A DNA stretch of 64,000 nt from Planctomycetaceae bacterium (GTDB lineage Bacteria > Planctomycetota > Planctomycetia > Pirellulales > Pirellulaceae), in NCBI GenBank assembly GCA_012729315.1, contig JAAYDI010000065.1, positions 62,001-126,000 on the forward strand. The letters are read 5' to 3'. The translations under genes and the position numbers were made by a program. A model generated the notes under the pieces. That model was not told where the DNA came from and searched no databases. It saw nothing but the letters and a program-made list of their open reading frames with translations. Positions 1 to 64,000 of this stretch are shown here, piece after piece. Each line of letters begins with the position of its first letter. Positions within the stretch are counted from its first letter, which is position 1.

Positions 1-421
1 GCTCAACGTCCGCCTGCTCCTGAGCCACTTCCGCCACTGTCGTCACGAAGATCCGCTGCCCTTTGGCCGTCACCCACCGGCCGCGAACCTGGTCGTGGCG
101 GTATCGCCGCTTCGACTCGCGGCAGTCGACCATATAGTCGTGAAACAGATCGTAGTGTCCGGAGCACTTCCAGACCTGCGGATGCATGATGATCGTGCAG
201 TCCAAGCCGGTCATTTCGTAGGGCGCGGGGGCACCAGGCGCGACGGACAGCTCATTGTGCCCCGTGACCATGTCGTGCCACCACGCTTCCCGCACGTTGC
301 GCTTCAATTCCACACCCAGTGGACCGTAATCCCAGAAGCCGTTGAGGCCCCCGTAGATCTCGCTCGACTGAAACAGAAACCCGCGCCGTCGGCACAACGA
401 TACCAGCTTATCCATTTCCAT
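1..421 (-). CDS. glyS: Glycyl-tRNA synthetase, N-terminal part (cut by window edge)
   Basis: Reading the reverse strand from an ATG at 421 gives an uninterrupted frame to the window edge, about 140 residues. It contains [20 protein letters not shown] followed by [15 protein letters not shown], the hallmark N-terminus of the homodimeric class II glycyl-tRNA synthetase, which attaches glycine to tRNA-Gly in the cytoplasm. It continues through [20 protein letters not shown], also typical of the family. The catalytic motif 3 and anticodon-binding domain lie outside the window. A second ATG at 415 could equally be the start, since neither has a clear Shine-Dalgarno. Its 5' end faces away from the thioredoxin-TPR gene, so the 148-bp spacer must hold divergent promoters. 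Confidence 0.93.
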
Positions 422-569
422 GCCGTCAATGTACTGACCTGCCACGATTGTGAAAGGGGGAAGCAGGCATTTTGTCGGGTGTGCGGTGCCGCTACCGCAG
501 CAGGAACTGGCCGGGACCGCCCCTTGCCGATCTTCCCAACGGGAAGCGCGCCCCGTACACTGATGCGCC

Positions 570-1430
570 ATGAATAGCACCCCTGAGAGCCCCACGCCGT
601 GGGTTGTGGACACTACGGCGGAGCGATTTGAACTGGATGTCATCGAGCGTTCCAAGGTCACACCGGTCGTCGTCGACTTCTGGGCCGCCTGGTGCCAGCC
701 CTGCCGGCTGTTGGCCCCGCTGCTCGAGCGGCTGGCGACGGAGTTGGGCGGCCGGTTCGTCCTGGTGCGGGCCAACACCGACGAGCTGCCGCAGATCGCC
801 GCGCAGTTCCAGGTCCAGTCGATCCCCGCGGTGTTTGCCCTGGTGGACGGGCAGGTGGTCGACTTCTTCCAGGGGGTGTTGAGCGAGAGCCAGCTCCGGA
901 CGTGGCTCGACCGGGTGCTGCTGGCCGGAACCCTGGTCGACGCGCAGGCGCAGGAGTCCACGCGGCCGAGTGAGTCCGAGCGGCTTTACCGCCAGGTGCT
1001 CGAGCAGACGCCGGGCCACGCGCAGGCCAAGACAGGTCTGGCGCGCGTGCTGCTCGACCAAGGCCGCAGCGCGGAATCCCAGGCGCTGATCGAGGAACTC
1101 GAGAAACGCGGGTTCCTCGAGCCGGAGGCCGAGAAGGTGAAGGCCGCCATTACGCTCGCCTCGCTGGGTACCGCTGACGTCGCCGCGCTGCGCGCTGCCG
1201 CAGCAGCAGATCCGGCCGATCTGACCGCTCAGCTGCGTCTGGCCGAGGCCCTGGCGGGGCAGCACGCCTTTGAAGAAGCGCTCGAACTCTGCCTGCAGCT
1301 GGTCGCACAGGACAAGGAGGGCGTGGGTGAGCAGGCGCGGCAGGTCATGGTCGGCGTGTTCCACGTGCTGCCCGCGGACTCCGAGCTGACGCGCAGCTAT
1401 CGCCGGCGACTTTCCACGCTGCTCTTCTGA
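570..1430 (+). CDS. cnoX: Thioredoxin-TPR protein, CnoX/YbbN-like chaperedoxin
   Basis: The 286-residue product has a thioredoxin fold (about residues 12-115) with active site WCQPC (C42, C45) and the cis-proline segment QSIPAVF, then about 165 helical residues with TPR-like repeats. Length and architecture match E. coli CnoX (YbbN, 284 aa), which protects substrates from over-oxidation and hands them to GroEL. This copy keeps both cysteines, so it may be redox active, unlike the E. coli protein; that is an inference. No signal peptide is visible, so it is cytoplasmic. It runs tail-to-tail with the HAD gene, with no bases between the two stops. Confidence 0.85.
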
Positions 1431-2105
1431 TCACCCCAGCAACTGCAGGAAGGCGTCGGCCGGGTCCAGACTGTCCAGGACCAGATCGGGTGCCGCGGCT
1501 ACCAGCTGCTCCCGGCTGTCCCAGCCAGTCGCCACGGCCACGGCCCGTGCCCCGATCGCCCGCGCGCAACGCACGTCGATCGGCGTGTCGCCAATGACCC
1601 ACACGCGGTCGGGAGGCACCTCCTGCCCGATGTGCGTGCACGAGGCCGTCAGGGCGTCGCGGGCCACGTCGTCCCGGTTGACGAAGTGGTCGCCATAGCC
1701 GCCAAACGCGAAATAGTGCGACAAGCGATAGTGATCGAGCTTGAGCTTGGCACTGCCCCGGGAGTTGCCCGTCAACAAACCGAGCGCCACATCGTCGCGC
1801 TGGGACAACTGGTTGAGCAGCCCCGTGACGCCGGGCAGCACCATCCCCTCGCGCTGAGGCAGATAGACTGCCAGCCGCCGCAAGTACTCATCTTGCAGGC
1901 GCTGCCAGTTCGCGTCCGTGTCGTCGATATCGTGCGCTCGAAACAGGCGATGGGCAATCCACCGATCGGTGCGGCCGCTGAACGGGACCTCGCACGGTTC
2001 CGCCACCCGGAACAGGTCAGAGAACGCCGACATCAGCGCCGTCACCCCTGCCCCGCCGGTCTTGATCAGTGTGCCGTCAATGTCAAACAGTAGGACCATT
2101 TTCAT
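1431..2105 (-). CDS. HAD-superfamily phosphatase, phosphoglycolate phosphatase-like
   Basis: I start this at the ATG at 2105, giving 224 residues, because the protein then begins directly with the HAD motif I, FDIDGT (catalytic D8 and D10). Motif II lies in LLTGNSRG and the motif IV acid in VIGDTPIDV, with the usual GARAVAVATGW strand after it. The alpha-helical cap between motifs I and II is of the phosphoglycolate phosphatase type. It should hydrolyse a small phosphorylated metabolite; the substrate cannot be told from sequence. Its stop abuts that of the thioredoxin-TPR gene on the other strand. Confidence 0.8.
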   Translation of the reverse strand: MKMVLLFDIDGTLIKTGGAGVTALMSAFSDLFRVAEPCEVPFSGRTDRWIAHRLFRAHDIDDTDANWQRLQDEYLRRLAVYLPQREGMVLPGVTGLLNQLSQRDDVALGLLTGNSRGSAKLKLDHYRLSHYFAFGGYGDHFVNRDDVARDALTASCTHIGQEVPPDRVWVIGDTPIDVRCARAIGARAVAVATGWDSREQLVAAAPDLVLDSLDPADAFLQLLG

Positions 2106-2142
2106 ACGGCACATGGTAGTCGAGCAGGTGCGGGAGCGGAAC

Positions 2143-2171
2143 TTGGCGACGGCCGGCCCCACGGATACACT
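2143..2171 (+). promoter_or_regulatory. Putative promoter of the feo unit
   Basis: TTGGCG at 2143-2148 and TACACT at 2166-2171 are separated by 17 bp, a 4/6 plus 4/6 match to a sigma-70-type promoter. Transcription from about 2178 would give a 110-nt leader before the GTG at 2291. No Fur or DtxR palindrome is obvious nearby. Confidence 0.35.
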
Positions 2172-2290
2172 AACAGCGGATTTTTCGAGTCGTCCAAAAG
2201 GTGTGGCGGTTTTCGCCGGAAGCCGTGCTGCGGTGAGGACTTCCGGTGCACAGCCAGGCCAGATGCCGGAGGTCTGGAGGGGGGCTTCCC

Positions 2291-3301
2291 GTGGAACCAG
2301 TGGTCAACCTGGTGGTGGGCGCGGTTGTGCTCGGCCTGCTCTACCTGCTGTTTCGTGCCGGTAGCGGCTGGTTCTGGCGGTGGTTCGACAGGCCGGTGGA
2401 TGGGCAGCGTGTGCGGGTGGAGGATGCGCTGAAGCATCTGTACAACACCAGTGAAGCTGGTCTGCCGGGGACGATCGAGAGCATTGCCGGGGCGCTGCAG
2501 ATCACGTGCGACGCAGCGGCCCGGCTGGCCCAGCAGCTCGAGCACCGCGCGCTGGTGTCATCGCGGGGGCTGGTCTTCGAGTTGACGGAAGAAGGGCGCC
2601 TCTATGCGCTGCAGGTCATCCGGACCCACCGGCTCTGGGAGCACTACCTGGCACACGAGACCGGGTTGGCCGAGCAGGAGTGGCATGCGCGTGCGGATCG
2701 CGTGGAGCATCAGCTGACGCCGGCCGAGGTGGATGCGCTGGCGGCGCGCCTGGGGCACCCGCTGTTCGATCCGCACGGCGATCCGATCCCCACAGCGACC
2801 GGAACCGTGTGCGCGCTGGAGGGGCAGCCTCTGACGGCGGCGCATGCCGGCCAGTGCGTGCGGGTGGTGCATCTGGAAGATGAGCCGGCGTCGACGTATG
2901 GGGAGTTGCTGGCGGCGCATCTGGAGCCCGGCATGACACTGCAGGTGTCGGCGGCCGATGCCAGCGGGATCGCGCTGGATACCGGTGGGGGCACCTGTCA
3001 GTTGTCGCCGACCGCGGCCGCCAGTGTCACGGTGCAGCCGCTGCCGGAGGGGGCGTCGCCCCAGCTCCCGACGCGTCGCATGTCGGCGCTGGCGGCCGGG
3101 GAACAGGCCGTCGTGGCCAGTATTTCGCCGGCCTGCCGGGGCGTGGAGCGGCGCCGTCTGCTGGACCTGGGACTGGTGCCCGGGACCCGTGTACGGGCCG
3201 AGTTCAAGAGTCCGGCCGGGGACCCGGTGGCGTACCGGGTGCGGGGAGCCTTGATCGCGCTGCGCAGCCAGCAGGCGGACATGATCTGCGTGGAATCTTG
3301 A
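2291..3301 (+). CDS. Membrane-anchored DtxR/MntR-like regulator fused to FeoA domains
   Basis: The GTG at 2291 follows a purine-rich GGAGGGGG and gives 336 residues. Order: a hydrophobic segment at 5-22 likely to be a membrane anchor; a winged helix (about 43-100) of the iron-dependent repressor family; its dimerisation and metal domain (about 108-167, with H113, H132, E139, H140 and the family signature DPHGDPIP); an SH3-like FeoA-type domain; and a clear C-terminal FeoA domain (about 262-336, with RRLLDLGLVPG). DtxR proteins are normally soluble repressors and FeoA is normally separate and assists FeoB. Position 30 bp before feoB supports a role in ferrous iron uptake or its control. The DtxR C102 equivalent appears to be D136. 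Whether it still binds DNA is unknown. Confidence 0.85.
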   Translation: MEPVVNLVVGAVVLGLLYLLFRAGSGWFWRWFDRPVDGQRVRVEDALKHLYNTSEAGLPGTIESIAGALQITCDAAARLAQQLEHRALVSSRGLVFELTEEGRLYALQVIRTHRLWEHYLAHETGLAEQEWHARADRVEHQLTPAEVDALAARLGHPLFDPHGDPIPTATGTVCALEGQPLTAAHAGQCVRVVHLEDEPASTYGELLAAHLEPGMTLQVSAADASGIALDTGGGTCQLSPTAAASVTVQPLPEGASPQLPTRRMSALAAGEQAVVASISPACRGVERRRLLDLGLVPGTRVRAEFKSPAGDPVAYRVRGALIALRSQQADMICVES

Positions 3302-3331
3302 CGCGCCCGTTTGCGCGATGGCGGTGTACCG

Positions 3332-5578
3332 ATGAGTGACAGTCGACGTGAGGCGCGTCCGGCCCACAATGCGGTGCAGTTGGTCCGCATGGGGGTCGAC
3401 GTCAACCGGTCGGAATTCGTCGTGGCGCTGGCGGGCAACCCCAACGTGGGCAAGAGCACCGTGTTCAATGCCTTGACCGGTCTGCGGCAGCACACCGGGA
3501 ACTGGCCCGGCAAGACGGTGGCCCGCGCGGAAGGCGGGTTCGTGTATCAGGGACGCAGTTACAAGCTGGTGGACTTGCCCGGGACCTACTCGCTGCTGGC
3601 CACCAGCACTGACGAGGAAATCGCGCGCGACTTCGTGCTCTTCGGCCAGCCGGATGTCACCATCGTGGTGGTGGATGCCACGCGGCTGGAACGCAATCTG
3701 AACCTGGCCCTGCAGGTCATGGACATCACGGACCGCGTGGTGGTGTGTGTCAACCTGATGGACGAGGCCCGGCGGCACGGTCTGGTCTTGGACACACAGG
3801 AGTTGGCGCGCCGGCTGGGTGTGCCGGTCGTCGCGGTCGCGGCGCGGTCGGGTGAGGGTATCGCTCAGCTCTTGCAGGCGGTCGATGGCGTGGCCACCGG
3901 CCAGCTCCCGTCGCAGCCCGTCCGTTCGGCGTCGCCGGCGCGGGAGATCACCAGTGCCGTTTCGGAACTGCGCGAGGAACTGGAACGCCTGTTGCCCGGT
4001 CTGCCGAACGCCGCCTGGGTGGCCACGCGCCTGCTGGACGGCGATCAGCGGATCATGGAGGCGGTGACTGGCGGCGAGTTGTTGCAGCTGGCGCGGTTCG
4101 CCACGGCGGATCAGAGCGCGGCGGTTTCCGGCGACACGTCCTCCGCTGGCACGGACCACGGCAGATTCGCCGGTTTGTTCGCGAAGACCGAGGCCCTGCG
4201 GTGGCAGATCGGCCAGCATGTGCATCAGTCGCTGGCCGAAGAGACCTATGCCCGCGCTGCCGCGATCGCCGATGCCGTCGTGCGGCGCGCGGATCGGAAG
4301 GGGAAGCGGGACTGGGACCGCACGCTTGACTGGCTGTTCACCAGCCGCTGGACCGGTTTTCCCATCATGGCGGCGATGCTGGCCGTCGTGCTCTGGATCA
4401 CGGTGACGGGCGCCAACGTGCCCTCCAGCCTGCTGGCCACTCTCTTCCTCGATACCCTGCTGCCGCTGCTGAAATCGGCGGCCGCCGCGATCGGTCTGCC
4501 CGCCTGGCTCGACGGCCTGCTGATTGATGGCTGTTACCGTGCGACGGCGTGGGTGGTGAGTGTGATGCTGCCGCCGATGGCGATCTTCTTTCCGCTGTTT
4601 ACGCTGCTGGAGGACTTCGGCTACCTGCCGCGCGTGGCCTTCAATCTGGACCACTGGTTCCAGCGTTGCGGCGCGCACGGCAAACAGGCGCTGACCATGT
4701 GCATGGGGTTTGGGTGCAACGCCGCCGGGGTGGTCGCGGCGCGCGTGATCGACAGCCCGCGGGAGCGGCTGATTGCCATTCTGACCAACAACTTCTCGCT
4801 CTGTAACGGGCGCTGGCCGACCCAGATCCTGGTCGCGACGATCTTCATCGGCGCGCTGGTGCCGTCCTACCTGAGCGCGGTGGTGGCGACGGCGGCCGTG
4901 GTGGCCGTGGCGCTGCTGGGTGTGGCGATCTCCTTCGGGGCGTCCTGGCTGTTGTCGCGCACTCTGCTGCAGGGTGAGCCGTCGGCGTTTCATCTGGAAC
5001 TGCCCCCCTACCGCCCGCCCCGGCTGCTGCAGACGCTCTACACCTCGCTCATCGACCGCACGCTGGTGGTGCTGTGGCGTGCCGTCGTCTTCGCGCTGCC
5101 GGCCGGGGCCGTCATCTGGCTGACCGCCAATATCACGGTGGCCGACAGATCACTGGCCGAATGGCTCATCGCCGGGCTGCATCCGCTGGGGGTGCTGATC
5201 GGTCTCAACGGCGTCATTCTCCTGGCCTATATCGTGGCCATACCGGCGAACGAAATCGTGATTCCCACCGTGCTGATGCTGACTGTGCTCGCCATGCCCG
5301 CCGCCGGGCCGGGGGTCGGGGCGGGGGTGATGTTCGAACTGGGTTCGGCGATGGAGACGGAGGCCGTGCTGCGCGCCGGCGGCTGGACCTTGCTCACCGG
5401 CATCAACCTGATGCTGTTCAGCCTGCTCCACAACCCGTGCTCGACGACGATCTTCACCATTTACAAGGAGACGGGCAGTGCCAAGTGGACGGCGGTGGCG
5501 ACATTCCTGCCGCTGGCGCTCGGCGTGATCGTCTGTTTCGTGGTGGCGCAGGTGACGCGACTGCTCGGGGTGCTGTAA
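3332..5578 (+). CDS. feoB: Ferrous iron transporter FeoB
   Basis: The 748-residue protein starts with a soluble GTPase domain: G1 GNPNVGKS at 35-42, G3 DLPGTYSL, G4 NLMD. A helical linker and a polytopic membrane half with about eight to ten helices follow. The transport core carries cysteine motifs GFGCNAAG and SLCNGRWP and a late [13 protein letters not shown]; these vary from the E. coli gate sequence but keep the cysteines. It moves Fe2+ across the inner membrane, with GTP hydrolysis controlling gating. An in-frame TTG at 3311 would add seven residues, but the ATG is the simpler start. It lies 30 bp after the DtxR-FeoA fusion, so the two are an operon. No feoC is present. Confidence 0.96.
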
Positions 5579-5685
5579 TCCCCTGCCCGTCCGGCGACTG
5601 TGGTACAGGGCACCCGCGGCGTGGTACACTGCTTCGTGGCGATACTTGGTAACGGACGTTCTGATGTAGAGAAAGGACCATCGAG

Positions 5686-7275
5686 ATGAGCGAGTCGACG
5701 TCCCAAAATGATCGGCACGGCCGGGATGCTGGCGCACACGGCTGTTCGTGCTGTGGCAGCCACAGCATCACGCGGCGCGGATTTCTCGGGAATGTGGGGG
5801 GAGCCACGTTGCTTGGCGGGGCGACCCTGATGCTTTCGCCGCAGGCGGATGCTGCCGCCGCCGAACCTCTCGCCGCCGAGCGGTTGCCCGCGGGCAAGAG
5901 CCTGCGGGTGCAGCCCGTGTTGATGTACAGTTGCCCGCAACCGATCGAGAAGTCGAGTTGGCGAGAATACGGCGGAGTGCAGACGGTGGAAGCTGCCCGG
6001 CAGGAGGCGGCGCGGATTCAGGCGGACCTGCAGCGGCTGGTACCGTCGCTGGACTTTCCGGTCGAACTACTGCCGCTGTCGCTGCTCGCCACCGCGGAAG
6101 AGTTGACTCAGACGCTGGCCGTGGATTGCGATGTGCGGGTGGTCTATGCGGCCGGGGGCTGGCACATTCACAAGCTGTTGGAAGGCGGCAAGCCGGTCAT
6201 CATGTTCGTGCGGCATCGCACGGAGCCGCACTACTTGTGGTATGAGATCGCGCACTGGCGGCTCTTGCGCGGCGACAAGGACGAATTCGTGCAGGGCCAC
6301 ATGACCGTGGACGACGTGGTGGTCGATGACGAGCAGGAGCTGGTCTGGCGTCTCCGCGCGCTCTACGGGCTGCGGAACGCCCGGGGCACCAAGATGCTGG
6401 CCATCGGGGGCCTGACAGCGTACAGCCAGCCGGCGCAGGAGCATGGTCCCAGCCACGCGCGCGAGGTCTGGAACTACGAGCTGGAGGAAATGACCTACGA
6501 GGCGTTCGGGAAGCGTCTGCAGCAGGCCCGCGGCGACGAGTCGGCGATACGCGAGGCAGAGAAGCAGACTGACGAATTGCTGTCACAGCCGAATGTGGTG
6601 TTGCGCACGGAGCGGCGGTTTGTCTTCAACTCGTTCTTGGCACTGGGGGTCGTCAAGCAGATCATGCAGGAGACGGGGGCCACGAATTTCGGGTTCGGCC
6701 ATTGTATGGTACGCGAGGTGATCGGCATGCTCGACACCCCGCCCTGCCTGCTGCTGGCCCTGGCCAACGACGAAGGATTCACCGCCTATTGCCACACCGA
6801 CCTCAGCCATACGCTGCCCGGCGTGCTGTTGCGGTGGATCGCCGGCCGGCCGACGTTCGTCTGCAATTCGCACTTCCCGTACAACGGATGGTTGACCGTG
6901 GCGCACTGTGCGGCCCCGCGCAAGATGAACGGCAAGGATCTCGAGCCGGCTGCCATCATGACCCACTTCGAATCCGACTACGGCGCGGCCACGAAGGTGG
7001 AGTACACCAAAGGACAGGTTCTGACCGTGATCATACCGAACCTGCGGTGCACCATGTGGCAGGGGTTCCGCGGCACGATCGTCGACGCGCCGTCCCGCCC
7101 CGTCTGCCGTTCGCAGATCGATATCCAGATCGACGGCGACTGGCGGGCGCTGCAGGCGACAATGGAGGGATTCCACTGCCAGGTCTGCTACGGCGACTAC
7201 CTGCGCGAAGTTGGCTATGCCCTGCAGAAGGTAGGCCACGTCGATTGGCGGTGCTTCAGCCCGGTTGTGGCGTAG
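5686..7275 (+). CDS. Tat-exported protein, possibly L-fucose isomerase-like fold
   Basis: A clear AGAAAGGA precedes the ATG at 5686. The 529-residue product begins with a cysteine-rich hydrophilic stretch (HGCSCCGSHS) and a twin-arginine motif, TRRGFLG, followed by a hydrophobic core and an alanine-rich cleavage region near residue 60, so it should be exported folded by Tat. The mature part has segments such as GFTAYCHTDLSHTLPGVLLR and FPYNGWLTVAHCAAP that recall the C-terminal half of L-fucose/L-arabinose isomerases. That resemblance is my reading, not a database match. A catalytic metal site cannot be assigned. It stands alone between feoB and a secreted phosphodiesterase-fold gene. Confidence 0.7.
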   Translation: MSESTSQNDRHGRDAGAHGCSCCGSHSITRRGFLGNVGGATLLGGATLMLSPQADAAAAEPLAAERLPAGKSLRVQPVLMYSCPQPIEKSSWREYGGVQTVEAARQEAARIQADLQRLVPSLDFPVELLPLSLLATAEELTQTLAVDCDVRVVYAAGGWHIHKLLEGGKPVIMFVRHRTEPHYLWYEIAHWRLLRGDKDEFVQGHMTVDDVVVDDEQELVWRLRALYGLRNARGTKMLAIGGLTAYSQPAQEHGPSHAREVWNYELEEMTYEAFGKRLQQARGDESAIREAEKQTDELLSQPNVVLRTERRFVFNSFLALGVVKQIMQETGATNFGFGHCMVREVIGMLDTPPCLLLALANDEGFTAYCHTDLSHTLPGVLLRWIAGRPTFVCNSHFPYNGWLTVAHCAAPRKMNGKDLEPAAIMTHFESDYGAATKVEYTKGQVLTVIIPNLRCTMWQGFRGTIVDAPSRPVCRSQIDIQIDGDWRALQATMEGFHCQVCYGDYLREVGYALQKVGHVDWRCFSPVVA

Positions 7276-7290
7276 CAGGCGGGAGGGGAT

Positions 7291-7330
7291 GATAGAGCGT
7301 CCGGGCCCGGGATAGAGCGTCTGGGCCCGG
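7291..7330. repeat. Tandem 20-bp repeat, two copies
   Basis: GATAGAGCGTCCGGGCCCGG at 7291-7310 is repeated at 7311-7330 with one C-to-T change. Each copy ends in or near the palindrome CCGGGCCCGG. It lies 15 bp after the stop of the Tat-exported protein. Confidence 0.9.
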
Positions 7331-7347
7331 CAGGCCTCGTGCGGCGC

Positions 7348-7370
7348 GCGCCGGCGCATCCGGCCGGCGC
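7348..7370 (+). terminator. GC-rich hairpin, possible terminator
   Basis: GCGCCGG (7348-7354) pairs with CCGGCGC (7364-7370) over a 9-nt loop and is followed by TCGTTATTTC. It sits between the Tat-exported protein and the next gene. The T tract is broken, so function is uncertain. Confidence 0.35.
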
Positions 7371-7379
7371 TCGTTATTT

Positions 7380-7412
7380 CGGAGAGATTACGGAGAGATT
7401 ACGGAGAGACTG
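7380..7412 (+). repeat. Three 11-bp repeats each carrying a Shine-Dalgarno-like GGAGAG
   Basis: CGGAGAGATTA occurs at 7380-7390 and 7391-7401, with a third copy ending CTG at 7402-7412. Each contains GGAGAG; only the last is at a sensible distance from the ATG at 7415 (GGAGAG at 7403-7408, six bases before). The other two are upstream spares. Confidence 0.9.
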
Positions 7413-7414
7413 GC

Positions 7415-8209
7415 ATGACCACCCTGTTCTGTCGCCGCGCCTGGCTGGGTGCCTCTCTGGTGCTGGCGATCGCCCCGGCACTCTCGGCGGCCGATGCGCT
7501 GCGCGTACGCGTCGTCACGTACAACATTCACCACGGGGAAGGCACGGACGGGAAGCTGGACCTGGAACGCATTGCCGCCGTGATCAAGCGGCTGGAACCG
7601 GACCTGGTGGCGCTCCAGGAGGTGGACGTCGGGACGACCCGGTCCCAGGGGGTCGATCAGGCCGCGGAACTGGGGCGACTCACCGGGTTGCAGGCGGCCT
7701 TCGGCAAGGCGATGGACTATGCCGGCGGCCAGTATGGCGGAGCGCTGCTGTCACGCTGGCCGCTGGAGGACGTGCAGACTCACGGTCTGCCCTATGACGC
7801 GGGCTGTGAACCGCGCTGCGCCGTGGCGGCGCGCGTCTGCCCGCCGGGCGACACGCGGCGGTTCGTGTTTGCCGCCACTCACCTGGAACACCAGAACGCG
7901 ACCGTACGGCTGTGCCAGGCCAGCAAGCTGGCTCCGTACCTGGCCGACACCGGCGGGCTGCCCGTGCTCATCGCGGGGGACTTCAACGCGGTGCCGGGAA
8001 GCCCACCCCTGACCGTGCTGCGCCGGCACTGGGCCGACGCAGCGGACGGGAAATGGGCGCCGACTTATCCTGCCGCGGAGCCGCAGGTCACACTGGACTA
8101 CGTCTTCTACCGGCCCGCCAGCACGTGGCGGGTGGTGGAGACGCGGGTGATTGAGGAACCTGTCGCCTCCGACCACCGCCCGGTGCTGGCCGTGCTGGAA
8201 CTGCCGTAG
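7415..8209 (+). CDS. Secreted endonuclease/exonuclease/phosphatase family protein
   Basis: The 264 residues open with a cleavable signal peptide ending near ALSAADA. The rest is one EEP domain with its metal and catalytic motifs in order: TYNIHHG, LQEVD, THLEH, GDFNA, LDYVF and SDHRP. This superfamily cleaves phosphodiester or phosphomonoester bonds in nucleic acids, sphingomyelin or inositol phosphates; the compact size and secretion are typical of planctomycete members of unknown substrate. It ends one base before the converging stop of the Gfo/Idh gene. Confidence 0.9.
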   Translation: MTTLFCRRAWLGASLVLAIAPALSAADALRVRVVTYNIHHGEGTDGKLDLERIAAVIKRLEPDLVALQEVDVGTTRSQGVDQAAELGRLTGLQAAFGKAMDYAGGQYGGALLSRWPLEDVQTHGLPYDAGCEPRCAVAARVCPPGDTRRFVFAATHLEHQNATVRLCQASKLAPYLADTGGLPVLIAGDFNAVPGSPPLTVLRRHWADAADGKWAPTYPAAEPQVTLDYVFYRPASTWRVVETRVIEEPVASDHRPVLAVLELP

Positions 8210-8210
8210 G

Positions 8211-9419
8211 CTACGCCTCCAGAGGCGCGTACTGTGGAATCTTCATCAGCTGGCCGTCCTTGAGCGCCGACTGGTGGGCGATGATCCCGGAGAGCGACAT
8301 GTTCAGGGCCCAGCTGACATCGATCAGCGGCTGGCGGTTCTCGAGGATCGACGTGACGAATTCGTGACCGAGGTAGCCGTGCGAGCCGCCGTGGCCCCCG
8401 AGCGCGACGCTTGGCGGCAGCGGCGGTCGGGCCAGATCGGGCAGCTTCTCCTCCAGCCCCTGGTAGCTCATGCCCACCATCGAACCACGCTGGCCCCGCA
8501 CACGGCCTACCTCCCCGCCGTAGCCGGGCGTGTCCCAGCTGACCGCCATCCGTGCCATGCCCCCCTCACTCGTGCGGAACGAGGCGATCTCGGTACCGAA
8601 CGGGTTGCGGTAGCGGTTATTCTCCGGCTGCAGTTCGGGCAGGATGCTGGGCATGCCCATGCAGGAGACCTCGAGGAAACTGCCCCCTGAGACGCCGCAG
8701 TAGTACGCGTTCGAGTGGGTCGGATAGAACTGTGGCGGCAAGCCGATCCGCCAGCCCTTGTACGAGTCGAGCACCCCGACCCCGTAGTGGTAATACTCCC
8801 CTTCGCTGTAGACGAGCTTTCCGAAGCCGCCCGCCCGGTAGATCTCACGCATGGCGTACAGGTCATCGTGATAGCAGGAGGTCTCGAACATCATGTACTT
8901 GAGCCCGGACTTCTTGACCGCGGCATACAACTCATCGGCCAACTCCACGTGCTCGAATACCGCCGGGACCGCGGTCGCCACGTGCTTGCCGTGGGCCAGC
9001 ACGTCCATGCAGTGCCGCGCGTGGCTGGGCGCGTCGGTGGCGACGAAGATCGCCTCAATCTGGTCGTCCTTGACCATTTCTTCCAGCGACGGATAGGTCT
9101 TCTCGCAACGGCAGGCCTTGGCCAGCGCCTGGCAGCGATCGGGAAACAGATCGCTGACGGCCACCACCTCGACGTTGGGGTGGTCTTGCAGCGAGAAGGC
9201 GGCGCCGAACTGGCACAGGCCGAACCCGACGATCCCCATGCGGATCTTGCGGTCGCTGGTCGGCTGCCACTCCTGGTCGGCTCCGGGCTGGCGCTCCTGC
9301 TGCTCAAACCCCTGAATCTTCTCCTGCTCGTCGCCGCGCGCCGACGCGCCGATGCCAACGGCGGCCGCGCCGAGCCCGGCCCACTGGAGAAACGAACGAC
9401 GTGAACTGCGGTAGGTCAT
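8211..9419 (-). CDS. Tat-exported Gfo/Idh/MocA family oxidoreductase
   Basis: The 402-residue protein has a twin-arginine signal, SSRRSFLQWAG, and an alanine-rich core, then a Rossmann fold starting MGIVGFGLCQFG (NAD(P) binding) and a Gfo/Idh C-terminal domain. Members oxidise or isomerise sugars and related alcohols; exported versions are abundant in planctomycetes. The usual EKP motif of the catalytic lysine is not intact: the matching place reads ATAVPAVFEH, so classic dehydrogenase activity is doubtful. Its ATG overlaps the aroK stop in ATGA, so it is translationally coupled to aroE-aroK, an odd partner for shikimate genes. Confidence 0.88.
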   Translation of the reverse strand: MTYRSSRRSFLQWAGLGAAAVGIGASARGDEQEKIQGFEQQERQPGADQEWQPTSDRKIRMGIVGFGLCQFGAAFSLQDHPNVEVVAVSDLFPDRCQALAKACRCEKTYPSLEEMVKDDQIEAIFVATDAPSHARHCMDVLAHGKHVATAVPAVFEHVELADELYAAVKKSGLKYMMFETSCYHDDLYAMREIYRAGGFGKLVYSEGEYYHYGVGVLDSYKGWRIGLPPQFYPTHSNAYYCGVSGGSFLEVSCMGMPSILPELQPENNRYRNPFGTEIASFRTSEGGMARMAVSWDTPGYGGEVGRVRGQRGSMVGMSYQGLEEKLPDLARPPLPPSVALGGHGGSHGYLGHEFVTSILENRQPLIDVSWALNMSLSGIIAHQSALKDGQLMKIPQYAPLEA

Positions 9420-9958
9420 GGTAGTGCTCCTGGAAAACAGTCCGGCCTCTCGGCCTCATCTAACAAGCGTTCAATTTCCGCCACGACGGCATCGATCGTG
9501 CGGGCATCGGTGTCGACGACGTAATGTGCCAGCCGCTGATACAGTGGCGCGCGGCGCGCCAGTACTTCGGCCACTTCCTCGGTAAAGCTCTGCGTGCCGG
9601 TCAACGACGGACGCTGGTCATCGCCCGCGATGCGGCGGACGATCGTGTCGACCGAAGCGGTGAGCCAGATGACCGGGCCTGCCCGCCGCAGGACCGCGAA
9701 GTTGGCCTCCCGCTCCACCACCCCGCCGCCACAATCGAGCACCAGCCCATCGCGGCACGCAAACGTGCGGACCACCTCTTGCTCGAGATCCCGGAACGCG
9801 GGCCAGCCGGCATCGGCCACGATCTGCGGAATCCGCTTCCCGGCCCGGCGTTCGATCTCCGCGTCCAGGTGGACGACGGCCAGTCCGCGGCGCGCCGCCA
9901 GTTCGGCAGCCACCGCCGTCTTGCCTGTGCCACGATATCCCACCAGCACGAGATTCAC
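9416..9958 (-). CDS. aroK: Shikimate kinase
   Basis: I choose the GTG at 9958, giving 180 residues, because it overlaps the aroE stop as GTGA and puts the P-loop GYRGTGKT at residues 7-14, as in other shikimate kinases. The substrate-binding DAEIERR and LDCGGGVV motifs and the lid residues near DDQRPSL are present. It phosphorylates shikimate at O3 using ATP, the fifth step of chorismate synthesis in the cytoplasm. It sits between aroE and a Gfo/Idh oxidoreductase, with 4-base overlaps on both sides, so all three are one coupled operon. Confidence 0.93.
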   Translation of the reverse strand: MNLVLVGYRGTGKTAVAAELAARRGLAVVHLDAEIERRAGKRIPQIVADAGWPAFRDLEQEVVRTFACRDGLVLDCGGGVVEREANFAVLRRAGPVIWLTASVDTIVRRIAGDDQRPSLTGTQSFTEEVAEVLARRAPLYQRLAHYVVDTDARTIDAVVAEIERLLDEAERPDCFPGALP

Positions 9959-10812
9959 AGTTTCGCTTCCACTATGTGACGCATGACCTCGCGCGGCGCG
10001 GGCTGACCCGTCCACAACTCAAACTGCACATAAGCCTGGCCCAGAAACATCTCCAGGCCGAGGATCGTCTGGCAGCCCGCCTGCTGGGCGTCCTGGATCA
10101 GGCGGGTCCGCCGCGGATTGTAGACGGCGTCGAACACGGCCAGGCCGGGACGCAGCAGCTCACGGGGAACCAGACTGCGCCCTTCCTGCGGGTGCATGCC
10201 GACCGGCGTACAATGGATCACCAGGTCGGCACCTGCCAGAGCGCTTCGGAGCGACGCGTCGGTGAGCCGTTCGTGCTGGACGTTCACCCCGCCCGGGCTG
10301 CCGACATCGGCGGCCAGCCGCTCGAGTTCCGCGGCGTCGATGCCGAGGATCGTGAGCGTCGCCGGCGGCGCCTCCCGTGCAATCGTCACCGCCACGGCCC
10401 GGGCCGCTCCGCCCGATCCGAGCACCACGGTGCGACTCCCCTGCGGGTCCGCCCCCGACTCGCGCAGAGCATGGACCGCGCCCCGACCGTCCGAATTATA
10501 GCCCACCAGACGACCGCCATCGTTCACCACCGTGTTGATGCAGCCGATGACCCGGGCGGTCGCGTCCACCTCGTCCACTCCCGCCATCGCCTCCACCTTG
10601 TGGGGAATGGTGATGGACAGCCCGCGATAGCCCAGCACGCGAATGCCGTCCAACGCGCGGCCGACACTCCCCGGTGGCACGTCGTGCGCGACGTACACGT
10701 ACGGCAGCCCCAGCGCCTCGAAGGCGGCATTGTGGATCTCCGGTGACAGCGAGTGGCCTACCGGGTGGCCCAGTATGCCACATACGCTGGTCTTGGCAGT
10801 GATCGGCAGCAT
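9955..10812 (-). CDS. aroE: Shikimate dehydrogenase
   Basis: The start at 10812 gives 285 residues beginning MLPITAKTSVCGILGHPVGH; an ATG 36 bases upstream is possible but adds nothing conserved. Substrate motifs HSLSPEIHN and TIPHKVEA (catalytic Lys) and the NADP-binding LGSGGAARAV are all visible, as are NSDG and the late GLEMFLGQA. It reduces 3-dehydroshikimate to shikimate with NADPH, the step just before AroK, whose GTG start overlaps this stop. The operon is therefore aroE-aroK-oxidoreductase on the minus strand. Confidence 0.95.
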   Translation of the reverse strand: MLPITAKTSVCGILGHPVGHSLSPEIHNAAFEALGLPYVYVAHDVPPGSVGRALDGIRVLGYRGLSITIPHKVEAMAGVDEVDATARVIGCINTVVNDGGRLVGYNSDGRGAVHALRESGADPQGSRTVVLGSGGAARAVAVTIAREAPPATLTILGIDAAELERLAADVGSPGGVNVQHERLTDASLRSALAGADLVIHCTPVGMHPQEGRSLVPRELLRPGLAVFDAVYNPRRTRLIQDAQQAGCQTILGLEMFLGQAYVQFELWTGQPAPREVMRHIVEAKL

Positions 10813-10928
10813 GACAACCTGGCTCTCTAGGGTGCAACACAACATCGGCCGAAAACATCGTAACAGACTTCCCCCCCGTCGACAGCACGGAGGCGGGGTG
10901 AGAAGCGCGGCAGCGCGGGGCGGGCGGA

Positions 10929-12356
10929 TCATTGAGGTTCGTCGGGACCGCGTCCGTCCAGCCGGTACTGATCGATCTTCTTGCGCAAGGTGGTGCGATG
11001 CAGGCCGAGGATGCGGGCGGCCGCCGCGCACTGGCCGGCGTGGCGTTCGAGCAGCAGTTGCATGACCGGGGGCTCGACCAGTGCCAGCAGGCGGTTGTAC
11101 AGATCTCCCGCCTGGTGGGGCGCAGCCAGGCGGCTGGCGGTCCACTGCCGCAGCAGCGCGTGAATCTGCGGCGCGATGTCGTCCGGATCGGAAGCCGCCG
11201 CGGCTGCGGGTGATGCGGTGACGGCCGGAAGGTGTTCCGGCATGATCGTGCCGCCCCGTGCGACGATCACGGCATGCTCGATCGCGTTGCGCAGCTCGCG
11301 GACGTTGCCGTACCAGTCGCGTGTTTCCAGCGCGCGGCAGGCGGCCGCCGAAAGACGGCAGCGCTGCGTCTGCCCGCGGCAGAGCGCCTCCAGGAAGTAC
11401 TCGCTCAGCGGCACAATGTCCTCCCGCCGTTCGCGGAGCGGCGGGAGGGTGATGCGAAACGCGGAGATGCGGAAGTACAGGTCATGGCGAAAGGTGCCCT
11501 GCTGGACCCGCGCCAGCAGGTCCTGGTGGGAGGCCGAGATCACGCGGAAATCGGTTTGGACAGGACTGTCCGCCCCCACCGGTGTGACCTCGCCGTGTTC
11601 GAGCGCCCGCAGCAGCTTGACCTGGGTGGGCACCGGAATATCGGCGATCTCGTCGAGGAACAACGTGCCCTGGTGGGCTCGCACCAGCAACCCTTCACGC
11701 GACTGGTCCGCGCCGGTGAAGGCCCCTTTCACGTGCCCGAACAGTTCGCTTTCGGCCAGCGTGGAACTCAGGGCGGCGACGTTCACGACCACAAAGGGCA
11801 TGTGGCTCCGCGCGCTGTACTTGTGGATCGCGCGGGCCGCCAGTTCCTTGCCCGTGCCGCTCTCCCCCTGCAACAGTACCGAGGCGTCGGACGCCGCCGC
11901 CAAGGCGATCTGGTTGAACGCCTGCTGCATGACCGGCGTGTGCCCGACAAATCCTTCCACGGCGGTGATCGAGGCGTCGGACGCTGCCGTGCAGGACGAG
12001 CCTTCGATCGCACGCGTCAACACCTGCCGCACCCGTTCCACATCGAACGGCTTGACGAGATACTCAAACGCCCCGTTCCGGACGGCCTGGACCGCCGTGT
12101 GCAGATCGCCGAACGCGGTGATGACGATGATGGGGACAGGGCCGCTGAGTTTCCGGAACTGCTCCATTGCCGACAGACCGTCGATGCCCGGCAAGCGGAC
12201 ATCCAGGATGATCACCTCCACCGGTGTCGTCCGCACGCACTCCAGCCCCTGTTCGGCCGACGACGCGGTCAGCACGGTGTGCCCCATCTTCTCGCCCAGC
12301 CGGCGGATGCCCCAGCAGATGGCCTGTTCGTCGTCAACGACCAGCAGTTTCGCCAC
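10929..12356 (-). CDS. Sigma-54-dependent response regulator, NtrC family
   Basis: The 475-residue regulator has a receiver domain (phosphoacceptor D52 in LDVRLPG, K102 in LVKPFD), an AAA+ domain with Walker A GESGTGKE at 164-171, the sigma-54 contact loop GAFTGA at 211-216, Walker B LFLDEIAD, and a C-terminal Fis-type helix-turn-helix (RILGLHRTTLRKKI). Phosphorylation should let it open sigma-54 promoters. It overlaps the kinase gene upstream by 23 bp, so the pair is co-translated. Its target genes cannot be told here; I saw no clear GG-N10-GC sigma-54 promoter in the window. Confidence 0.95.
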   Translation of the reverse strand: MAKLLVVDDEQAICWGIRRLGEKMGHTVLTASSAEQGLECVRTTPVEVIILDVRLPGIDGLSAMEQFRKLSGPVPIIVITAFGDLHTAVQAVRNGAFEYLVKPFDVERVRQVLTRAIEGSSCTAASDASITAVEGFVGHTPVMQQAFNQIALAAASDASVLLQGESGTGKELAARAIHKYSARSHMPFVVVNVAALSSTLAESELFGHVKGAFTGADQSREGLLVRAHQGTLFLDEIADIPVPTQVKLLRALEHGEVTPVGADSPVQTDFRVISASHQDLLARVQQGTFRHDLYFRISAFRITLPPLRERREDIVPLSEYFLEALCRGQTQRCRLSAAACRALETRDWYGNVRELRNAIEHAVIVARGGTIMPEHLPAVTASPAAAAASDPDDIAPQIHALLRQWTASRLAAPHQAGDLYNRLLALVEPPVMQLLLERHAGQCAAAARILGLHRTTLRKKIDQYRLDGRGPDEPQ

Positions 12357-13761
12357 GCTCGTTCCCTTTGCTCACTAGCGGGAGTTCCACCACGAAGACG
12401 GTGCGGCGGTCGTCCCGGTGCCAGGTTATTCGGCCACCATGGTTCTCGGCGACTTCTTTCGCGACGGCCAGTCCCAGCCCGGCGCCGTCCGGCTTGCCGG
12501 TGACAAACGGCGTGAACAGTCGCGAGGCGATCTCGGGCGGCGGGCCGGGACCCGTGTCGCTGACCGTCAGCGTGACGTGCGCCGGACGCGGCGTGGATAC
12601 CGTGACGCAGACCTCTGCCGGGTGCGGCTCCACTCCCGGTTGGATCGCGCCGGCGGCCTCGATCGCATTCAGCAGGATGTTGAGCGCCAGGTGTTCCAAC
12701 GCATCGCGGTCCCCCTGGACCGGGACCGGGTCGGTCGTGAGCCGTACGTCGAGCTGCACCGCGGCATGCCGCGCAGCGGGTTGGACCAGGGGCAGGAGGT
12801 GGGCCACGAGCTGGGCGCAGTCCAGTTCCTGCCGGGAGCTCTGCCGGGTGGCGCCGAGCGTCAGGAACCGCTGCAGATACTGCTCCATCAGAATCATCTG
12901 CCGCGTGGCCACCGCCAGACTCTCGTCGTCCTGGCCCTGCGGGCAGTCGGCACGATGCAGGTCCAGCGCCATACGCGCACCGGTCACGGCGTTGCGCAAC
13001 TGGTGCGCCAGGCCACCGCCAAGTTGCGCGAGCGTGCGGATCTGTTCCGTGTGCCGGATCCGGTCTTCGTACTGCGCCAGCGTGACCGCCATCTGGTTGA
13101 CAGCCACTGCCAGTTGCCGGACCTCGTCGTCCCGCGCGGGCAGTGTCATGGGCTGGAAATCACCCTGCGCGATCTGGGCGACCTGTTCCCGCAACAGTCC
13201 CAGCGGCCGGGTGACGCGCGACGCAATGGCCATCGCCAGGCCGGCCACGATGGCCAGCGCGATGCCGCCGATGACCAGCGGCGGCACCACCGCCTGACGC
13301 CGCTCCCGCACGTACGCCTGCTGCGGGTAGAGCACGTGCAGCAGCCAGGGGCCGGTCGCCGGGTTGCGCGGCACGACGCTGACCGCCGCGCGCCGAAACT
13401 GCTCGCCGGCAATCCGCACCGGCGCCGTCAGTTCCAGCGGTCGGGAACCGGCGGCGGCGCTCAGGTCCCGCAGCAGGTCCTCGGTCCAGTCGTCCCGCGT
13501 CGCAGCCACCACCCGCCGGCGCTGATCGACCAGCACGAAGTCGGCACCCGACAGACCCTGCATCTGCTTGAGCACGGCGCGGGAGAGCGGATAGTTGGTC
13601 GACTGCGACAGCGTCCGGGTCACGTCCTCGATCCGATTGGAAATCTGCCGGGTCGTCTGCTGCGCGGCCAAGTACGCATGCAGCACGCTCAACGTGATGA
13701 TCGTGCCCAGCATGACGGCCGTCATCGGCACCATGACCTGGTATTTCAACGGCCACTTCAT
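12334..13761 (-). CDS. Membrane sensor histidine kinase
   Basis: The 475-residue kinase has a transmembrane helix at about 9-29, a periplasmic sensing region (30-158), a second helix at about 160-181, and a HAMP linker. The dimerisation domain carries the phospho-histidine H253 (GLAHQLRNAV), and the ATPase domain has N box NILLNAIEA, G1 DTGPGPP, F box FTPF and G2 GAGLGLA. It phosphorylates the NtrC-type regulator encoded directly downstream, with which it overlaps by 23 bp. The signal is unknown; the periplasmic domain has no recognisable ligand motif. Confidence 0.94.
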   Translation of the reverse strand: MKWPLKYQVMVPMTAVMLGTIITLSVLHAYLAAQQTTRQISNRIEDVTRTLSQSTNYPLSRAVLKQMQGLSGADFVLVDQRRRVVAATRDDWTEDLLRDLSAAAGSRPLELTAPVRIAGEQFRRAAVSVVPRNPATGPWLLHVLYPQQAYVRERRQAVVPPLVIGGIALAIVAGLAMAIASRVTRPLGLLREQVAQIAQGDFQPMTLPARDDEVRQLAVAVNQMAVTLAQYEDRIRHTEQIRTLAQLGGGLAHQLRNAVTGARMALDLHRADCPQGQDDESLAVATRQMILMEQYLQRFLTLGATRQSSRQELDCAQLVAHLLPLVQPAARHAAVQLDVRLTTDPVPVQGDRDALEHLALNILLNAIEAAGAIQPGVEPHPAEVCVTVSTPRPAHVTLTVSDTGPGPPPEIASRLFTPFVTGKPDGAGLGLAVAKEVAENHGGRITWHRDDRRTVFVVELPLVSKGNERGETAGR

Positions 13762-14149
13762 CTGCGCTGCTCCGCTGGAGGCCGATCAGTCCCGCGACGA
13801 TGCCCGGGTCCGTTCACCGTATCTCACGCCATTCTGGCGGCCGCAGATCGCATGGTCAAACAGGTCAGGCCACCCGCCAGCCCTGCTGCGGGTCGTACTG
13901 CATGTCGGCCCGGTCCCCTGCCTGGACACGCCGACTCGTCCCCGCGCACCGCTGTCCGTTGATCGTCACACATCCACAGTCGAACAAGCCGCGCAGCTGC
14001 TGTGCGACACCCCCATCAGGTCTCTGACGACCCGGTCTACACGGACCGGCAGCGGAACAGAAACGCGCACAGACCTGATCGTTATTTCATTTCTTGCGGA
14101 TAACCAGGAAGAGAATGATGAGGTTATTGCAGGATAAAGGTCTGCGAAA
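13762..14149. other. Non-coding spacer between the sensor kinase and tRNA-Gln
   Basis: No credible gene lies here. The only clear signal is the minus-strand promoter at 13831-13859. The part next to the tRNA, about 14080-14150, is AT-richer than its surroundings but has no hairpin I can support as a tRNA terminator. Confidence 0.6.
13831..13859 (-). promoter_or_regulatory. Putative promoter of the two-component operon
   Basis: On the minus strand TTGACC (13859-13854) and CAGAAT (13836-13831) are 17 bp apart. Transcription would begin near 13824, giving a 60-nt leader before the kinase ATG at 13761. Confidence 0.5.
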
Positions 14150-14220
14150 CTGGCCCCCAAGGATTCGAACCTTGACTAACTGATCCAGAGTCAGTCGTGC
14201 TGCCGTTACACTAGGGGCCA
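14150..14220 (-). tRNA. tRNA-Gln (anticodon CTG)
   Basis: The minus strand folds into a full cloverleaf: acceptor TGGCCCC with GGGGCCA, D arm GTG/CAC, anticodon stem ACTGA/TCAGT with loop CTCTGGA (anticodon CTG), and T arm CAAGG-TTCGAAT-CCTTG. It is 71 nt with discriminator G and no encoded CCA. CTG reads the CAG glutamine codon. A TATGAT at 14245-14240, about 20 nt before the 5' end, is a likely -10 element. An isolated tRNA, not in a cluster. Confidence 0.95.
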
Positions 14221-14420
14221 AAGGTGAAGATGATGAGCGATCATACCAAAAAACACGACGATCGGAAGCCCATGTACGCCGCTGGAACGACGCGACAGAG
14301 TTGGTCGACGACGGGCGGCCGGCAACATCGCGCCAGCGGCACGACACGTCCGAAAACGCCGGTCCGCGGGCAGGGCGGCACATGCTGTAACTCGTGATAA
14401 GTCAAGGACTACTTGCACTG

Positions 14421-14450
14421 TTGACGGTTCACCCCCGAGCGAACTAGAAT
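14421..14450 (+). promoter_or_regulatory. Promoter of the FHA-GAF-phosphatase gene
   Basis: TTGACG (14421-14426) and TAGAAT (14445-14450) are spaced by 18 bp, one of the best sigma-70-like promoters in the window. Transcription from about 14457 leaves a leader of roughly 45 nt before the ATG at 14503. Confidence 0.6.
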
Positions 14451-14502
14451 CGGCAGCATTGACTCAAATTCGGTATCCGACATTCGTGAGGGGTGGCCGA
14501 CA

Positions 14503-16173
14503 ATGGCTCATCTGTGTTCCGCCAATAGTCCCAAACGGGTACACCCGATCACGACCACTGACCAAAACGAGTTCACCGTGGGACGCCACCCCGACTGCAG
14601 TCTGGTCATCGACGCGGCCAGCATCAGCCGGCGGCATGCCGCCTTCACGTACGACGGGACCAACTACTACGTCCAGGATCTGGATAGCCGCAACTTTACC
14701 TATCTTAATAACGTGCGGGTGGATCCCAAGGGACCGCCGCAGCCGCTCAAGGACGAGGATCGGGTCAAGTTCTGTGATCTGGAATACGTCTTCCGCACCA
14801 CTGATCCGGCTCCCAACGGCGGCATTCTGTTCGTGGACGACGACGTCGATACGAACAATTCGACGATCATGTCAAAGGTCGGGTCGAAGGTTGGGGTGGG
14901 GTCGGCGAAAGGGTCGGTGCAGTTGACGGCCAGTCCGGAGGCGAAGCTCAACGCGTTGCTGGAGATCAATCGCAGTCTGGGGCGAGCGTTGGTTCTGGAC
15001 GAGGTCTTGCCACAGGTGTTGAACAGCCTGTTCAAGATTTTCGTGCAGGCCGATCGTGGTTTCATTGCCCTGCGCAATCCGGACGGCACGCTGGTGCCGC
15101 GCTGGTCCCGGACGTGGCGCGAGGATACGGCGGAGACAATTCGAGTCAGCCGGACGATCGTCAACAAGGTGATGGAAACCCAGGAAGCGATCCTGTCGGC
15201 GGACGTCATGATGGACGAGGAGTTCAACAAGGCGCAGAGCATCGCCGATTTTCGCATTCGGTCGATGATGTGCGCGCCGTTGTTGGACAGCCTGGGCAAC
15301 TCGATGGGAGTGATCCAGGTCGACACGGTGAAGCAGAGCAAGCGATTCCAGCAGGAGGATCTGGAAGTCCTGCTGGCCGTCGCCAGCCAGGCGGGCATCG
15401 CCATCGACAATGCCCAGATGCACGAGCTGGCGTTGCGCCAGCGCGTGATCGACCGGGACCTGGAGTTGGCCAACGAAGTCCAGCACCGGTTTTTGCCCGA
15501 CACGCGCCCCGCGATAGCGGGGTACGAGTTCTTCGATTTCTATCGGCCGGCGCATCAGATCGGCGGAGACTACTTCGACTATCTGCAACTGTCGGACGAT
15601 CGGGTGGGTGTGATCGTAGCCGACGTGGTGGGCAAGGGCGTGGCGGCTGCGCTGCTGATGGCCAAGTTGTCAGCGGAGGCCCGGTTTTGTCTGGCATCCG
15701 GTGCGGATGCGGCGGCCGCGGTGAGCATGCTCAACCGGCGGCTGTGCGAGTTGCAGCTGGATCGTTTTGTCACGGCAGTGGTGGCTCTACTGGACTCGAA
15801 ACGTCATGAAGTATCCATCGCCAACGCGGGCCACATGGCGCCGATCCTGCGGACGAAGGACGGCCAGGTGATGGAGCCGAGCAGCGTGGAAGCGGGTCTG
15901 CCACTGGGGATCGATGAAACGCTCAACTACTCTCAGGCCAAGGTGCAACTGGGACCGGGCGAATCCTTGACCATGTACACGGACGGTCTGAATGAAGCGG
16001 TCAACGAGACGGGCGAGTACTTCACGATCGACCGGATCCGCAAGCGGATCCAGGCGACCAGTGGCCTGCCGTCGGTGGTCGGCGATGCGGTGATCCAGGA
16101 CGTCTGCCGTTTCATCGGGCAGGGCGCTCAGAGCGACGACATGTGCCTGGTGACGTTGGGGCGCCTGGCGTGA
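14503..16173 (+). CDS. FHA-GAF-PP2C (SpoIIE-type) serine phosphatase
   Basis: The 556-residue protein has an N-terminal FHA phosphopeptide-binding domain (about 24-100: VGRHPDCSLVID, SISRRHAAF), a GAF sensory domain (about 150-310) and a PP2C/SpoIIE phosphatase domain (about 330-556) with metal motifs GGDYFDY, ADVVGKG, YTDGLNEA and QSDDMCLV. Such proteins act as effectors in partner-switching cascades, dephosphorylating anti-anti-sigma factors, or reverse Ser/Thr kinase signalling. No anti-sigma or kinase partner lies beside it. No signal peptide or membrane helix is seen, so it is cytoplasmic. Confidence 0.95.
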   Translation: MAHLCSANSPKRVHPITTTDQNEFTVGRHPDCSLVIDAASISRRHAAFTYDGTNYYVQDLDSRNFTYLNNVRVDPKGPPQPLKDEDRVKFCDLEYVFRTTDPAPNGGILFVDDDVDTNNSTIMSKVGSKVGVGSAKGSVQLTASPEAKLNALLEINRSLGRALVLDEVLPQVLNSLFKIFVQADRGFIALRNPDGTLVPRWSRTWREDTAETIRVSRTIVNKVMETQEAILSADVMMDEEFNKAQSIADFRIRSMMCAPLLDSLGNSMGVIQVDTVKQSKRFQQEDLEVLLAVASQAGIAIDNAQMHELALRQRVIDRDLELANEVQHRFLPDTRPAIAGYEFFDFYRPAHQIGGDYFDYLQLSDDRVGVIVADVVGKGVAAALLMAKLSAEARFCLASGADAAAAVSMLNRRLCELQLDRFVTAVVALLDSKRHEVSIANAGHMAPILRTKDGQVMEPSSVEAGLPLGIDETLNYSQAKVQLGPGESLTMYTDGLNEAVNETGEYFTIDRIRKRIQATSGLPSVVGDAVIQDVCRFIGQGAQSDDMCLVTLGRLA

Positions 16174-16204
16174 AGGCCGCCCCCGGACCGGGCGTGGCTG
16201 GCGG

Positions 16205-17353
16205 TCAGAAACCTCTCCACAGCCACCAGTCCTCGCCGCCGCACAGCGTGGCGCAGGGGATGGGGATGGCTGCTGGGATGGCCGCGGCCGGCTGTGGGAT
16301 CGTGTCCGGTGCTGTTGCCGGACGGTCGTGGACCACGAGCCAGACGTTGCGGAACTGTACCGGATTGCCGTGGTCCTGCAGCAGGATCGGCCCGTCGTAC
16401 GCCGTCTCCGGTTGACCGGCGCCTGTCTTGCTGAAGATGGTGCGCTGGCTGTGAATGGGCACGCCGTTATGCAGCACGGTAATGGACGCATCGGTCGTCT
16501 TGTTGCCTTCGGGATCCCACCTGGCGGCCGTGAAGTCGATGTCGTAGGTCTGCCACGCCAGCGGCGGGAAACTCATATTCAGATCGGGTCCCTGCTGGCG
16601 GTACAGTGCGCCGCAGTCGTTGAACTGGGGCAGCAGGCCAAAGGAGTCGAGGATCTGCACCTCGTAACGGCGCTGGATATAGACCCCGCTGTTGCCGCGT
16701 CCCTGTTCGCGCGCGTGTGGCATGTAGGGGGTCTGAAACTCCAGGTGCATGTGGAAATCGCGCACCGGCATTCTGGTCACCGCGCCGGGTGCGAGCCAGC
16801 CGGCCGGCGTCAGGCGGCCCGATTCGAACCGAGTGACGCTCGAGCCGTCGAACAGCACGATGGCTCCTGGCGGCGGCGCGGCTCCAAGCGTAATGCTCGT
16901 GCGCCGTACCTGCTGCACCTGCCCCACTTCCCGCCCCCTGGCATCGATCACCCGCCCCCGCCCGTTCTGCATGATCACCGTGCCCCGCTCGCCGGTCAAC
17001 GTCAGCTGCTCCCCGTGCCGTACGCCGTTCCAGGAAATGAAGTTCTCCTGGTCCCACCCGTTGCCCGGCAGACCGCCCGGCAGGCCCAACGCGGAGAACT
17101 GACCCTGCCCCAGCGCGACGATCTGTAGCCCAAACGAGACGCGCCGGCCGTCCACTGCCCGCACGTCCCCAAAGTACTCGCCCTGGAACGCGAAATCCTC
17201 GTCCACCTCGGCCAGCGTCGTGGCCACCAGATCGGGCTGTGGATCGTCCGCCTCGGCCGAGGCAGACAAGACGTGCAGTGCGGCCAGAACGGCCACGGTC
17301 GGACACAGGAGACAGGAACACAGGAGCTGGGGACGCAGGAGCTGGGGACACAT
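16205..17353 (-). CDS. Secreted DUF1080 (3-keto-disaccharide hydrolase-like) protein
   Basis: Starting at 17353 gives 382 residues with an N-terminal hydrophobic signal ending near LSASAEA. The C-terminal half is a DUF1080 jelly roll: IVLFDGSSVTRFESG, then DFHMHLEFQTPY, GRGNSGVYIQRRYEVQILDS, GALYRQQ and ILLQDHGNPVQFRNVW. DUF1080 domains bind or cleave carbohydrates, with some acting on 3-ketosugars made by Gfo/Idh enzymes, and are heavily expanded in planctomycetes. The first residues (CPQLLRPQLLCSCLLC) are encoded by a 15-bp tandem repeat, so the exact start is uncertain. A glycosidase-like gene lies directly upstream on the same strand. Confidence 0.88.
   Translation of the reverse strand: MCPQLLRPQLLCSCLLCPTVAVLAALHVLSASAEADDPQPDLVATTLAEVDEDFAFQGEYFGDVRAVDGRRVSFGLQIVALGQGQFSALGLPGGLPGNGWDQENFISWNGVRHGEQLTLTGERGTVIMQNGRGRVIDARGREVGQVQQVRRTSITLGAAPPPGAIVLFDGSSVTRFESGRLTPAGWLAPGAVTRMPVRDFHMHLEFQTPYMPHAREQGRGNSGVYIQRRYEVQILDSFGLLPQFNDCGALYRQQGPDLNMSFPPLAWQTYDIDFTAARWDPEGNKTTDASITVLHNGVPIHSQRTIFSKTGAGQPETAYDGPILLQDHGNPVQFRNVWLVVHDRPATAPDTIPQPAAAIPAAIPIPCATLCGGEDWWLWRGF
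17317..17346. repeat. 15-bp tandem repeat over the DUF1080 gene start
   Basis: AGGAGCTGGGGAC(G/A)C is present twice in a row just inside the 5' end of the DUF1080 gene, with a related degenerate AGGAGACAGGAACAC before it. It encodes the repeated PQLL of the signal peptide. Confidence 0.7.
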
Positions 17354-17483
17354 GGAGCACAGGCCTTTGGAAACGACGGAGGTGAGCCGGACATTGCCAC
17401 GCACACGGTGACTTCCAGCTTGCGCCAAGGGCCGGGCGGTTTCAAGCGCATCGCGGGCGAGTCGGCCGCAGGGAGCCGCCGTT

Positions 17484-18962
17484 TCAGCCGAGCAGTTCGC
17501 GCCGGATGTTCCCCAGCACAGACAGGAGCGGCTTGGCGTTTCCGGCGTGGTCCAGGATGCCGGAATGGGGGAACTCGTGCGGCTCCCGGTCACTCAGCTG
17601 GTTCCACACGACTGCGTGGAGCGCTGGTTTGCTCAGCAGCAGTGGAATCAGCTGACTGGCCAGGGTCTGATGCATGGCGGGAGGGGCGCCGGTGCTGGCC
17701 TGGCGCGGGACGACCTGTGCCGCGCCGGTCGCCTGCGGATCGCGTGCCCCGCTGCTGGGCATCGTCAGGTACACGATCAACGGCATCCCCAACAGGCTCC
17801 AGCGGTCCAGGTGCCGGCTGACGGCCAGCAGGTCGCGTGGCAGCGAGCCGCCGGGCCAGTAGCCCAGGTTCATCTCCAGCGCGATGCCGCCCACCCCCAG
17901 GTCGGCGCGCACCAGCGCGTCGGCGAAATGGAGTGGCGAGAGGTCGTAGTTATCGGTGGCCAGGTACTCGGCCCAGGGCTGATCGAAACTGATCACGACC
18001 GGGGCGCGCGACGACGCATCCCGCACCACTTCGATCATCGCCACGGCCAGCCGCAGGCGTTGTTCTTCCGAGAAGCCCAGGGCGCCACTCACGTTCAGCC
18101 GGCCTGCGCAGACCCACGCGTCGACCGCCCGATCGTAACGCTGCACAACGTCGCGGGCATACTTGCGTGCCGCGTCTTCGAAGGCCTCATAGCTGTGCTC
18201 CCAGCGGTACACCCAGGCGGGGAGGGAGCTGCGGTCGAGCTGCACGAGGGGCCCGCCCAGCAGCCGCAGCTCGTGCCGGCGGCACCAGGCCAGCTGTGCG
18301 TCCACCGCATCGTACCGTGCGGCGTCGGCGGTCGGCTGCAGATCCCGCCACCGGAACGGCAGGCTGGCGGCGTGGAAGGTGTCCAGGAACCGCTGTGCAG
18401 CCGGTTGCGAGGCCGGTTCGTCGCCCAGGCGGCCGGCGAGCAAGGCGGGGAGCGGGCCCTCCGTCGCACGCCGCGCGCGGATCCGTTCCAGCACCACGTC
18501 CCCGCAGAGGCTGGCAATCACGTTGCACGCCAGGTGGATGGTCTGCCGGGCGTCCGCCTCGCCACCGCGGCAGTTCGTGGTCGCCCGGAAAAAGGTGGCC
18601 ACCGCCTGCCGAAGTTCGGTCTGGACGCGATCCGGGATGGACGCCGAGTCGGACTGGAGATCGGCCACCAGCACGCGCGCACGATGGAGCACGCCGCGGG
18701 CCAGTTCGGTCACCAGATGGTAAGGCTCCGGCCGTTCCATCAACGTGCAGGTGTTGAGCACCAGCTGACCGTGGTCTGGCACCTGCCACGGTATGTACAG
18801 ACTGCCCGACTCGGAAACCGTCCGTTCCAAGCACAGCAGTCCGTCGCTCCAGCGATTGCAGCTGTGCCAGGGGATGGCCTCAATGCCCGCCAGGTAGGCC
18901 TGGTCCACGGCGTGCGGCAACAATGCATCTGGCGCCGGTGCATAGAACCGCATCTGGCCCAT
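17484..18962 (-). CDS. Glycoside hydrolase clan A-like (TIM-barrel) protein
   Basis: The 492-residue product has no signal peptide. The C-terminal two-thirds looks like a TIM barrel of endo-xylanase/GH-A type: VDAWVCAGRLNV, APVVISFDQPWAEYLA, GGIALEMNLGYWPGG, PLIVYLTMPSS, VVWNQLSDREPHEFPHSGIL and a GNAKPLLSVL ending, much as GH10 proteins finish. The acid pair cannot be placed with certainty. E in ALEMNLGY and D in SFDQPW are only candidates, so activity is uncertain. It precedes the DUF1080 gene on the same strand by 130 bp and may share its transcript. Confidence 0.65.
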   Translation of the reverse strand: MGQMRFYAPAPDALLPHAVDQAYLAGIEAIPWHSCNRWSDGLLCLERTVSESGSLYIPWQVPDHGQLVLNTCTLMERPEPYHLVTELARGVLHRARVLVADLQSDSASIPDRVQTELRQAVATFFRATTNCRGGEADARQTIHLACNVIASLCGDVVLERIRARRATEGPLPALLAGRLGDEPASQPAAQRFLDTFHAASLPFRWRDLQPTADAARYDAVDAQLAWCRRHELRLLGGPLVQLDRSSLPAWVYRWEHSYEAFEDAARKYARDVVQRYDRAVDAWVCAGRLNVSGALGFSEEQRLRLAVAMIEVVRDASSRAPVVISFDQPWAEYLATDNYDLSPLHFADALVRADLGVGGIALEMNLGYWPGGSLPRDLLAVSRHLDRWSLLGMPLIVYLTMPSSGARDPQATGAAQVVPRQASTGAPPAMHQTLASQLIPLLLSKPALHAVVWNQLSDREPHEFPHSGILDHAGNAKPLLSVLGNIRRELLG

Positions 18963-19140
18963 GGACGATTCCTCGACCTCGCACCCCGACCTCTACAATT
19001 ACAATCCCGACGAGCGGAACACGATGGGATCGCGCGACGTGACGACTACCAGCCCCCGGCGAGTTTACCGCAGCCAACGGAGTCCTTCAAGCGTGCGTCG
19101 GGTGAGCTTCCGCACCAGCTAGCCCGTCAGCAATTCGGTT

Positions 19141-19149
19141 TGCTATACT
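19141..19149 (+). promoter_or_regulatory. Extended -10 promoter of purC
   Basis: TGCTATACT at 19141-19149 is an extended -10 element (TGN plus TATACT) without a convincing -35. It would start transcription near 19156, about 40 nt before the purC ATG. Confidence 0.45.
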
Positions 19150-19196
19150 CCGGCCACCACGCCGATGGAGGTTGGCTCGGACAAGGAGATTGTGCC

Positions 19197-19232
19197 ATGA
19201 ACCAGGCCATGAACCAGGCCATGAACCAGGCC
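19197..19232 (+). repeat. Three 12-bp repeats forming the purC start
   Basis: ATGAACCAGGCC is present three times in a row, giving MNQAMNQAMNQA. All copies are in frame; only the first is at a normal distance from the Shine-Dalgarno. Confidence 0.95.
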
Positions 19233-20108
19233 ATAGTGCAGACGTCGTTGCCGGGGCTGCCCGTGCGCCGGGGCAAGGTCCGCGATGTGTACGATCTGGG
19301 GGATCAGTTGCTGCTGGTCAGCACCGACCGGATCAGCGCATTCGACTGGGTGCTGCCGACGGGGATCCCCGACAAGGGACGCGTGCTGACGCAGATCAGC
19401 AAGTTCTGGTTCGAGCAGTTGGACACGCCGCATCACATGATTGCGGCCGAGCTGGCGGCCGACCGGCTGCCTCGCGGCGCGGACCTGGCGGCTCTGGAGG
19501 GCCGCAGCATGCTGGTGCACAAGTGCCAGGTGGTGCCGGTGGAGTGCGTCGTACGTGGCTACCTGGATGGGTCTGGCTGGAAGGAGTATCAGCAGTCGGG
19601 AACGGTGTGCGGCATCCCGCTGCCCGCCGGACTCCAGCAGTGTGCGCAGCTGGCGGAGCCCATCTTCACCCCGGCGACGAAGGAGGAGAAGGGACACGAC
19701 ATCAACATCGCGTTTGAGCAGATGGAGGCGATGACGGGGGCCGTGGCCGCCGCAGAACTGCGGCGGCGGAGCATGGAAATCTACCAGCAGGGAGCCGCCT
19801 ATGCCCGCACGCGCGGCATCCTGATCGCCGACACCAAGTTCGAGTGGGGCTGGTACGAGGGGGAACTGATCCTGATCGATGAAGCGCTGACCCCCGACAG
19901 CTCGCGTTTCTGGCCGGCGGATCAGTACGAACCGGGGCACGCGCAGCCGTCGTTCGACAAGCAGTTCGTGCGGGACTGGCTGACCGCCTCCCGCTGGGAC
20001 AAGGACAGCCCGCCGCCCGCCTTGCCGCCGGAGGTGGTGGCCCGCACGCGGGAGAAGTACATCGAGGCCTACGAGCGGCTCACGGGTCAGGCGTTTCAGT
20101 GGAAGTAG
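19197..20108 (+). CDS. purC: SAICAR synthetase (long, eukaryote-like type)
   Basis: ACAAGGAGA at 19181-19189 sets the start at the ATG at 19197, giving 303 residues. It begins with three copies of MNQA encoded by a 12-bp tandem repeat, so each copy offers another ATG. Family motifs are clear: GKVRDVYD, STDRISAFDW, GIPDKG, VVRGYLDGSGWKEYQ, IADTKFEWG, LIDEALTPDSSRFWP and SFDKQFVRDW. It joins CAIR and aspartate in step 7 of de novo purine synthesis. The length is that of the ~300-residue form found in yeast and some bacteria, not the 240-residue E. coli form. Its 3' end overlaps the converging lipoprotein gene by 29 bp. Confidence 0.96.
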   Translation: MNQAMNQAMNQAIVQTSLPGLPVRRGKVRDVYDLGDQLLLVSTDRISAFDWVLPTGIPDKGRVLTQISKFWFEQLDTPHHMIAAELAADRLPRGADLAALEGRSMLVHKCQVVPVECVVRGYLDGSGWKEYQQSGTVCGIPLPAGLQQCAQLAEPIFTPATKEEKGHDINIAFEQMEAMTGAVAAAELRRRSMEIYQQGAAYARTRGILIADTKFEWGWYEGELILIDEALTPDSSRFWPADQYEPGHAQPSFDKQFVRDWLTASRWDKDSPPPALPPEVVARTREKYIEAYERLTGQAFQWK

Positions 20109-21909
20109 CGGCGGCCTGCGCTTCGAGCTGGCGTGCCCGCAGCAGGCAGCCATGGCGCTGGGGCGAATCGTCAATCAGGTAGAGCTGCCGCGCTTCCTCG
20201 ATCTTCCCGAGTGCCTCGTAGCAGCGTGCCAGATTGTAGCGCGCGCCGTTCTTCCACACCCCCTCCGGATCGCTCTCGAGCGTCCGCACCTTGAACCAGT
20301 TGACCGCGACGTCGTGGTTCCCCTGTTCCATGTGGATCAGACCGAGCCAGTAGCTGGCGTGCTTCTTCGATTCCACCTGCAGCCGCGTGATCTGGGTGAT
20401 CTTCTGTTCCCACTCGCGGTCCGTCGTCTCGATCGTGCGTTCGAGCCCGACCGCTTTCTGCATGTTGCGGTCCTTCTCAATGCCCTCGATCTGCGCGTTG
20501 GACATGCGCGCGGCCAGGTAGAACGCCGTAGCGCCCGGCTGGTCCGCCTGCTTCTCGAAGTGGCCGAGGAGGTGCTGTCGCCGGCCGCGCACCACCGTGC
20601 TCAGACCCTGGAACACACCGTAATCGAGGAACTCCTGCCACTGCAGCTGCGGGTCGCGCGCCATCAGTGCCGCGCGGGCCTGGTGGTACATGAGCGCCTC
20701 GAACGGGACGGCCCACAGCCGCACATCGGTGATGCCGGCGCAGGCCGCCAACTGCGACTTGATCTCCGATGGCAGGTAGCTCAACACCATCTGGTCGGCC
20801 GCGTCGAGCGTCTGCTCGACCAGACGCATGCGCTGATAGAGGAACTGTGGCGCCACGTCGATCAGGGCCACGACCTTGTCCAGATCCTCGCGCCGCACGC
20901 GGTATCGGTACTTGTCCCCGATGTCGAGCGACTCGATCAACTGAGGATTGGCCAGTACGTCGGCCAGCGTCGCAATCCCCTGACCGTCCGGCCCCGGCAG
21001 CACCAGCCCTAACTCCGGATCGAACAGAAACAGCTGCTTGTCCAGCAGCACCGCCGGCAGCCACTCCTGCGCACGTCCCGTCTTGCGGTCGATGCTCAAC
21101 ATCACCGTATCGATGCGCAGCTGGCGGGCCAGCAGCATGAAGATCCGCGCCCGCTGATAGGCGTCGCCGCGCCCGTAGAGCAGAACGTTCCACGGATGCT
21201 GGTTATACCCCGGACCGGGCAGGCCTCGCATCGGTGGTGGCCAGTCGGCCATGGCCGCGTCCGATTCTGTGCCGACCGCGGGCCCCACCTCTGTCTGCTT
21301 CGGGTAGTCCAGCAACTCCTCCAGCTGAATGTTGCGGATCGTCCAGTCGAACAGCGACACGCAGGTGGCCAGATCCCGGGCGCTGCGGCCCGTCAAACCG
21401 CTGTGGCCGGTGATCCACTCCGCCAGCGCGGCCGGTGGAGGCTGCTGGCCGGCCCACCGGGCAATGGCCCGCAACCATCGGTTTTCCTCGAGAAAAAGAA
21501 TGTCACCCAGGAAGAACTCGTAGCCGGCCAGCGCCCGCTCGGACGTGAGTTCCTTCGTCGCCGGCGCACGCTTGGTCGCGTCCGGGAGCGTGCTGAGCAT
21601 GGAGTCGACCGACCACCGCGGCTCGGCCGCCTGATCGCGGATCCAGCGGTTCAGGTAGTAGTTGGCCTGCCCGGCCGACCGGTCCATGTTGTGCTCGTCA
21701 CGCTGTTTGAGGAAATCGATCGCCACGGCGAAGTGATCGCGGTCGAGCTTGGGACTGGCCACGGCCGGGACCGGATCGCTGGTGACGGCCGGTGCCTGCT
21801 GCCGGCAGCCTGCCAGGCCGGCGCCCAGGCCGAGGACGACCGCGATGGCGACCCACCTGGCTGTGGCGCTGGGTGCGGGAAGAAAAACACGCATGGATGA
21901 AGTCTTCAT
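20080..21909 (-). CDS. Large lipoprotein with transglutaminase-like segment
   Basis: The 609-residue protein has a hydrophobic N-terminus ending in the lipobox LAGC, so it should be lipid-anchored in the envelope. Around residues 240-300 a segment (LLYGRGDAYQRARIFMLLAR, then EWLPAVLLDKQLFLFDPELG) recalls the transglutaminase-like fold, where a cysteine would be expected but is not seen. The C-terminus has TPR-like helices (ASYWLGLIHMEQGNHDVAVN, ARYNLARCYEALGKIEEARQ), fitting a protein-protein scaffold. I do not know its function. It converges on purC, overlapping it by 29 bp. An internal ATG at 21894 is an equally good start. Confidence 0.8.
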   Translation of the reverse strand: MKTSSMRVFLPAPSATARWVAIAVVLGLGAGLAGCRQQAPAVTSDPVPAVASPKLDRDHFAVAIDFLKQRDEHNMDRSAGQANYYLNRWIRDQAAEPRWSVDSMLSTLPDATKRAPATKELTSERALAGYEFFLGDILFLEENRWLRAIARWAGQQPPPAALAEWITGHSGLTGRSARDLATCVSLFDWTIRNIQLEELLDYPKQTEVGPAVGTESDAAMADWPPPMRGLPGPGYNQHPWNVLLYGRGDAYQRARIFMLLARQLRIDTVMLSIDRKTGRAQEWLPAVLLDKQLFLFDPELGLVLPGPDGQGIATLADVLANPQLIESLDIGDKYRYRVRREDLDKVVALIDVAPQFLYQRMRLVEQTLDAADQMVLSYLPSEIKSQLAACAGITDVRLWAVPFEALMYHQARAALMARDPQLQWQEFLDYGVFQGLSTVVRGRRQHLLGHFEKQADQPGATAFYLAARMSNAQIEGIEKDRNMQKAVGLERTIETTDREWEQKITQITRLQVESKKHASYWLGLIHMEQGNHDVAVNWFKVRTLESDPEGVWKNGARYNLARCYEALGKIEEARQLYLIDDSPQRHGCLLRARQLEAQAAATSTETPDP

Positions 21910-21960
21910 GATCTGGATCTCGGGCTTGCGGCGCGATCGCCGAACGCAGCTCGTCGCATC

Positions 21961-21988
21961 TCGCGTCTCGCGTCTCGCGTCTCGCGTC
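21961..21988. repeat. Heptamer TCGCGTC in four tandem copies
   Basis: Four perfect copies of TCGCGTC fill 28 bp of the spacer between the lipoprotein gene and the kdsA stop, preceded by a near copy (TCGCATC). Confidence 0.92.
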
Positions 21989-22014
21989 TAGTGTCAGTGT
22001 AATGTGCGGCCGGG

Positions 22015-22851
22015 CTATCGCAAACTCTCGACCGTCTCCCGCAGCCGCACGAGTCGCCTGAGCAGCGCGGGAAACTGTGCCAGCGGGATCATGTTCGGAC
22101 CGTCGCTGGGCGATGAGTCGGGATCGGGGTGTGTCTCAAAGAACAGTCCGTCCACGCCCACGGCCACCGCCGCACGCGCCAGCGGTTCGACCATCTGCCG
22201 ATTGCCGCCGGTTGCCGCGCCCAGCCCGCCAGGCTCCTGCACGCTGTGGGTCGCATCGAACACGACCGGTACGCCCAGGGCCCGCATCTGCGGCAGGCTG
22301 CGCATGTCATTCACCAGGCGGCCGTAGCCGAAGAATGTGCCGCGTTCGCACACCAGTACATGGCGGCAGCCGGCGGCCGACAGCTTGTCGACCACGTGCC
22401 GCATGTCCCCCGGCGCCATGAACTGGCCCTTCTTCACATGCACCGCGCGGCGCGTGGCTGCCGCTGCCACCAGCAGGTCGGTCTGGCGCGCCAGGAAGGC
22501 CGGGATCTGGATCAGCTCGCACACGTCGGCCACCGCCGCCGCCTGGTGCGCTTCATGAATGTCCGTGGTCACCGGCAGCCCTGTCCGGCGCGCCACCTCC
22601 CGCAGCATGTCCAGGCCGCGGTCCAGTCCGGGGCCGCGGCCCGACGCGATGCTCGTGCGGTTCGCCTTGTCGAACGACGCCTTGAAGACCAGGTTCACCG
22701 GCAGCTCGGCCACCGCCGCCTGTAGCTGGCTCGCGATCTCGAGTGCTAACGACTCGCTCTCCAGCACACAGGGGCCGGCAATCAGCAGCAGCGGGCAGCC
22801 CGCGCCACAACGATAGGGACCGATCGAAATCGGGTTCTCCGTTACAGACAT
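22015..22851 (-). CDS. kdsA: 3-deoxy-8-phosphooctulonate synthase
   Basis: The ATG at 22851 gives 278 residues. Motifs of KDO-8-phosphate synthase are in place: [76 protein letters not shown] and [20 protein letters not shown]. It condenses phosphoenolpyruvate with arabinose 5-phosphate for KDO, the inner core sugar of lipopolysaccharide. Its start overlaps the end of the lipid kinase gene by 10 bp, so both are co-translated. The absence of a Cys at the metal site (N in CELIQIPAF and related positions not resolvable) leaves metal dependence open. Confidence 0.95.
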
Positions 22852-23831
22852 TTCCCGGCAGCCTCCTCCGCTGCATGCTGGAATCCGTGTCGTACCGCCC
22901 AGGTTTCCGTGACCAGCGCGCACATACGCCCGGGCATCGCCGCAATCTCCACCGGCAGCACTCCACCCGGATCGCCGTCGAGCTGGTAGGGTACCTCGCC
23001 GTCGGACTCGATCCGCACGCGTTCCGCCCGGACACACCGACAATCTTCCCACTCAGGATGCCGGCCTCGCAAGATCCCGGACAGGTATCGCAGGCCATGT
23101 GCCAGGGAACCACGCTCAAACAGGCACACATCGACCAGGCCGTCGGTGCCCACCGCATCCGGGACGATCCGTAGCCCCCCGGCATACATCGGGAGATTCA
23201 CGACAAACACCCATCGGGCTGCACCCGATGCCGGGGACCCGCTCGGCTGCCCAGCGGCCCCCCGCGGTGCACACTCAATCCGTATCTCCGGATACGCGTA
23301 TCGACAAATCGATTCCAGAATCGGTTTGATGTACGTCGTGTGCCGGATATGGCCACGGCGATGCCGGTGGAGTCCACGCACCACGTGCGCGTCAAATCCA
23401 CAACCGACCATCAGCAGGAACAGCCGGTCGCCGGCGCGACCGGCGTCCAACGCCACCGTCGCCCCGTGCAGGATCGTGTGGCGCAGCGCGTCGAGCGAAA
23501 ACGGGTAGGCGAGGTACTTGGCCAGCAGATTCTCGGTGCCCAACGGCAGGACCGTGACAGGCGTGCCCGGCGGCGTGGCGTTGACCACCGCCGCCACCGT
23601 TCCATCACCGCCCGCCGCGACCACGGCACGAATCGACCGGTCGCAGCGATTGCCCACCGCCCGGCCGAGCGCCGCCGGATCGGTGAACGTTTCGACCTGC
23701 AGCCCGCTGGCCGCAAGTTGCTGGCGGAGTTGATCCACGCGACTCTCGCCAGCCCGTGCGCCAGCTGTCGCGTTGACCAGGATCAGCACGCGGCGGGCTT
23801 CCGGTGGCAGATAGCGAATCAGACGAGTCAT
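22842..23831 (-). CDS. Diacylglycerol kinase-family lipid kinase
   Basis: Starting at the ATG at 23831 gives 329 residues. The nucleotide-binding motif AAGGDGTVA (GGDGT at 74-78) and [10 protein letters not shown] are diagnostic of the DAGK catalytic fold (YegS/DgkB-like); the C-terminal half is the beta-sandwich with [12 protein letters not shown] and QLDGDPGG. It would phosphorylate diacylglycerol or a related lipid at the inner membrane face. It overlaps kdsA by 10 bp, pairing lipid phosphorylation with KDO synthesis, both envelope functions. Upstream ATGs in the pyrimidine-rich spacer are not credible starts. Confidence 0.92.
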
Positions 23832-23929
23832 CAAGCGTACCCTGTCGTCCCTGGAGCGGCGTCCCTGGGGGATCCGGCCCGTGTCGAGGATGGCAACTGT
23901 CGTTGATGGTAACACAGGGAAAAGAATAG

Positions 23930-23986
23930 AGCAGGAGAGAGGAGAATGTAGAGCAAATAAGACAAAACTCACCACTCTCTCCTGCT
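23930..23986. repeat. Inverted repeat in a purine/pyrimidine-biased spacer
   Basis: AGCAGGAGAGA at 23930-23940 is the exact complement of TCTCTCCTGCT at 23976-23986, with a 35-nt loop. The left side of the spacer is nearly all purines and 23971-24027 nearly all pyrimidines. A second pairing exists between GAGAGGAGAA (23937-23946) and TTCTCCTCTC (24015-24024), so two alternative stems compete. It lies just upstream of the lipid kinase gene. The whole 338-bp spacer has no gene. Confidence 0.7.
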
Positions 23987-24169
23987 TCTCTCTCTTTTCT
24001 CTCTCCTCTCTGCTTTCTCCTCTCTCGCAACGCATGGGCTTGATCCTAGGACCGCTGGGCGTTAGGCTTACAAATTCCTGACACAACGTGCTGAGGGGCG
24101 TTCCGCGCGAGGTGCCGGGGTCGCTTCGTCGTTCATGGGGTTCACTAACTCGTTGATACACGACGACTT

Positions 24170-24243
24170 GCCAGCGTAGCTTCAATTGGCAGAGCACCGC
24201 ATTCGTAATGCGGGGGTTGTGGGTTCGACTCCCACCGCTGGCT
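24170..24243 (+). tRNA. tRNA-Thr (anticodon CGT)
   Basis: A full cloverleaf: acceptor GCCAGCG with CGCTGGC, D arm AGCT...GAGCACC region, anticodon stem CCGCA/TGCGG with loop TTCGTAA (anticodon CGT), and T arm GTGGG-TTCGACT-CCCAC; 74 nt with discriminator T and no encoded CCA. It reads the ACG threonine codon. It lies 70 bp before the TPR/alpha-CTD gene on the same strand with no terminator between, so read-through is likely. Confidence 0.96.
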
Positions 24244-24313
24244 TTTGCGTTTTACGCGTGCGCAGCCTGCCGAATCGCCGCGGCTAATGCCGGCTCTTAG
24301 GGGGTACCTGTAC

Positions 24314-25639
24314 ATGGCGCAAGGGTTGGATATCGACCTGAAAGAAATCGTGTTGTCCAACAGCACTTTCGGGCCCAACGAGATCGACCAACTGACGCAG
24401 GCGATCTCGGGAGATGCTTCCTGGGTGCCCGTACTGCGGGATTCGGTATCGGAGTTGGAGGCCAGCGACAGTCTGACCCCCGCGATGGCGGTGCGGCTTG
24501 GCGTCTGCTACTACCTGCTGGGACGCACGAACCGGGCGATCGAGACGTTGCGCAGTGCGGATGGCAGTGCATTGGCGCTGTTCTATCTGGGGCGATCGTT
24601 GTTTGCCACGGGCGAGTATGCGGAGGCGATTACCAGCTATCATGCGGCGCGCGGCGCCGGCTACAACGCCGATCATTGTGCTCTGGCCACCGGCGAGGCT
24701 CAGCGGTATATGGGGGACGCGGCCGCCTCGCTGGCCACGCTCGACGAGTTGTCGGGCGCGATTGAGCAGACGGCCGAGTATCTGTATCAGCGGGGGGCCA
24801 CGATCGCGGCGCTCGGCGGCAATCCGACCGAGGTTGTGGCGCTTTACGAGCGGGCCGTGGCTACTGACCCGCGACATCCGGGCGCCCTGTTCGGCCTGGC
24901 ACTTGAGTGCGATCGCCGCGGCGATGACGACCGGGCGCTGGAATTGTGCGAACGCGCGGTCCAGGGCTACCCGACTCACGTCGGTTCGCTGCTGAATCTG
25001 GGGCTCATGTACGAAGACCGTCTGCAGTACGAGGCGGCGCAAGCCTGTTACCGGCGGATCCTGGACAGCTTTCCCAACGATCCGCGGGCCCGGCTGTATT
25101 TCAAAGACGCCTCGGCGTCGGGCGACATGTTCTATGACGAGGAAGCGCAGAAGCGTGCCGAGCGGCTCAATCGGGTGCTGAACATCCCCGTGACCGATTT
25201 CGAACTGTCGGTGCGCAGCCGCAATTGCCTGCAGAAGATGGGGGTCCGCACGCTGGGCGACCTCACGCGCATCACGGAAATTGAGCTGTTGTCGAGCAAG
25301 AACTTCGGCGAAACATCGTTGATCGAGATTCGCGACATGCTGCACTCCAAGGGGCTGGACCTGGGCATGTACGTCGACCGTCGCCCGGAGCCGGAAGTGC
25401 AGCTCGACCTGTCCGACCTCTCGCCGGACGAACAGGCGGTGCTGGAACGCCCGGTATCCGATCTGAATCTGTCGGTGCGGGCCCGTAAATGTATGGTCCG
25501 GTTGGGCTTGACTACGCTGGGGGAACTGATTCGCAAGACGGGTGACGACCTGCTGGAGTGCAAGAACTTCGGCGTCACGAGTCTGAACGAAGTTCGCGAG
25601 AAGCTGGCCCAGGTGAATCTCAAGTTGCGCGGCGAGTGA
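24314..25639 (+). CDS. TPR protein with two RNA polymerase alpha-CTD-like domains
   Basis: I start at the ATG at 24314 (441 residues) since upstream codons run into the tRNA. Residues about 60-285 are TPR-type helical repeats. Two helix-hairpin-helix modules follow: about 295-352 ([20 protein letters not shown], then [11 protein letters not shown]) and about 382-441 ([20 protein letters not shown], then [11 protein letters not shown]). Both closely resemble the C-terminal domain of RpoA, which binds UP elements and activators. The rest of RpoA is absent. It could recruit or mimic polymerase at DNA through the paired domains while the TPR binds a partner; this is inference. It overlaps tgt by one base (TGATG) and follows tRNA-Thr. 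Confidence 0.88.
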
Positions 25640-26781
25640 TGGCGGCTCCACCGCTGTGTCTGAAGATCCAGGCTACGGATCCGACCTGCGCGGCCCGCTG
25701 CGGCGTGCTGCAGACGGCCCATGGTGAGGTGCAGTTGCCGGCCTTCATGCCGGTGGGCACGCAGGCGACCGTCAAAGGCTGTACGAGCCAGATGGTCGCC
25801 CAGACCGGGGCCCAGATGGTCCTGGGCAACGCCTACCATCTGGCGCTGCGGCCCGGCGCGGACATCGTGCGGGAACTCGGTGGGCTGCACCGATTCATGG
25901 GATGGGACGGACCGATCCTGACCGACAGCGGTGGATTTCAGGTCTTCAGTCTCGAGCGGCTGTGCCGGGTCTCGGACGCGGCCGTCGAGTTCCGCTCCCA
26001 CGTCGACGGCCACATGGTGACGCTCTCACCCGAACGGGCCATCGCAATCCAGGAGGCGTTGGGCAGCGACATCGCCATGGTGCTGGACCAGGTGATCGCC
26101 CTGCCGAACGACCTGGCCGCTGTCCGGGCGGCATGTGAGCGGACGGTGGACTGGGCGGTGCGGTGCCGCGCTGCTGCCCGGCGGTCCGATCAGGCGCTCT
26201 TCGCGATCGTCCAGGGGGGGCTGGACGTGGAGCTGCGGCGCTGGTGTGCGGGCCAGCTGGTGGCGCTGGACTTCGCCGGCTATGCGATCGGTGGTCTGAG
26301 TGTGGGGGAACGCCCCGAAGAAATGTATGCCATGCTGGATGTCACCTGCCCGGCCCTGCCGGAGGACCGGCCGCGTTATCTGATGGGGGTGGGGAGACCT
26401 GCGGATATTCTGGAGGCGATCCGCCGCGGCGTCGATCTGTTCGATTGCGTCATGCCGACCCGTAACGGCCGCAACGCGTTGGCCTTCACCGACCGTGGCC
26501 CGCTTCGTCTGCGCAACCAGGTTCACCGATGCGACCCGCAGCCGCTGGAGCCCGATTGCCCGTGCCTGGCTTGCCGCCACAGCCGGGGTTACCTGCACCA
26601 TCTGTTCAAGGCGGGCGAGATGCTTGGCCCCATGCTGCTGACCGTGCACAACTTGACCTACTATCAGCGTCTGATGCGCGGTGCACGGGAGGCGATTGCG
26701 CGGGGTCGATTCATGGACTTTTTTCAGCAGCGGATGGCCGGCTGGTCGGCCGCGGCACGGCAGGATGCCCCGACGGCGTGA
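25639..26781 (+). CDS. tgt: Queuine tRNA-ribosyltransferase (tRNA-guanine transglycosylase)
   Basis: The ATG at 25639 overlaps the previous stop (TGATG) and gives 380 residues. Motifs: [33 protein letters not shown] (substrate Asp at 96), [26 protein letters not shown] (nucleophile Asp) and the zinc site CPCLAC with a downstream H. The enzyme swaps guanine 34 for preQ1 in tRNAs for Asp, Asn, His and Tyr. Sitting immediately before yajC-secDF is the classic bacterial arrangement. Confidence 0.97.
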
Positions 26782-26892
26782 CGCGGTGACGCCCTGTGCT
26801 GCGCGGTTGCCGGGCTGCCGGGGACCTGAGCGCTGCGCCCTTGCTCGTTGCGCCACAAGATCTTAAGATATCGACCTATTCAATCGGGGGTA

Positions 26893-26924
26893 GGCCCGAG
26901 CGGAGCTGCCGTCGGGCCGTTTTC
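26893..26924 (+). terminator. Intrinsic terminator after tgt
   Basis: GGCCCGA (26893-26899) pairs with TCGGGCC (26912-26918), with a further CGG/CCG inside, followed by GTTTTCT. It lies 110 bp after the tgt stop. The surrounding 321-bp spacer also holds the 10-bp palindrome ATCTTAAGAT at 26860-26869 and the 13-bp tandem repeat listed separately, but no gene. Confidence 0.55.
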
Positions 26925-26946
26925 TGATGCCAGTTTCTGATGCCAG
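26921..26946. repeat. 13-bp tandem repeat, two copies
   Basis: TTTCTGATGCCAG at 26921-26933 is repeated exactly at 26934-26946, overlapping the T tract of the putative terminator. Confidence 0.9.
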
Positions 26947-27102
26947 CGACTGGCGGTCGGGGCGCGCAGGCCCGGATGTGGCCGCCGGTTCCCGGTTGTG
27001 CCGCATGCTGAGTTCAGTGATGCGCTGAGAGATCGGACCAATGTGCCGGGCGGTGCCGTGGCGTGGCATCCGGCCGACCCGTGAAGGGGGAAACAGCATT
27101 CC

Positions 27103-27471
27103 ATGCCAGCTACGTTGTATTCAATCGTCGGCATATTGCTGGCGGAAGGCGACAAAACGCCGTCCGGCCCGGCCAGCATGCTGCTACAGTTGGTGCCGTT
27201 CATTCTGATTGCGGTGTTCTTCTACCTGCTGTTGATTCGACCCGAGCGGCGGAAGCGCGCGGAGCTGACCGCGATGCTGAACAATCTCAAGAAGAACGAC
27301 CGCGTGGTGACGATTGGCGGTATCTTCGGCACCGTGGTCAACGTGCAGAAAGAGCTGGACGAAGTCACGCTCAAGGTGGATGAGAACACGAATACGAAGC
27401 TGCGGATGCAGCGCGCGGCCATCGCCCGCGTGCTCGCCTCTGACAGCGCCGCGCCGGCGAAAACTGATTGA
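27103..27471 (+). CDS. yajC: Preprotein translocase accessory subunit YajC
   Basis: The 122-residue protein has one transmembrane helix (about 27-45, VPFILIAVFFYLLLIRPERR) and the YajC cytoplasmic beta domain with LKKNDRVVTIGGIFGTVVNV. YajC associates with SecDF and YidC in the inner membrane. The N-terminal tail before the helix is longer than in E. coli. It is followed 59 bp later by secDF and preceded by tgt, the usual gene order. Confidence 0.95.
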   Translation: MPATLYSIVGILLAEGDKTPSGPASMLLQLVPFILIAVFFYLLLIRPERRKRAELTAMLNNLKKNDRVVTIGGIFGTVVNVQKELDEVTLKVDENTNTKLRMQRAAIARVLASDSAAPAKTD

Positions 27472-27530
27472 TCAGTCACACGTACCCAGACCCGCCCCAT
27501 GAGGTTCTCGGGAATTAGGAAGTTCTTGTC

Positions 27531-30500
27531 ATGCTTGATTCCTTGTACTTGCCCGTGTTGATGGCCCAAGAGCAGAGCGCTGTTTCTGGTGGGGCATTGA
27601 AGATTCTGCAGTTCTTTGTCATCGTCGCGCTGGCGATCGTGTTGCCGATCATGCTGGGATCTGCCGTGGCCAAATGGCTGCGGATGCGCGGTTACGAGTG
27701 GAAACTCAGCCTGATCTTCGTCACGGTGGCGATCGGCCTGTTGATCGTCATCCGCGCCTACGACTTTGAACAGGGCAAGTTCCGCATGCCCATGGGGGTG
27801 GACCTCAAAGGCGGTGTGGTGCTGATCTACGAGATCGATCTGGGCACGCGGGGGGCGGCAGCGCGGGGCGACGACGGGCCGGAAATCAATATGCCGGACC
27901 TCGTCCAAGCGCTCACCAACCGGATCAACCCCAGCGGCACCAAGGAAATCGTGATTCGCCCCTACGGCGACCGGCAGGTGGAGATCATCATTCCGGAAGT
28001 CGAGACGGAAGAGGTGACGTACATCAAGCAGCAGATCGGCACGGCCGGCATGCTGGAATTCCGCATTGTGGCCAACACGCGCGACCACCAGAACATCATT
28101 GCGCTGGCCGAAGAGCAGGCACAGCATCCGGATCCGGCGCGCCGGATCAGCAGGAACGTCATGAGCCGCACCGAGATGGACGGCGCGCCGCACGAGGAAC
28201 GCGTGGGATTCTGGGCCCAGGCCGCCAAAGAAAAGCTCAAGGCCATCGAGCTCGAAGGAAATATCCTGCGCAACGGCACGACCGGCGAAATGATTGATCG
28301 CCAGGCGCTCGGCCCGATCCGGGATAACCAGCAGACGCTCGAGGACTACCTGCAGGAAAACGGGCTGCAGGATGTCGACTTCCTGGTGGCCACCAACGAT
28401 GGCTGTGACGTGACGGGCGACTACCTGGGGATGGTGGCGGCCAGCACGGACCAGTACCTGACCCCGTGTGTGAACTTCCGCATGCGGGGTGAGGGGGTCG
28501 CCAAGTTCCATCTGCTGACCAACTCGAATCTGCCCGACACGGATTCGACCCCACCCTTCTATCGGCATCTGGGGATCATCCTGGACGAGCGGATCATTTC
28601 CTTCCCGCGGTTGCAATCGACCATCAGCGACAGCGGGCAGATCTCCGGCAACTTCACCCAGGATGAAGTCGATTTCCTGGTCGGCATCCTGCGGGCGGGC
28701 AAACTGCCGGCCACATTGAAGAAGGTCCCGATCAGCGAGAACCACATCGGCTCGATGCTCGGCGACGACACGATCCAGAAAGGCAAGACCGCCACCATCG
28801 TGGCGATGCTGGCCGTGTTCATATTCATGGCTGTCTACTACCGGTTCGCCGGCCTGGTGGCGTGCGCGGCGCTGGCCGTGAACCTGCTGTTCGTGTTCGC
28901 CATCATGATTCTGGTCAACGCGCCGCTGACCCTCCCCGGCGTGGCGGGAATCGCCTTGACCGTCGGTATGGCCGTGGACAGTAACGTGTTGATTTTCGAA
29001 CGCCTGCGGGAAGAACTGGCGCGTGGTACCGGCCTGCGGATGGCCATCCGCAACGGCTTCGATCGGGCGACGACCACGATCATCGACTCCAACCTGACGA
29101 CGATCATCACGGCGATCGTGCTCTATGTGATCGGCACCGACCAACTGCGTGGATTTGCCGTCACCTTGACACTCGGTCTATTGGTGAGCATGTTCACCGC
29201 CGTCTTCTGCTCGCGCGTCGTGTTTGACATCGCCGAACGCCGCGGCTGGATCAAGGATTTGCGGATGATGCGGTTGCTCGGCGAGACGCATATCGACTTC
29301 ATCGGCAAGTGCGGCATTGCCGTCACCTGCTCGTCGGTCGTCATCCTGATTGGTCTGGTCACGTTCTTCATACGCGGCAAGTCGATTTATGACATCGACC
29401 TCACCGGCGGCGTGTCGGTCACGATGGTGTTGCAGGACACGCTGCCGCCGGATCAGGTGCGCAGCCGCCTGGAGGAACACTTCGAAGATGCGACGCCGGC
29501 CGTCAGCTGCACCGTCAATACCGTGGGCGTGGAAGGTCGTCCGGAGTCCAGCGTCTACAAGATCGACGCGAACCTCACGGCGGCGAGCGAGCTGGAAGAG
29601 GCCCTGGCGGAGGCGTTTCGCGATGAGAACGGCAACAGCATGCTGCTGGCGTACCGCATGGAGTATGCCGACGTGAAGGCTCTGGCCACCACGCCCCGGA
29701 CGCCGGAAGCGGTACCGGCCGCACCGGCCGCCGCGGCGGAACCAACGCCTCCGGAACCGCCCGCCGATCCCGCACCCGCGGCACCAGCCACTGACCCGGC
29801 ACCAGCCACTGACCCGGCACCAGCTACTGACCCGGCACCAGCCAGCGACCCGGCACCGGCCAGCGACCCGGCACCGGCCAGCGACTCGGGGGCCTCTTTG
29901 CGGCGCGACCTGCCCCCCGATGCCATGTTGGCCTGGGCAGGTCCGGCTCAGCAGGATGCGCCGGAAGTGGTGCCGCCCGATGAAGTACCAGCAGTGGACA
30001 CCGTGCCGCCGGAAGCGGAAGCGCCGGCCGTGCCGCCGGCCGCTGCGGGCGAGACCGCACCGGCTGCCGCGGCGGAACAACCGGCTGCCGAGGTAACGTC
30101 TGTGGCGCGGCTCACCTTTGAAAACGCCATCAGCGCGCCGACTCTGCGGCAGTCCATCGCGCGAGCGTTTGGCGAAGTCTACGCGGCTGACGATACACCG
30201 GCCGCGGAGGGCACCGGCACGGACGTGACGGAGGAAGTCGAGGTGCCCGGCCTGTTCGTCGACACAGATGAGTTCTTCGACTGGGAGCAGACGAGCGCGG
30301 TGACGAGCAAGGAATGGTACGTGCGGATGACTGCCACGCCTGAGCAGTTGGAAGCGGTGCTGCAGCGGATGGAGCAGAATCTGGCCAATATGCCCGTGTT
30401 CCTGTCGTCGAGCACGGTGGGCGGGCAGGTGGCCGGGGACAGCCGCCGGCTGGCCGTGGCCGCTCTGGTGGCCAGCTGGATCGGCATCGTGATCTACGTG

Positions 30501-30986
30501 TGGATCCGGTTCCAGAACCTGGTCTTCGGTCTGGCCGCCGTGCTCGCGCTGGTCCACGACGTGCTCATTACCATTACTGCCATCGCCGTGAGCGCCTACC
30601 TGACGGATTATCTGGGATTCCTGCTGATAGACGATTTCAAGATCAACCTGACCTTGGTGGCCGCCTTGCTGACCATCATCGGTTACTCGATCAACGACAC
30701 GATCGTGATTTTCGACCGCGTCCGCGAAGTGCGCGGCAAGAGTCCGCAGATCACCGGCGAGATGATCAATCGGAGCATCAATCAGACGTTGAGCCGCACG
30801 TTGCTCACCGCGTGGACCGTGCTGCTGGTGACACTCATTCTGTACATCTTCGGCGGAGCGGGCATCCATGGATTCGCGTTTGCGATGACGGTCGGCACGA
30901 TCACCGGGGCGTACAGTACGGTGTACATCGCCGCACCCATCGTGCTGTGGATGCTGCGGACGGAGAAGAAGCCGGCAGCTGATTAA
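27531..30986 (+). CDS. secDF: SecD-SecF fusion, protein export subunit
   Basis: One 1151-residue frame joins SecD (about 1-570, with MGVDLKGGVVLIYEID, periplasmic domain and six helices) to SecF (about 570-1151, with IYDIDLTGGVSVTM and six helices). SecDF uses proton flow to pull exported proteins through SecYEG. Inside the SecF periplasmic domain, residues about 715-850 form a Pro/Ala/Asp-rich insertion with six to seven repeats of (P)AP-A(T/S)-D, encoded by 18-bp DNA repeats. Usual SecF lacks this. The ATG at 27531 is used; another ATG (MAQEQ) 24 nt on is possible. Follows yajC by 59 bp. Confidence 0.96.
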   Translation: MLDSLYLPVLMAQEQSAVSGGALKILQFFVIVALAIVLPIMLGSAVAKWLRMRGYEWKLSLIFVTVAIGLLIVIRAYDFEQGKFRMPMGVDLKGGVVLIYEIDLGTRGAAARGDDGPEINMPDLVQALTNRINPSGTKEIVIRPYGDRQVEIIIPEVETEEVTYIKQQIGTAGMLEFRIVANTRDHQNIIALAEEQAQHPDPARRISRNVMSRTEMDGAPHEERVGFWAQAAKEKLKAIELEGNILRNGTTGEMIDRQALGPIRDNQQTLEDYLQENGLQDVDFLVATNDGCDVTGDYLGMVAASTDQYLTPCVNFRMRGEGVAKFHLLTNSNLPDTDSTPPFYRHLGIILDERIISFPRLQSTISDSGQISGNFTQDEVDFLVGILRAGKLPATLKKVPISENHIGSMLGDDTIQKGKTATIVAMLAVFIFMAVYYRFAGLVACAALAVNLLFVFAIMILVNAPLTLPGVAGIALTVGMAVDSNVLIFERLREELARGTGLRMAIRNGFDRATTTIIDSNLTTIITAIVLYVIGTDQLRGFAVTLTLGLLVSMFTAVFCSRVVFDIAERRGWIKDLRMMRLLGETHIDFIGKCGIAVTCSSVVILIGLVTFFIRGKSIYDIDLTGGVSVTMVLQDTLPPDQVRSRLEEHFEDATPAVSCTVNTVGVEGRPESSVYKIDANLTAASELEEALAEAFRDENGNSMLLAYRMEYADVKALATTPRTPEAVPAAPAAAAEPTPPEPPADPAPAAPATDPAPATDPAPATDPAPASDPAPASDPAPASDSGASLRRDLPPDAMLAWAGPAQQDAPEVVPPDEVPAVDTVPPEAEAPAVPPAAAGETAPAAAAEQPAAEVTSVARLTFENAISAPTLRQSIARAFGEVYAADDTPAAEGTGTDVTEEVEVPGLFVDTDEFFDWEQTSAVTSKEWYVRMTATPEQLEAVLQRMEQNLANMPVFLSSSTVGGQVAGDSRRLAVAALVASWIGIVIYVWIRFQNLVFGLAAVLALVHDVLITITAIAVSAYLTDYLGFLLIDDFKINLTLVAALLTIIGYSINDTIVIFDRVREVRGKSPQITGEMINRSINQTLSRTLLTAWTVLLVTLILYIFGGAGIHGFAFAMTVGTITGAYSTVYIAAPIVLWMLRTEKKPAAD
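29774..29886 (+). repeat. 18-bp repeat array in the secDF linker
   Basis: Units close to GACCCGGCACCAGCCACT recur six times in tandem with a few third-position changes (ACT, AGC, GCC GGC), encoding APATDP or APASDP. It is in frame throughout. Confidence 0.85.
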
Positions 30987-31026
30987 GCATTAAGCACGCG
31001 ACCGGGCCCGCGACTCGCAATGGGAT

Positions 31027-31053
31027 CCACCTGCCAGCCTGCCTGGCAGGTGG
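31027..31053 (+). terminator. Strong hairpin after secDF
   Basis: CCACCTGCCAG (31027-31037) pairs perfectly with CTGGCAGGTGG (31043-31053) over the loop CCTGC, 41 bp after the secDF stop. There is no T tract, so it may stop transcription with help or protect the 3' end. The rest of the 308-bp spacer holds the octamer repeat below and no gene. Confidence 0.6.
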
Positions 31054-31077
31054 CTTCGCCAACGCGTCCACCACGGC

Positions 31078-31108
31078 CATTCCGTCATTCCGTCATTCCG
31101 TCATTCCA
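31078..31108. repeat. Octamer TCATTCCG tandem repeat
   Basis: About four tandem copies of TCATTCCG (the first truncated, the last ending CA) occupy the spacer between secDF and the LysM gene. The core GTCATTC is the same word used in the 43.3-43.5 kb inverted repeat. Confidence 0.85.
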
Positions 31109-31294
31109 TCATTCTCCTCCTACAGTTCCTACGACCGTTGTCACCCGTTGTTGTTTCGGTGATGTGGGGGAATTGGGAGGCAATTCCTTTGGTTCGCTGG
31201 TGCTGCCCGGACGATCTCGATCATGTGACGCTGCGCCGTGACCGGCCGGTCCCTGCGCGGCCCGTGACTGGATCGAGACAAGGGGAAACCGCCA

Positions 31295-31960
31295 GTGAAA
31301 CGGATGAGTCTGTTGAAGCGGTTGACGCTTGGAGTGGGGATCATCGCTCTGGGCGTCTTCGGATCGCTGCCATTTTACCGTCCGGTACCGGCTGTGCCGA
31401 CAGTGGCCGCGGACGCTACTGCCAACCAATTGTCACTTGGTGCCGGAGTGTCGCTGCAGATGCCCGGGCAGCAGATGACGGTTCCGCTGGAGGCCAAGCC
31501 ACCGGCGCCATGGGCGGACGAGCGGGACGCGGAGGAGCGGCCGGCGGCGGAACTGGCGACGGATCCGAAACTGGCTGCGCAGACCGCGCCGCCTGCGCTG
31601 CCCGATGAGTATCGTCCGTTGTTCAAGCCGGCGCAGGCCTCGGGCAGAGCGGGACGAGTGGTGGGGCTGGATGGCCGGGTGCCGCCGCGCAGCAAACCGC
31701 TCAAGAAACACACCATTCACGACGGCGATACGCTCGAGTCGCTGGCCGTCCGGTATCTGGGCGACGCACAGCGGGCGGTGGACATCCTGGCCGCCAACCC
31801 TGACGTGCTGGCCGACCCACAGTTGCTGCCGATCGGTGTGGCGATCGTCATCCCCACCGGGGCCACCGCTGCCAGCAAGCCGGCCGTTGAGGAAGCCGTG
31901 CCAGAGGACGAGCCGCGCCTGGTGCCGCTGCCCACCGGCGGATTCCGCCGCGGGAGCTGA
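31295..31960 (+). CDS. LysM-domain envelope protein
   Basis: A GTG at 31295 follows AGGGGA by eight bases and gives 221 residues. There is an N-terminal membrane anchor or signal (about 8-28), a low-complexity Pro/Ala/Glu region, and a LysM domain at about 138-187 (HTIHDGDTLESLAVRYLGDA, ILAANPDVLADPQLLPIGVA). LysM binds N-acetylglucosamine polymers such as peptidoglycan, so it probably tethers to the wall. The ATG at 31304 is an alternative start. It converges on the alpha/beta-hydrolase-fold gene, with four bases between the stops. Confidence 0.9.
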   Translation: MKRMSLLKRLTLGVGIIALGVFGSLPFYRPVPAVPTVAADATANQLSLGAGVSLQMPGQQMTVPLEAKPPAPWADERDAEERPAAELATDPKLAAQTAPPALPDEYRPLFKPAQASGRAGRVVGLDGRVPPRSKPLKKHTIHDGDTLESLAVRYLGDAQRAVDILAANPDVLADPQLLPIGVAIVIPTGATAASKPAVEEAVPEDEPRLVPLPTGGFRRGS

Positions 31961-31964
31961 AGCG

Positions 31965-32966
31965 CTACTTGAGTGGGCTGGTCCGATCGGTCCAGGGAAA
32001 AGTGGCTTCGCGGTCCACCAGACGGGTCTTGATGCACCCAGCCACCCACTCCCCGACGCGCAGATCGCGGTCGTAGAGCAGATCGATGCCCTGCACCGAT
32101 GTGTCCGCCTCGTAAAATAATACCGCGTCCTTGTCGTCGTTGTTGACGTGAGCGGCCTCGAACGACTTGTAGATCCGCCGGGCGTCGGCGTAGCGGGCGG
32201 TATCCTGTGTGCCCGCCACGAGCAGCAGCGACAGCTGGCTCAGAATCAGGCGGGCCCGCAGTGCCACGTTCACATTGACCCCCTGGAAGGACTGACGCGG
32301 CGAGATGAGGATCAGCGCCTTGACATCCTGGCCCATCTTGTACGTCGGGAGGTTGCGGACCTGCCAGTCCCGGACCGCCCAGTTGAGCGCCAGGGTCCCG
32401 CCAAAACCGACTCCCACCACGCCCAACTGCTCGATGTTCAGTTTCTCCTCGTTGTTCCGTTGCAGCAGATAACCTTTGACGGCTTCGACATCCAGCAGCA
32501 TGGCTTCGATACCCAGCTTGTTCAGCTTGTCGCGATCGATGGGCGTTTCGGAGTTGCGCAGCCGAACACTGCTGCCGTGCCCGCGCAGGTCCGGCACGAT
32601 GACCGCATGTCCCAGCATGATCTGCAGATAGTTGGCCAGCGGGTGCAGGTCGGTGCGACTGCCGTCCCAATCGTGCAACAGGATCAGCGGTACCGTGGTC
32701 TTCTTCTCCGGGCCCGGATAGTACGTGCACTGCAGGATCACGCCGTCTTTGGTATCGAGGGTGACGTCCTCGAAGGACTTTTCCGCAGGCTTCTTGGCGC
32801 GGGCCTGGGCCTGGGCCTTGACCTGGGCCTGGGGCTGGACCTGGGTCTTGACCTGGGCCCACAGCGACGACTCGGAGATCAGAACAGTGGCGGCGGCGAG
32901 GCATGCCACGGCCACCGTACGCGCGGACAGTACGCCGCGGATGGTGAGAAAGTGGGATCGGTTCAT
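31965..32966 (-). CDS. Secreted alpha/beta-hydrolase-fold protein lacking the Ser nucleophile
   Basis: AAGGAAG upstream and spacing favour the ATG at 32966 over a GTG 12 nt earlier, giving 333 residues. A signal peptide ends near residue 38 (SLWAQV), then a Q/A/K-rich linker built from DNA repeats. The hydrolase core has LILLHDWDGSRTDL, IVPDLRGHGSS and LLVAGTQDT. At the nucleophile elbow the usual GxSxG reads GVGFG (185-189): the catalytic Ser is Gly187. It is therefore probably not a normal esterase. Homologues may be binding proteins or use a different mechanism. It has its own promoter on the minus strand. Confidence 0.85.
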   Translation of the reverse strand: MNRSHFLTIRGVLSARTVAVACLAAATVLISESSLWAQVKTQVQPQAQVKAQAQARAKKPAEKSFEDVTLDTKDGVILQCTYYPGPEKKTTVPLILLHDWDGSRTDLHPLANYLQIMLGHAVIVPDLRGHGSSVRLRNSETPIDRDKLNKLGIEAMLLDVEAVKGYLLQRNNEEKLNIEQLGVVGVGFGGTLALNWAVRDWQVRNLPTYKMGQDVKALILISPRQSFQGVNVNVALRARLILSQLSLLLVAGTQDTARYADARRIYKSFEAAHVNNDDKDAVLFYEADTSVQGIDLLYDRDLRVGEWVAGCIKTRLVDREATFPWTDRTSPLK

Positions 32967-33020
32967 GGTTCCAGACACTTCCTTTAATAGTTCGCGCTCG
33001 GTGCCCCCTGGTACCTAACT

Positions 33021-33049
33021 ATCCTATGTCGCACGACTTCTGGCGTCAA
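33021..33049 (-). promoter_or_regulatory. Promoter of the alpha/beta-hydrolase-fold gene
   Basis: On the minus strand TTGACG (33049-33044) and TAGGAT (33026-33021) are separated by exactly 17 bp. Transcription would start near 33014, about 48 nt before the ATG. Confidence 0.6.
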
Positions 33050-33123
33050 CGAAGACCGTGGGCGAGGGGCGGTTTCCAGACTCGGCAGCCCGGGCGGGAG
33101 ATGCGGGTGCGGGAACGGCTTTC

Positions 33124-33148
33124 CGAATTCCTGAATTCCTGAATTCCT
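33124..33148. repeat. Octamer GAATTCCT, three tandem copies
   Basis: GAATTCCT runs 33125-33148 in three perfect copies, leading straight into the dispersed 38-bp repeat. Confidence 0.9.
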
Positions 33149-33180
33149 GAATTTCCCTGATCGCTCTCTCGAGAAAGTGC
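33143..33180 (+). repeat. Dispersed 38-bp element, copy A
   Basis: ATTCCTGAATTTCCCTG followed by ATCGCTCTCTCGAGAAAGTGC. The same 38 bp with two changes is found at 38592-38629. Both copies lie 43-48 bp upstream of a -35 box and in the same orientation to the gene. Confidence 0.85.
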
Positions 33181-33227
33181 GTTCCTGCATCTGTCAGGTG
33201 TTCAGGTGTGGGCAGGCCAAATCCGTC

Positions 33228-33256
33228 TTGTCTCTCCTAGGGTTCACTGCTATCCT
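33228..33256 (+). promoter_or_regulatory. Promoter of the small lipoprotein gene
   Basis: TTGTCT (33228-33233) and TATCCT (33251-33256) with a 17-bp spacer; transcription from about 33263, some 60 nt before the ATG at 33322. The repeat element copy A ends 47 bp upstream. Confidence 0.5.
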
Positions 33257-33321
33257 CCACCCCCCTGGGAAGCATCGCCATGGCAGTTGACCGTTTCGAG
33301 CGCCCGATGGATGGAGTTATC

Positions 33322-33981
33322 ATGCGCTACGCCACCACACGCCACACGTTGGGAATCCTGCTGATCCTCTGCCTGCCTGCCCTGGTCTGTTCGACGGGCT
33401 GTGCCGTGCTGTATCAGCTGGCCTATGGGGACGGTCACAAGATCGAGGCCAAATACACCGGCCTGAAAGGGAAGCGGGTGGCGGTCGTCTGCGTGATGAA
33501 CCCGTCGACCTATGGAGATGGTGAGGCGTCGACGATGCTGGCGGATGAGGTGGGGCGGATCCTGCGGCAGAAGATCGACAAGATTCAGGTCGTGCGTCAG
33601 GACGAAGTGGCGGACTGGATGGACACGAACGAGTGGGACGAATCTGATTTTGTCGAGATCGGGCGCGGCGTGAAGGCGGACGTGGTGGTGGGGATCGACA
33701 TCGACGCGTTCAGCATTCACGAGAGCAAGACGTTGTTGAAGGGGCGTTCGCGGCTGTCGACGACCGTCTACGACATGGCGCGCGACGGCGAAGAGGTTTT
33801 CCGTACAACCGACGCCGAGCACACGTTCCCGACAACCCACGCCGTATCGGTGCTCAATGCCAACTGGCGGACGTTTGAACGCACCTACATTCAGGTGCTG
33901 GCGGAGCACATCGCGAAGAACTTCTACGACTACAACATGGCCGAAGACTTCGCCCGCGACGGGGCCGCCTACGCCCACTGA
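33322..33981 (+). CDS. Small envelope lipoprotein, unknown function
   Basis: GGAG at 33311-33314 supports the ATG at 33322 and a 219-residue product. The signal ends in LVCSTGC, a lipobox-like site, so it is likely a lipoprotein. The mature part (GLKGKRVAVVCVMNPSTYGD, VVGIDIDAFSIHESKTLLKG) looks like a single alpha/beta domain resembling the GNA1162/LpoB-type folds that start with a strand, helix and long loop; that is an impression only. I cannot name it. It converges on ymdB with 12 bp between the stops. Confidence 0.82.
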   Translation: MRYATTRHTLGILLILCLPALVCSTGCAVLYQLAYGDGHKIEAKYTGLKGKRVAVVCVMNPSTYGDGEASTMLADEVGRILRQKIDKIQVVRQDEVADWMDTNEWDESDFVEIGRGVKADVVVGIDIDAFSIHESKTLLKGRSRLSTTVYDMARDGEEVFRTTDAEHTFPTTHAVSVLNANWRTFERTYIQVLAEHIAKNFYDYNMAEDFARDGAAYAH

Positions 33982-33993
33982 GCGGATTCGGGT

Positions 33994-34839
33994 TCAGTCG
34001 TCATCGGACTCGGACAAGATGGCGGCCGGTGCACAGAGCCGTTCCAGCCGGGGCAGATCACTTTCGCGCAGCTGCAGGCGGCGGATGCTCAGCGCGCGGC
34101 CGGTGGCGGGATCCACTTCCACCACGGTGCCACCGAGCCGCACGTCGTTCCGGGCGACCTGGAAGTAGGTGGGGCGGAACGTGACGGTGGTGAGCGTGAC
34201 GCGATCGATCTCGCGTCCGAGAATGCTCTCGAAGGGTCCGGTCATGCCCACGTCACATTGAAATGCGGTCCCGCGCGGCAGGATCTGTTCGTCGGCGGTT
34301 GCCACGTGCGTGTGGGTGCCCAGCACGGCCGACACCCGCCCGTCCAGGTACCGGCCCATGAGCTGCTTCTCACTGGTCGCTTCGGCGTGGAAGTCGAGCA
34401 CGCGGACCGGCACCGTCGGCGGGATGTCCTGGAGCAGCTGATCGGCGCGCGTCCAGGGGCAATCGACCGGGCGCATGAAGAGGCGGCCCAGCAGGCTGAA
34501 CACCGCCACGTCGACGCCGTTGGCGGCGCGCACCACGATCCAGTCCCGGCCGGGCGCCGACCGGGGAAAGTTGGCCGGTTTGACGATCGGCTGCCCCGTG
34601 TCCAGAATCGTCTCGATTTCGCTGCGCCGGTAGATGTGGTCCCCCATCGTGACGCAGTCGACGCCGGCCGCCCGCAGCTCGGCGAAGATCTTGGGGGTGA
34701 GTCCCGAACCGCCTGCGACGTTTTCTGCGTTGGCGATCACCAGGTCCAGCGCGGCTTCCATGCGCAGGCCCGGCAGCGCGCGCTGCACGATCTGTTTCCC
34801 CGGTCGTCCCACAATGTCGCCGATCAGCAGGATGTTCAC
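33994..34839 (-). CDS. ymdB: YmdB-family metallophosphoesterase
   Basis: The 281-residue protein begins MNILLIGDIVGRPGKQIV and has NAENVAGGSGLTPKI, TMGDHIYRR, KPANFP, DFHAEATSEKQLMG and GTHTHVATADEQILP, the metal ligands of the TIGR00282/YmdB family. B. subtilis YmdB hydrolyses 2',3'-cyclic nucleotides and influences the switch between motility and biofilm. It lies 46 bp after rny on the same strand, the same pairing as in Bacillus, which suggests it clears or senses RNA breakdown products. Confidence 0.93.
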   Translation of the reverse strand: MNILLIGDIVGRPGKQIVQRALPGLRMEAALDLVIANAENVAGGSGLTPKIFAELRAAGVDCVTMGDHIYRRSEIETILDTGQPIVKPANFPRSAPGRDWIVVRAANGVDVAVFSLLGRLFMRPVDCPWTRADQLLQDIPPTVPVRVLDFHAEATSEKQLMGRYLDGRVSAVLGTHTHVATADEQILPRGTAFQCDVGMTGPFESILGREIDRVTLTTVTFRPTYFQVARNDVRLGGTVVEVDPATGRALSIRRLQLRESDLPRLERLCAPAAILSESDDD

Positions 34840-34885
34840 AGGTGGTCCTCTGGAGGCTAAGGTTCCCCATGGCGGGCGCGGGCGG

Positions 34886-36466
34886 TCAACGCGCCAGTTC
34901 GGTAAACCGCGATTCCCGCACCACGGTAACTTTGATCTCGCCGGGATACGTCAACCGTTCCTCAAATGCCTTGGCAATGTCGCGACAGATCTTGGCGGCC
35001 TTGGCGTCGTCCGTCTGTTTGGCGCTGGCGATCACGCGCAGCTCGCGCCCCGCCTGGATTGCAAACGCCTGTTCCACACCTGGGAACCCGCTGGCAATCG
35101 ATTCCAGCTCCTCCATCCGCTTGATGTACCGCTCCAGCGACTCGCGCCGCGCGCCAGGCCGCGATGCGCTGCAGGCGTCGGCGGTGGCCACCAGCATCGT
35201 GTAGGGGAATTCGGTCAGGATCTCGTCGTGGTGGCCCAGCGCGGCGTGCACCACCTCGGGACCCTCTCCGTGCCGTTTGAGCAGGTCGGCCCCGATCTTC
35301 GGGTGCCCCCCTTCCAACTCGTGGTCGGCCGCTTTGCCGATGTCGTGCAGCAGCCCGCAGCGGCGTCCGATGTCACCGTCGAGCCCGATCATCTCGGCCA
35401 GCATGCCGGTAATGAAGGCCACTTCCACGCTGTGCCGCAGGACGTTCTGGCTGTAGCTGGTGCGGAAATGCATCCGGCCCAGCATGTACACCAGCCGCTC
35501 GTGCAGGCCGTGGATGTTCACCTCCTGGACCGCCTCTTCCCCTTTGCGGCGGATAAACAGCTCGATCTCCTTGGCTGTCTCCGCCACAATTTCCTCGATC
35601 CGGGAGGGGTGAATGCGCCCGTCGGCGATCAGCTTGTCGAGCGACTGGCGGGCCACCTCGCGGCGCACCGGATCGAAGCCGCTGACGATCACCACGCCGG
35701 GGGTATCGTCGATGATCACGTCCACGCCGGTCGCCTTCTCGAACGCCCGGATGTTGCGCCCCTCGCGGCCGATGATCCGCCCCTTCATCTCGTCGTTGGG
35801 GATGTCGATCGAGCTGGTTGTGCTCTCCGCCGTGTGTACGGCCGCGTAACGATGCAGGGCGGTCAACAGCATGTCGCGGGAGATCGCATCGCACTGCTCG
35901 GCAATCTGCTTCTCGTGCCGGAGGATGATCTGCCCCGTCTCCTGAGTCAGCTCCGCGTCGAGCATCGACAGCAGCCGGTGCTCCGCCTCCTCTCGCCCCA
36001 GGCCGCTCAGATCGTGCAGTGTCTGACGCTGCATGTCGAGCAGCTTGGACAGCTCGTCGTTGCGGCGATTCGCGTCGTCCAGCCGCTCCGTCAGCCGCCG
36101 CTGTGTGCTCTCCACGATCCGTTCCTGCTTGCGCAGGTCGTCGGTCTGCTGTTCCAGCGTCTCGGTCCGCTTGTCCAGCAACCGCTCCCGTTCCCGCAAC
36201 TCGTCGCGGATCTTGCCCAGCTCCTCCTCCGCCTTGGCTTTCTGCTGCAAGGCCCGCTCTTTGATCTCCAGCTCCGCTTCGCGCCGGCGATTGCTTGCCT
36301 CCCGCTCCGCTCGTTCGAGTATCTGTCGCGCTTCGGTCTCGGCGTCTTTCTTGCGCAGACGGTCCAGCAGTTTCACGACCGTGAACGTCAACGCCGCCGC
36401 GATCACGGCACTGACAATCACGCCGATCGTCACCTGGTCAATGGCCGCTATGATGGGACTCACCAC
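34886..36466 (-). CDS. rny: Ribonuclease Y
   Basis: GGGGAG lies seven bases before a GTG at 36466 (a second GTG follows at 36463), giving about 526 residues. Order: N-terminal transmembrane helix, a long coiled coil to about residue 200, a KH domain ([20 protein letters not shown]), and an HD domain ([28 protein letters not shown]). RNase Y is the membrane-tethered endonuclease that starts mRNA decay in many bacteria. Its operon partner ymdB follows. An in-frame ATG at 36550 would add residues without conservation and is not preferred. Confidence 0.95.
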
Positions 36467-36759
36467 GTTCCGCTCCCCTATCGGGATCAGCGTGGCACAC
36501 CGCCCCCAGTCGTGACCGGATCGTCCGTGCAGCATGCTGCAGCTCGGCACGCCTCACCCACGACCTTCACTCGAGGCGCAAGATCGGTGCACGGTGCGAT
36601 CCCGTGCGGTCGCCCGACGATGATGAAGCCAGCCCGGCGCGCAGACTCCCCCCCCGATCACAACAGCGGCGGACCACCCTCGGGCCCGTGACGCCTGCCC
36701 CGGCTGGCGGAAGATAGGTTTGCGCGTCGCCGATACTGTAGCGGCGAACGTATCGGGAG

Positions 36760-36771
36760 GTGAACGTTCAC
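36760..36771. promoter_or_regulatory. Perfect 12-bp palindrome, possible operator
   Basis: GTGAACGTTCAC is a perfect palindrome about 290 bp upstream of the rny start. It may bind a dimeric regulator; nothing identifies which. Confidence 0.3.
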
Positions 36772-37143
36772 AGGACCAGAACTGACAGATAACGGAGGAG
36801 GCGGGATCGGCAACTCATGACACCAGTGGGGAATTCGCGCGCGAGCTGGAGCCAGCTGCAGATCTCGCAGCTCACCCCCCTGAATGCCCACAAGATACCG
36901 CAAGATGAGCATCACGATGTACATGCAATGGCCTACTCGGTCTCGGAAGGTCTGGTCGCGATGACGCGTTCCGAACTTCGTTCATCAGCGATCGAATTGA
37001 ACCATCTTGCGCTCCGCTTCAGGCGTAGCGCCAACGCTTGTTCAATATGTTGTTGATTGAATTCAAGCACTGCCCTGCCGCTCAACGGCGCACACCGCTC
37101 GCAGCTTCTGGGGCAATTCGTCCTTTATGTTACCAGAGAATCG

Positions 37144-37183
37144 GCAGACTGCAACGGTTTTCGAAAACGTCTGCGCACGTTTT
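37144..37183. repeat. Nested palindrome cluster upstream of tilS
   Basis: GTTTTCGAAAAC (37157-37168) is a perfect 12-bp palindrome nested inside GCAGAC/GTCTGC (37144-37149 and 37169-37174). AAAACGT (37164-37170) also pairs with ACGTTTT (37177-37183), so two hairpins compete. It may be a terminator of upstream transcription (T run 37180-37184) or a control site. Confidence 0.6.
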
Positions 37184-37366
37184 TCCAGTCCCCAACCCCC
37201 TTCCGCCGTTGCAGTTGCGCCCAAGAACGCCCTGCAGACCCCCTAATTGCCAAATCTCCCGTAACTGCACTGGCCGACGCGAACTCGGACCAGGCAAACC
37301 CCCCTGCGCAGGCGGCCAACGGGCCGGAACGTAGACGGATGGTCAGTCCCAGGGGACGCTGGACGT

Positions 37367-38434
37367 ATGAACACATCCCCCCTGACTCAGCCGCAGCGCT
37401 CGTCTACATTGCCGACTATGGCGTCGGGGCACCCCTTTGAGCGGCGGATCGCCGCAGCCTGGCCTGTCAGCCAATGGCAGGATGTGACCGTGCTCGTGGC
37501 CGTCTCCGGCGGCCGCGACAGTGTGGCACTGTTGCGCGCTCTGGCACGCGTGCGGGACCCCTCCGCGGGGTCGCTGGTGGTGGCCCATTTCAACCACGGC
37601 TGGCGTGGCGCAGAGTCCGACGGTGACGAAGTGTTCGTGCAGCGTCTGAGCGATGCGCTGCAGTTGCCGTGCGAAGTGGGTCGTGCTCCGACAGGTCTGG
37701 CAGCCGTTCACACGGGACTGGAAGTTACTGCGCGGCAGCTGCGGTACCAGTTCCTGCGGGCGACCGCCGATCGCCTGGGGGCGCGGTATGTCGCGACCGC
37801 GCACACGGCCGATGACCAGGTCGAAACGATCCTCCACCGCATCGTCCGTGGAACCGGCTTGCGGGGGCTCGCCGGCATCCCGCGCATCCGCCCATTGAGC
37901 CCCCTGACGACCCTGGTCCGGCCGATGCTGCATATCCATCGTCCGGAGCTGCAGGCGTATCTGGACGATCTGCAGCAGGTGTTTCGCGAAGACTCGTCCA
38001 ACGCCGCCACACACCATACCCGCAACCGCATCCGGCATCAGTTGCTGCCAACGCTCCGACGCGACTACAACCCGTGCGTGGAACAGGCGGTGCAGCGGCT
38101 GGGCGAGCTGGCGCATCAGGCTCAGCTGACAGTCGATGCGCTGGCCGATACGCTCCGCACGCAGTGCGTCAGCTATCCGCAGGCAAACCGTGTGCGGATC
38201 GACTGCGTTCCGCTGCGCAATCAATCACCCTATCTGGTCCGCGAGCTGTTGCACGCCGTGTGGTGCCAACTCCATTGGCCGAGACAGGACATGAGTGAGC
38301 GGAAGTGGCGCGAGTTATGCCGCCTGGTGCAACACCCCGACTCGACGCTGCGAAGATTCACCCTGCCGGGCAGGATCGAGGTCCACGCGTCGGGTGACGT
38401 GGTCGAGTGCGCGCGTCACGCGCCAGACGGGTAG
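37367..38434 (+). CDS. tilS: tRNA(Ile)-lysidine synthetase
   Basis: The 355-residue product carries the PP-loop VAVSGGRDSVAL (SGGRDS at 47-52 from the ATG at 37367), then HFNHGWRGAESDGDE, TAHTADDQVETILHRIVRGT, GLAGIPRIRP and a NRIRHQLLP segment. TilS adds lysine to C34 of tRNA-Ile(CAU) so it reads AUA. An ATG at 37418 (MASGHPFERR) is equally plausible because neither has a clear Shine-Dalgarno. The protein is shorter than E. coli TilS, lacking most of the C-terminal domains, which is common in other phyla. Confidence 0.92.
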   Translation: MNTSPLTQPQRSSTLPTMASGHPFERRIAAAWPVSQWQDVTVLVAVSGGRDSVALLRALARVRDPSAGSLVVAHFNHGWRGAESDGDEVFVQRLSDALQLPCEVGRAPTGLAAVHTGLEVTARQLRYQFLRATADRLGARYVATAHTADDQVETILHRIVRGTGLRGLAGIPRIRPLSPLTTLVRPMLHIHRPELQAYLDDLQQVFREDSSNAATHHTRNRIRHQLLPTLRRDYNPCVEQAVQRLGELAHQAQLTVDALADTLRTQCVSYPQANRVRIDCVPLRNQSPYLVRELLHAVWCQLHWPRQDMSERKWRELCRLVQHPDSTLRRFTLPGRIEVHASGDVVECARHAPDG

Positions 38435-38548
38435 CGACGGACCCGTTCTGTTCCGTGTGGCACTTGTTGGCCGTGCGACGTGGCACTCGTCCGGTCTGTT
38501 CCGGTTCCGGGCGGGCGCAGCTGTTGGGCTCGCCGGTCCGCTCTTTCT

Positions 38549-38572
38549 GCACGGCTAACAAGTAAGCCGTGC
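38549..38572 (+). terminator. Hairpin after tilS
   Basis: GCACGGCT (38549-38556) pairs with AGCCGTGC (38565-38572) over an 8-nt loop, AACAAGTA. No T tract follows. It lies 115 bp after the tilS stop. The rest of the 312-bp spacer is the 38-bp repeat copy B and a promoter; no gene. Confidence 0.4.
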
Positions 38573-38591
38573 TACACGGTCGCATTCCCGC

Positions 38592-38629
38592 ATTCCTGAA
38601 TTTCCCTGGTCGCTCTCCCGAGAAAGTGC
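38592..38629 (+). repeat. Dispersed 38-bp element, copy B
   Basis: ATTCCTGAATTTCCCTG followed by GTCGCTCTCCCGAGAAAGTGC, matching copy A (33143-33180) except at two bases. It ends 43 bp before the next promoter. Confidence 0.85.
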
Positions 38630-38672
38630 ATTCGTGTACGTGCGCCCGTGCGCCTGCTAGCACAAATCAGTG

Positions 38673-38702
38673 TTGACGCCTGCCGTGCGCTCCGCCTACC
38701 AT
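38673..38702 (+). promoter_or_regulatory. Promoter of the GT39-like gene
   Basis: TTGACG (38673-38678) and TACCAT (38697-38702) with an 18-bp spacer; transcription from about 38708, some 38 nt before the ATG at 38747. Confidence 0.5.
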
Positions 38703-38746
38703 GCCACGTTCGATGAAGATGGCAGTAATGGTAATGTGGGAATGGT

Positions 38747-40039
38747 ATGTCGGGCTCCACACGCCGCTGGATCGCGTTCACCATTCTGATGGTCGCGCTG
38801 GCCCTCCGGGGGCTCGGGGCGACGTGGTGGCAGCAGCATCTCGGGGGCGCCCGGGTGTTTGGGTTTCCGGACAGTCACAGCTACTGGGACTTGGGCCAGC
38901 GGATCGCCGCTGGCGCCGCGTACGAGTACGGCGGTCCGGACTTTCGCATCTTTCGCGCGCCGGGCTACCCGCTGTTATTAGGCGGCCTGTTCGCCCTGGT
39001 GGGGGACGATCCGCCGGTGTTATGGGCGCGGCTGGTGGGTGCGGTGTTGGGGACCTTGACGGTTCTCGGTGTGATCTGGCTGGGGAGCACGGTGTTTGAC
39101 CGCGACACGGGCCTGGTGGCGGGCGGTCTGGCGGCCGTCTATCCGGGTGCCGTGGGGCTGAGCATTTTCGTGTTGGCCGAGGCGTTATTCTGTCCCTTGC
39201 TGCTGGTGCAGTTAGCCAGCTGGGTGGCGGCGTGGCGCGCGGCGGGTCGCGGCGCTGAAACGGGCTGGGCGGTACTTGCCGGGGGCGCGGCCGGGCTGGC
39301 CGTGTTGACGCGTCCGAGCTGGTGGTTGTTCGCGCCCTTCGTGCTGGGATGTCTGGTGGTGGGAAGCCGCGACCGCTGGCGTCATCTGCGGATTGGTGGC
39401 TGGATGATCGTGGCGTGCAGCGTGGTGATGAGTCCCTGGTGGGTGCGGAATTACCAGGTGGCCGGCCGCTTCGTGCCGACGACGCTGCAGGTGGGAGCGA
39501 GTTTATACGACGGTTTGAATCCAGAGGCGACCGGCGCGAGCAACATGCCGTTTGCCGGGCCGTTCTTCCGGGCACAGAAAGAGGAGGACGCGGCGGCTGG
39601 CCGATCGCAGGATGGATTCGAGACGCGGCTGGATCGGCGGTTGCGGGACGCGGCTCTGGCGTGGGCACAGACGCATCCGGGGCAGGTGTGTCGGCTCGCC
39701 GGGCACAAGCTGCTGCGGATGTGGAACATCTGGCCGAACGCGGCCGATTTCGGCAGCTGGCCGATGAAGCTGCTGGTGGCCACCGGCTATGTGCCTGTCC
39801 TGCTGCTGGGCGCTGTGGGGTTCTGGATCTGGGGTCGGCGCGGCTGGCCGTACACGGTCTGTCTGTTCCCGGCCGTGTACTTGACCTGTTTGCACCTGGT
39901 GTTTGTCAGTTCGATTCGATACCGCGAGCCGGCGATGCTGGCGTGGATCGTGATGGCCGCCGCCGTGATCGTCCGTGTGGGGACATCCGCCGCGGCGCGC
40001 CGGACGGTGTCTGCTGATCCAGCCGGCGGACCGGCGTAG
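38747..40039 (+). CDS. Membrane glycosyltransferase, GT39/ArnT-like
   Basis: The 430-residue protein has about nine to eleven transmembrane helices. Early in the first extracytoplasmic loop it has GFPDSHSYWDLG, in which the Asp is where GT-C family enzymes keep a catalytic acid, and RAPGYPLLLGG, a segment shared with dolichyl-phosphate-mannose mannosyltransferase-like proteins. Such enzymes transfer a sugar from a polyprenyl-phosphate carrier to lipid or protein outside the inner membrane. The acceptor is unknown. It is followed 41 bp later by the AsmA-like gene, so the two may be one envelope unit. Confidence 0.8.
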   Translation: MSGSTRRWIAFTILMVALALRGLGATWWQQHLGGARVFGFPDSHSYWDLGQRIAAGAAYEYGGPDFRIFRAPGYPLLLGGLFALVGDDPPVLWARLVGAVLGTLTVLGVIWLGSTVFDRDTGLVAGGLAAVYPGAVGLSIFVLAEALFCPLLLVQLASWVAAWRAAGRGAETGWAVLAGGAAGLAVLTRPSWWLFAPFVLGCLVVGSRDRWRHLRIGGWMIVACSVVMSPWWVRNYQVAGRFVPTTLQVGASLYDGLNPEATGASNMPFAGPFFRAQKEEDAAAGRSQDGFETRLDRRLRDAALAWAQTHPGQVCRLAGHKLLRMWNIWPNAADFGSWPMKLLVATGYVPVLLLGAVGFWIWGRRGWPYTVCLFPAVYLTCLHLVFVSSIRYREPAMLAWIVMAAAVIVRVGTSAAARRTVSADPAGGPA

Positions 40040-40080
40040 TGGTGCGGGAATCGTGGGCCCCTGGAAAGGAATCCGGGCGG

Positions 40081-43000
40081 ATGGCACAGCAACGCGGACT
40101 GATCGCCCGACTGACCAGCTTCGTGCGCTGGTTGTTTCTGGCGTTGCTGGTCTGCGCCGCGGGGCTGGTGGTGGGGCGGCAGTTCCTGGCCGCGCAGTTG
40201 GACGAGCAGATTCGGCTGCAGGTTGAATCGCTGGTCGCCCAGCACTATCCCTATCTGGACGTGCATGTAGCCGGTGCGCGCCGTGTGGAAGGGACGGGCA
40301 TCGAGATCCGCGGGTTCTCGATCCGCGCCAAGGCAGGGGACGCGGCGCTGCGCCAATGGGTCTATGTGGACGAGATGCTCCTGACCTGTTCGACCGACCT
40401 GACGCAGCTGCTCGGGGGTGTGCCGCAGGTGCGACAGCTGACCCTGCGCCGGCTGAAGGTGCAGGCCACGTGCGACCAGGAGGGTCAGTGGAACCTGGCC
40501 ACGCTGCTTCCGCTGCCGGAACTCGGTGGTCCGGCGCCGCGCGTCATCGTCGAGGACTCGGCGGTCGATCTGAAAGACTTCTGCCGGCGTCCGGAAGCCG
40601 GCCTGGCGCTGCGCGAGATCAGCGCTCAACTGCAGGCGGAGACGTCGGCGGACGGGACCGTTCGTTGGCACCTTTCCGGTACGCTCCGGGGCGATCACTT
40701 CAAGCATGTTCGCATCCAGGGGCAGACCGATCCGGCCTGCACGGACTGGTCGCTGTGGGGCACCATCGATGGGCTGGAGATGACGCAGCGCATGCTCGAT
40801 GCGTTGCCGGCAGACGTGGCCGAACACGTGTCGTGTCTCACGGCGCTGCAGGCCCGCGCCCATTTCGAGTTCCGGCTGGGGTATCGCCGCGGCACACCGG
40901 AACCGCTGGACTTCCTCCTGCAGGGCCATCTGGCCGAAGGACGCGTCGACGACCCACGTGTCCCCCTGCCGTTGACCGACCTGGAAGCCGACGTGTTCTG
41001 GGACAACCGGCAACTGCGCATCGAGCAGGTGACGGCCCGCAGCGGCCCGACGACGCTGGCGCTGTCGTATCACTGTGACGGCGTCTTCACCGCCGCCCCG
41101 GTCTGGGCGCTCTCCGCCCGTGTCTCCCGGCTGACGCTTGACGAACGCATCTACCAGGCGCTGCCCGAGAGCCTGCAGGCGGAGTGGAACAAGTTCGCGC
41201 CGCGCGGCACGATCGACCTGGAGGGCACACTGTCCCTGGCCGACGGCTGCTTCCAGCCCGACTTCCACATCATCTGCCGCGACGTCTCGTTCAGCTACTA
41301 CCGATTCCCGCTGCGATTGCAGCAGGGACGCGGCACTTTGCAGGTCGCGGGCAACACGATCCGGATCCCCGAGTTCCTGGCGGTGGCCAACGGGCAGACC
41401 GTGCGTCTGGCAGCCGAGCTGCAGGATCCTGGTCCGCACGTGACCGGATGGCTGACCGTTGCTTCCGACGGCCCCCAGCCCTTGAACGACGAGTTCATTG
41501 CGGCCATGCCTCCGACCGGGCGGCGGATCATGCACACGCTGCATCCCGGCGGTGCGTTCACGATCGTCCAGGGACGTCTCGAGCGGCAGGCCCCGGACCA
41601 ACCGACAGACGTGAGCTGGGACGTGCAGCTGAACGATTGCACGCTGGAATACGAGCGGTTTCCCTACGCGATTCAGAACATCACGGGGCGCGTGGTGATT
41701 GCCGGCCAGCGGTGGGAGTTCCGCGACCTGCGCGGGTTTCACGGGAGCAACTACCTCACCTGTGCCGGAGACTGGACGCCGGCGTCCGACGACCAGCCGG
41801 GTGGCGATCTGACGCTGCATTTCAAGAGCTGGGACGTGCCGCTGGACGACTCGCTGCGGGGCGCTATCGGCAAACTGAACCCGGGTGTCGAACGCTTGTG
41901 GGACAGCCTGCGGCCACGCGGTTCGGTCGATCACGTGATGCTCACCGTCCACCACAGTGCGAGCACCAACCAGACGCGATTGGACCTCCGCGGCGAGAAA
42001 TGGCCACCGACCCAGAACGTGCCGGGCCGCTCCATCAGCCTGCAGCCCACCTGGCTCCCCCTGCAACTGGATGACGTGACCGGGAGCCTGTCGTTCGCCG
42101 ACGGGCGGTTCCAGCTGTACAACGTCAGTGCCGACCGCAATGGCAGTCGAGTGGAACTGGCCGGCCACGGTCAGGCCACGCCCGACCAGCGGTGGGAAAT
42201 CACGCTCGAGCGACTGATCGCTGATCGGTTGGAAGTGGACCGCGATTTCATCGAGGCGATGCCGGAGGTGCTCCGGCCGGCGCTGCGACAACTCAAGTAC
42301 CGGGGTACGGTCAGCGTGAATGGAAACAGCTGGTTCGGCGGCGGTGCCACCCAGCCGCTGCTGGCCGGGTGGGACCTGCTGCTGGATCTCGAGGACGGTG
42401 CCCTGGAGAACGAACTGCGGCTGGAACACATTCACGGCGGCCTGCGACTGACAGGCCGGATGGATGCGCGCGGCATGCACAGCCGGGGAGAACTGGAAAT
42501 CGATTCGCTCATGACGCGGGGCGTCCAGTTCACGCAAGTGCGCGGTCCGTTCTGGCTGGATCCCCGCCAATTGACGCTTGGCTCCCAGGTGCTGCCGGCC
42601 CAGCCAGGCCAGGTGCCACGCCAGGTCACCGCCAAAGCCGTGGGAGGAGAGGTCGCGCTGGATGCCCAGGTGCTGCTCGACAACGAACTGCACTTCGGCG
42701 CCGATGTGTCGCTCTCCAATGGACAGGTCGTCGAACTGGCTCAGGCGATGTATCCCGGCGGCCACTCCATCACCGGCAAGGTCTTCGCCCTGGCACACCT
42801 GCAGGGAGCGAAGGCCGGACTCCACACGCTGCAGGGGCACGGCCAGGTGCGGCTCCGCGAAGCGGACATCTACGAATTGCCGCTCATGGCCCGCCTGCTG
42901 AGCGTGCTGAGCCTGCGCGACCCGGATGACAAAGCCTTCACCAGCAGTGACGTCGATTTCCGTATCAACGGTGAACAGATCTATCTCGATCGGATCGACT

Positions 43001-43284
43001 TCAGCGGTGATGTGCTGAGCCTGAAAGGAAAAGGATGGATGGACGTGAATCGGCGCGTCAACCTGGACTTCTACGCCCTGGTCGGTCGCGAAGAATTCCA
43101 GCTCCCACTCGTCAAGACGCTGCTGACCGAGGCGAGCAAAAACATACTGCAGATCCAGGTCGTGGGAACTGTTGACCAGCCACAGCTGATCCGCAAACCA
43201 CTCCCCGAACTGGACGATACGCTGCAGCGCATCTTCCCCGAGTCCGTGCCGCGTACCGCCAACCCGCAAACCCTGTGGAAATGA
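40081..43284 (+). CDS. AsmA/YhdP-like giant envelope protein
   Basis: The 1067-residue product has an N-terminal transmembrane helix (about 18-40) and a very long periplasmic region made of repeated beta-rich segments (for example VRQLTLRRLKVQA, LPLTDLEADVFWDN, DVDFRINGEQIYLDRIDFSG, VVGTVDQPQLI). The C-terminal strand pattern and the closing DUF3971/AsmA_2-type motif fit the AsmA-like family, now viewed as bridge proteins carrying lipids between the two membranes. The start at 40081 follows GGAAAGGA by 12 bp. No other subunit is next to it. Confidence 0.8.
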   Translation: MAQQRGLIARLTSFVRWLFLALLVCAAGLVVGRQFLAAQLDEQIRLQVESLVAQHYPYLDVHVAGARRVEGTGIEIRGFSIRAKAGDAALRQWVYVDEMLLTCSTDLTQLLGGVPQVRQLTLRRLKVQATCDQEGQWNLATLLPLPELGGPAPRVIVEDSAVDLKDFCRRPEAGLALREISAQLQAETSADGTVRWHLSGTLRGDHFKHVRIQGQTDPACTDWSLWGTIDGLEMTQRMLDALPADVAEHVSCLTALQARAHFEFRLGYRRGTPEPLDFLLQGHLAEGRVDDPRVPLPLTDLEADVFWDNRQLRIEQVTARSGPTTLALSYHCDGVFTAAPVWALSARVSRLTLDERIYQALPESLQAEWNKFAPRGTIDLEGTLSLADGCFQPDFHIICRDVSFSYYRFPLRLQQGRGTLQVAGNTIRIPEFLAVANGQTVRLAAELQDPGPHVTGWLTVASDGPQPLNDEFIAAMPPTGRRIMHTLHPGGAFTIVQGRLERQAPDQPTDVSWDVQLNDCTLEYERFPYAIQNITGRVVIAGQRWEFRDLRGFHGSNYLTCAGDWTPASDDQPGGDLTLHFKSWDVPLDDSLRGAIGKLNPGVERLWDSLRPRGSVDHVMLTVHHSASTNQTRLDLRGEKWPPTQNVPGRSISLQPTWLPLQLDDVTGSLSFADGRFQLYNVSADRNGSRVELAGHGQATPDQRWEITLERLIADRLEVDRDFIEAMPEVLRPALRQLKYRGTVSVNGNSWFGGGATQPLLAGWDLLLDLEDGALENELRLEHIHGGLRLTGRMDARGMHSRGELEIDSLMTRGVQFTQVRGPFWLDPRQLTLGSQVLPAQPGQVPRQVTAKAVGGEVALDAQVLLDNELHFGADVSLSNGQVVELAQAMYPGGHSITGKVFALAHLQGAKAGLHTLQGHGQVRLREADIYELPLMARLLSVLSLRDPDDKAFTSSDVDFRINGEQIYLDRIDFSGDVLSLKGKGWMDVNRRVNLDFYALVGREEFQLPLVKTLLTEASKNILQIQVVGTVDQPQLIRKPLPELDDTLQRIFPESVPRTANPQTLWK

Positions 43285-43515
43285 CGGATGACGAATGACG
43301 GAAGCACGAAGGAATGACGGATGACGAATGACCAGTGGCCGGGACGTGTGCGCTGCAGGACGCCATTGACGATGGTGGCTCTCCGGTCTGGCTCTTCACT
43401 GCACGTCTGCCATTTCCTCCCGCGCCATTCGTCATTTGCTATTCGTCATTCCTTCGTGCTTCCGTCATTCGTCATCCGTCATTCCTTCGTGCTTCCGTCA
43501 TTCGTCATCCGTCAT
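43281..43515. repeat. Perfect 51-bp inverted repeat built from heptamers
   Basis: The 51 bp at 43281-43331 are the exact reverse complement of 43465-43515, with 133 bp between. The arms consist of tandem ATGACG(G/A) words plus GAAGCACGAAGGA. The right side adds another partial copy (43442-43464), making a direct repeat of 33 bp (GTCATTCCTTCGTGCTTCC core). The left arm begins inside the stop codon of the AsmA-like gene; the right arm ends 19 bp before the next Shine-Dalgarno. No transposase or target duplication is seen. Confidence 0.95.
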
Positions 43516-43544
43516 TTCCCTCTGGCTTACTTCGGAGGTGCATG

Positions 43545-43880
43545 ATGAGCGTAGGCCCCATGGGTGTGGCTGGCAGTGCGGCCGGCTCGCCACTGGCTCA
43601 GAGTCAAGGATCGGACGTCAACCGTGTGCAGCAGGACACGGCCAGCCAGACGCGTCAATCCCAGGCGAGCCAGAAGGCGGAGCAGGCGTCGGGTGTGGGA
43701 CAAACGGAGCAGGACGAGCAGGCTTCCGATCGGGACGCCGACGGCCGCCGCCCTTGGGAGGTCGGGTCGCCACCGTCTGCCGATGCGTCGGCCGCGGATG
43801 AGGCGGCGGCCGAGACGCCGCCGGGACCGAGCAAAGATCCTTCCGGGCTGACCGGGAGCCAGCTTGACCTGCACGGCTAG
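43545..43880 (+). CDS. Small hydrophilic protein, unknown
   Basis: GGAGG (43534-43538) lies six bases before the ATG at 43545; an earlier ATG at 43542 is too close. The 111-residue product is rich in Ala, Gln, Ser, Asp and Glu with no hydrophobic core, so it is probably disordered and cytoplasmic. I see no family. Strong ribosome site and full-length open frame argue it is real. Codon use is not unusual. Confidence 0.6.
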
Positions 43881-44038
43881 ACGCGGACGCCGGGCCGGGA
43901 CCGGCTCCGCGGCGCGCAGCGCAGAAACCGGCCGCACTGCCGCTGCACGGAAGGCGTCTGTCCTTTACAGTGGGACAGGCTGGAAGCCGATCCCACTTGA
44001 CTGGCCGGAAAGCCAACCTGACGACACGAGCGGCGGCC

Positions 44039-44884
44039 ATGAAGTTCACCAAGATGCACGGGGCGGGCAATGACTACATCTATGTCGACTGTTTTGCGCA
44101 GGCGGTGCCCGGCGCGCCGGCCGAGCTGGCACGCCAGATGTCTCACCGGCGGTTCGGTGTGGGCGCGGACGGGCTGATTCTGATCCGGCCGTCGCAGGTG
44201 GCCGATGCGCGGATGCAGATGTTCAACGCCGACGGGTCCGAATCCGAGATGTGCGGCAACGGCATCCGCTGCGTGGCCAAGTACGTCTACGATCACGGGA
44301 TCTGCCAGCGGGAATCGCTGCGTATCGAAACCGGCGCCGGCGTTCTGGCGCTGGAGCTGGAAGTGGCGGATGAGCGGGTGACGCGGGTGCGTGTGGACAT
44401 GGGCCCTCCGATCCTCGCGGCGCCGCGCATCCCCACGACGCTCGTTGGCGAGCCGGTGGTGGACCAGGAGCTGATCGTGGCCGGCCGGACGCTGCGGGTT
44501 ACCTGCGTGTCGATGGGGAATCCGCATTGTGTGATCTTCGTGGACGAAGCCACCGACGACTGGGTGCTGGGGCTGGGTCCGCAGATCGAGTGCGACCCGC
44601 ACTTCCCGGCACGGGTCAATGTGGAGTTTGTGGAGGTCCAGTCGCCTACGGTCGTGCGGCAGCGCACCTGGGAACGCGGCTCGGGCGAGACGTGGGCCTG
44701 CGGCACCGGCGCCAGCGCCGTCTGTGTGGCGGGCGTACTCAGCGGGCGCACGGAGCGGCGGATTCGCAACCATCTTCGGGGCGGTGACCTGGACCTGGAG
44801 TGGAACGCACACGACAATCACGTCTACATGACCGGACCGGCGGTGGAAGTGTTCAGTGGCCAGTGGCCGGAAACCATGAAGTAG
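44039..44884 (+). CDS. dapF: Diaminopimelate epimerase
   Basis: Starting at the ATG at 44039 gives 281 residues opening [13 protein letters not shown]. The two catalytic cysteines lie in MCGNGIRC (C72) and WACGTGASA (near 220), with [23 protein letters not shown] and ERGSGET also typical. It converts LL- to meso-diaminopimelate for lysine and for the DAP of peptidoglycan. The gene leads a run of closely spaced genes to nadK. Confidence 0.97.
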
Positions 44885-45007
44885 CGGCCGGCGCACGCGG
44901 TGTGCGGCTGTGGGGCGTGACGTGACGAAGTGGAACGCCGTTCCACGCAGGAGGCAAGTCCGCCGGGGTGCCATGCTCCCCGACGGGAAGTGGGACGAAC
45001 CAACGCC

Positions 45008-45856
45008 ATGCGGATATCCAATCCTTATATCATGAAGCTGGGGGGGCTGGCGATCACGGCGACGACGCGGCAGTGGATGAGTACGTTGAAGTACCAGGCC
45101 GTCTTCTACGATGCCGCGGTGGATCCGGCTAGTCCCCGGTTTACAGGACCGGCCATCTTCCTGTTCTGGCACGAGTACATTCCGTTCCTGTTCTATCTGC
45201 GCGGGCATTGTCACATCGCGATGCTGTTGAGCCAGCATCAGGACGCGGAGTGGCTGTCGCACGCGGCGGGGCACATGGGGTTCGGGACCATTCGCGGTTC
45301 GACGCGCCGGGGCGGGATGGCGGCGCTGCGCGAACTGATACGGACCGGCCAGACGATGAACCTGACCATCACCCCGGACGGGCCGCGCGGGCCGCGCCGG
45401 CAGCTCGCGGCCGGTTGTATCTACGCCTCGTCGCGTCTGGGAATACCCCTGGTGCCCATTGGCCTGGGCTACGATCGCCCGTGGCGTGTCCGCAGCGCCT
45501 GGGACCAGTTTGCCGTGCCACGCCCCTACTCGCGGGCGCGGGCGGTGGTGGGGCCGAAGGTGCAGATTCCGGCGGGGGTGAGCCGGGCCGGCGTGGAGCA
45601 CTACCGCCAGCGCATCGAGCAGATGCTCAACCGGCTGACGACCCTGGCCGAACAGTGGGCCGAGTCGGGCGCGGCGATGCGGGGCCAGCAGCCTGCCTGG
45701 CGGCAGGGGGCTGGCCGCCCGCTGCGGTCGCTCCGTGCGGCGCGATCGGGTGGAGCTGCGGCCGGCTGCGCCCGGGACGGGTGCGTGACAGCTTTGTCGG
45801 GAAGGAGCGAAGACGATGGGGCGTGGCAGCTGGCTGCCTGCGAACGATGCCGATGA
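45008..45856 (+). CDS. DUF374 lysophospholipid/lipid A acyltransferase-like protein
   Basis: The 282-residue protein starts with a hydrophobic anchor, then LFWHEYIPFLFY (acceptor His), LSQHQDAEW, GFGTIRGSTRRGGM, TITPDGPRGPRRQ and VPIGLGYDRPW, the DUF374 order. Members resemble LpxL-type acyltransferases and are thought to acylate a lipid at the inner membrane. The last ~50 residues are low complexity and overlap the start of xseA by 41 bp. It sits between dapF and xseA. Confidence 0.88.
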   Translation: MRISNPYIMKLGGLAITATTRQWMSTLKYQAVFYDAAVDPASPRFTGPAIFLFWHEYIPFLFYLRGHCHIAMLLSQHQDAEWLSHAAGHMGFGTIRGSTRRGGMAALRELIRTGQTMNLTITPDGPRGPRRQLAAGCIYASSRLGIPLVPIGLGYDRPWRVRSAWDQFAVPRPYSRARAVVGPKVQIPAGVSRAGVEHYRQRIEQMLNRLTTLAEQWAESGAAMRGQQPAWRQGAGRPLRSLRAARSGGAAAGCARDGCVTALSGRSEDDGAWQLAACERCR

Positions 45857-47057
45857 CACAGTATTGTCAGTGAGTCAGCTGACGGCGCGGATCCAGGAGA
45901 CGCTGGCGGACCGGTTTCAGGCGGTCTGGGTGGTGGGGGAAGTGACCGACCTGGCCCGCCCGCAATCGGGGCACCTGTACCTGACGCTCAAGGACGCCGA
46001 CGCCCAGCTGCGCGCGGTGGTCTGGCGGAGTGTGGCCAGTCGTCTCCGGTTCGCGGTGGAGGACGGCATGCAGGTGATCTGCTGTGGCGATATCGACGTC
46101 TATCCGCTGCGGGGCAGTTATCAGCTGGTGGTCCGGAAGATCGAGCCTCGGGGGCTCGGCGCGCTGCAGCAGGCGCTGCGGCAGCTGCAACGGAAGCTGG
46201 CCGCCGAAGGGCTGTTTGACCCGCAGCACAAGCGGCCGCTGCCACGCTTCCCCCGCCGACTGGCCGTCGTGACCAGTCCGACCGGCGCGGCGGTCCGGGA
46301 CTTTCTGGAGGTGGTGCGGCAGCGGTGGCAAGGGGTCGAAGTGCTGGTCATCCCCACCAGGGTGCAGGGGGCGGGGGCGGCGGTGGAGATCGCCCAGGCG
46401 ATCGCGCTGGCCAACCGCCTGCAGCCCGCGCCCGACGTGCTGGTCGTGACACGCGGCGGCGGCAGCATCGAGGACCTGTGGTGCTTCAATGAGGAGCCGG
46501 TGGTGCGGGCCATCTTCGCCTCCCGGATTCCGGTCGTGTCGGCAATCGGGCACGAGATCGACGTGACCCTCAGCGATCTGGTGGCCGATGTACGCGCGCT
46601 GACGCCGACCGAAGCCGCCCAACGTGTGGTGCCCGCGGCCGACGAAGTGACGACCCTGCTCACCCACCAGCTGGCCCGGCTCCAGGCCGGGCTCGCCGCC
46701 CGCGCCACCGCCGCCCGTATGCGACTCGATACGCTGGCCGACCGCCCCGTGCTGCGCCGGCCGCTCGACCGGATCCGGGATCTGGAACGGCGGCTCGACG
46801 ACCTGCAGCTGCGCGCCGCGCGGGCCGGCACACAGGCGCTGCGCACGGCGCGCCAGCAGCTGGCCGTGCGCTCCGGTCAACTCGAATCACTCAGCCCGCT
46901 GGGGGTGCTGGCGCGAGGCTACAGCCTGACCGAGCGGGAGGCAGACGGGGTGCTGGTCGACCGGGCCGACCGGCTGCAGGTGGGCCAGCGGATCCGGACT
47001 CGGTACGCGCAGGGGGCAACGATCAGTCGCGTCGAGTCGATCACGGGCGACGAATAA
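45816..47057 (+). CDS. xseA: Exodeoxyribonuclease VII large subunit
   Basis: AAGGAG at 45801-45806 fixes the ATG at 45816 (413 residues), even though it overlaps the previous gene by 41 bp. The N-terminal OB fold (VWVVGEVTDLARPQSGHLYL), and the catalytic region with TSPTGAAVRDFLEVVRQR, TRGGGSIEDLW and SAIGHEIDVTLSDLVADVRA, mark XseA. With XseB it degrades single-stranded DNA in repair. Next gene, 43 bp away, is xseB. Confidence 0.96.
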   Translation: MGRGSWLPANDADDTVLSVSQLTARIQETLADRFQAVWVVGEVTDLARPQSGHLYLTLKDADAQLRAVVWRSVASRLRFAVEDGMQVICCGDIDVYPLRGSYQLVVRKIEPRGLGALQQALRQLQRKLAAEGLFDPQHKRPLPRFPRRLAVVTSPTGAAVRDFLEVVRQRWQGVEVLVIPTRVQGAGAAVEIAQAIALANRLQPAPDVLVVTRGGGSIEDLWCFNEEPVVRAIFASRIPVVSAIGHEIDVTLSDLVADVRALTPTEAAQRVVPAADEVTTLLTHQLARLQAGLAARATAARMRLDTLADRPVLRRPLDRIRDLERRLDDLQLRAARAGTQALRTARQQLAVRSGQLESLSPLGVLARGYSLTEREADGVLVDRADRLQVGQRIRTRYAQGATISRVESITGDE

Positions 47058-47100
47058 GGCCGGCGGGCCCCAGACGGAAGAAACCGAAAGAGCAGGTACC

Positions 47101-47487
47101 ATGGGAAAGAAGAAACCGACCGCAACCGCGGCAGATGGCGGCGAAGAGCCGTTGACATTCGAGCAGGCGCTGGGGCGTCTGGAGAAGATCGTGGAGCGTC
47201 TGGAAGGGGGCCAGCTCACGTTGAGCGAGTCGCTGGCAGCGTATGAGCGGGGTGTCAAGTATCTCCAGCACTGTTACCGGCAACTGGAACAGGCCGAGCG
47301 GAAGATCGAGCTGTTGGCTGGCGTCGATGCGGAGGGTCGGGCCACGACCCAGCCGTTTGCGGAGCCGGAGATGTCGCTCGAGCAGAAGCAGGCGGCCCGC
47401 AGCCGCCGGCGAACCGGCACGGCGCCGCCCACCGCGCCGGATGCCGCGCCGGATGCCGACATGGACGACGGCGCGTCGCTGTTCTAA
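47101..47487 (+). CDS. xseB: Exodeoxyribonuclease VII small subunit
   Basis: The 128-residue protein has the XseB core TFEQALGRLEKIVERLEGGQ followed by LTLSESLAAYERGVKYL and a coiled-coil segment. The tail after residue 85 is a disordered extension not seen in the usual ~75-residue form. XseB clusters around XseA to make the active nuclease. A Shine-Dalgarno-like AGAGCAGG precedes the ATG. Confidence 0.94.
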   Translation: MGKKKPTATAADGGEEPLTFEQALGRLEKIVERLEGGQLTLSESLAAYERGVKYLQHCYRQLEQAERKIELLAGVDAEGRATTQPFAEPEMSLEQKQAARSRRRTGTAPPTAPDAAPDADMDDGASLF

Positions 47488-47509
47488 AATAGGGTGCACC
47501 TGTGGCCGA

Positions 47510-47548
47510 TCGGCTCTATTTCTTGCGGGTCGGCTCTATTCTTGCGGG
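47510..47548. repeat. 20-bp tandem repeat before ispA
   Basis: TCGGCTCTATTTCTTGCGGG (47510-47529) is followed by the same sequence lacking one T (47530-47548). It fills the spacer before the polyprenyl synthase start. Confidence 0.9.
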
Positions 47549-47562
47549 CATCCGGGAACTCC

Positions 47563-48459
47563 ATGACATCCTCGCCGCTCTTGTCTTTTGCCGATGTATC
47601 GCGCGGGCTGACCGAACGTATTGATCAGGCCCTGCACGGGTATCTGGCTCCCGATCCCGATTGTCCGGCGGTGCTCAACGAGGCCATGCGGCACATGCTG
47701 CTCGGGCCCGGCAAGCGGCTGCGCCCCCTGCTGGTGCTCCTGGCGGCCGAGGCGTGTGGCGGGTCCGTGACGGACGCCCTGCCGGCGGCCTGTGCCGTGG
47801 AAATGGTCCACACCTACTCGCTGATCCATGACGACCTGCCGGCCATGGATGATGACGACCTGCGCCGGGGGCGGCCGAGCTGCCACGCGCTGTTTGGCGA
47901 GGCGGTGGCGATTCTGGCGGGCGACGCGCTGCTGGCCCGGGCCCTGGAAATCCTGGCCCGTGATGTCCGCCCGCCGCAGGTGGCCGCCGCTTGCTGCGCC
48001 GCACTGGCCCATGCCGCCGGCCCGACGGCCATGGTCGGCGGACAAGTGGACGACATACGGGCCGAGTTCCAGGCGGGTGACCTGCAGCAGCTCGAGTCGA
48101 TCCACCGCCGCAAGACCGGCGCCATGATCTGCGTATCGCTCGAACTCGGGGCGCTGGTGGCGCAGGCCACGGCGCCGCAGCACGATGCCCTGGCGACCTA
48201 CGGACGGAAACTCGGGCTGGCGTTCCAGATCGTCGACGACCTGCTGGATGTGCGCGGAGAAGAAACGCCTGTCGGGAAACGGCTCAGGAAGGACGCGGCG
48301 CGGGGTAAGCTGACTTTCCCCGCTTTGCTGGGGGCGGAAGCCAGCCAACGCCGCGCCCGTGAACTGGTGGCCGACGCCTGTGCCGCGCTGGACCTGTTCC
48401 AGCCGCACGCGGTCCCCTTGCGGACGCTGGCGAACTACGTGATCCAAAGAAGCCGATGA
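47563..48459 (+). CDS. ispA: Polyprenyl (farnesyl/geranylgeranyl) diphosphate synthase
   Basis: The 298-residue enzyme has the first Asp-rich motif in LIHDDLPAMDDDDLRRG (D90 onward), the second in FQIVDDLLD, GGQVDDI and KRLRPLL, all typical of short-chain trans-prenyltransferases. It extends dimethylallyl diphosphate with isopentenyl diphosphate. Chain length (C15 or C20) is not certain. It overlaps dxs by four bases, joining precursor synthesis to chain elongation in one operon. Confidence 0.94.
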   Translation: MTSSPLLSFADVSRGLTERIDQALHGYLAPDPDCPAVLNEAMRHMLLGPGKRLRPLLVLLAAEACGGSVTDALPAACAVEMVHTYSLIHDDLPAMDDDDLRRGRPSCHALFGEAVAILAGDALLARALEILARDVRPPQVAAACCAALAHAAGPTAMVGGQVDDIRAEFQAGDLQQLESIHRRKTGAMICVSLELGALVAQATAPQHDALATYGRKLGLAFQIVDDLLDVRGEETPVGKRLRKDAARGKLTFPALLGAEASQRRARELVADACAALDLFQPHAVPLRTLANYVIQRSR

Positions 48460-50405
48460 ATGCCATGCATAAACTGCTCGCGAGCGTCCATTCTCCTGCC
48501 GTGCTACGCAGCATGTCGCTCGCCGAACTCAACCAACTGGCCGACGAGATTCGCGACGTGCTGTGTAACCTGCTCGGCACACGCTCCGCTCACTTCGCCT
48601 CCAACCTGGGCGTCGTGGAACTGTGCCTGGCTCTGCACAGCGTCTTTGATTTCAGCCGCGATCGGCTGATCTGGGACACCGGACATCAGATCTACCCCCA
48701 CAAGCTGGTCACGGGGCGGTATCCGGAGTTCGGAACGATCCGCACCAAAGGGGGGCTGATGGGATACCCCAACCCGGCCGAGAGCCCCTACGATCTGTTC
48801 ATGACGGGGCACGCCGGAGCGAGCGTTTCCACGCTGCTTGGCCTGCACGTGGGGGACGCTCTGCGCGGCGCGCCGGATCGCTGCGCGGTGGCGGTGATCG
48901 GTGACGGCTCATTCCCGTCGGGGATGGTCTTTGAGGCCATGAACAACGCGGGCGCGATCCAGCAGAAAATCCTGATGATCCTGAACGACAACAAGATGTC
49001 GATCTGCCCGCGGGTGGGCGGGCTGGCCAGCTATCTGGATCGGCTGCGCACGAATCCCGTGTACACGGGGCTCAAGAACGAAGTCGTCCGGGCACTCAAC
49101 AAGATGCCCGTTCTGGGCGACCCTGCCGAACGGTTCCTCGCCCAGATCAAAGAGGGCATCAAGGCCGGGCTGCACGGAGGCATGCTGTTCGAAGACCTGG
49201 GTTTCCGGTACATCGGGCCGATCGACGGGCACAACATCGGTCTGCTTCGCAAGTACCTGCAGATGGTCAAGAGCCAGAGCGACCACGTGTTACTGCATGT
49301 GGTGACCGAGAAGGGGCATGGTTTTCAGCCGGCGGCCGAGGATCCCACGTTCTTCCACACGCCGCCGGTCTTTGTGGCCGATCACGGCAAAGCCATTCCC
49401 AAACCGGCCGGGTCGTCGCACTCCTACACGCGGATCATGCGCGACGCGATTCTTGCTCAGATGCGGGCGCACGAGTCGGTGACGGTGCTGACGGCGGCCA
49501 TGTGTCAGGGGAACATGCTCGAACCGGTCCGGGACGAGTTCCCCGACCGGTTCTTCGACACGGGCATCTGCGAAGCGCACACGGTGGCGTTTGCGGCCGG
49601 GCTGGCGAAGGCGGGCCTGCGGCCGATTGTCGACATCTACAGCACGTTTCTGCAGCGGGCGTACGATCAGGTGTTCCAGGAGGTGACGTTGCAGAACCTG
49701 CCGGTCGTGTTCACGATCGACCGCGCCGGACTGACCGGCCCGGACGGACCCACGCATCACGGCGTGTTCGATCTGGCCTACATGCGGATCTTCCCTCACA
49801 TGGTCGTGATGGCGCCCGGAGATGCGCAGGACGTCGCGCCCATGCTGGACTTCGCCTTGGGGCAGGCGGGGCCGTGTGCCATGCGGTATCCCAAGGCGTC
49901 CGCCTTGTCGATTCAGCGCGAAGTGGCTCCCGTACAGTTGGGCCGCGCCGAGGTGCTCCGCTGGGGACCCGACGGCGCCATCCTCTGCTGTGGCACACTG
50001 CTGCATGACTGCGTGCAGGCGGCCAATACGCTGCGCCAACAGGGACTCAATCTGGGTGTGGTCAACGCGCGGTTCGCCAAGCCCCTGGACCATGAAGTCG
50101 TCGCGCGCGCCCTCCGGGAATGCCGCTTCCTCGTGACCGTCGAGGAGGGCACGCTGCTTGGCGGGTTTGGCAGCGCCGTGCTGGAAGTCGCCTGCAGCCA
50201 GGGGTGGGACACCAGTCGCATCGTCCGCCTGGGGATTCCCGACCAGTTCATCGAACATGGCGAACGGGCCGAATTGCTGGCCGATCTGCGGCTCGATGCG
50301 CCGGGTATCGCCCAGGTCTGCCGCGCGCTGGCGCAGCGCGTCGACCGGCAGCCGCCCCGCTCCGCCACACCCAAAACGCAGCAGTCGGGACCTCGCGTGC
50401 CATGA
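48456..50405 (+). CDS. dxs: 1-deoxy-D-xylulose-5-phosphate synthase
   Basis: The ATG at 48456 overlaps the ispA stop (ATGA) and gives 649 residues. Features: IWDTGHQIYPHKLVTGR, thiamine diphosphate site GDGSFPSGM with NDN 28 residues later, the glutamate in DTGICEAHTVAFAAG that activates the cofactor, and QRAYDQVFQEVTLQNLPVV with RAGLTGPDGPTHHG. The segment KGGLMGYPNPAESPYD differs from the usual GGLSGFPKR form. It makes the first committed precursor of the MEP isoprenoid pathway from pyruvate and glyceraldehyde 3-phosphate. Confidence 0.96.
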   Translation: MNAMHKLLASVHSPAVLRSMSLAELNQLADEIRDVLCNLLGTRSAHFASNLGVVELCLALHSVFDFSRDRLIWDTGHQIYPHKLVTGRYPEFGTIRTKGGLMGYPNPAESPYDLFMTGHAGASVSTLLGLHVGDALRGAPDRCAVAVIGDGSFPSGMVFEAMNNAGAIQQKILMILNDNKMSICPRVGGLASYLDRLRTNPVYTGLKNEVVRALNKMPVLGDPAERFLAQIKEGIKAGLHGGMLFEDLGFRYIGPIDGHNIGLLRKYLQMVKSQSDHVLLHVVTEKGHGFQPAAEDPTFFHTPPVFVADHGKAIPKPAGSSHSYTRIMRDAILAQMRAHESVTVLTAAMCQGNMLEPVRDEFPDRFFDTGICEAHTVAFAAGLAKAGLRPIVDIYSTFLQRAYDQVFQEVTLQNLPVVFTIDRAGLTGPDGPTHHGVFDLAYMRIFPHMVVMAPGDAQDVAPMLDFALGQAGPCAMRYPKASALSIQREVAPVQLGRAEVLRWGPDGAILCCGTLLHDCVQAANTLRQQGLNLGVVNARFAKPLDHEVVARALRECRFLVTVEEGTLLGGFGSAVLEVACSQGWDTSRIVRLGIPDQFIEHGERAELLADLRLDAPGIAQVCRALAQRVDRQPPRSATPKTQQSGPRVP

Positions 50406-51307
50406 ACGATCCGCAACCGTCGGTGGTCAGTGATGAGGCCATTGCTCCCGCCTGGCGCGCGGTGCGCGACCGCCGAATCCGCGTGCTGCTGCTGGGAAAC
50501 GGCGACCGGGCGCAGGTGCACGCCGAGGCCGAACGCCTGCGGCCGGCGATCGAACAGCACGCCGAGATTGTGCTGTGCGACTTCGCCTCGCACGAGAGTC
50601 TGCAAACCGTGTCCGCCGACTTCGCCATCGTGCTCGGCGGAGATGGGTCGATTCTGCACGCCGTGCGGCAGATGGGCTACCGGCAGCTTCCGGTGCTGGG
50701 TGTGAATCTGGGGAGACTGGGGTTTCTGGCTGCCCTGCCCCCCAGCGCTTTCGTCCGCGTGTTTCCCGACGTCTGCGCCGGGAAATGCTGGGTGGTCGAG
50801 CACCTCATGCTGCACTGCTCGGTGTTCTGCCAGGGTCAGGTCGTGCGCGAGCAGCTGGGGCTCAACGAGACGGCGGTACTGGGGGGGCCCCCCTTCGCCA
50901 TGATGAACTTGGATCTTTACGTTGACTCAGTTTTGGCCACAACATATAGTTGCGACGGTTTGATCATCAGCACGCCGGTTGGATCGACCGCTCACAATCT
51001 GTCCGCAGGCGGTCCCATCCTGCGTAAGAGCTTGCAGGCGTTCGTCATTTCGCCGATCAGTCCGCATACATTGACAGTCCGCCCGGTGGTTGACCGTGCC
51101 GACCGTACCTACGAGGTCGTCTATCGCGAGCCGCACACATCGGCTTCTGTGGTAGTGGATGGTACTGTGGTTGGTGCATTGCAGGTAGGTGACCGTGTCC
51201 GGGTGCAGCGTGCGGCGCCGCAGTTTCAGATGATTGAAGTCGGAGGTCAGAACTACTACCGGACGCTTCGCGAGAAACTCGGCTGGCGCGGGCACATCCG
51301 CCGCTAG
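50402..51307 (+). CDS. nadK: NAD kinase
   Basis: The ATG at 50402 overlaps the dxs stop (ATGA) and gives 301 residues. The GGDGS motif (79-83), GVNLGRLGFLA, LNETAV, DGLIISTPVGSTAHNLSAGG and PISPHTL define the family. It phosphorylates NAD to NADP, which the reductase of the MEP pathway consumes, a reasonable link to dxs. It is the last gene of the tight run that begins with dapF. Confidence 0.95.
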   Translation: MNDPQPSVVSDEAIAPAWRAVRDRRIRVLLLGNGDRAQVHAEAERLRPAIEQHAEIVLCDFASHESLQTVSADFAIVLGGDGSILHAVRQMGYRQLPVLGVNLGRLGFLAALPPSAFVRVFPDVCAGKCWVVEHLMLHCSVFCQGQVVREQLGLNETAVLGGPPFAMMNLDLYVDSVLATTYSCDGLIISTPVGSTAHNLSAGGPILRKSLQAFVISPISPHTLTVRPVVDRADRTYEVVYREPHTSASVVVDGTVVGALQVGDRVRVQRAAPQFQMIEVGGQNYYRTLREKLGWRGHIRR

Positions 51308-51438
51308 CACACACACGGGAATGAATCGCTTCTTGCGCGGTGCGCAGGGTGTTGCCTTTCCCGGACAGCGCGCGGCAAGTCAGCATCGGTCGCGGCTTGC
51401 CGGTCCTGAACATTCCATTCAGCACGGATGCAAACACG

Positions 51439-52374
51439 ATGAAGATCCGATGTCGCCAGACGGTCGTGGTTTCCTTTCTGCTTCTGGGGCTGTGTAGTTG
51501 CCTGCCGCTGCTCCAGGCTGACGACACGTCAAGTGTGGCCGCCGAGCTGGAGGTGGCCAAGAAGCGGGCCACGGAACAGAGCTATCTGCTGCGTTACCGG
51601 TTCGCACCTGGTGAGAAGATCTGCTGGCGGGTCAAGCATCTCAGCACGACGGAGGCGACGATCCAGGGCAAGACAGAGACCACGCGTGCCCGCACACTGT
51701 CGACCAAGGTGTGGGAGGTGCAGAGCGTGGACGCGGACGGCAACATGACGCTGGTGCACAGCGTGACGGACGTTGACATGTGGCAGAAGATCTCGGACCA
51801 GCCGGAGGCACGTTATAACAGCCAGACCGACGCGCGCCCCGCCCCTCCGTATCTGCAGGTTGCCAAACTGGTCAATACACCGCTGTCCACTTTCCAGATC
51901 ACCCCCTGGGGCAAGGTGCTCAGCCGCGACGGCGACGCGAATCCGATCAATCTGGGAATGGGGGACATCGCCATCCCGCTGCCGGTAGACGCGGTCAAGA
52001 TCGGTCAGCAGTGGCAGACTTCCAGCGACCTCCTGGTCCGTCGGCGGGACGGCACGAAGAAGCGGATCAAGACCCGCCTTGTCTACACCCTCAAGTCGGT
52101 CAAGACGGGGGTCGCCACGATCGAGGCCAGGACGGAAGTGGTGACACCGGTGAACGACCCGCAGATCCAGTCTCAGCTGATGCAGCAGATCACGGACGGC
52201 CAGATCCGGTTCGACCTGGACGCAGGCAGGATCCTGTCGCGCGAGATCGACTGGGACAAAACGGTGGTCGGCTTCAAGGGGCACGACAGTATGATGAAGT
52301 ATCTGGCGCGGTTTACGGAAGAGTTGCAACCGGTGGCGCAGACTGCGCACCAGGCGCAGGATCCCGTGCGGTAG
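51439..52374 (+). CDS. Secreted conserved hypothetical protein
   Basis: Starting at the ATG at 51439 gives 311 residues with a signal peptide ending near LPLLQADD. The mature part is a beta-rich domain (RYRFAPGEKICWRVKHLSTT, WEVQSVDADGNMTLVHSVTD, IPLPVDAVKIGQQWQ) of the kind found in planctomycete secreted proteins of unknown function. A lipobox-like GLCSC is present but lies inside the hydrophobic core, so lipidation is possible. I cannot name it; it follows nadK by 131 bp and may be independent. Confidence 0.78.
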   Translation: MKIRCRQTVVVSFLLLGLCSCLPLLQADDTSSVAAELEVAKKRATEQSYLLRYRFAPGEKICWRVKHLSTTEATIQGKTETTRARTLSTKVWEVQSVDADGNMTLVHSVTDVDMWQKISDQPEARYNSQTDARPAPPYLQVAKLVNTPLSTFQITPWGKVLSRDGDANPINLGMGDIAIPLPVDAVKIGQQWQTSSDLLVRRRDGTKKRIKTRLVYTLKSVKTGVATIEARTEVVTPVNDPQIQSQLMQQITDGQIRFDLDAGRILSREIDWDKTVVGFKGHDSMMKYLARFTEELQPVAQTAHQAQDPVR

Positions 52375-52438
52375 CGAGACGGCGCGGGGCAGCCACACGG
52401 ATCGAGGTATTCGTGTTCAGGGTCAGGTCGCAGCGTTG

Positions 52439-54058
52439 ATGCAGGGCGGGCGGCGTTGGTATTTCTGGTGCGGGCTGATGGTACTGTTGGCCAGCGCTGC
52501 GCTGTTGCTGTGCGCCGCCGATCGGCGCACGTTGTTGCTGGCCGGCAACAGTCTCTGGGTGGGGCTGGGTGCCTGCGCGGTGTCGGTGCCGCTCGGCACA
52601 GTCCTGGCACTGGTGCTCACCCGTACCGACCTGCCGGGTCGCCGGCTGGTGTTCGGGCTGCTGGCGTCGCTGTTATTCCTGCCCCTCTACCTGCACGCTG
52701 CCGCGTGGGATGCCGGGTTTGGCCAGCTCGGCTGGTACTCCACGTTGCGCGACCTGGTGCCCGCGCCCTGGTTGCGGGGTGCTGGAGCGGTCGTCTGGAT
52801 CCACGGGCTGTGGTCCGTGCCCTGGGTGACCGTGATCGTCTCGGCGGCGCTGCACTGGAGCGAACCGGAACTCGAGGAGGCCGCGCTGCTGGACGCTACC
52901 GTAGTGCAGGTGTTCGTGCGTGTCACGCTGCGGCGGGCCCTTTCCGGTGTGCTCATCGCGACCGCCTGGGTTCTGCTGGCGGCGATTGGCGACATGACCG
53001 TCACCGATCTCTACCAGGTGCGGACGCTGGCGGAGGAGATCTACACCTGTTACGCGCTGGGGGACGACACGGCCACACGGCTCGGGCTGCACACGGCGCT
53101 GCTGGTGACCGGCGCGCTGTCGGGCGCCGCCCTGATGTTCCTGGACCGGTTGCTGACGCTGGCCCAGCAGTTGCCGCGGCGCGCTCCGCTGGTGTTTTCT
53201 CTGGGCCGTTGGCGCTGGCTCGTGGTGGCCTGGGTGGTGTTGGTGCTGCTGCTGTTGATTGCCGTTCCGCTGGGCAACCTGGTGTATCAGGCCGGGCTGG
53301 TTGTCCGCTCGGCCGCGGGTGTGCCGGTCCGCCATTGGTCGCTTGCACGCTGCCTGGAACTGCTGGTGCCCTGGCCGGCCACGTATCGGTATGCGGCGGT
53401 GTGGGAGTTCCGGCGCCCGTTGTGTTGGACGCTGGCGATCGGTCTGAGCGCTGCGACGCTGGCGGTGACGACCGCCGCGCCGCTGGCGTGGCTGGCGCGA
53501 CGCGGTGGCCTGCGCGCGCTGCCGGCGATTGTTCTGGCGGCGGGCGGCATCGGGGTCCTGGGGCCGCTGGTGGGCGTGGTACTGCTGCAGCTGATGACGG
53601 CCCATGACCTGCCGGGACTGATCTGGCTCCGCGATCAGACGATCCTGGCCCCGGTGCTGGCCACGACCTGGCGCAGTCTGCCCCCGGCCATCGTGATCTG
53701 CTGGTTGGCGTTCAGCAGCATCAATCAGGCGATGTTCGACGCGGCGCAGGTCGACGGTGCGGGATGGCGCACACAGTTCGTGCACATCGGCGTCCGTCTG
53801 CGCATGCCGGCCCTGGTGGTCGCCTGGCTGGTGTCGCTGGCGACCGCGTGCGGTGAGTTGCCGGCGAGCATTCTGGTGGTGCCGGCGGGGGTGACAACAG
53901 TCCCGATCCGCGTCTTCGGGCTGTTGCATGCCGGCGTCACCAATCAGGCTGCCGCCATCTGCTTGACGAGCATCGTCGGATTTCTCCTGGTCGCGACGGC
54001 GATCCAGTGGCTGATCGCCGTCGTCCTGCGCCGGGCGGCACGTGCCACGGCTCCGTAG
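52439..54058 (+). CDS. ABC transporter permease, iron(III)-type double permease
   Basis: The 539-residue membrane protein has about 12 helices in two similar halves, each with a cytoplasmic EAA loop (LEEAALLDATVVQVF; and MFDAAQVDGAGWRTQF), as in FbpB/SfuB-like permeases for Fe3+ or related cargo. The end CGELPASILVVPAGVTTVPI is typical of that group. No ATPase or binding protein is beside it, so it is an orphan in this window. The substrate is therefore inferred only from the permease subgroup. Confidence 0.85.
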   Translation: MQGGRRWYFWCGLMVLLASAALLLCAADRRTLLLAGNSLWVGLGACAVSVPLGTVLALVLTRTDLPGRRLVFGLLASLLFLPLYLHAAAWDAGFGQLGWYSTLRDLVPAPWLRGAGAVVWIHGLWSVPWVTVIVSAALHWSEPELEEAALLDATVVQVFVRVTLRRALSGVLIATAWVLLAAIGDMTVTDLYQVRTLAEEIYTCYALGDDTATRLGLHTALLVTGALSGAALMFLDRLLTLAQQLPRRAPLVFSLGRWRWLVVAWVVLVLLLLIAVPLGNLVYQAGLVVRSAAGVPVRHWSLARCLELLVPWPATYRYAAVWEFRRPLCWTLAIGLSAATLAVTTAAPLAWLARRGGLRALPAIVLAAGGIGVLGPLVGVVLLQLMTAHDLPGLIWLRDQTILAPVLATTWRSLPPAIVICWLAFSSINQAMFDAAQVDGAGWRTQFVHIGVRLRMPALVVAWLVSLATACGELPASILVVPAGVTTVPIRVFGLLHAGVTNQAAAICLTSIVGFLLVATAIQWLIAVVLRRAARATAP

Positions 54059-54091
54059 CGGTGTGGCCGCGCCGCCAGACCGTGGGCCGGT

Positions 54092-54120
54092 TTGGTGATC
54101 GAGCGAGCGTGTGCCATAAT
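54092..54120 (+). promoter_or_regulatory. Putative promoter before the DUF1570 gene
   Basis: TTGGTG (54092-54097) and CATAAT (54115-54120), spacer 17 bp; transcription near 54127. Confidence 0.4.
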
Positions 54121-54167
54121 CAGAGACAGATGGGGTGGGACAGGGCTGGAGAAGGGAGCGGCGATTG

Positions 54168-55331
54168 GTGCGGTTGAGTCCTCGAAGTATGGCAGTTCTG
54201 GTCGTGGCCGCGTGCCTCAGTGGCGGGTGGTCGGCCGCTCGCGTCGGCGCGCTCGAACACGTCACGGTGCGGCGGGACGGGGGCGACCAGGCGGTGGCCG
54301 GCCGCGTGCTGGTCGAGGCGCAGGACGGCGGCCTGCTGTTCCAGACACGCGACGGCGCGATATGGATCATCCAACCGGAGGAAGTGGTCGACCGCGGAAC
54401 GGACGAGACGCCGTTTGAAGCCTGGGGGCCCGATGCGGTCGCCCAGCAGTTGCTTGTCGAGTTCCCCAGCGGATTCAAAATCCATCGGACGGCCAACTAC
54501 GTGATCTGCTACAACACCTCGGACGTGTACGCCGAGTGGTGTGGCGGGCTGTATGAGCGGCTGTATCGGGGCTTCTGCAGCTACTGGAGAAACCGCGGCT
54601 TGACCCTCGAGAAACCGGAGTTTCCCCTCGTGGCGCTGGTGTTCAACGACAAGGAGTCCTACGCCAGTTACGCCTGCCGGGAGCTGGGCGAGGCATCCGG
54701 CTCGATCTTCGGCTACTACAGCCTGGAGACGAATCGCGTGACCATGTACGACCTGACAGGCGCCGACGGACTGCGGAGGGGACGGCGCGGGGGCAGCTCG
54801 GCCGCGCATATCAACCAGGTCCTGTCACAGCCGGCGGCGGAACGGACGGTGGCCACGATCGTCCATGAAGCGACACACCAACTGGCGTACAACACGGGAT
54901 TGCAGACCCGATTTGCGGGGAACCCGATGTGGGTCAGCGAAGGGATCGCGGTCTACTTCGAAACGCCCGATCTGGACAGCGCACGCGGCTGGCGCAACAT
55001 CGGCGCAGTCAACCGGGTGCATCTCCAGCGCTTCCGCAAGGCGCTCAGCCAGCGCCCTGCCGACGCCCTGCCGACGCTGCTGACCGACGACTCCCGCTTC
55101 CGGGATCCGCATACGGCACCCGACGCGTATGCCGGTGCCTGGGCGCTGACCTACTACCTGATGCGCGTCCGGCGGGAACAGTACGTGAGCTATCTGCAGG
55201 AAATGGCCCAGCTGCGCCCGCTGGCTGAACTGACGGCGGCGGAGCGGCTGGCTCAGTTCTGCCGCGCCTTCGGCGACGATCTCGAACGTCTGGACAGGGA
55301 CTTCGTGCGTTACATGCGGGAAGTGAAATAG
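54168..55331 (+). CDS. DUF1570 putative secreted zinc metalloprotease
   Basis: I use the GTG at 54168 (387 residues), with AAGGGAG upstream; an earlier GTG at 54135 lacks that. A signal peptide precedes GALEHVTVRR. The C-terminal half has HEATHQLAYN (HExxH-type, H-E-x-x-H) and VSEGIAVYFE, which would supply the third ligand, as in gluzincin-like DUF1570 proteins found mostly in planctomycetes. It should be an extracytoplasmic peptidase of unknown target. Confidence 0.85.
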   Translation: MRLSPRSMAVLVVAACLSGGWSAARVGALEHVTVRRDGGDQAVAGRVLVEAQDGGLLFQTRDGAIWIIQPEEVVDRGTDETPFEAWGPDAVAQQLLVEFPSGFKIHRTANYVICYNTSDVYAEWCGGLYERLYRGFCSYWRNRGLTLEKPEFPLVALVFNDKESYASYACRELGEASGSIFGYYSLETNRVTMYDLTGADGLRRGRRGGSSAAHINQVLSQPAAERTVATIVHEATHQLAYNTGLQTRFAGNPMWVSEGIAVYFETPDLDSARGWRNIGAVNRVHLQRFRKALSQRPADALPTLLTDDSRFRDPHTAPDAYAGAWALTYYLMRVRREQYVSYLQEMAQLRPLAELTAAERLAQFCRAFGDDLERLDRDFVRYMREVK

Positions 55332-55391
55332 CCCGGCCGGATCCACCGCTGGCCGCCGCGTGCGTTCGGCCGGCGGGCCGCGCCGGTGGTG

Positions 55392-55420
55392 ATGAAACGA
55401 ACCCGGACATCGCATACAAT
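55392..55420 (+). promoter_or_regulatory. Putative promoter before the 147-residue Tat protein
   Basis: ATGAAA (55392-55397) and TACAAT (55415-55420), spacer 17 bp; transcription near 55427, 45 nt before the GTG. Confidence 0.4.
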
Positions 55421-55471
55421 GTCTGACTCCATGGGGACCGTCTGCTCACTCTCACACGCAGAGGTGCTCAG

Positions 55472-55915
55472 GTGACGAGCCATTCTGATCTAACGTCCCG
55501 GAACAGTCTAACGTCTCTGAACAGGCGCACGTTCATTGCCGCCGCAGGCGCAGCCCTGACGCTTGGCCATTCAGCACGTCCAGCTGAAACCTCGGAAACC
55601 CCACCGGACCCCAAGGATCTCAGCCGGCACCTGCACCCCCGAGTTCGCATCTGTCGTAGTGAGCTTGCCCGGCAGGAAAACGCCTTCTGGGACTGGAAAT
55701 CTGCCGTTCGACAGATGGACTCGCTTCAGGATTTCGCAGAGAAGTACTACCAGCATAACGCAGGCGGCCAGAATGCAGGTGTAGCTGAATTTGACTTTTG
55801 CGAGGCGGTTGGTAAGGCTGCACAGCCGTTGTTGCCCTTCCCGCAGGGTGTGACGCGGCAGATGACAGCATTCAAGACAAAGGCGATGCGGCCGCCTCCG
55901 GTGCCGAAAAACTGA
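55472..55915 (+). CDS. Small Tat-signal protein, possibly a truncated remnant
   Basis: AGAGGTG lies five bases before a GTG at 55472; the frame gives 147 residues. It begins with SHSDLTSRNSLTSLN, encoded by two copies of an 18-bp repeat, then NRRTFIAAAGAALTLG, which is a twin-arginine-like signal. The mature part is short and hydrophilic with C in RICRSELARQ and EFDFCEAVGK. No family is recognised. Most Tat-exported planctomycete proteins are much longer, so it may be the remainder of a decayed gene or a genuine small exported protein. Confidence 0.5.
   Translation: MTSHSDLTSRNSLTSLNRRTFIAAAGAALTLGHSARPAETSETPPDPKDLSRHLHPRVRICRSELARQENAFWDWKSAVRQMDSLQDFAEKYYQHNAGGQNAGVAEFDFCEAVGKAAQPLLPFPQGVTRQMTAFKTKAMRPPPVPKN
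55491..55526 (+). repeat. 18-bp tandem repeat in the small Tat gene
   Basis: Two successive units close to TCTAACGTCCCGGAACAG, the second reading CTCTGAACAG at its end, encode the repeated N-L-T-S/S-L-T-S of the signal region. Confidence 0.75.
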
Positions 55916-56136
55916 TCTGGCAGGCGTTGTAGGAGAGCACGGAATCGCGGGACTTCTTGGCGGGAAGCGGAATGCGGCACTAGTTGTCACATGGTGCGGG
56001 ATCCGCGACAATAATACAGACTAGTGGTGAACCGCCGCAAGCTTGACGCCCGGCGGCCCTCCGCTGCCAGGTCGAAATGCCTTCCTGCCGCGACCCGCAC
56101 GAACGTATCATCCCTTTGCGCTTAAAGGAGTCCAAC

Positions 56137-57441
56137 ATGTCGGAAACCCGGTCTCGCACGACAACATCGCGTCGCACGTTCCTCACACAGACCACGGCCA
56201 CGGTGGTGGGGGGCACGCTGGCCGCGACGCTGGGCGGCGCCCGCATGGCACACGCCAGCGGCAGTGACATCTTGAAAGTTGGCCTGATCGGTTGCGGCGG
56301 CCGAGGTAACGGAGCGGCGGTCAACGCCATGAACGCCGAAGACAACGTCCGCTTGACGGCGTTGGCCGATCTGTTTCCAGACCGCGTGGAAGAGGCCAAG
56401 GAGGCGTTGAGTCAGGCGATTGGCGACAAGTATCAGGTGACCGATGACCGGTGCTTTGCCGGTTTCGACGCCTACCAGCAGTTGATTGACGCGGATGTCG
56501 ACGTGGTGTTGCTGGCGACTACGCCGCACTATCGGCCGCAGCACCTGCAGGCGGCGGTGGCGGCGGGCAAGCACGTGTTCTGCGAGAAGCCGGTGGCGGT
56601 GGACCCGGTCGGTGTGCGCAGCGTTCTGGCAACGTGTGAAGAGGCCGAGAAGAAAGGGCTCAGCATCGTTTCGGGGCTCTGCTGGCGATACGACCTGGGG
56701 GTGCGCGAGACGATCAATCGGATTCGCGACGGCGCCATCGGAGACATTGTGGCGATCCACGAGAACTATCTCACCGGTGCGCTCTGGTTTCGGGCCCGCA
56801 AACCGGAATGGTCGGAGATGGAGTATCAGAATCGCAACTGGTACAACCACACCTGGCTGTCGGGCGACCACATTGTGGAGCAGTTCGTGCACAGTCTCGA
56901 CAAGGCCATGTGGCTGATGGGGGACCAGCCCCCGCAACGCGGCTTCGGTCTGGGGGGGCGGCAGGTGCGTGTCCAGCCGGAGTACGGCAATATCTACGAC
57001 CACTTCGCCAACTGCTTCGAGTGGGAGAACGGAGTCAAGGTGTATGCCTACACGCGGCAGATGGCACACTGCGACAACGACGTGGAAGACTACGTCTACG
57101 GCACGAAGGGGCGTGCGCAGGTGCTGGTCAACCAACAGCAGGGGTTGATCAACGGCGAGCCGGTGTTCAAGGGGAAGAAGCCGAGCATGTATGACTACGA
57201 ACACAAGGAGTTGTTCGCGTCGATCCGTTCCGGCAAGCCGATCAACGACGGCCGTTTCATGGCGTTGAGCACCATGCTGGGTATTCTGGGCCGCGAGGCC
57301 TGCTACACCGGCAAGACGATCGAATGGGACGCGCTGTTCAATTCGGACATGCGGCTCGGTCCGACGACGTACGAATGGGGTGATGTGCCGAGCGAATCGG
57401 TGGCGACGCCCGGCGTCACGACGTTCCCGCGCGGCGCATAG
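56137..57441 (+). CDS. Tat-exported Gfo/Idh/MocA family oxidoreductase
   Basis: AAAGGAG at 56124-56130 supports the ATG at 56137 (434 residues). The twin-arginine signal reads TSRRTFLTQ with an alanine-rich core. The Rossmann motif is VGLIGCGGRGNG, and the catalytic EKP is intact (HVFCEKPVAVD), unlike the oxidoreductase at 8.2-9.4 kb. The WLSGDHIVEQFVH segment is typical of the C-terminal domain. It probably oxidises a sugar or glycoside outside the cytoplasmic membrane. A strong hairpin follows the stop. Confidence 0.93.
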   Translation: MSETRSRTTTSRRTFLTQTTATVVGGTLAATLGGARMAHASGSDILKVGLIGCGGRGNGAAVNAMNAEDNVRLTALADLFPDRVEEAKEALSQAIGDKYQVTDDRCFAGFDAYQQLIDADVDVVLLATTPHYRPQHLQAAVAAGKHVFCEKPVAVDPVGVRSVLATCEEAEKKGLSIVSGLCWRYDLGVRETINRIRDGAIGDIVAIHENYLTGALWFRARKPEWSEMEYQNRNWYNHTWLSGDHIVEQFVHSLDKAMWLMGDQPPQRGFGLGGRQVRVQPEYGNIYDHFANCFEWENGVKVYAYTRQMAHCDNDVEDYVYGTKGRAQVLVNQQQGLINGEPVFKGKKPSMYDYEHKELFASIRSGKPINDGRFMALSTMLGILGREACYTGKTIEWDALFNSDMRLGPTTYEWGDVPSESVATPGVTTFPRGA

Positions 57442-57471
57442 CGGGTGCGGGCAGACAGGGAGTCAAGCCTG

Positions 57472-57497
57472 GGGTGGCACGCATCCGCGTGCCACCC
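57472..57497. terminator. Bidirectional terminator hairpin
   Basis: GGGTGGCACGC (57472-57482) pairs perfectly with GCGTGCCACCC (57487-57497) over ATCC. It lies between the converging ends of the Gfo/Idh gene (57441) and dnaA (57547), where one hairpin would serve both. No long T tract is seen on either side. Confidence 0.65.
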
Positions 57498-57546
57498 GGC
57501 GCGGCGTCGGGAAGCGCTCGCCGGCGGGCGTCCGTCCCCGGGAGGC

Positions 57547-58929
57547 TCATCCCGCGCGGATCTGCGATTCGACGCGGCGAATCGCTTCGCCGATCTCACA
57601 GTGGCCATGGGCCAGGCGGATCGCCTCCCGCCGGTCCATCCAGCGCTGTACCTGTTTCTGGGCCGAGATAACGGTGCTGTGGCTGCGGCGTCCGAAGTAG
57701 GCGCCGATCTCCACGTACGCGGCGCGGGTGTACTGGCGTGCCAGCCACATGGCCAGCGCCCGCGGCTGGCTCACGGCGCGCCCCTTGCTGGATGACTGCA
57801 GGCTGTTGGGGTCGAGCCCGAACACGTCGCACACGGCGCGGTCGATGTCGGGAAGCTGCACGACGCGCGCGGTGGCCTGGAACATGTCCAGCAGCGCCGA
57901 CTGGGCCAGTTCCAGATCGATGGGCCGCTGGAACGCGCGGCTCGAAGCCTCCAGCCGATGGATCGCGCCCGCCAGGTTCCGCGCATCGCCGTCCAACCGA
58001 TCGACGATCAGGGTGCGGACGTCTTCGGGCAGGGAGACCTGCAGGCGGCCCGACAGTTGGTCGAGAATACCCAGCCGTGTGGCGCGATCGGCCGGCTCGA
58101 TGCCGCACACCAGCCCGCCGGAGAATCGCGCAGTGAGCACCGAGCCGAATTTGGCCAGGGACGCCGGCGCGCGATCGGCTGCCAGTACCAGCTGACGATG
58201 CCCCCGCAACAAGGCGTCCACCGTGTTCTGCAGCTCGACCAGCGTCGCGCGCTTGCCCAGAAAGAACTGCACGTCGTCGATCAGCAACAGGTCCATGTGC
58301 CGATACTTGTGGCGGAAACTCGGCAGCCCGCTGCCACGCAGCGCTTCGAGGAACATCGACGTGAACTGCTCGGCCGTCAAGTACAACACGCGACGCGCTT
58401 GCCCCGCGCCGCGCACCGCTGACCAGATCCCTTCCAGCAGATGCGTCTTGCCGCAGCCGGGCGGCCCGTACAGAAACAGCGGTGATACCTCGCCCGGACG
58501 CTCGGCAATCATCTGCGCAGCCGTATAGGCGACACGGTTGTTGCGGCCCACCACGTAATCGTTCAGGTGGGCGAAACGCCGCGGAGCCGGACGCGGCACC
58601 GCCCCGTCTGACGCGGCGACCTCGGTCTCGCACCGGCTGTCGGCGGCAACCACCTCCGGCTGCTGCCGCTCGCGCAACGCCGGGTCGACGGCAAACTCCA
58701 CCCGCACCGGGCCGGCGACCAGCGAACGGCAGGCCGTCTGTAGCTCGTCGCGGAACAGCCTGCGCAGCCGGTCGATCGTGAACTGATCGGCGGCGGACAC
58801 CCGCAACGACCCGCCGATCAGACGCAGTTGGACACTATCGCCGAACCAGAGGTCAAATCGTTCTCGGCCGACTTCACCAGCCACCGCTTCCCGCAGGGCC
58901 GAGTCGATGTCCCTATCGTCGTTCGTCAC
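57547..58929 (-). CDS. dnaA: Chromosomal replication initiator DnaA
   Basis: The 460-residue protein has domain I, an AAA+ domain with Walker A LYGPPGCGKTHL (155-162 for the P-loop) and Walker B LLLIDDVQFF, sensor RFSGGLVCGI, and a helix-turn-helix domain IV. The DnaA signature there reads YFGRRSHSTVISAQKQV; the near-invariant Asp of GGRDHSTV is Ser. Asp contacts the DnaA box in E. coli, so this change may alter recognition. It is flanked by a Gfo/Idh gene and a GNAT gene, not by dnaN or gyrB. No DnaA box matches TTATCCACA nearby. Confidence 0.93.
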   Translation of the reverse strand: MTNDDRDIDSALREAVAGEVGRERFDLWFGDSVQLRLIGGSLRVSAADQFTIDRLRRLFRDELQTACRSLVAGPVRVEFAVDPALRERQQPEVVAADSRCETEVAASDGAVPRPAPRRFAHLNDYVVGRNNRVAYTAAQMIAERPGEVSPLFLYGPPGCGKTHLLEGIWSAVRGAGQARRVLYLTAEQFTSMFLEALRGSGLPSFRHKYRHMDLLLIDDVQFFLGKRATLVELQNTVDALLRGHRQLVLAADRAPASLAKFGSVLTARFSGGLVCGIEPADRATRLGILDQLSGRLQVSLPEDVRTLIVDRLDGDARNLAGAIHRLEASSRAFQRPIDLELAQSALLDMFQATARVVQLPDIDRAVCDVFGLDPNSLQSSSKGRAVSQPRALAMWLARQYTRAAYVEIGAYFGRRSHSTVISAQKQVQRWMDRREAIRLAHGHCEIGEAIRRVESQIRAG

Positions 58930-59307
58930 GTCCTACCGCATCCTCTGCGCAAACCACCAGCGCCACAAAAACACACGCAGTTCGTGCCCGGAAGTCCATT
59001 CGCCAGATCGGCGTGGACTGGTGGCTGCCGGCTTGAGCAGCCTAATCCATAATTTTGGTAAAGTCGTACGTCCTATTAATTTAGGATCGACGACGAAGCA
59101 CCCAGTAAGGTTCCGTGGCAGCCGATTGTACGCGTGCTAGCAGCGGTGTAAAGAAGGGACCACCAACTTTTCTGCCAGGTGGGAAATCGGCCGCCAAAAC
59201 CGCTGGAAACATCGCCACATCCGGTATCGGGCAGCCGCGTCGCGCGCGGGTGGCTGGTCGTGGAAAACGTGTTGGTGCTGCCGATGCCTGGGCCGGGGTG
59301 GCGACTG
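58930..59307. other. Spacer upstream of dnaA with an AT-rich patch
   Basis: No gene is seen. About 59040-59090 is AT-rich (AATCCATAATTTTGG; TCCTATTAATTTAGG) in an otherwise GC-rich context, so it could hold the dnaA promoter. I found no TTATCCACA-like box, so calling it an origin is not justified. Confidence 0.5.
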
Positions 59308-60225
59308 CTACGTGCGGGCCTGCATGTTGCGCACGTACACGCAGCGTCGATCCCAGTGGTCGAAGCCGGCGAACGCGTAGACTCCCTGGGCGGGCCAGTT
59401 GTTCTGATCGACCGCCAGCACCATGCGTTGGCGGGGAGCTTGCGCGACCAGCCACTGAGCGTACCGGGTGATCTGCCCGCCCCAACCATGTCCGCGTTGT
59501 TCGGGTACGACCCCCATGTACATCAGTTCCGCCTGATCGTGATCCGGGTGATCGGCCAACAGGACGCAGCCCACGTCGCGTCCGGCGTGCTGCGCGAAAA
59601 GCCACCATTCCGGCCGATATTCGCCGGTTTCGCGATAGCCGGCCAGCACGTCATGCATGGCGCGCATGCCATCGAGTTCCGTGCAGTCGAGTGATTTGAC
59701 ATAGGTGCGTTCAATGAGCTGGCTCAACCGCGTTTCGTCAGCCGGTGTGAACGGCTGGAACTGCAGGTCGCTCTGCGGGCGGAGCCGGGGGAAGGACTCG
59801 TGCGCCGCGACCAGATAGTCGAGATCGGTCAGGTGCTGGTATCCGGCGCGCACCAGTCGCACGACATCGGCCACGGCGCGCACGGGCAACACGGCCTGCG
59901 CCAGGGCCACCTGTGCGGACCGCAGATAGTCATCCACCGCCAGTTGCAGGCGGGTCGCAGTGTCCTCCGGCTCACCAGGGCTGAGTACGGCGGGCCAACA
60001 AAACGCGCTGCGGCCTGGCACAACCTGCCCCCAGGCAGCCCCCACCAACCGCTCCGCACGCCGCGCCAGATATAGCCCCTGCACGTCCATATTTCCTGCG
60101 GCTGCGGCAGCCAGGATGCGGTGCGCACGCGTTCGGCCGATGCGCAGCATCTCCAGTGCTTCGACTCGCCGCCCTGTCGGAGCACTTTCGACAGTCACAT
60201 CCTGTGTCAGCGGTAGATTCGGCAT
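59308..60225 (-). CDS. GNAT-family N-acetyltransferase
   Basis: The ATG at 60225 gives 305 residues. The C-terminal half is a GNAT fold with acetyl-CoA motif GVVPEQRGHGWGGQI and the closing YAFAGFDHWDRRCVYVR. The N-terminal half looks like a second, degenerate GNAT-like lobe, an arrangement seen in mycothiol synthase-like enzymes; substrate unknown. It starts upstream at a shared divergent promoter region with the PDZ gene. Confidence 0.85.
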   Translation of the reverse strand: MPNLPLTQDVTVESAPTGRRVEALEMLRIGRTRAHRILAAAAAGNMDVQGLYLARRAERLVGAAWGQVVPGRSAFCWPAVLSPGEPEDTATRLQLAVDDYLRSAQVALAQAVLPVRAVADVVRLVRAGYQHLTDLDYLVAAHESFPRLRPQSDLQFQPFTPADETRLSQLIERTYVKSLDCTELDGMRAMHDVLAGYRETGEYRPEWWLFAQHAGRDVGCVLLADHPDHDQAELMYMGVVPEQRGHGWGGQITRYAQWLVAQAPRQRMVLAVDQNNWPAQGVYAFAGFDHWDRRCVYVRNMQART

Positions 60226-60234
60226 GACACGACC

Positions 60235-60264
60235 AGCATAAACAATTCGGCGCGCTTTCTCCAA
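60235..60264 (-). promoter_or_regulatory. Putative promoter of the GNAT gene
   Basis: On the minus strand TTGGAG (60264-60259) and TATGCT (60240-60235), spacer 18 bp; transcription near 60229, so an almost leaderless message for the ATG at 60225. Confidence 0.35.
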
Positions 60265-60318
60265 GACCGGCGGCGTGAATTGGAGAAGTCGGGCATTCGG
60301 GTACAACGAGGGCGCCGG

Positions 60319-60324
60319 TATAAT
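60319..60324 (+). promoter_or_regulatory. Consensus -10 (TATAAT) of the PDZ gene
   Basis: A perfect TATAAT at 60319-60324; the -35 is weak (TTCGGG, 17 bp upstream). Transcription from about 60331 gives a leader of 100 nt with a hairpin CAGACGC/GCGTCTG (60356-60362 and 60379-60385). Confidence 0.5.
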
Positions 60325-60430
60325 GATGGCGCCCAGGTTGTTCGGGCCCGACCCCCAGACGCGGGCGGATCGGATTGGGCGTCTGTGACGTGGTCGCGCG
60401 TCGGCCATGCGAAAGGTGAGGCTTTCAACG

Positions 60431-61324
60431 ATGAATGTGCGGCAATGTGCGGGTGCGTTCCTGATGACACTGGCTGGGATGAGTATCTCGGCGGTCTGGG
60501 GACAAAATGCGGTCGAGCGACTGGAGGATCCAGTGGCCGAACTGCCGGAACCGGCCCAGCTGGACGCGGCACCATCGATCGTTGTCGAAGCAGCGCGGCC
60601 CGGTCTGGGAATCTCGGTGGACGATGTGTCGGATCTCACGCGCCGGCGTTTCGCCGTGACCGTGCCCACTGGTGCCGTGATCACGCGGATTCGTGCCGGA
60701 TCGCCGGCGGCTCGCGCAGGACTGCCGCTGGGCGGCGTGATTGTCTCGGTCAACGGCAAACGCATTGGTTCGGCCGATGACCTGGTGCGTTTCATTCAGG
60801 TCTTTCGTCCGGGGGACGAGATTGAACTGACCTATTTCGAGGGGGATCGGATCGGCCGCAAGAAGCTGCGTCTGGCCCCGATGGATCCGGTCACGGTGCC
60901 GGCGCCGGCCGCGTCCCAGCCGAACGCGGCGGCGGGCCGGAGCGACCCGCCGCTGCAGTTGGGTCGTCGCCGGCAGGGAACGAAGCCCCGCCCAGTGCTT
61001 GATGCGCTGGAACGCACGCTGGACGCAGTCCTGCCGCCGGTCGACCCGGCAGGCGGGGCCGATTCTGCGGCACAGGTGCCGCCACCGCCTGAATTTGCGC
61101 CCGCTGCGGTGGACCCGGCGGTTGATGAGATGCCGCCCCCGCCGCCACCGGTCCCGCCGGCCGCGGGCGGCCAGCGGAGCGTCCTGGTGCCCGACCGCGG
61201 CGCAACGCCGCTCAGTCCGGCCGACGAGCTGGCGGCGCTGCGCCGCCAGGCGGAGTTGCTCAAACAGCAACTCGATCAGATCCAACGCCGCATCGAGGAA
61301 CTGGAACAGACGAAACGCCGGTAA
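60431..61324 (+). CDS. Secreted PDZ-domain protein
   Basis: The ATG at 60431 (297 residues) follows AAAGGTGAGG by about 11 bp; an ATG at 60407 is an alternative. A signal peptide ends near AVWGQNAV. A PDZ domain lies at about 50-145 (PTGAVITRIRAGSPAARAGL, LGGVIVSVNGKRIGSADDLV), then a Pro-rich stretch (PPPPPP) and a C-terminal coiled coil (LAALRRQAELLKQQLDQIQ). No protease domain is attached, so it is likely an envelope scaffold that binds C-terminal peptides. Confidence 0.85.
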   Translation: MNVRQCAGAFLMTLAGMSISAVWGQNAVERLEDPVAELPEPAQLDAAPSIVVEAARPGLGISVDDVSDLTRRRFAVTVPTGAVITRIRAGSPAARAGLPLGGVIVSVNGKRIGSADDLVRFIQVFRPGDEIELTYFEGDRIGRKKLRLAPMDPVTVPAPAASQPNAAAGRSDPPLQLGRRRQGTKPRPVLDALERTLDAVLPPVDPAGGADSAAQVPPPPEFAPAAVDPAVDEMPPPPPPVPPAAGGQRSVLVPDRGATPLSPADELAALRRQAELLKQQLDQIQRRIEELEQTKRR

Positions 61325-61328
61325 CGCC

Positions 61329-62216
61329 TCAGGCCCGGTGCGCCCCGGCCACGAGTTCCTCAAATGCACGCCGCTGTTCCTGTAACGCGGCGACAGGATC
61401 TGCCGGTTGCCCGTGGCACTCGAGCAGAATCCAGCCGCTGTAGCCGGCCTGGACGAGCAGGCGCATGAGGTCCGCGTAGGGATAGTCTGTCAGCGTCAAC
61501 TCGCGGACGTGGGTGGTGTCTGCCAGGCGGTCCTGGACCAGGCGGAAGTTGTGCTCGAGCCCCTCCCCTTTCAGGTCGGCGTCGTTGCAGTTCCAGCACA
61601 CACCCACGTTCGGGTGCGTGGCGACGTCCATGATCGCTTTGATGTGGGGCAGCTCGGAGGTGCCCGGCCCGTGTACTTCCAGCCGGATACGTTGGCCATA
61701 GTCGGCGCCGAAAGCGGCCACTTCGTTCAGCGCTGTGCCAATCTGCTCCAGCGTGCGCTGGTGCGGCACGTCTTTCACGAACGAGTTCGGCTTGACCTTC
61801 ACGCCGCTGCCTCCGCAATCGTGCATGAGCCGGATGTAGGCTTTGGTCAGTTCGATGTTTCTCCGGAGCTCGGCCGGGTCATTGCTGTGATACTCGGCGT
61901 TGGATCCATAACCGACCAGTGTGACCGGGCTGTCCGCGAACCGCTGGCGTACCTCGGCACGCTGGGCAGGTGACAACGACGGTTCCACACCGTGCTTGTG
62001 CTCCGTCCGCAGTTCCACGCCCGGTACCGCGGCGGCCGCACAGTTGGCCAGCAGCGTGGCGAGGTCCCAGTCCTGTCCCCACAAGTACGTGACCAGCCCC
62101 AACCGCATGTCGGCCGTGCCGGCCGTGGCGGCACTGGTCGGGGAGACGCGGAGTGCGGGGAGCGATGCGGTGGCCGCGGCAGCGGCGGCCAGAAAACGGC
62201 GGCGGGTCAGAGGCAT
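61329..62216 (-). CDS. Tat-exported sugar phosphate isomerase/epimerase-like TIM barrel
   Basis: The ATG at 62216 gives 295 residues. TRRRFLAAAAAATASLPALR is a twin-arginine signal. The barrel has the xylose isomerase-like order with VELRTEHKHGVE, KVKPNSF, RLEVHGPGTSE, VGVCWNCNDAD and ILLECHGQPADPVAAL, supplying likely metal ligands (E, D, H, E). Such exported enzymes in planctomycetes go with Gfo/Idh oxidoreductases in sugar handling. Its 3' end faces that of the PDZ gene with four bases between. Confidence 0.88.
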   Translation of the reverse strand: MPLTRRRFLAAAAAATASLPALRVSPTSAATAGTADMRLGLVTYLWGQDWDLATLLANCAAAAVPGVELRTEHKHGVEPSLSPAQRAEVRQRFADSPVTLVGYGSNAEYHSNDPAELRRNIELTKAYIRLMHDCGGSGVKVKPNSFVKDVPHQRTLEQIGTALNEVAAFGADYGQRIRLEVHGPGTSELPHIKAIMDVATHPNVGVCWNCNDADLKGEGLEHNFRLVQDRLADTTHVRELTLTDYPYADLMRLLVQAGYSGWILLECHGQPADPVAALQEQRRAFEELVAGAHRA

Positions 62217-62225
62217 GGTGAGTTC

Positions 62226-62247
62226 CTTGTGTCGAACTTGTGTCGAA
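62226..62247. repeat. 11-bp tandem repeat, two copies
   Basis: CTTGTGTCGAA is repeated exactly (62226-62236 and 62237-62247) just upstream of the start of the Tat isomerase-like gene. Confidence 0.9.
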
Positions 62248-62374
62248 GTGGGGGAGCCGCAAAGAGTTTGTCGTATGTACGGGTCGCGACATCTCCGGCG
62301 CCGCACGTCTCGCCGCACAACGCAGGCACTGAGCGGCCACGCCCGCGGCGTCGGAAATGTGTCCACGGCACCAT

Positions 62375-62402
62375 TTTACACGCTCTCGCATCGCGGTATA
62401 CT
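62375..62402 (+). promoter_or_regulatory. Promoter of the NCS1 permease gene
   Basis: TTTACA (62375-62380) and TATACT (62397-62402) with a 16-bp spacer. Transcription from about 62409 leaves a 105-nt leader with the stem GCTGAC/GTCAGC (near 62433-62452) and the palindrome ACTCCGCGGAGT close to the Shine-Dalgarno. Confidence 0.5.
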
Positions 62403-62513
62403 CAAGTTCCGCCTGTACTAGCAGACATTGTGCTGACGAACACGTGTCAGCCAGCCGTTTTCTACATTCCGCTTTGGCCGTGACTCCGCGGAGTTGCGTA
62501 GGGAGGGACTTGT

Positions 62514-63959
62514 ATGGCTTCGAATCTACCGGATTATGTCGCGTCTGCTCAGCCGGTGCCACTGGCCAATCGCCTGCCGTGGTACAAGAGCACGGCGCAG
62601 TCGTACGCGGGCATCATGCTGTGGTTCGTGTTCTGGCAGAGCGTGCCGGCGAGCGGAGCGCCGGGGCCGGCGGGGATTCTTGCGCACGGCTTGGGTACCG
62701 CGCTGCTGGGGGTGGTGGTGGCTGCGTTGATCTGCCATTTCGCCAGTTATCTGGCACCCGCCATGATGGGCATGAAGACCGGCCTGCCGCTGGCGGTGGT
62801 CGGCACGTCGACCTACGGTGTGCAGGGCGGGTTTCTGATGCCCGGCTTCTTCATGGGTGTCCTGCAGTTCGGCTGGTTGGCCGTCAACGCGTACTTCGCC
62901 TCGGAACTGTTGGCCGGCTTCTTCCTCAAGAATGCGACGAACACGCCGCTACACATGACGATCGGCGTGATCTGGGCGGTTACCGCTGCGTTTATCGGGC
63001 TCAAAGGCATCCACTACGTGGCCCGCGTAGCCACCTATCTGCCGTTGATCCCGTTGATCATTCTGTTGATCCTCGCGGGTCGGGTGTTCTCGGGAGTCGG
63101 CGAGTTCGACCCGGCAGTGCTGCTGGCTGGCTCGTCCGTCGCGACGCCCAGCAGCTTTGAACTGATGTTGTTTGCGATCGCCAATATCGTCGGGTTCTTT
63201 GCCACAGCGGGTGCGGCGGGTGCGGACGTCGCGTCGAGCAATCGCGATCGCCGCGACGTCCAGCTGGGCGGCCTGTTCGGTGTGGCCGGTTCGACCATTT
63301 TGACGGGCTGCCTGGCCCTGGTGATCGTCGCCGGAACCTATGGCGCCGGCCTGGCGGGCGCCGGCGCCGGCATCGACCCGACCAAGCTGATGGATGTGAT
63401 TGTGGGTGAGCAGGTGACCAAGGTGTTCTGGCTCCTGCTGGCGGTCGCCGCCTTCCCCTCAGCCTGCTTCAGTTCGCTGATTGCGGCCAACAGCTTCAAG
63501 AACACGCTGCCGCGGGTCAATCCGTTCATTTCGTGCGGCATTGGTACGGCTGCCTCGGTAGCCCTTGTATTGTCCGGCGCGGCCGGGGATGCGGCCAAGA
63601 TGTTCGGGATTATCGGCGCGTCGTTTGGCCCGATCTGCGGTGCGATGGCGGCCGATTACCTGCTGGCCAAATGCCAGTGGCCCGGTCCGCGCGCGGGATT
63701 CAATCCGGCCGGATGGCTCTCTTGGGCCGTGGGTTTCTACGTGGGGGCGATCGGCATGATTAACGCCACCGTACAGGCTCCGGAGTTCGCCGAGAAGTTC
63801 CCACAGATCGCCAACTACGTGTCCAAGGTGGCCATTCAGGTGTACTGCCCGCCCGTGGCGGCAATCGTCGTCGGGTTTGTGCTGTACTATATCCTGGCCA
63901 AAGCCGGTCTGCTGACCCGGACGCTGGAGATGCCTCAGACGGCAAAGGCCGAGGCCTGA
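62514..63959 (+). CDS. NCS1-family (cytosine/purine-type) permease
   Basis: GGGAGGGAC before the ATG at 62514. The 481-residue protein has about 12 transmembrane helices and NCS1 features: PWYKSTAQSYAGIMLW near the start, GLPLAVVGTSTYGVQGGFL, GADVASSNRDRRDVQLGG and FGPICGAMAADYLL. The family imports nucleobases, allantoin or vitamins with Na+ or H+. Substrate not determined. No linked catabolic gene is visible; the next gene lies beyond the window. Confidence 0.88.
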   Translation: MASNLPDYVASAQPVPLANRLPWYKSTAQSYAGIMLWFVFWQSVPASGAPGPAGILAHGLGTALLGVVVAALICHFASYLAPAMMGMKTGLPLAVVGTSTYGVQGGFLMPGFFMGVLQFGWLAVNAYFASELLAGFFLKNATNTPLHMTIGVIWAVTAAFIGLKGIHYVARVATYLPLIPLIILLILAGRVFSGVGEFDPAVLLAGSSVATPSSFELMLFAIANIVGFFATAGAAGADVASSNRDRRDVQLGGLFGVAGSTILTGCLALVIVAGTYGAGLAGAGAGIDPTKLMDVIVGEQVTKVFWLLLAVAAFPSACFSSLIAANSFKNTLPRVNPFISCGIGTAASVALVLSGAAGDAAKMFGIIGASFGPICGAMAADYLLAKCQWPGPRAGFNPAGWLSWAVGFYVGAIGMINATVQAPEFAEKFPQIANYVSKVAIQVYCPPVAAIVVGFVLYYILAKAGLLTRTLEMPQTAKAEA

Positions 63960-64000
63960 GTCGCAGACGCAATGCCCGTTCTGCTTTTTCGCCAGCACCG
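63960..64000. other. Window end after the permease
   Basis: 41 bp with no readable feature. Confidence 0.5.

Follow-up and report, generated by a model that had tools for sequence, protein, structure and literature searches.

Two copies of a 38-bp sequence, each at nearly the same distance upstream of a predicted promoter, lie in a stretch of 64,000 nucleotides from a Pirellulaceae draft genome (the window), which raises the question of what places such a sequence in front of promoters. The initial annotation offered two answers, a shared operator or UP element, or the insertion of a small dispersed repeat at positions of this kind, and we have followed the sequence through the host genome and related genomes.

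Two copies in the window

Both copies are real: re-reading of the coordinates placed them at 33,143–33,180 and 38,592–38,629, in the same orientation and with two differing positions. With up to three mismatches allowed, the window has two occurrences of the first 17 bp, compared with 0.02 expected from shuffled sequences, and a chance origin of the pair is excluded. While positions and orientation in the initial annotation stood, the end of the unit at 38 bp did not, nor did its status as a two-copy sequence, as the conserved unit extends to a sharp right edge (33,192 in copy 1, 38,641 in copy 2) and the genome holds at least 44 copies. To the left of the conserved unit, both copies have 8-bp AATTCCTG units, to which copy 2 adds more repeat modules.

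All features of the two copies are on the forward strand. Copy 1 starts with a tandem (AATTCCTG)n stretch left of the conserved core (33,126–33,157, from the sequence; module match 33,126–33,153), followed by the region of the right inverted repeat (IRR), CCCTGATCGCTCTCTCGAGAAAGTGCGTTCCTGCATCT (33,155–33,192), which was defined by a genome search with model R1 and by column conservation with its sharp right edge, and of which the left limit, 33,155, was chosen by us. This region contains 26 of the 38 bp first noted, with the remaining 12 belonging to the tandem stretch; a left inverted repeat was not found for copy 1. Downstream are the predicted promoter TTGTCT (33,228–33,233) - 17 bp - TATCCT (33,251–33,256), found by promoter scan and matched by a similar block in the congener locus L081, and a putative lipoprotein gene (33,322–33,981, alternative start 33,280), which was assigned by eye and has no Pfam match. 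Copy 2 consists of the internal modules M1a and M1b (the GCACGGCTAACAAGTAAGCCGTGC hairpin region, 38,462–38,578, from the module search) and the IRR region CCCTGGTCGCTCTCCCGAGAAAGTGCATTCGTGTACGT (38,604–38,641, from the genome search), and precedes the predicted promoter TTGACG (38,673–38,678) - 18 bp - TACCAT (38,697–38,702), found by promoter scan and also present in L081 and L093, and a gene for a GT39-like PMT_2 glycosyltransferase (38,747–40,039, PF13231 by Pfam). Both downstream genes have the look of envelope genes, which is not repeated at other copies. A structured RNA was rejected as a candidate, as the Rfam scan of the window gave two tRNAs and nothing else, and the ends of the element fold weakly (z −0.2 to −1.6).

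Copies in the host genome and in relatives

A search of the host's own 5.47-Mb, 213-contig draft genome with model R1 (57 columns, built from ten copies) listed 59 matches, 44 of them at E<1e-5; as 150 of the 4,234 first-look candidates were scored, the true number of copies is at least 44. The assembly is incomplete, with many contig ends inside repeats, and nine of the 44 copies are within about 430 bp of a contig end. A search for the element in relatives had been suggested as a check, and it was negative: in 39 other genomes (one of the genus, the rest of the family and order) the model gave nothing at E≤0.01. The nearest named relatives of the host are Pirellulaceae MAGs, and the core was not found in their 80 rny loci. 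An exact 20-mer of the element was absent from viral contigs, the element was not found in plasmids, and no account of it was recognised in those parts of the open-access literature that were available.

Several of the modules left of the core are also present without the core. The M1b module has 46 matches in the host genome at E≤0.01, and the M1 hairpin pattern was seen in just 3 of 59 other genomes, with one or two matches apiece. A composite element with congruent module histories was rejected on Mantel tests between modules, which gave no correlation with the few copies available.

A separate high-copy repeat of ~480 bp, with ends GGTGAAAGGC(C/T)CGG.../...CGGGCCTTTCACC, was found on many contigs of the host genome (G000; for example L042, L049 and L073) and not in the window. 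For the 132 bp at its end, scoring of 40 among 112 candidates gave at least 40 copies with 96-100% identity, which are often at contig ends, and therefore the 480-bp repeat probably breaks the assembly.

Ends of the element and target duplications

When right-aligned, the 44 copies are conserved through GTTCCTGCACCT, the end of the IRR, where conservation stops abruptly: columns in the core mostly hold 1.3-1.8 bits, and the three columns past the last T hold 0.43, 0.29 and 0.10 bits. Leftward of the core there are a variable number of 8-bp AATTCCTG units, and then modules in a consistent order. A left-end sequence, which shares only its outer CGTTCCTGCACC with the IRR, has nine occurrences in the sequence examined. 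Its reading as a separate variant of the core ('type 2') was dropped, as in two loci (contigs C96 and C172) it is placed inverted at the left of an intact copy and is therefore the left inverted repeat (IRL). The sequence first noted thus belongs to the right end of the element, a small transposon whose two ends are unequal.

The copy in C96 is 301 bp long with perfect 9-bp direct repeats outside its ends (CCCCCGCTG), and the copy in C172 is 381 bp long, also with perfect 9-bp direct repeats (CGTCCGCAG); the intact element is about 300-380 bp. The unequal inverted repeats have their outer 12 bp in common (GGTGCAGGAACG; 11 bp in the C172 copy). If the duplication is taken as 9 bp, the IRR ends in T in 36/44 copies, and the IRL has G or C at its outermost position. 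The duplications are perfect in 2/2 copies keeping both ends, and it is on these two copies that the case for them and for the left end rests. A search of 800 bp beside each of the other 42 copies recognised no left end with the expected orientation; in contig C174 the left-end sequence is present but oppositely oriented.

Gene context and orientation

Genes were called by script, with predicted starts. None of the 44 copies is inside a gene, all being intergenic, and where a right-hand protein gene was called (40 copies, 5 to 1,322 bp from the element), it points away from the element in 39; in the sole exception (L047) the element faces the 3' end of a gene. Four copies have no called protein gene at the right, one of which faces tRNA-Glu. 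The left gene is random with respect to strand (17 same, 18 opposite, 9 not called), and in co-directional gene pairs 15/15 copies share one orientation (p=6e-5). As a control, four ends of other repeats (two of the 480-bp repeat, M2 left and M4 left) face 45 gene 5' ends vs 34 3' ends, compared with 30 to 1 for the core (p=2e-5). This control omitted the right ends of M1b (17 to 4) and M2 (2 to 0), because many of these sit in the same chains as the core, and including them gives 64 to 38.

Pfam scans covered 38 of the 40 genes called on the right, together with two second genes, and returned functionally unrelated products without a theme, with matches to aconitase, ribosomal protein L28, Mur ligase, carbamoyltransferase, a dehydrogenase E1/FabH fusion, peptidases, an MFS transporter and oxidoreductases; the RF1 region is also among the unrelated downstream loci.

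A preferred distance to the promoter

The 120 bp to the right of each edge were scanned with E. coli-type matrices, and scores of at least 8 were taken as confident; all promoters given here are predictions. A confident σ70-like promoter was present to the right of 30/44 copies, compared with 14.9% of block-shuffled flanks, 11.4% of reverse strands, and 153 of 657 windows from control gene starts (219 starts). In 16 of the 30 promoter-bearing copies the -10 box starts at +50 to +54 past the edge, with the complete set of positions being 34 (twice), 35 (twice), 38, 42, 44, 50 (twice), 51 (four times), 52 (five times), 53 (twice), 54 (three times), 56, 57, 60 (twice), 61, 65 and 71. When 30 control promoters were drawn 200 times, the best 5-bp window held 5.0 on average and never more than 8. 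The preference is not absolute: a confident promoter is lacking in 14/44 copies, and among the remaining 30 there are 14 outside the 5-bp window, including the two copies in the window, with -10 boxes at +60 (copy 1) and +57 (copy 2). Of the 30 copies with a confident promoter, 15 have a -35 box that begins at +28 to +31, counted from CACC. Among the nine left-end copies, the -10 box of the best promoter is at +51 or +52 in two (C44 and L274), and farther, weak or out of range in the others.

At precisely defined ends of other repeats, 0/22 promoters were in the +50 to +54 range vs 11/23 for the core (p=0.0002). With edges defined by BLAST, which overrun a few bases into the flank, there was little contrast (5/29 core edges vs 7/43 other edges facing gene starts, some of these 43 being left ends or truncated relatives of the same element). 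We ascribe this weak contrast to the blurring of the edges, which also affects the core's own peak; our reading depends chiefly on the peak at defined edges and on the duplications. A random placement of the copies with respect to promoters, the outcome that was to have marked the element as just a dispersed repeat, was not what the genome-wide set gave.

Core quality was not correlated with spacing (rho −0.04), and ongoing selection on core plus spacing was rejected for this reason; likewise, a promoter spacing locked to helical phase was rejected, as there was no helical periodicity outside the main peak (n=14).

Promoters of the congener, and regulatory or neutral readings

The related locus L081 belongs to a congener (genome G001), and the comparisons below rest on this one congener plus L093. 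At four loci (the two window genes, L065 and L064) the predicted promoter is conserved in the congener without the element. In the tilS-GT39 locus, both L081 and L093 carry the same TTGAC.../TACCATG promoter; the tilS stop codon overlaps the -35 box in L081, while in the window there are 206 bp from the tilS stop to the element edge. The promoter block of the lipoprotein gene is similar in L081, where the core was not found. Ten further loci were compared with G001, of which three were aligned in detail (L065, L064 and L072). The promoters TTGACA...CACAAT of L065 and TTGYTG...TGCTATACT of L064 are conserved in G001, and in L072 conservation covers the upstream block but not the predicted promoter (-10 at +38), which was not counted; the remaining seven loci gave no alignment extending back to the edge. 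Judged from these alignments, the predicted promoters near the element are native.

The tilS product encoded in the window (37,367–38,434) ends about 11 residues before its L081 counterpart, where the repeat block begins, and tilS may have been truncated at its 3' end by the insertion, although the spacer in L093 is longer. The congener has repeats of its own: upstream of the E1 dehydrogenase gene (L241, contig C70 of G001), the site orthologous to a core copy bears other tandem units of the TTCCTGTCCCCCATT type, other palindromic repeats of the GGGTGGCTGGGGACGAACGAAGTGAGCCCCCAGC type are found in its intergenic DNA (L294, L296, L311 and other sampled contigs), and a 327-kb sample of G001 contained repeat families other than the core. 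Repeat families thus seem to turn over within the genus.

A cis-regulatory site, in the form of a lineage-specific activator site or operator at about −64 to −101 from the transcription start with its distance kept by selection, is the least improbable alternative, and would account for the fixed orientation, the preferred promoter spacing and the good conservation of a core of about 37 bp. We nevertheless consider it unlikely, as the downstream genes are functionally unrelated and include tRNA-Glu, the quality of the core is independent of spacing, and the congener has conserved promoters but gave no match to the core. About 37 conserved positions would also represent far more information than 44 binding sites need, and the inverted repeats and target duplications are left unexplained. 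The shared operator or UP element first proposed found no support on the same grounds: downstream genes without a theme, congener promoters without the element, and copies at the preferred spacing that are no better conserved.

Less probable again is a neutral dispersed repeat with random insertion, where selection removes the copies that break genes or promoters. That 44/44 copies are intergenic, that many repeat families crowd the intergenic DNA of the host, and that with crude edges other kinds of repeats also end 25-60 bp from -10 boxes, is all consistent with such filtering, but it fails on the 15/15 orientation in co-directional regions and on the 5-bp peak, which is absent when other repeats of this intergenic DNA are measured from precisely defined ends. 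The other proposal of the initial annotation, a small dispersed repeat inserting at such positions, was supported by the 44 copies, their fixed orientation and preferred distance to the promoter, the inverted repeats and the 9-bp target duplications.

Search for a mobilising enzyme

No transposase was found in Pfam among 20 proteins adjoining IRR or IRL copies (12 of 44 left-gene references and 8 ORFs from L274, L288 and L289), nor among 40 downstream proteins. In L289, a gene for a SWIM zinc-finger protein (1712–3034) starts about 170 bp inside a left-end copy and runs off the examined stretch; eukaryotic Mutator transposases often have SWIM domains.

The genome search found one Y1_Tnp (RAYT-like) gene (L260, contig C70 of G000, 16,347–16,688). 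It is flanked by palindromic repeats of the M3-M5 type, which resemble the 480-bp repeat (about 69-75% identity, longer matches), and this suggests that the Y1 gene and its flanking palindromic repeats are a REP/RAYT-type pair. Small intergenic repeats are the usual partners of Y1 enzymes, from which, to our knowledge, 9-bp duplications are not expected. That the element itself is a REP/REPIN moved by this transposase, for which the gene and the partnership of Y1 enzymes with small intergenic repeats (the accessible part of PMC3733652) would speak, is highly improbable, as the repeats beside the Y1 gene are of another kind, a search of the surrounding 3.3-kb locus gave no core, the ends of the element fold weakly (the z values given above), and both copies with two ends have 9-bp duplications.

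A probable miniature transposon directed to promoters

The inverted repeats, the 9-bp duplications, the near-strict orientation and the preferred promoter distance together lead us to a MITE moved in trans by a promoter-targeting transposase. We consider it very probable that the 38-bp sequence overlaps the IRR of a non-autonomous MITE-like DNA transposon with oriented, promoter-anchored insertion, for which we infer a trans-acting transposase. The element is short (301 and 381 bp) and present in many copies (44), it has terminal inverted repeats and a 9-bp target duplication, and no long reading frame was found as a transposase inside it. In the proposed mechanism, a DDE transposase supplied in trans would recognise the two unequal ends differently and insert the element at a fixed point upstream of promoters, with targeting either by reading promoter DNA or by contact with promoter-bound RNA polymerase, and the left end would since have disappeared from most copies. 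For the downstream gene, the presence of the element probably matters little.

The edge of the element is at about −64 from the inferred transcription start, which we take to be near the upstream limit of the RNA polymerase footprint. Tentatively, and with clearly less confidence than for the transposon itself, we suggest a planctomycete miniature transposon that could be steered to promoter-bound RNA polymerase via a transposase lineage or tether other than the p-MULT 3/4 enzymes discussed below. The approximately 44 natural insertion sites can be used to ask what the transposase reads, be it promoter sequence, DNA shape or bound polymerase. The right edge of the element helps to predict where a σ70-type promoter starts in this genome, which may be of practical use; we know of few mapped promoters in the planctomycete phylum.

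Comparison with known systems

Bacterial MITEs are short, multi-copy sequences with terminal inverted repeats and a target duplication, all of which the element shares; it differs from them in being near-strictly oriented and promoter-spaced, in its internal AATTCCTG units, and in the 42/44 copies without a recognised left end. BOX elements are modular, with a variable number of internal units. Together with RUP and SPRITE of pneumococcus, they are small interspersed repeats like the one described here (PMC3049150, as far as the part available describes them). The TAACTGA repeats of Beggiatoaceae differ, being 7-bp direct repeats anchored at start codons, with the largest class ending 1 nt upstream, and the consulted sections of that report do not mention ends or duplications like those of the element (PMC4679880).

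Integration near genes that is steered by the transcription machinery is known from the yeast Ty elements (PMC5911963, in the part available), and the likeness is by analogy only, as Ty elements are eukaryotic retroelements at Pol III genes. If the polymerase-steered reading is true, the element would be a bacterial counterpart of the transcription-machinery-guided integration in yeast.

Closest in behaviour are the promoter-targeting p-MULT 3 and p-MULT 4 elements (the TnGBS, ISLre2 and ISKra4 group; Guerillot et al. 2014, PMC3942029, cited here from the portion of the text available), which exemplify the promoter-directed, oriented transposition described for some Mutator-like bacterial elements. 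According to that portion, these elements insert 15-17 bp upstream of the -35 box of σA promoters with the IRr nearest the promoter, make duplications of 8 or 9 bp, and have inverted repeats of 18-39 bp with a conserved terminal cytosine; the authors propose that unequal inverted repeats set the orientation, and Planctomycetes are one of the phyla in which p-MULT 4 is reported. Set against these pages, our element is alike in its oriented insertion, with the right inverted repeat facing a σA/σ70-type promoter (predicted here, and with a weaker contrast at crude edges), in its 9-bp direct repeats (2/2 copies with both ends, vs 8-9 bp) and in its unequal inverted repeats. It differs in that its IRR is about 26-30 bp upstream of the -35 box rather than the 15-17 bp described there, roughly one helical turn more, and in being only about 0.3-0.4 kb and found without a transposase gene. 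The two inverted repeats of the element match each other over the outer 11-12 bp only, and the last IRR base appears to be T, whereas the reported one is cytosine. Because the spacing differs, we do not claim membership; by analogy, the element appears to work like p-MULT 3/4, which would make it a tiny element without a transposase gene that shows promoter-directed behaviour at a different, peaked distance in a planctomycete.
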